DNA of 13,788 nucleotides, from NCBI GenBank assembly GCA_030668025.1, contig DAOUUT010000075.1:1-13788 (forward strand). Reading direction: 5' to 3'. How positions within the stretch are numbered: the first letter of the stretch is position 1; the number at the start of each line of letters is the position of its first letter. The position numbers and the translations under genes were made by a program. Positions 1-13,788 of the stretch are shown one piece after another. Under the pieces are notes generated by a model. The model saw only the letters and a program-made list of their open reading frames with translations. It searched no databases and was not told the DNA's origin. This stretch comes from Promethearchaeota archaeon. GTDB taxonomy: Archaea > Asgardarchaeota > Lokiarchaeia > Sigynarchaeales > SOKP01.

Positions 1-732
1 GTCACCTGCGTTGACACGAAATGGTCTAGAATTCACAAAAGTTGTTTCAAATGTTTCAGAATGTATAAGTACAAAACCACGTGCCGTTGAACCAACAAGA
101 AATCCCTCACCAGGTTGTAATAAAGAGGTACTATCTACGCAAACTCTCTCGCTCTCAGGTATATTTTGTATTTTAGTTATTTTTGCTTTAGCTAATTCAA
201 TTTTAATCCCAGGTTGAATCAGTGATTTTAATTGAACGATATCATTGACATTTTTTGGAGTAATAAGGATTCCATCGACCCCTGTTTCCAAAGTTTTTAA
301 CATTAATTCAGCCTCTTCAACGTCTTCAACCAAAGCAATTAGATCCGTATCGTTAGTATGCATTGCGGCTATAAGGTTTTCAAAAGGTATTACTTTCCAA
401 TCTTTTGCCGCTACTATTATAAAATCAACTTCTTTGGTTTTGGAAAGGTTTATTACTGCTTTTTCATCGTTCTTTAATTTTAATTCCATAAAAAAACCAC
501 AATTTACACCTAACCTTTTTTCTTTTTTTAGTTGTTCTAGATTGCTAAAAATTAGATTCTTAGCGGGAATTTCAAAATTTTTGGTATAAGTGTTAACTCG
601 TTCAATTTTTTCTAATTCAGAATAAGTTTCTTCAGAGAGCAAGAAATTGAGGAAATTCATGTTAAAAGCTTCTTGCACCAAATCTTTAAAATTGTCGGTC
701 TTTTTTTCGAAATTTAAAATTATATTTTTCAT
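1..732 (-). CDS. aroB': 3-dehydroquinate synthase II, archaeal type (partial, C-terminus off the window)
   Basis: This enzyme oxidatively deaminates and cyclises 2-amino-3,7-dideoxy-D-threo-hept-6-ulosonate with NAD+ to 3-dehydroquinate, the archaeal entry to the shikimate pathway (EC 1.4.1.24). The reading frame is open without a stop from an ATG at 732 to base 1 and gives 244 residues; known homologues run to about 320-380, so roughly the last third lies outside. A stop codon sits directly upstream in frame, which fixes the start. Family signatures appear in order: DWKVIPFENLIA at 111-122, GVDG at 151-154, RVCVDSTSLLQPGEG at 196-210, LVGS at 212-215 and SRPFRVNAG at 235-243. These align by eye with the Methanocaldococcus enzyme. 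The first 75 residues are more divergent. The gene is divergent from the ESCRT-III gene, with 139 bp between them. Its use implies the ADTH route rather than the DAHP/AroB route. Confidence 0.93.
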   Translation of the reverse strand, partial: MKNIILNFEKKTDNFKDLVQEAFNMNFLNFLLSEETYSELEKIERVNTYTKNFEIPAKNLIFSNLEQLKKEKRLGVNCGFFMELKLKNDEKAVINLSKTKEVDFIIVAAKDWKVIPFENLIAAMHTNDTDLIALVEDVEEAELMLKTLETGVDGILITPKNVNDIVQLKSLIQPGIKIELAKAKITKIQNIPESERVCVDSTSLLQPGEGFLVGSTARGFVLIHSETFETTFVNSRPFRVNAGD

Positions 733-846
733 TTATTATTGGACTCTGAAAGATTTATTGATAAGAACCATTATACTAAATTAAATTCTATCAAATTTTT
801 AAGTTAATAATATCATATTAATAATAAAAGAAATACTATTAAAATT

Positions 847-860
847 ACTCTAAATAGAGT
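847..860. promoter_or_regulatory. Palindrome just upstream of the ESCRT-III start, possible operator
   Basis: ACTCTA and TAGAGT form perfect 6-bp inverted arms around a 2-base AA spacer, ending 11 bases before the ATG at 872. An AT-rich TATA-like stretch (around 817-831, TTAATAATAAAAG) lies about 25-30 bases upstream, so the palindrome would cover the expected transcription start. That is a common position for archaeal repressor sites. The operator role is inference; a short palindrome in AT-rich DNA can occur by chance. Confidence 0.3.
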
Positions 861-871
861 GAATAGAAGTA

Positions 872-1522
872 ATGGCATTAAAAAAAAAACTTTTTCCCCG
901 GAAAGCTAAAGAAAAAGACGAATTAATTATTAAATCTAAAGCACACATTAGAAAAATAGCGTTAGCAAATAAATCTTTCAATAAAAGAGCAGAGATTGCT
1001 AGAAAAAACGCGAAAATTGCAATAAAGAGAGGAGAAAGAACTAGAGCTAAAAATTATTTAATTCAACACAAACAATATCAGTTGAAAGTAGATCGCGCGA
1101 ACAACATTAGAGCCAGAATTGAAAGACAGATAGAAGCTATCGAAGAGGGTCAAATGATATCAATGACAGGCGATTTAATGGGAGGAATTAGGGACGAATT
1201 AAAAGTGATAGCCACGAAAGCATCTCCTGTTAAGATTGCAGAGATAGCTGAAGATTCTGAGGCATATGTTTCGGAAATAGAGGAATCTGCCGAAATTCTT
1301 GCCGGAGATCCGGAAATAGATTTAGCAATCGATGTAACTGACGAATTAGACCAATTAGAAACCGAAATGCTTTTAGAACAAGGCGGTCAAATGCCAGAAG
1401 TACCTGCCGACGACTTACAATATCTGAGCGAGTTTGACGAGATGGAAGAAGAAACTGAAATAAAAACGAAAGCAAAATTAGAAGACGAAATCGACAAACT
1501 TAGGAAAGAATTAGAAAGCTAA
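872..1522 (+). CDS. ESCRT-III subunit (Snf7 family), probably Vps20/32/60-like
   Basis: ESCRT-III subunits polymerise on membranes, drive inward scission and are remodelled by the AAA ATPase Vps4. This 216-residue protein has the family layout: a very basic helical N-terminal half (to about residue 92) and an acidic C-terminal half, about the usual length. The segment IKRGERTRAKNYLIQHKQYQ (51-70), followed by IERQIEAIEEGQM (83-95) and a helix ending in LAG (143-145), resembles helices 2-4 of eukaryotic CHMP6/Snf7. This favours the Vps20/32/60 class over Vps2/24/46, but only by eye. Two candidate Vps4 MIT-interaction motifs are visible: MPEVP at 174-178 (MIM2-like) and LEDEIDKLRKEL at 203-214 (MIM1-like). 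No Vps4 or second ESCRT-III gene lies in the window. The ATG at 872 gives the expected short basic start. The gene converges with the zinc-finger/PH-like gene, with 59 bp between stops. Confidence 0.88.
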   Translation: MALKKKLFPRKAKEKDELIIKSKAHIRKIALANKSFNKRAEIARKNAKIAIKRGERTRAKNYLIQHKQYQLKVDRANNIRARIERQIEAIEEGQMISMTGDLMGGIRDELKVIATKASPVKIAEIAEDSEAYVSEIEESAEILAGDPEIDLAIDVTDELDQLETEMLLEQGGQMPEVPADDLQYLSEFDEMEEETEIKTKAKLEDEIDKLRKELES

Positions 1523-1529
1523 TTTTTTT
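1523..1529 (+). terminator. Oligo-T terminator candidate after ESCRT-III
   Basis: A run of seven T follows directly on the TAA stop of the ESCRT-III gene, with further T-rich DNA to about 1568. Archaeal RNA polymerase terminates at such oligo-T tracts without needing a hairpin. The gap to the convergent gene is only 59 bp, so termination must occur near here to avoid antisense reading. The genome is AT-rich, so the tract alone is weak evidence. Confidence 0.35.
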
Positions 1530-1581
1530 AAACTTATTCTCTTTACCAATTTTTAATAAATTTTGATTAGTATTGGAATTC

Positions 1582-3669
1582 TTATGTAAAATATCTTTTT
1601 TTATCGAATTTTCTAGCATTTCTTGTTAAAAAATCTTCTTCTTGCATCTCTTCGTCGAGCGATTCAATTCTTTTATCGATCGAGTAGAAATCCTTTTGTA
1701 AGTTTTTAAAATTTTTAATGTAATCAATTTCAGAAATATTTCCAGATTCAAATTTTGATTCTAACGTTTTTAACGTTTCTACGAGACTATATTTTTCTTT
1801 TTTCAATTCGAACATTTCTTGGCTACTCATTTTATTCATTTTCTTTGAATTAGGTCTTGGGAAATCGTTCGGTTGATTTGACATATTGTCATTATTAAAC
1901 AATTCTGAAAGATGATTCTTCGAATATTCGTTATATTGTGGCATTTGTCTAACTCTTTCATTCAATCGATTATAGGCAGGTTCGTAAGATCGCTCATCAA
2001 AATTTTTTCTATATAATGGATTAGAAGCAGGGTTGCCATATCTTTGCGATTGTTCTAATTTTCTCATTAGGAAGTTTTTTTCTTCAGCGTCAGACCCTAT
2101 AGGATCGTAATTCTGTATCCTATCAGCCTCATATAAATTTTGTACAAAGAATTCATTTTGATTGTAATTTTGCGGTGTGTAGTGCCTTATTGTGTTGCCG
2201 AAATGGTTTAAATCTTTAGGAGTTTGAATTTGACCGAACCCTTGATTAGAAAATCCTTGATTTTTTTGATAAAGCATTGGATTTCCGGGCACATTTTTAT
2301 AATTTTGATAAATATTAAATGGATAACTAAAATTATTTGGGTAGGTGGGCTGATTTTGATTATATGGGGCTTGGAATGAATTTTGATTTGGTAAATTCCT
2401 TAGATTTTGATTAAATGATGGGTTAACATTCTGATGATTACCGAATACATTATTCGAATTAACATTATTATATTGGCATTTTATGCTAAAGAAAGAATTT
2501 ATTGTCTCCTCAATATAATTAGTCAAATCGCTCAAATCGATGTCAATATCGTAAAGTTTTTTCGCTGCTAGTTTATCATACACATTAGTTTCATCAAAAC
2601 TTCTTGCTAGTAGAATATAGTCTAATACTCGTGAAATTGAATCTGAAGGAAGTGTGAATTCATATCTACCATAAGGAAATTCTATATAAAGTTTTTTAAA
2701 CAGCTTACCTTTTATTTTAACGCTAGTTAAATCTTTAACCGGTGCTTTAAAAATGCCTTCTTGCTTTCTTTTTAATCTTCCATATTCGTGAACAAATGAT
2801 AAGTCAAAATTAGTAATAAACAGAATACCTTTATCTTTTTTGTATTTATCTTGTGTGTTAAGACCATTAGCTAATTTTGCATATATCGCATAAACAGGTT
2901 TTTCATCATCTGCTAAATTAAGAAATTTAATATAGTTTTTGAAATAAAATGTGATTTTGTCTATGAAAATAAGATTCTTTAATAGGTTATCTATGCTAAT
3001 ATTTATCGTCTTTACATTACTCTGAATAAAATCGGTTATGGAATTATAGCTTCTACTTAAATTTTCTAGAATGTCTTCTATAATTCTTATATTAGAATTC
3101 TGTTGAGTGTAAATATTAAAAAAATATTCTTTATTTATTGATAAATGTTGGATAAAATTATGAATTTTTTCAAGAAGAGTTTCTTTTGCGTATATAAATA
3201 ATTTAAAGAGCGCTAAGAGGTCGGATTCCATTTTTGGATAATGATGGCACCTTATAGGCGGCGCTCTTGCATCTAATACTTTCTGTCTAATCATATAAAG
3301 GGAGTTTACTATATCCCTAAATGGATCAATAAAGGAGCGTGCGTTTTTAATTAATTCTAAAAATTGTTTTTCTAAATCTTCCTTCTTTTCGTAGATATTA
3401 ATAATTTGATGAGAATGACACTTGGGACAAGATTTTAAAAGTTGGTTCGTTTTGATTATATTCTCTTTTCCACAATCGTTACAAATCTTTTGTTTACTTG
3501 ATCCTGAGCGAGCAATATTTTTTGAATTACAATCTTGACAAACATAAGAATCGATTTTTTCTTCGTGAAGGCAATCAGAACAACAACTAACGCCACAATT
3601 TTCACAATAATATGCTATCTTCACATTTTGCTGGCAAAAATGACATATTTGGAAGTGTTGCTCCGACAT
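1582..3669 (-). CDS. Zinc-finger / GRAM-PH-like / low-complexity / helical-hairpin protein, candidate ESCRT adaptor
   Basis: This 695-residue protein has no characterised homologue that I recognise. Residues 9-84 carry many Cys pairs (C9/C12, C22/C25, C30/C33, C44/C47, C63/C66, C81/C84) plus His, giving a B-box- or RING-like module followed by a zinc ribbon. Residues 95-250 are mostly helical. Residues 255-360 look like a GRAM/PH-type beta-barrel: strands around GILFITNFDLSFV (281-293), KDLTSVKIKG (312-321) and KLYIEFPYGRYEFTL (326-340), then a helix. Residues 400-610 are rich in Asn, Gln, Tyr, Pro and Phe and should be disordered. Residues 616-680 form a charged helical hairpin; TLKTLESKFESGNISEIDY (632-650) resembles hairpins in Vps28 and the Vps23 steadiness box. 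Zinc fingers beside a PH-like domain recall yeast Vps36, though there the fingers sit inside the GLUE domain. Convergence with ESCRT-III supports an ESCRT role by inference. The L35Ae gene lies 182 bp upstream on the same strand. Confidence 0.72.
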   Translation of the reverse strand: MSEQHFQICHFCQQNVKIAYYCENCGVSCCSDCLHEEKIDSYVCQDCNSKNIARSGSSKQKICNDCGKENIIKTNQLLKSCPKCHSHQIINIYEKKEDLEKQFLELIKNARSFIDPFRDIVNSLYMIRQKVLDARAPPIRCHHYPKMESDLLALFKLFIYAKETLLEKIHNFIQHLSINKEYFFNIYTQQNSNIRIIEDILENLSRSYNSITDFIQSNVKTINISIDNLLKNLIFIDKITFYFKNYIKFLNLADDEKPVYAIYAKLANGLNTQDKYKKDKGILFITNFDLSFVHEYGRLKRKQEGIFKAPVKDLTSVKIKGKLFKKLYIEFPYGRYEFTLPSDSISRVLDYILLARSFDETNVYDKLAAKKLYDIDIDLSDLTNYIEETINSFFSIKCQYNNVNSNNVFGNHQNVNPSFNQNLRNLPNQNSFQAPYNQNQPTYPNNFSYPFNIYQNYKNVPGNPMLYQKNQGFSNQGFGQIQTPKDLNHFGNTIRHYTPQNYNQNEFFVQNLYEADRIQNYDPIGSDAEEKNFLMRKLEQSQRYGNPASNPLYRKNFDERSYEPAYNRLNERVRQMPQYNEYSKNHLSELFNNDNMSNQPNDFPRPNSKKMNKMSSQEMFELKKEKYSLVETLKTLESKFESGNISEIDYIKNFKNLQKDFYSIDKRIESLDEEMQEEDFLTRNARKFDKKRYFT

Positions 3670-3690
3670 ATTTAATTTTAAACCCGACCT

Positions 3691-3700
3691 ATTTAAATTT
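3691..3700 (-). promoter_or_regulatory. TATA-box candidate for the zinc-finger/PH-like gene
   Basis: On the minus strand AAATTTAAAT is centred about 27 bases upstream of the ATG at 3669. Archaeal TATA boxes sit about 25-27 bases before the transcript start, so this would place the 5' end at or next to the ATG, giving a leaderless or nearly leaderless mRNA. No Shine-Dalgarno-like sequence precedes the ATG, which fits. The surrounding DNA is very AT-rich, so the box could be fortuitous. Confidence 0.35.
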
Positions 3701-3851
3701 AAAAAAAATAATTTTTTATCGCTTTATCAACAGAAATAGATGAAAGTAACTTACTAAAATAAGTGTGTTATTTATGTATTATTTCGGAAATGCTAAAAAT
3801 TAGTAAGAAGAGAGTTTGATTAAAATTAATTTTTAAACGAAAACTAAAATA

Positions 3852-4145
3852 TTATTTAATAATTTTAATTTTAGTCCCCAGAGCTTGCCCAGGAACCCCG
3901 GCTTTTTTGAAGTGGGCTCTAACCGCTCCACTGTTACCATGTGCGCGTGATATGACACCTTTTAATTCTTTTCCCGTAGAACTTACCCAAACTACAGTTC
4001 TCCCGCACAGTTTATTAGCCTCTTTTCTAGTCTTAACATTTGGAAACACGAGTATACAATGTTTAAGGTGAATTGTGTGGCGCCCCTGCTTATAGTTGGA
4101 AATTCGGCCTTCCATTCCTAATACGTCTAATTTACTCAAAGCCAT
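3852..4145 (-). CDS. rpl35ae: Large ribosomal subunit protein eL33 (L35Ae)
   Basis: eL33 is a small RNA-binding beta-barrel protein of the 60S/50S subunit, found in eukaryotes and only some archaea. The 97-residue product matches family length. Its diagnostic motif RAHGNSGAVRAHF at 67-79 is almost the same as the eukaryotic one. It is followed by the expected conserved Pro and by a basic C-terminus (GTKIKIIK), and preceded by the LCGRTVVWV strand (46-54), which corresponds to the GKR-Y-V strand of L35Ae. The coding DNA is visibly richer in G and C than its neighbours, which fits codon bias for high expression. The gene stands alone here rather than in a ribosomal operon. A TATA-like TTATAATAA (about 4171-4180, minus strand) lies some 30 bases before the ATG, implying a very short leader. 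Confidence 0.95.
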   Translation of the reverse strand: MALSKLDVLGMEGRISNYKQGRHTIHLKHCILVFPNVKTRKEANKLCGRTVVWVSSTGKELKGVISRAHGNSGAVRAHFKKAGVPGQALGTKIKIIK

Positions 4146-4292
4146 AAAAAACCCATTTTAAATTAATGAATTATTATAATGAATTATTAGAAAAAATATT
4201 GAAAAAGATAAAAATTTTTCGTAAAAGTGGTTCTTTTAATCTAACTTTTTAAAAAGAAAACTTTTTGAGTAAATTACTTTTAATATTATCCA

Positions 4293-5702
4293 ATGAAATT
4301 CGCTTTTAATAAGTTAAACATTACTCCCAAAGAATATATAAGTAAACCTTTGGCAGGGTATACTCGTAAAGACCCTTGTTTAGGGAAGTTAGATGATATT
4401 TATGTTCATAGCGTTTTAATAGAAAGCAATTTAGTAGCATCTAATAAAAGTTTTTTGCTTCTAATATCATTAGATTTGTTAAAAGTCCCATTATCTATAA
4501 CAAAATACATTAGAAATAAAATAATTGAGAAATATCCTTCGTTAAAAGTTGAACAAATTTTAGTCCATGCCACTCATACTCACGCTGCTTTTGATTTAAC
4601 GGGCGAGTTTTATTGGCCTGGAGGTGCTCTAAATGTAATGAGAGGTATTATGTTTGGTGCGAATAGGAATGATAAATATATCGTATGGTTCACTAATAAA
4701 ATACTGAAAATGGTCGAAGGGTTATTTAATAATTTAAAGTCTTGTAAAATTGCGTGGAAAAAGGAACCCTTTAACCCAAACATAGTAATCAATAGAAGAC
4801 ACCCATCCAGGAAGACTCTCCCTCATTTAGGAGTAATTACTTTTAAAAGTCTAGACGAAAATGAACTACTAGGCTTTATTATTAACTATGCGTGCCATCC
4901 TACTACATTATCATACAAAAATAATAAATTATCTGCCGATTATCCTGGTCGTATAATTCAGAAAATTAACGAATTAACAAATAATAAAGTAAAAGCAATA
5001 TATTTCAATGGTGCTTCAGGTGATTTAAACCCTATAACAACATGTGGGACGGAGTACGAACAATTTGAATTGGATAAAACGCCAATATACGACCAACTAG
5101 GTACTTATCATGACACAGAAAGAATTGGATATACTATTGCTGAAGAATCGTTGAAATTAGCTAAATCTATTTCTGATGATGATTATTTTAGCGCCATAGA
5201 ATTCCAAATATATACTCACGAGTTTTGGATTCCAATGAAAGATCACAAGTATTTTTCTAAACAATGGTTTACAAACAAATTAATTTACGCAATTAAGAAA
5301 TTATTCTTGCTAAACATTGCTCGATATACAATGTTAAATTCTAATTTTCCAATTTTTCTAATCGATAAAAAGAAGGGTAAAATCAGATGCAACACTGTTA
5401 TTCAATATATCAAGGTTAGGGCAAAATCAAAATCTAAGAAAAAGGAATTTAGTTTAATGACAATTCCCGGAGAATTGTTTGAAGAAATAGGAGAAAGCTT
5501 TCTTAAAGCGTCTTTAACTGGAAAGGATAACATTTTTATTTTTCAAAATGCTCAAGATTGGATAGGATACCTATTTCCTCTACACGAATATACTGAAGAG
5601 GGAGGTTATGAACCAGTGCCAAGTTTTAGCCCACTTGGTGGTTATTTTGTGAAAAATGAAATGCGTAGACTTATAACAAAAATTAGTAAAGAAATTAAAT
5701 AA
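4293..5702 (+). CDS. Neutral-ceramidase-fold amide hydrolase (PF04734-like), substrate unknown
   Basis: Neutral/alkaline ceramidases are zinc amidases that cleave the N-acyl bond of ceramide. The 469-residue protein keeps their landmarks: LNITPKEY and LAGYTRKD near the N-terminus, HATHTH at 92-97 and ACHP at 200-203 (supplying likely zinc ligands H97 or H95, and H202), LSADYPGR at 213-220, IPGE at 391-394 (likely zinc ligand E394), and GYLFP with EYTEEGGYE at 425-440 (family Tyr ligand region). At the characterised nucleophile, in eukaryotic GDVSP, this protein reads GDLNP (244-247), so the Ser is Asn246. It may therefore not be a true ceramidase; many uncharacterised prokaryotic relatives share this pattern. 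There is no signal peptide, so it is probably cytoplasmic. The C-terminal Ig-like domain of classical ceramidases is absent. It stands alone on the plus strand, 147 bp from the divergent L35Ae gene. Confidence 0.8.
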   Translation: MKFAFNKLNITPKEYISKPLAGYTRKDPCLGKLDDIYVHSVLIESNLVASNKSFLLLISLDLLKVPLSITKYIRNKIIEKYPSLKVEQILVHATHTHAAFDLTGEFYWPGGALNVMRGIMFGANRNDKYIVWFTNKILKMVEGLFNNLKSCKIAWKKEPFNPNIVINRRHPSRKTLPHLGVITFKSLDENELLGFIINYACHPTTLSYKNNKLSADYPGRIIQKINELTNNKVKAIYFNGASGDLNPITTCGTEYEQFELDKTPIYDQLGTYHDTERIGYTIAEESLKLAKSISDDDYFSAIEFQIYTHEFWIPMKDHKYFSKQWFTNKLIYAIKKLFLLNIARYTMLNSNFPIFLIDKKKGKIRCNTVIQYIKVRAKSKSKKKEFSLMTIPGELFEEIGESFLKASLTGKDNIFIFQNAQDWIGYLFPLHEYTEEGGYEPVPSFSPLGGYFVKNEMRRLITKISKEIK

Positions 5703-5736
5703 ACATTAAGATTTTAAGATAAATTTCTTCTTGTAG

Positions 5737-6942
5737 TTATTTTATTAGTTCTTCCGCTAGCTCCCACGCTTTGTTATTTAAACTTATGATTTTCTTCGTA
5801 AATTCGTCGCTAGAAAGAGATGTTTCTTGATTTGTAACGTTTTCTACATCGCTTAGTAATTCTTTTTCTATACTTCTTAATCTGTTGATATACTCTTGCT
5901 TTTCTGGTTTAATTGAGCGATTTTTATATGGTTTTATAAATTCTTTATGTCTTGACCAAAACCAAGATGAATCTAACTCCTTGAACGGCCCAGGATTTTC
6001 TGTAGAAAATATTTGTCTTTGTCCCGGAAAAATATATGGTTTAAAGATATTTAAACACGGAAGTGTACCTCCAGTGAACCAATGTATAGATTCGCCATCT
6101 TTATTTACGTGTGATACTTGAGAGCCTGTTGATTGAAACGACCCGTGCATACATATTCCTACATTGTGTTCTCTCAAAAACTCCATCATTAACGTTGGAG
6201 TAATTTTTTGATTATTCTCGTTTAACATCGCCAATGTACACCCATCTCGTGTATTAGGAGAAAATTTATCTGGGATTTGAGGGTCTGAAAAAATCATAGC
6301 AAAATCAAAATCGTTGTCATCTTTACAATATCCTTTTTCAATAGCGTGTTGGATTATGCCTTTTCGTCTCATATCACCTTTTCCCCTAATTGATAGGTTG
6401 TTGGAAATTGATCTTACATCCTTAACGATTTCTACAATCCACCATTTGTCAGCTGTTTCTAACAAATATGCTTCTTTTGTATCCGCAATTAAAAACGAAT
6501 TATGGTATGTCCAACCTTGTTGCCTATAAGCACAACTCCCACCTTGCCCAAATTTTTCTAATAGATCTGTGATTACATTCAATGCTTCTTTAGCCGATTG
6601 TCCTCGTTCCACGCCTAAGCGTAGTAAATCCATCCCGGGTAATCCTGTATCTTGATAATTCTCTCTTGAATATACTGCCTCGTTTCCTATTACAACGCCA
6701 TATGAATTTGCGGCCATTTCAGCTCCAAACATCCAGTAAGGTTGCGAGAGAATAGTCTCATATGTTTCAGAGACTTGTGGAATGGAAATATAAGTACATT
6801 GTACGTCTTCCCCTTTGGAGTATTGCGTTCTGGGAATATATGTTACCAGTTGGGCTTCAGATTGAGGTCTATCACTATTTTTTCCAAAAACTACATTTCC
6901 ATCTTTAGTTGAATTTCCTAATGCTACTAATGTATCGCACAT
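5737..6942 (-). CDS. Secernin-type Ntn hydrolase (peptidase family C69)
   Basis: The C69 family comprises N-terminal-nucleophile hydrolases, including bacterial dipeptidases; eukaryotic secernins belong to it but their reaction is uncertain. The product begins MCDT, so removal of Met would expose Cys2 as the nucleophile, which also fixes the start. Motifs match animal secernins closely: FGKNSDRP (19-26), CTYISI (49-54), WMFGAEMAANSYGVVIGNEA (70-89), GMDLLRLGVERG (103-114), ALNVITDLLEKFGQGG (120-135), YHNSFLIAD (146-154), LETA (161-164) and SISNNLSI. The length of 401 is near human secernin-1 (about 414). No signal peptide or membrane segment is visible, so a cytosolic amidase or peptidase role is likely. 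The gene is divergent from the D-aminoacylase gene and converges with the ceramidase-fold gene, with 34 bp between stops. A TATA-like TTTTTAAATA (6969-6978, minus strand) lies about 31 bases upstream. Confidence 0.93.
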   Translation of the reverse strand: MCDTLVALGNSTKDGNVVFGKNSDRPQSEAQLVTYIPRTQYSKGEDVQCTYISIPQVSETYETILSQPYWMFGAEMAANSYGVVIGNEAVYSRENYQDTGLPGMDLLRLGVERGQSAKEALNVITDLLEKFGQGGSCAYRQQGWTYHNSFLIADTKEAYLLETADKWWIVEIVKDVRSISNNLSIRGKGDMRRKGIIQHAIEKGYCKDDNDFDFAMIFSDPQIPDKFSPNTRDGCTLAMLNENNQKITPTLMMEFLREHNVGICMHGSFQSTGSQVSHVNKDGESIHWFTGGTLPCLNIFKPYIFPGQRQIFSTENPGPFKELDSSWFWSRHKEFIKPYKNRSIKPEKQEYINRLRSIEKELLSDVENVTNQETSLSSDEFTKKIISLNNKAWELAEELIK

Positions 6943-7017
6943 AATTTCTTCAAAATCTTCATTTTATTTATTTAAAAATTTTAATTATTTAATTTAATAA
7001 ATATAGTTAAAATAAAA

Positions 7018-7044
7018 GTGTTTATTTCTTAAAATAAGAAACAC
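7018..7044. repeat. Imperfect inverted repeat between the secernin and D-aminoacylase genes
   Basis: The inner arms TTCTTA and TAAGAA flank a 3-base AAA loop. The outer GTGTT pairs with AACAC after a 4-base bulge on the left arm, giving about 10 paired positions in 27 bases. It lies in the 128-bp divergent region, some 27 bases before the GTG start at 7071. It could be an operator controlling one or both genes, or a hairpin in the deacylase leader. Both roles are inference. Confidence 0.35.
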
Positions 7045-7070
7045 TCGAAAATTAATTATAGTTGATATTA

Positions 7071-8711
7071 GTGGGATTATTAATTAAAAATGGATTGATT
7101 TTAGATGGTACTGGTTCACAAGGCTTTATATCGGATATTTTAATTGAAGGGGATAAGGTTGTTCAAATTAAGCAAAACATTGATGCAGCTGGAATAGAAA
7201 TGATCGATGCTTCAAATAAAGTTGTTGCCCCAGGTTTTATTGACATGCATCATCACGGAGACCTTTCAATTATGGAGCTAAATAAAGCAGAAGCGTCTAT
7301 AAAACAGGGTGTAACGACTCTTGTAGTAGGGATGTGCGGATTAGGACTTGCTCCCGCAAACGAAAAAGTAAGAACATATTACCAAAATTTCGTTAAAAAC
7401 ATTTTTGGGTCATCTGATATATTATATGATACAATTCAAGAATACATGGATGCTATTGTAAAAAAAGGGGTTTCTGTTAATCTTGCTTTTTTTATACCAC
7501 ACGGAAACGTTAGATTTTTAGTTTTGGGCTCTGAAAGGCGACCCGCAAACGAAAGTGAAATTGAAGAGATGAAAATAAGCGTAGAAGAAGGGATGAAAGC
7601 TGGAGCGTTTGGGATAACTACGGGTTTGATTTACCCTCCAGGCTCTATAACATCTACAGAAGAAATAATTGAACTATGCAAAATTGTAGCTCAATATAAT
7701 GGAATTTACGATTCGCATATGAGAAACGAAGGAGGAGATGTAATTAAGATAGGTATGACGGAATTAATAAAAATTGCCAGAGAAGCAAATGTTCAAGCGC
7801 AAATTTCTCATTGGAAAGCTGGAAGTAGCTTTGCTTGGAAATTAACTTCAGATATGATAAATTTAGTGAAGGAAGCTAGAGAACATGGGTTAAAAATCCA
7901 TGCCGATTTATATCCTTACGAAGAAAGTTCTACAAGTTTATCTTATATTCTACTTCAGCCTTGGGTCTACGATAATTTTAAAGAAAATCTCACTGATTTA
8001 GAAAATAGAAAAACAATTATTAACGAAATATTTAATTTAATATCAGCTAATTTTTTGTCTAGCGCTCCTAAAGCAATAAAACTTATCCCTAAAGTTATTT
8101 TACGAAAAATTCTCTTAAGATTTTTTAAAAAATCAGTGAGAATAATTAGTGTAACGCATAATCATAAAATAGAGGGTGAATTTTTAGGGCACGCAATCAA
8201 AAATTTATATCCAAAAAGAAAATTTATTGATGGTTTATTAGATTTTTTAAGAGATGAAGAAGGGGGGATTATGGTTTCTATGAGAATGATGAGTGAAACA
8301 AAAAGCATTAATTCCCTTTTTAAGCAAGATTTTGTATGCATAGGCTCTGATGGTTTCTTGATTAAACACGCAAATACTCACCCTCGATCGTATGGGACAT
8401 TTCCTAAAATTTTATCTAAATATGTAAGGGATAAAAACCTAGTTTCTTTAGAAAAAGCAATAAAGAAGATGACTTCCTTACCGGCAACTATATTGGGATT
8501 AAGTGATCGCGGTGAAATTAAAGAAGATAAAAAAGCAGATATTGTAATATTTGATTTTGAAAAAATAGAAGATAAATCTACCTATAAAAATGGGCGCCAA
8601 TTTCCAGAAGGAATTGATTATGTTATCGTAAATGGTAAAATAGCCGTTAAGAAAGGCATTCATACTGGAGTTTTAAACGGTCAAATTCTAAAACATAAAA
8701 GCAATAAATAA
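7071..8711 (+). CDS. N-acyl-D-amino-acid deacylase (D-aminoacylase), amidohydrolase superfamily
   Basis: D-aminoacylases are metal-dependent amidohydrolases that split N-acyl-D-amino acids into a carboxylate and a D-amino acid. The N-terminus LLIKNGLILDGTG is the standard opening of the family. Numbered from the GTG at 7071, the ligand set of characterised D-aminoacylase is complete and in order: H60 and H62 (GFIDMHHHGD), C89 in GMCG, H216 in YDSHMR, H247 in ISHW and D427 in GSDG. HPRSYGTFPKIL and the closing KADIVIFD strand also match. Length is 546, slightly above the usual 480-500; the extra appears to be a basic insert around 328-365. I chose GTG because it places LLIKNG two residues from the N-terminus; a TTG at 7062 in the same frame would add three residues. 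The protein looks cytoplasmic. The glycogen synthase gene follows after 163 bp, too far for a clear operon. Confidence 0.88.
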   Translation: MGLLIKNGLILDGTGSQGFISDILIEGDKVVQIKQNIDAAGIEMIDASNKVVAPGFIDMHHHGDLSIMELNKAEASIKQGVTTLVVGMCGLGLAPANEKVRTYYQNFVKNIFGSSDILYDTIQEYMDAIVKKGVSVNLAFFIPHGNVRFLVLGSERRPANESEIEEMKISVEEGMKAGAFGITTGLIYPPGSITSTEEIIELCKIVAQYNGIYDSHMRNEGGDVIKIGMTELIKIAREANVQAQISHWKAGSSFAWKLTSDMINLVKEAREHGLKIHADLYPYEESSTSLSYILLQPWVYDNFKENLTDLENRKTIINEIFNLISANFLSSAPKAIKLIPKVILRKILLRFFKKSVRIISVTHNHKIEGEFLGHAIKNLYPKRKFIDGLLDFLRDEEGGIMVSMRMMSETKSINSLFKQDFVCIGSDGFLIKHANTHPRSYGTFPKILSKYVRDKNLVSLEKAIKKMTSLPATILGLSDRGEIKEDKKADIVIFDFEKIEDKSTYKNGRQFPEGIDYVIVNGKIAVKKGIHTGVLNGQILKHKSNK

Positions 8712-8874
8712 GATAATAAACCCTTCTTATTTTTACCGCGATTGCCCCAAACAATAGCTAAATTTGATTAAACTTTAATAAAAGTAATGTTTTAAGTCTT
8801 TAAATAAATATTAATAATTAACTAAGTCTTGAGCTTTTTACCACGAAATTAAGTTCTTTAAAAACTAAGCTAAT

Positions 8875-10677
8875 TTGATAGAAAATAAGAAAAAAGTATG
8901 GATTTTTTCATTTGAGTACGCTGGTGTAGCTAAGGTAGGCGGACTTGGTGAGGTACCTGCAAACCAAGCAAAACAATTAGCTGAACAGTTCGATATTACC
9001 GTATTTATGCCATCCCATGGGCAACTTGAAAATCTAAAAAACAAATTTAAATTGGAAAAATTACCATTCACTTGTGTCGGTCAAATTAATCCTTCTTTTA
9101 TCGGAATAAATAAGCAGGAAGCGAGCTATTATATTTCATTTTATAAATTTAAAATGGAAAATGTGAATATCGTTTTAGTTTCTGGAGAAAATTCTTTCAC
9201 ATCAAAGTATTTGGATGATAAGACGGTTTATAATCCAGAAACAATAAAAGGTAAGATATCTCTTTTTAGCATTGGGATTCAATGTTTAGTAGAATTCTTT
9301 ATAAAAAATAACAAGAGCGATCTGCCTGAAGTTGTTCATTTGCATGATTACCACGTTGTTTTACCCTATATAGGAATGAAACAGAACTTAGAAAAAAACA
9401 GTTTAAATGTTGCTTCAATATTAACGATACACTTATTAACTTGGCCGAGGTTCGAATACGACTTTTATAGAGCAAGTGGAATAGACGAAACGCCTTTTAG
9501 AGTATTGTTAAATGAAGGTTATAAAGTACTAAATTTGAAGGAAATATTTAGACTATCTAAGGAATTTAACGAATCAGATGTTGGGTCTACAGCACCCACA
9601 GTTGAAAAGATTGGAGCTATTATATCAGATGTGGTTACTACAGTAAGTCAATCATATTTAATATCAGATATTATTCCAAACTGTGGTAAAAAACTAATTG
9701 AGTTCAAGGCTGATTTTGTTTGGGATGGATGTGATTGGGACCACAAAGATATTTTTGATAAAGTATTAAGTATACATGGAAAGGAAATTCGCGAATTCCT
9801 AAATCTCTCAGAAGAAACTGAGATTACAACTATCAATATGAAAAAATTCCTTTTAGAGTACAAAATAGGTAATCTCAGCCAAAGCCCATTAATTAATTCT
9901 AAAACCGTTTTAGATACAATAAACGAAATATCAAACGGAAATCCCTTTATTAAAAACGGTAATATTAAAGCCTTTTCAGAATCAGGCCCGTTAGTTCTTA
10001 CAACAGGGAGGGTTTCTCCTCAAAAAGGTTTTGAAATTATTTTTGAAGCAATTCCAGAGGTCTTAAAGGCAGTTCCTAATGCTAAATTCCTTTTTCTCAT
10101 ATTACCCACAGATTATAGTTTAAATGAAATAAGGATCTATTCTGACTATGTAAAACAATATCCAGAAAATATCCGAATAGTCTTTGGAGTGGCTTCCGAT
10201 ATTTTTTATCTGGCGCATATATCTGCAGATATTTATTGTGCTTTATCGCGATGGGAGCCTTTCGGTATTATGGCATTAGAAGCAATGGCATGTAAAATCC
10301 CTATTATCGCAAGTAAAGTTGGAGGCTTACAAGAAACTATTATTGATGTAAAATTGTTTCCCGAAATAGGTACTGGTATTCTAATAGAAAAAGATAACCC
10401 CCATCAATTTGCAAATGCATTAATATCCCTTTTTAAATCGTCGGAAGTTGTGCAGCATCTGAAGGATTCTGAAAATAATACAATCTATGATATTGATATT
10501 CTAAATATCATTAACCAGATACCAGATGAAATAATTAAATCACATGTTTTATTAGATCCATATTATTTTCTGAAAATTAAAGAAAATTGCTACAAAAGGG
10601 TTAAGACGAATTTTACATGGAGCATTGTTTCTAAAAAATTAGCTAATCTGTATTCTAATTTACAACATATGAGCTAA
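8875..10677 (+). CDS. glgA: Glycogen/starch synthase, GT5 family
   Basis: GT5 enzymes transfer glucose from ADP- or UDP-glucose to the end of an alpha-1,4-glucan. This 600-residue GT-B protein opens with FEYAGVAKVGGLGEVPANQA, containing the KxGGL donor-binding motif (K20-L24). HLHDYH at 155-160 corresponds to the conserved HDWH segment. The C-terminal domain has TGRVSPQKG with catalytic Arg379 and Lys384, and EPFGIMALE at 461-469, the EX7E motif. The start is TTG: an in-frame stop lies at 8866-8868 and no in-frame ATG or GTG occurs before the KxGGL motif. It is longer than bacterial GlgA (about 480) and nearer in size to crenarchaeal enzymes. The extra length lies between the two Rossmann domains (about 270-370) and near the C-terminus (about 520-565). 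No branching enzyme or pyrophosphorylase is adjacent. The product suggests storage of an alpha-glucan; the nucleotide-sugar donor cannot be read from sequence. Confidence 0.9.
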   Translation: MIENKKKVWIFSFEYAGVAKVGGLGEVPANQAKQLAEQFDITVFMPSHGQLENLKNKFKLEKLPFTCVGQINPSFIGINKQEASYYISFYKFKMENVNIVLVSGENSFTSKYLDDKTVYNPETIKGKISLFSIGIQCLVEFFIKNNKSDLPEVVHLHDYHVVLPYIGMKQNLEKNSLNVASILTIHLLTWPRFEYDFYRASGIDETPFRVLLNEGYKVLNLKEIFRLSKEFNESDVGSTAPTVEKIGAIISDVVTTVSQSYLISDIIPNCGKKLIEFKADFVWDGCDWDHKDIFDKVLSIHGKEIREFLNLSEETEITTINMKKFLLEYKIGNLSQSPLINSKTVLDTINEISNGNPFIKNGNIKAFSESGPLVLTTGRVSPQKGFEIIFEAIPEVLKAVPNAKFLFLILPTDYSLNEIRIYSDYVKQYPENIRIVFGVASDIFYLAHISADIYCALSRWEPFGIMALEAMACKIPIIASKVGGLQETIIDVKLFPEIGTGILIEKDNPHQFANALISLFKSSEVVQHLKDSENNTIYDIDILNIINQIPDEIIKSHVLLDPYYFLKIKENCYKRVKTNFTWSIVSKKLANLYSNLQHMS

Positions 10678-10719
10678 ACTTCTTGAATTGATGTAAAATA
10701 ATTGATTCTCTCCAATATT

Positions 10720-12699
10720 TTAACTATGCCAAAAGGGATATAAATTTTTAATTAAAACACCTTCCCTATCTGGCACAACTTCAAGTTCTTTTCTTACCCA
10801 TTCAGAAATCCATTTGTATTTCTGTTTAAAACGGAAATCCATAAATATTATTGCGCCTTTATCTTTTATTTTTCGTATAGGTCGCCCAGAAGCTTGATTT
10901 GCCCTTTGAACGGCAGGATATAGGTACGCGAAATTCCATCCTTGTTTATCAAAAACTTTATCGTAATATTCTATTTTTGCATTGACTCTGGGGGTGGGTA
11001 AATGATAAGGAAATCCAGCAATTATTACTGAATTCATATGATCTCCCGGATAATCTTCTCCTTCTGAATTTCGCCCTCCACACACGCCCAATAAAACAGC
11101 TCCATTACGAGAAGGTGATGCCATTGATTTAAAATCGTTTACTAAGAAGGCATTTTCTGAAGCAGAAAGTCCTGGTTCCTCGATAAATAATTGTTTTTTA
11201 TTCTTATTAGCTACAGATTCAATACCATTCGTAACTAATGCGTTTAGAATTTTATATGAAGCACAAAAGATACCTGTGTTAGCAGGAGTGCTATAAATTA
11301 CTTCGTCAATTTTAGAGAGTATTTTTTTAAACATTGGACCTGTTCGACTCCCTCTACGCGTGTCTACTCCTTCTGTAATTATTGCTTTGATGTTTTCCTT
11401 TTGAAATGGTGAGCCCGCAATGATTCCCTTATAACTTTTTCCACTTTCTATTAAACCCATTAAATTATTATAAACATAAGGATTTACGGTCCCAGAAAGA
11501 TGCACACTAGTATAACACTCTTTTAAAATGGGAATTACAATATCTCTTGGGTCTAACGCAACAATTTCTATTGAAATTATCGGTCTCTCTTTTACCCTTT
11601 TAAGATTATAACAAAAGAAGTAATTATCCAGTAAATAGCATTTTATCCATTTTAGCCAGAACTCTGCTAATGCTCCTACGAAATCTCTTGAAATATCACC
11701 ATTTGCAACCTTTTCGTCATGAATTGAAGCACTAAAATCGTGTAAATCCCTAACAAAAGTCTTAAAATCGTTTAAGTTTGAAAGCCCTAAATTTGAATAA
11801 ACTTGAAGTAGAAAATTTTCTGCTTTAATTTCTATTTCTACCACACTTATACTCTTTTTCTTCTTTTCTAAATGGCTTAATAGGACTTTTACAAACCTCT
11901 GCATAATACTTGGTGACCTGAAAATTTCTAAGTCCTTTAGACATATTCTTAGTGAGTACGGCGTTATTCTATCGGAATTAATTTCTGTTGCCATATCAAT
12001 TACATTATGACATTCATCAAGCACTAAAATGCAATTATTAAGCTCTTCATCTATAAATTGTAAAAAATTTTCGCGTATAAAAGGATTGAAAATCCACTGG
12101 TAATTGCATGTAATTATCCTCATTTCTTTAAGAAGAAATTTGCTCAAAAAATAAGGACATAATTTTTTTTCTTTACACAAGTTAATTAATTCTTCGGCAT
12201 CAACCGGTTTACTTAATAAATCAGGAGCAATATCGATAGGGTTATCGTATTCATTTCTTTTTTTGATTAAATTAAGAAAATATCTACAATTTTTATTTTT
12301 TCTTAAGTCTCCACACACGGACATCGATTCTTTAGGTTTAAGCTTTAACGATAACAGTGTTTCGTTAAGGCACATTTCGTTCCTTCCCCTGATGGAAAGC
12401 CCGTTTATTTGGATTTGGGATGATTTCTTTTTTAGAAAATTTGAAATTTTAGTTAGTTCTTTAATAATCCTTGTATTCTGAGAATGAGTACGACACATAT
12501 AAATAATTTTTAAATTATTTCGTATTGATAAAGGCAATAAGGCACTTAAAGCAATTATAGTCTTACCTGTACCATTTGGAGCAGCAAGTAAAGTATTTTT
12601 CTTTTCAATTGAAGCTTTTTCAATTTTTTTCGTGATATCTTCTTGATCGCGTCTAAATTGGTCATATGGAAAGAAATCAAGGTAATTTATTTTGTACAC
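10720..12699 (-). CDS. xpd: XPD/Rad3-family Fe-S DNA helicase
   Basis: XPD-family helicases unwind DNA 5' to 3' using ATP and a 4Fe-4S cluster; in eukaryotes XPD is part of TFIIH. The 659-residue product has FPYDQFRRDQ (10-19, the family N-terminal motif), Walker A NGTGKT (42-47), motif Ia CRTHSQN (69-75) and DECH at 228-231, the family variant of DEAH. Between motifs Ia and II lie Cys110, Cys129, Cys138 and Cys181, in the order expected for the cluster ligands. Motif V appears as GEDYP followed by SVIIAGFPYHLPTPRV, and motif VI as QASGRPIR at 602-609. Length and motifs fit archaeal XPD better than DinG. The start is a GTG at 12699; no in-frame ATG precedes the conserved N-terminal motif. It converges with the glycogen synthase gene (42-bp gap) and diverges from the membrane protein gene. 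It could be one of several XPD paralogues in the genome. Confidence 0.92.
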   Translation of the reverse strand: MYKINYLDFFPYDQFRRDQEDITKKIEKASIEKKNTLLAAPNGTGKTIIALSALLPLSIRNNLKIIYMCRTHSQNTRIIKELTKISNFLKKKSSQIQINGLSIRGRNEMCLNETLLSLKLKPKESMSVCGDLRKNKNCRYFLNLIKKRNEYDNPIDIAPDLLSKPVDAEELINLCKEKKLCPYFLSKFLLKEMRIITCNYQWIFNPFIRENFLQFIDEELNNCILVLDECHNVIDMATEINSDRITPYSLRICLKDLEIFRSPSIMQRFVKVLLSHLEKKKKSISVVEIEIKAENFLLQVYSNLGLSNLNDFKTFVRDLHDFSASIHDEKVANGDISRDFVGALAEFWLKWIKCYLLDNYFFCYNLKRVKERPIISIEIVALDPRDIVIPILKECYTSVHLSGTVNPYVYNNLMGLIESGKSYKGIIAGSPFQKENIKAIITEGVDTRRGSRTGPMFKKILSKIDEVIYSTPANTGIFCASYKILNALVTNGIESVANKNKKQLFIEEPGLSASENAFLVNDFKSMASPSRNGAVLLGVCGGRNSEGEDYPGDHMNSVIIAGFPYHLPTPRVNAKIEYYDKVFDKQGWNFAYLYPAVQRANQASGRPIRKIKDKGAIIFMDFRFKQKYKWISEWVRKELEVVPDREGVLIKNLYPFWHS

Positions 12700-12810
12700 C
12701 GAAGGGTATTTGAATAATTATTGTTAATCTATAATTTAGAACTAATAATATCATAGAGTATACATGTTTTTTAAAAAAAATTATTATTAACCTTAAATTA
12801 TTATTAAAAA

Positions 12811-13710
12811 ATGAGTGAAAAAAATTCTGAAGAAGATTATTTACTTCTAAGAAAATTACTTAATGAGACTTTACTTAGAGATATAATAATTTTTATTGTT
12901 TTATATTTATTTATTCTTGCTCAATCGTGGGATAATTTATTTCTACTATTATTTCCAATTATCACGTTTGCGTATTCGGTATTTTTCAGAATAATTAATA
13001 CAAATAAATGGAGAACCACTTTAAATAGCAGCCAAATTACTTATAACCCCATAGGATTAGAAAAAAAGCACGCTAATCGATTGTTTTTCTCGGCAATATT
13101 CCAATTAATTTTATTATTTTGGATAGGAGCAGAATCTTATTATCATCCACAGCTAATTCAATATTACGCTCTATTTTTTAATGCAATTTTTATCTTTCTC
13201 TACACATTCGGGTTTTATTGGATTCTAACTGATGTATGGAATTATTCCAAAATTGTAATTCGGCTGAAAAATAATAAACTCAGTACGCAAGCTCAAAACA
13301 ATAATTTAATTAAAAGCGATTCAGATAAAGTAATCGCACATTTAAAATTGAAGAGTTTTAGTTTTGTAAGCATTGTAAACTTAAGCACATTCATATTTCT
13401 AAATGTCTTAAATATTAGTTTTACTTTATTTATTGATAACACTTTCTCAAGATTTTCATATTATTTACCGGGCACTGGAATTGAAGGTTCACTACCATTT
13501 AATCTAACCATCATATCATTTTTAATTGTAATAATTTCTCCTTTAGTAGCAAGTTTTTTACTTATCTTTATCTATAAAGATTTGAGTAAAAATATTCAAG
13601 CTAATCTAGATAATTTAATAGAAGATTTACCCGAAGAAAATCGTAAAAAAATAATCGAAAATATTATTAAAATAAATAAAAAATTTTATAGAGATTTAGC
13701 TAGAGAATAA
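12811..13710 (+). CDS. Hypothetical polytopic membrane protein
   Basis: I do not recognise this 299-residue protein. It has about six hydrophobic segments: roughly 24-38, 41-60, 91-107, 117-140, 183-208 and 229-255. A hydrophilic stretch at 150-180 and a charged helical tail at 256-299 (rich in Lys, Asp and Glu, with INKKFYRDLARE at the end) probably face the cytoplasm. The N-terminal 20 residues are charged and precede the first helix, with no cleavable signal peptide. The layout of paired helices, a loop and paired helices is seen in many small integral membrane proteins and does not point to a transporter or enzyme family. No catalytic motif or metal-binding cluster is visible. The ATG at 12811 follows a very AT-rich region. 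The XPD gene upstream is divergent, and nothing after this gene is complete in the window, so context does not suggest a role. Confidence 0.75.
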   Translation: MSEKNSEEDYLLLRKLLNETLLRDIIIFIVLYLFILAQSWDNLFLLLFPIITFAYSVFFRIINTNKWRTTLNSSQITYNPIGLEKKHANRLFFSAIFQLILLFWIGAESYYHPQLIQYYALFFNAIFIFLYTFGFYWILTDVWNYSKIVIRLKNNKLSTQAQNNNLIKSDSDKVIAHLKLKSFSFVSIVNLSTFIFLNVLNISFTLFIDNTFSRFSYYLPGTGIEGSLPFNLTIISFLIVIISPLVASFLLIFIYKDLSKNIQANLDNLIEDLPEENRKKIIENIIKINKKFYRDLARE

Positions 13711-13727
13711 ATTATCGTATTATTTTA

Positions 13728-13757
13728 ATTTATTAAAATCATATTTATTAAAATCTT
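13728..13757. repeat. Two-unit 15-bp tandem repeat
   Basis: The unit atttattaaaatcat is followed directly by atttattaaaatctt, identical at 14 of 15 positions. It starts 18 bases after the stop of the membrane-protein gene, in AT-only-like DNA that continues to the window edge. It may be a chance duplication in an AT-rich spacer or part of the promoter of a following gene. No function is assigned. Confidence 0.4.
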
Positions 13758-13788
13758 AACCATATTTTAATTATTTAAATTTCAAATA

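Follow-up and report, generated by a model that had tools for sequence, protein, structure and literature searches.

A candidate ESCRT-I-type membrane adaptor of Asgard archaea encoded convergently with an ESCRT-III gene

Gene P0001 of the analysed window (the whole stretch of 13,788 nucleotides from a Promethearchaeota archaeon) probably encodes a Znr_PH_CC_SB family protein that acts as an ESCRT-I-type membrane adaptor in Asgard archaea and would aid the recruitment of ESCRT-I/II to the site of ESCRT-III; we put the probability of this reading at roughly 70%. It draws on the modules of the adaptor and their order, on the kinship of its C-terminal hairpin with Vps23, seen at the level of the family, and on its conserved place beside an ESCRT-III gene, as found in sequence comparisons and structure models. 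Added here is a survey of this pairing, including a switch of the convergent partner between ESCRT-III types IIIA and IIIB.

Judged by its sequence, P0002 is an ESCRT-III protein of the Vps20/32/60 group, with a Pfam Snf7 domain detected at 8.1e-10, above the curated cut-off, and a placement in the IIIB clade in a tree of 40 proteins. It matched PDB 9fn1_U, annotated as 'Vps20/32/60-like protein' (1.8e-92), with 153 of 216 residues (71%) identical in the alignment. According to the available text of PMC11791191, PDB 9FN1 is CHMP4-7 of Loki GC14_75, which at this identity is probably the orthologue of P0002; as far as that text goes, the adaptor family is not treated alongside CHMP4-7. The Snf7-type protein and the convergent gene arrangement, both proposed in a preliminary description made from the sequence alone, were confirmed (Table 1).

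Table 1. Coordinates of the convergent gene pair and of the predicted modules of the adaptor, counted from the first nucleotide of the window
Feature	Position	Strand	Length	Basis
ESCRT-III gene P0002, Vps20/32/60 (ESCRT-IIIB) type	872..1522	+	216 aa	Snf7, PDB 9fn1_U, tree
Gap between the stop codons of the convergent genes P0002 and P0001	1523..1581	.	59 bp	ORF coordinates, sequence
Adaptor gene P0001, Znr_PH_CC_SB-type architecture	1582..3669	-	695 aa	ORF, homologues, models
C-terminal helical hairpin, residues 608-689, Vps23/TSG101 core (steadiness box)-like	1603..1848	-		model, profiles
Disordered Asn/Gln/Pro/Tyr-rich linker, residues 405-606	1852..2457	-		pLDDT mostly <50, composition
PH/GRAM-fold domain, residues 256-360	2590..2904	-		predicted structure
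Coiled-coil region of long helices, residues 92-247	2929..3396	-		model helices
Zinc ribbon, residues 63-84	3418..3483	-		invariant Cys 63, 66, 81, 84; zinc-ribbon models
N-terminal 8-Cys module, residues 9-47, B-box/RING-like spacing	3529..3645	-		invariant Cys, Pfam, PDB profile

P0001 can be regarded as a real gene, since 262 homologues were found at E<=0.001 among 7992 candidates scored and a family profile built from 31 diverse members gave matches with E<=1e-10 in 162 of 227 Asgard genomes. Its modules follow in the order 12-Cys zinc module, coiled coil, PH fold, disordered linker, and C-terminal hairpin, an architecture seen in structure models of both the window protein and a Thor-type relative; Thor-type members are compact, mostly about 520 residues, and the model of this relative has a mean pLDDT of 86. 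Pfam analysis of P0001 itself revealed Vps23_core (E 0.057) and PH_SLA1 (E 0.089), both under the cut-off, so that the case for the modules is built on family profiles and structure models. Direct comparison of P0001 with PDB sequences resulted in nothing meaningful, an NCBIfam scan in no useful match, and a profile of near relatives (A1) hit yeast Vps23 in PDB only at 1.9. For a PDB match to Vps23, the diverse profile A3 was required, with which the protein search returned 10 proteins.

The 8-Cys module displays the spacing C-x2-C-x9-C-x2-C-x4-C-x2-C-x10-C-x2-C, which we take to be B-box/FYVE-like. Twelve Cys (six CxxC pairs) were invariant in 31 of 31 aligned members, 33 having been picked and L064 (contig end) and L079 (in-frame stop) excluded because the region is cut off. 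The zf-B_box model matched 29 of these 31 and a double zinc ribbon 26 (E<=0.1), several zinc-ribbon models matched the region of residues 63-84, and RING and B-box chains head the PDB profile list for the zinc module. The coiled coil comprises helices at 92-113, 115-134, 147-188, and 194-247 in the window model, and the Thor-type model revealed the same long-helix layout (92-241).

Predicted structures and fold comparison assigned a PH barrel to residues 256-360, in agreement with the GRAM/PH-like fold suggested beforehand. A likeness to GLUE was seen for the model of the Thor-type relative, where GLUE-type chains appeared at ranks 6 and 9; they were absent from the best 50 matches listed for the window protein's own model. 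Vps36_ESCRT-II matched 7 of 33 PH pieces at E<=0.1 (Pfam; best 0.0033), and a PH profile against PDB found Vps36 at 0.62, which is not significant. The linker, a low-confidence stretch of the model at about 405-606, consists of 20% Asn and 10% Gln, and linker length ranged from 19 to 269 aa in 106 aligned members. A PTYP occurs at 441-444 of the window linker; a UEV-binding P[ST]xP motif was nevertheless rejected as a linker feature, since it was present in 14 of 68 linkers of >=60 residues versus 10.8 expected by shuffling.

The hairpin is formed by helices 608-641 and 647-689 in the window model. Using diverse family profiles, the ESCRT-I hairpin of yeast Vps23 was the top match among all PDB sequences, and Vps23_core was found in 22 of 32 family hairpins at E<=0.1 (Pfam), with scores of 26.9 in L079 and 26.8 in G077 against a Pfam cut-off of 26.8. 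A generic coiled coil instead of a steadiness box was ruled out by reversed hairpins, at most 1/32 of which matched Vps23_core, the family not being among 25 of 44 families listed, down to those with one member. As other coiled-coil families also matched the hairpins (APG6_N 13/32, GvpG 9/32, Snapin 8/32) and a phycobiliprotein gave a short match to the hairpin profile (3.6e-4), the E-values of this profile are somewhat generous. Scanning whole genomes with Vps23_core at E<=0.01 resulted in no match, adaptor included, in 10 of 20 genomes, all five Thor-type ones among them. The Cys-rich zinc module, the disordered linker, and the ESCRT-I-type hairpin of the preliminary description are all recovered in these analyses.

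Its label of an undescribed protein, by contrast, had to be dropped, since the architecture is already known. In the available text of Makarova et al. 2024 (PMC10936438), Znr_PH_CC_SB or Znr_CC_PH_SB (asCOG cog.011556) is given as a likely ESCRT-I component with three zinc-binding units, a coiled coil, a PH domain proposed as membrane-associated, and a steadiness box, occurring in several Asgard lineages and absent from eukaryotes. All these modules, including three zinc motifs, were found in P0001, and no feature sets it apart from this family, while zinc units 1 and 2, ribbons in that text, are a candidate for one B-box-like cross-brace here. Convergent pairing or the IIIA/IIIB switch is not mentioned in the available text, and figure 3C of that paper may show the arrangement; likewise, the available text of PMC12993045 and PMC7240154 holds nothing on the family or the pair.

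Among known ESCRT proteins, Vps23/TSG101 possesses a C-terminal core hairpin that appears sequence-related to that of the adaptor at family level (the window's own match having an E of 0.057), but it harbors a UEV where the adaptor has the PH domain and zinc module. P0001 showed no UEV or UQ_con match at E<=1 (Pfam), and in G077 the adaptor coexists with an E2/UEV-domain Vps23. Vps36/EAP45 likewise carries a PH-fold domain and zinc modules on one chain, but also an EAP30 winged helix, for which no match at E<=1 was detected in P0001 or ten relatives. For the Vps37 (Mod_r) core, a short hairpin of the kind that can escape detection, the Pfam scan of P0001 gave no hit at E<=1, and it was not among 25 of 66 families listed for the family hairpins. 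A table from 2018, reportedly by Caspi and Dekker, lists Lokiarch_16740. In the available text (Table 1 of PMC5840170), it is an Asgard Vps23 homologue, and Lokiarch_16760 stands in the Vps20/32/60 rows; by their locus tags, two apart with Lokiarch_16740 the lower, they can be likened to an adaptor pair with one ORF between. As far as the available text of Hatano et al. 2022 (PMC9192718) goes, neither Vps36 nor a clear homologue of Vps37 was detected in Asgard genomes. A Loki steadiness-box protein of that study, reported to bind Vps22 in yeast two-hybrid, may or may not belong to the adaptor family.

The pairing was surveyed in 149 loci, the window and those of 148 Asgard genomes, of which 17 were cut by contig ends, leaving 132 testable. 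An ESCRT-III gene was found within the fetched stretch at 122 loci, at 121 of them convergent with the adaptor, though these are not 121 independent cases, as the genomes are related; 116 of the 121 had at most one ORF in between, and exactly one was found at 25 loci. Among the 132 loci with enough downstream DNA, ten showed no ESCRT-III gene within 4.0-13.8 kb. In a longer stretch of G162, the IIIB gene lies 4.4 kb downstream on the same strand as the adaptor, which rules out that the arrangement is always convergent. The convergent pair is missing from 5 of 17 groups (groups 3, 5, 12, 14, and 16), and L168, from one of these groups, had no match at E<=0.01 to Vps23_core or to a PH model. As the pair is kept in most related genomes examined (121/132 testable loci), both products probably work in the same machinery. 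The preliminary description was to be given up if adjacency was not conserved or if neither a PH barrel nor an ESCRT-I-like hairpin was predicted; adjacency is conserved and both folds are predicted.

That slow rearrangement alone kept the genes together, with no common function, is very improbable. The genomes are related, L35Ae and DHQS2 are likewise kept in 51 and 47 of 60 Loki-type loci, and convergent genes share no promoter; yet Loki-type and Thor-type loci have different flanking genes around a retained pair, across groups with about 20% identity in the adaptor. Moreover, the adaptor itself bears an ESCRT-I-type hairpin, which argues that its association with ESCRT-III is more than positional. 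We also consider it unlikely that the adaptor, instead of being an ESCRT-I subunit, binds the neighboring IIIB polymer directly and serves as its dedicated recruiter or regulator. While the convergent partner is IIIB at 78 of 121 loci and the adaptor adjoins the IIIB gene in the tandem loci L089, L090, L115, and L116, it is IIIA at the other 43, all in Thor-type genomes, as judged by the tree and by one Thor-type protein with CHMP1, CHMP3, and CHMP2 as best PDB matches. In four of five Thor-type genomes tested (G206, G194, G181, and G183), the IIIB gene is located elsewhere, and in the Thor-type genome G214 a single ESCRT-III gene was detected. In addition, the hairpin is Vps23-like, unlike known ESCRT-III-binding modules. 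Thus, the adaptor is a component of the ESCRT locus with no dedicated IIIB partner, and the notion of a pair specific to the ESCRT-III type of the window was abandoned. In G077, it is part of an island beside Vps23, Vps28, EAP30 (Vps22-like), Vps25, Vps4, and both ESCRT-III genes.

A TRIM/RING-like ubiquitin-pathway protein, with the zinc module as ligase or ubiquitin binder merely positioned by hairpin and PH domain, is quite unlikely as well. RNF4 (1e-5) and RING2/BMI-1 (3.2e-4) are the leading RING chains in the PDB list for the zinc module, but these E-values sum two RING copies per chain, single stretches giving 0.064 and 0.015; its ligands are all Cys, compared with the C3HC4-type ligands of RING, and B-box models fit nearly all members. 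Ubiquitin-type matches were obtained in 15 of 20 genomes tested, but none for PF00240 at E<=0.001 in five of five Thor-type genomes tested, where the adaptor is retained and aligned members keep all 12 Cys. Ubiquitin binding as a general role of the adaptor, as proposed beforehand, therefore appears unsupported.

For the ESCRT-I-type adaptor, we infer each binding event and recruitment step as follows. In the ESCRT-I headpiece, the hairpin would most likely pack against those of Vps28 and, in genomes that have it, Vps23, while the PH/GRAM-type barrel would position the complex at the membrane and the N-terminal B-box-like and zinc-ribbon module would recognise a partner protein or a tag on cargo. 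Distance between these ends would come from the coiled coil and slack from the linker, and the adaptor would help to bring ESCRT-I/II where the product of the neighboring ESCRT-III gene polymerises. A more specific version, in which it is the missing third ESCRT-I hairpin of Asgard archaea, in the place held by Vps37 in eukaryotes, combined with the GLUE-type PH domain of Vps36, is tentative and rather doubtful, although the gene content of the G077 island fits it.

The Asgard ESCRT system is eukaryote-like, and its delivery to membranes is an unsettled question. Compact Thor-type members make the adaptor amenable to tests with purified proteins. A Vps23-type hairpin joined to a PH domain and encoded beside ESCRT-III at 121 of the 132 testable loci is a concrete candidate for the membrane-recruitment step.

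The preliminary description of the window proposed that an ESCRT-III gene converges with the gene of a zinc-finger/PH-like/hairpin protein, here called the adaptor. This was confirmed, with 59 bp between the two stop codons (see table). The ESCRT-III protein (IIIB, Vps20/32/60 type) aligned with 71% identity to the protein of PDB entry 9FN1, reported in PMC11791191, where the available part of the text names the proteins used as Loki GC14_75. Pfam scores of the window adaptor itself were weak (Vps23_core 0.057, PH_SLA1 0.089), and seven loci on Lokiarchaeota/Lokiarchaeia contigs encoded relatives with 77–90% identity, marking the window as Lokiarchaeal. While the observation of the pair is sound, the adaptor is not undescribed, as had been supposed: the family was published before, and the available text of PMC10936438 presents an Asgard protein whose parts comprise three Zn ribbons, PH, coiled coil, and steadiness box. 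It is described there as missing from eukaryotes, as likely present already in the Asgard ancestor, and as a likely ESCRT-I component.

Coordinates of the genes and matches discussed (window positions unless a locus or genome is named)
Feature	Location	Strand	Remark
ESCRT-III gene	872-1522	+	216 residues, Snf7 family by Pfam
Adaptor gene	1582-3669	-	695 residues, convergent with the ESCRT-III gene
Zinc module of the adaptor	3418-3645		alignment A6
Gene with ceramidase match	4293-5702		neutral/alkaline type, sub-threshold (1.7e-6); C69-type peptidase gene adjoins
Extra gene between the pair	L028 399-1433		oriented like the adaptor
MIT/HEPN protein near adaptor	L076 3209-3847 (G086)		sub-threshold MIT (1.1e-4) and HEPN (0.0011)
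GLUE/GRAM-zinc-ribbon proteins	L208 939-1805; L209 1847-2692; L210	-; +; 	similar ORF in G086, similar match in G082
ESCRT island of genome G077	L211 (G077:C69:42000-56000) 3493-11001
Ubiquitin match, same contig as island of G077	44246-44437

A protein search in which 7992 candidates were scored yielded 262 adaptor homologues. With the first family profile (A1, 22 relatives), matches at E<=0.001 appeared in 167 of 227 Asgard genomes, a large share of them partial; a profile built from 31 diverse members (A7) picked out 162 of the 227 genomes at E<=1e-10. Loki-type and Thor-type adaptors were about 20% identical, yet shared the cysteines and many further positions along the chain. In genome G088 (L079/L222), a single TAA breaks the adaptor frame between the zinc module and the remainder.

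Adjacency to ESCRT-III genes was surveyed in 149 loci, i.e., the window and one locus from each of 148 Asgard genomes, a set leaving out some A7-matching genomes (e.g., G008, G009, G013, and G143). The main scan placed an ESCRT-III gene near the adaptor in 119 loci; scanning without ORF filtering added two, both convergent (L111 and L094), and a longer stretch of G162 one more. The last was an exception, as its IIIB gene has the same orientation as the adaptor and lies 4.4 kb downstream. In ten genomes (G129, G088, G063, G064, G065, G068, G089, G090, G158, and G159), the downstream stretch surveyed, 4.0–13.8 kb long, revealed no ESCRT-III gene, G129 harboring a IIIB-type gene about 180 kb away. 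Since a further 17 loci had less than 2.3 kb of downstream DNA and thus fell outside the testable set, the pair was convergent in 121 of 132 testable loci. Between the convergent genes lay no ORF in 91 loci, one in 25, and two to seven in five, including G094 with a distance of 7.7 kb. Many Loki-type loci carried an extra gene between the pair; the cluster of such genes (c4) comprised 30 ORFs, and the single member scanned matched cobalamin-independent methionine synthase. In the group of G158, G159, and G162 (L184, L185, and L213), whose adaptors have no convergent ESCRT-III neighbor, L35Ae and a helicase family of the window neighborhood each recurred in two of four loci.

As a control for shared ancestry, the 146 loci with more than 350 adaptor residues were clustered at 40% identity. 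Nine of the resulting 17 groups showed the pair, five (3, 5, 12, 14, and 16) did not despite sufficient DNA, and three were contig-limited. Apart from the pair, Loki-type (60) and Thor-type (44) loci had a single neighbor family in common, found in one locus each; flanks were kept within each type, namely L35Ae and DHQS2 in Loki and Vps4, Vps25, and EAP30 in Thor. In a tree of 40 proteins, to be read with caution because of long branches, the convergent partner of Loki-type and several other groups fell into the window clade (IIIB), and that of Thor-type loci into the other clade (IIIA); one Thor-type partner gave CHMP1, CHMP3, and CHMP2 as best PDB matches. Genomes G010, G011, G012, and G077 carried IIIB and IIIA in tandem, with IIIB adjoining the adaptor. 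On a simple reading, we infer that the genes originally stood in the order adaptor> <IIIB <IIIA Vps4> Vps25>, and that Loki would then have retained adaptor–IIIB and Thor adaptor–IIIA.

The predicted ESCRT-I-like hairpin held at the family level. When 32 diverse hairpins (L109 excluded) were combined into a profile (A4), the three yeast Vps23 chains were its top PDB matches (5e-6, 7.7e-6, and 2.7e-5), human TSG101 following at 0.06, and Pfam Vps23_core was detected in 22 of 32 hairpins at E<=0.1 (best 2.4e-7), while it was absent among the families listed for reversed hairpins. Against this kinship stand a short phycobiliprotein match (3.6e-4) in the same PDB list and further Pfam matches of the hairpins to other coiled-coil models.

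Twelve cysteines of the zinc module (9, 12, 22, 25, 30, 33, 44, 47, 63, 66, 81, and 84) were invariant in all 31 aligned members. At E<=0.1, the modules matched zf-B_box (29/31), the double zinc ribbon DZR (26/31), and an ANCHR-like B-box (18/31). RING chains headed the PDB comparison, though the value for RNF4 (1e-5) sums two RING copies that are weak singly (0.064 and 0.13). The PDB list also contained the FYVE chain of ZFYVE19 (ANCHR), an ESCRT abscission regulator. From the sequence, we read residues 9–47 as one putative B-box-like cross-brace and 63–84 as a ribbon. Makarova et al. (PMC10936438), in contrast, describe three ribbons, which the DZR matches would suit as well.

Other ESCRT parts were surveyed in 20 chosen genomes, five of them Thor-type. 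Vps28 was found in 17 at E<=0.01 (14 above cut-off) and UEV (Pfam) in five (three above cut-off). Ubiquitin matches occurred in 15 genomes and in none of the five Thor-type ones, which would argue against the general ubiquitin binding suggested for the adaptor. Vps23_core was detected in ten genomes, with the adaptor as sole match in G128, G129, and G131; the other ten, the Thor-type ones among them, had no match, the adaptor included. In the island of G077, the adaptor is accompanied by an E2/UEV-domain Vps23 encoded separately from it, as well as by Vps28, EAP30, Vps25, Vps4, and two ESCRT-III genes. G084 encodes a further protein, about 280–290 aa long, whose N-terminal part matches Vps36-GLUE/GRAM (7.5e-5) and whose C-terminal part matches a zinc ribbon (Pfam); this protein and its counterparts in G086 and G082 are possibly GLUE relatives distinct from the adaptor.

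According to the available text of PMC5840170, the Asgard Vps23 homolog is Lokiarch_16740, with Lokiarch_16760 in the Vps20/32/60 rows. The available text of PMC9192718 reports that a Loki steadiness-box protein interacts with Vps22 in two-hybrid assays and possibly contacts Vps28, and that neither Vps36 nor a clear Vps37 homolog was found in Asgard genomes. No remark on the convergent pairing was found in the available running text on the family, figures and supplements aside. Beyond that text, our analysis adds the breadth and orientation of the ESCRT-III association, its exceptions and the partner switch, as well as the family-level kinship to Vps23 and an argument against a general ubiquitin role.
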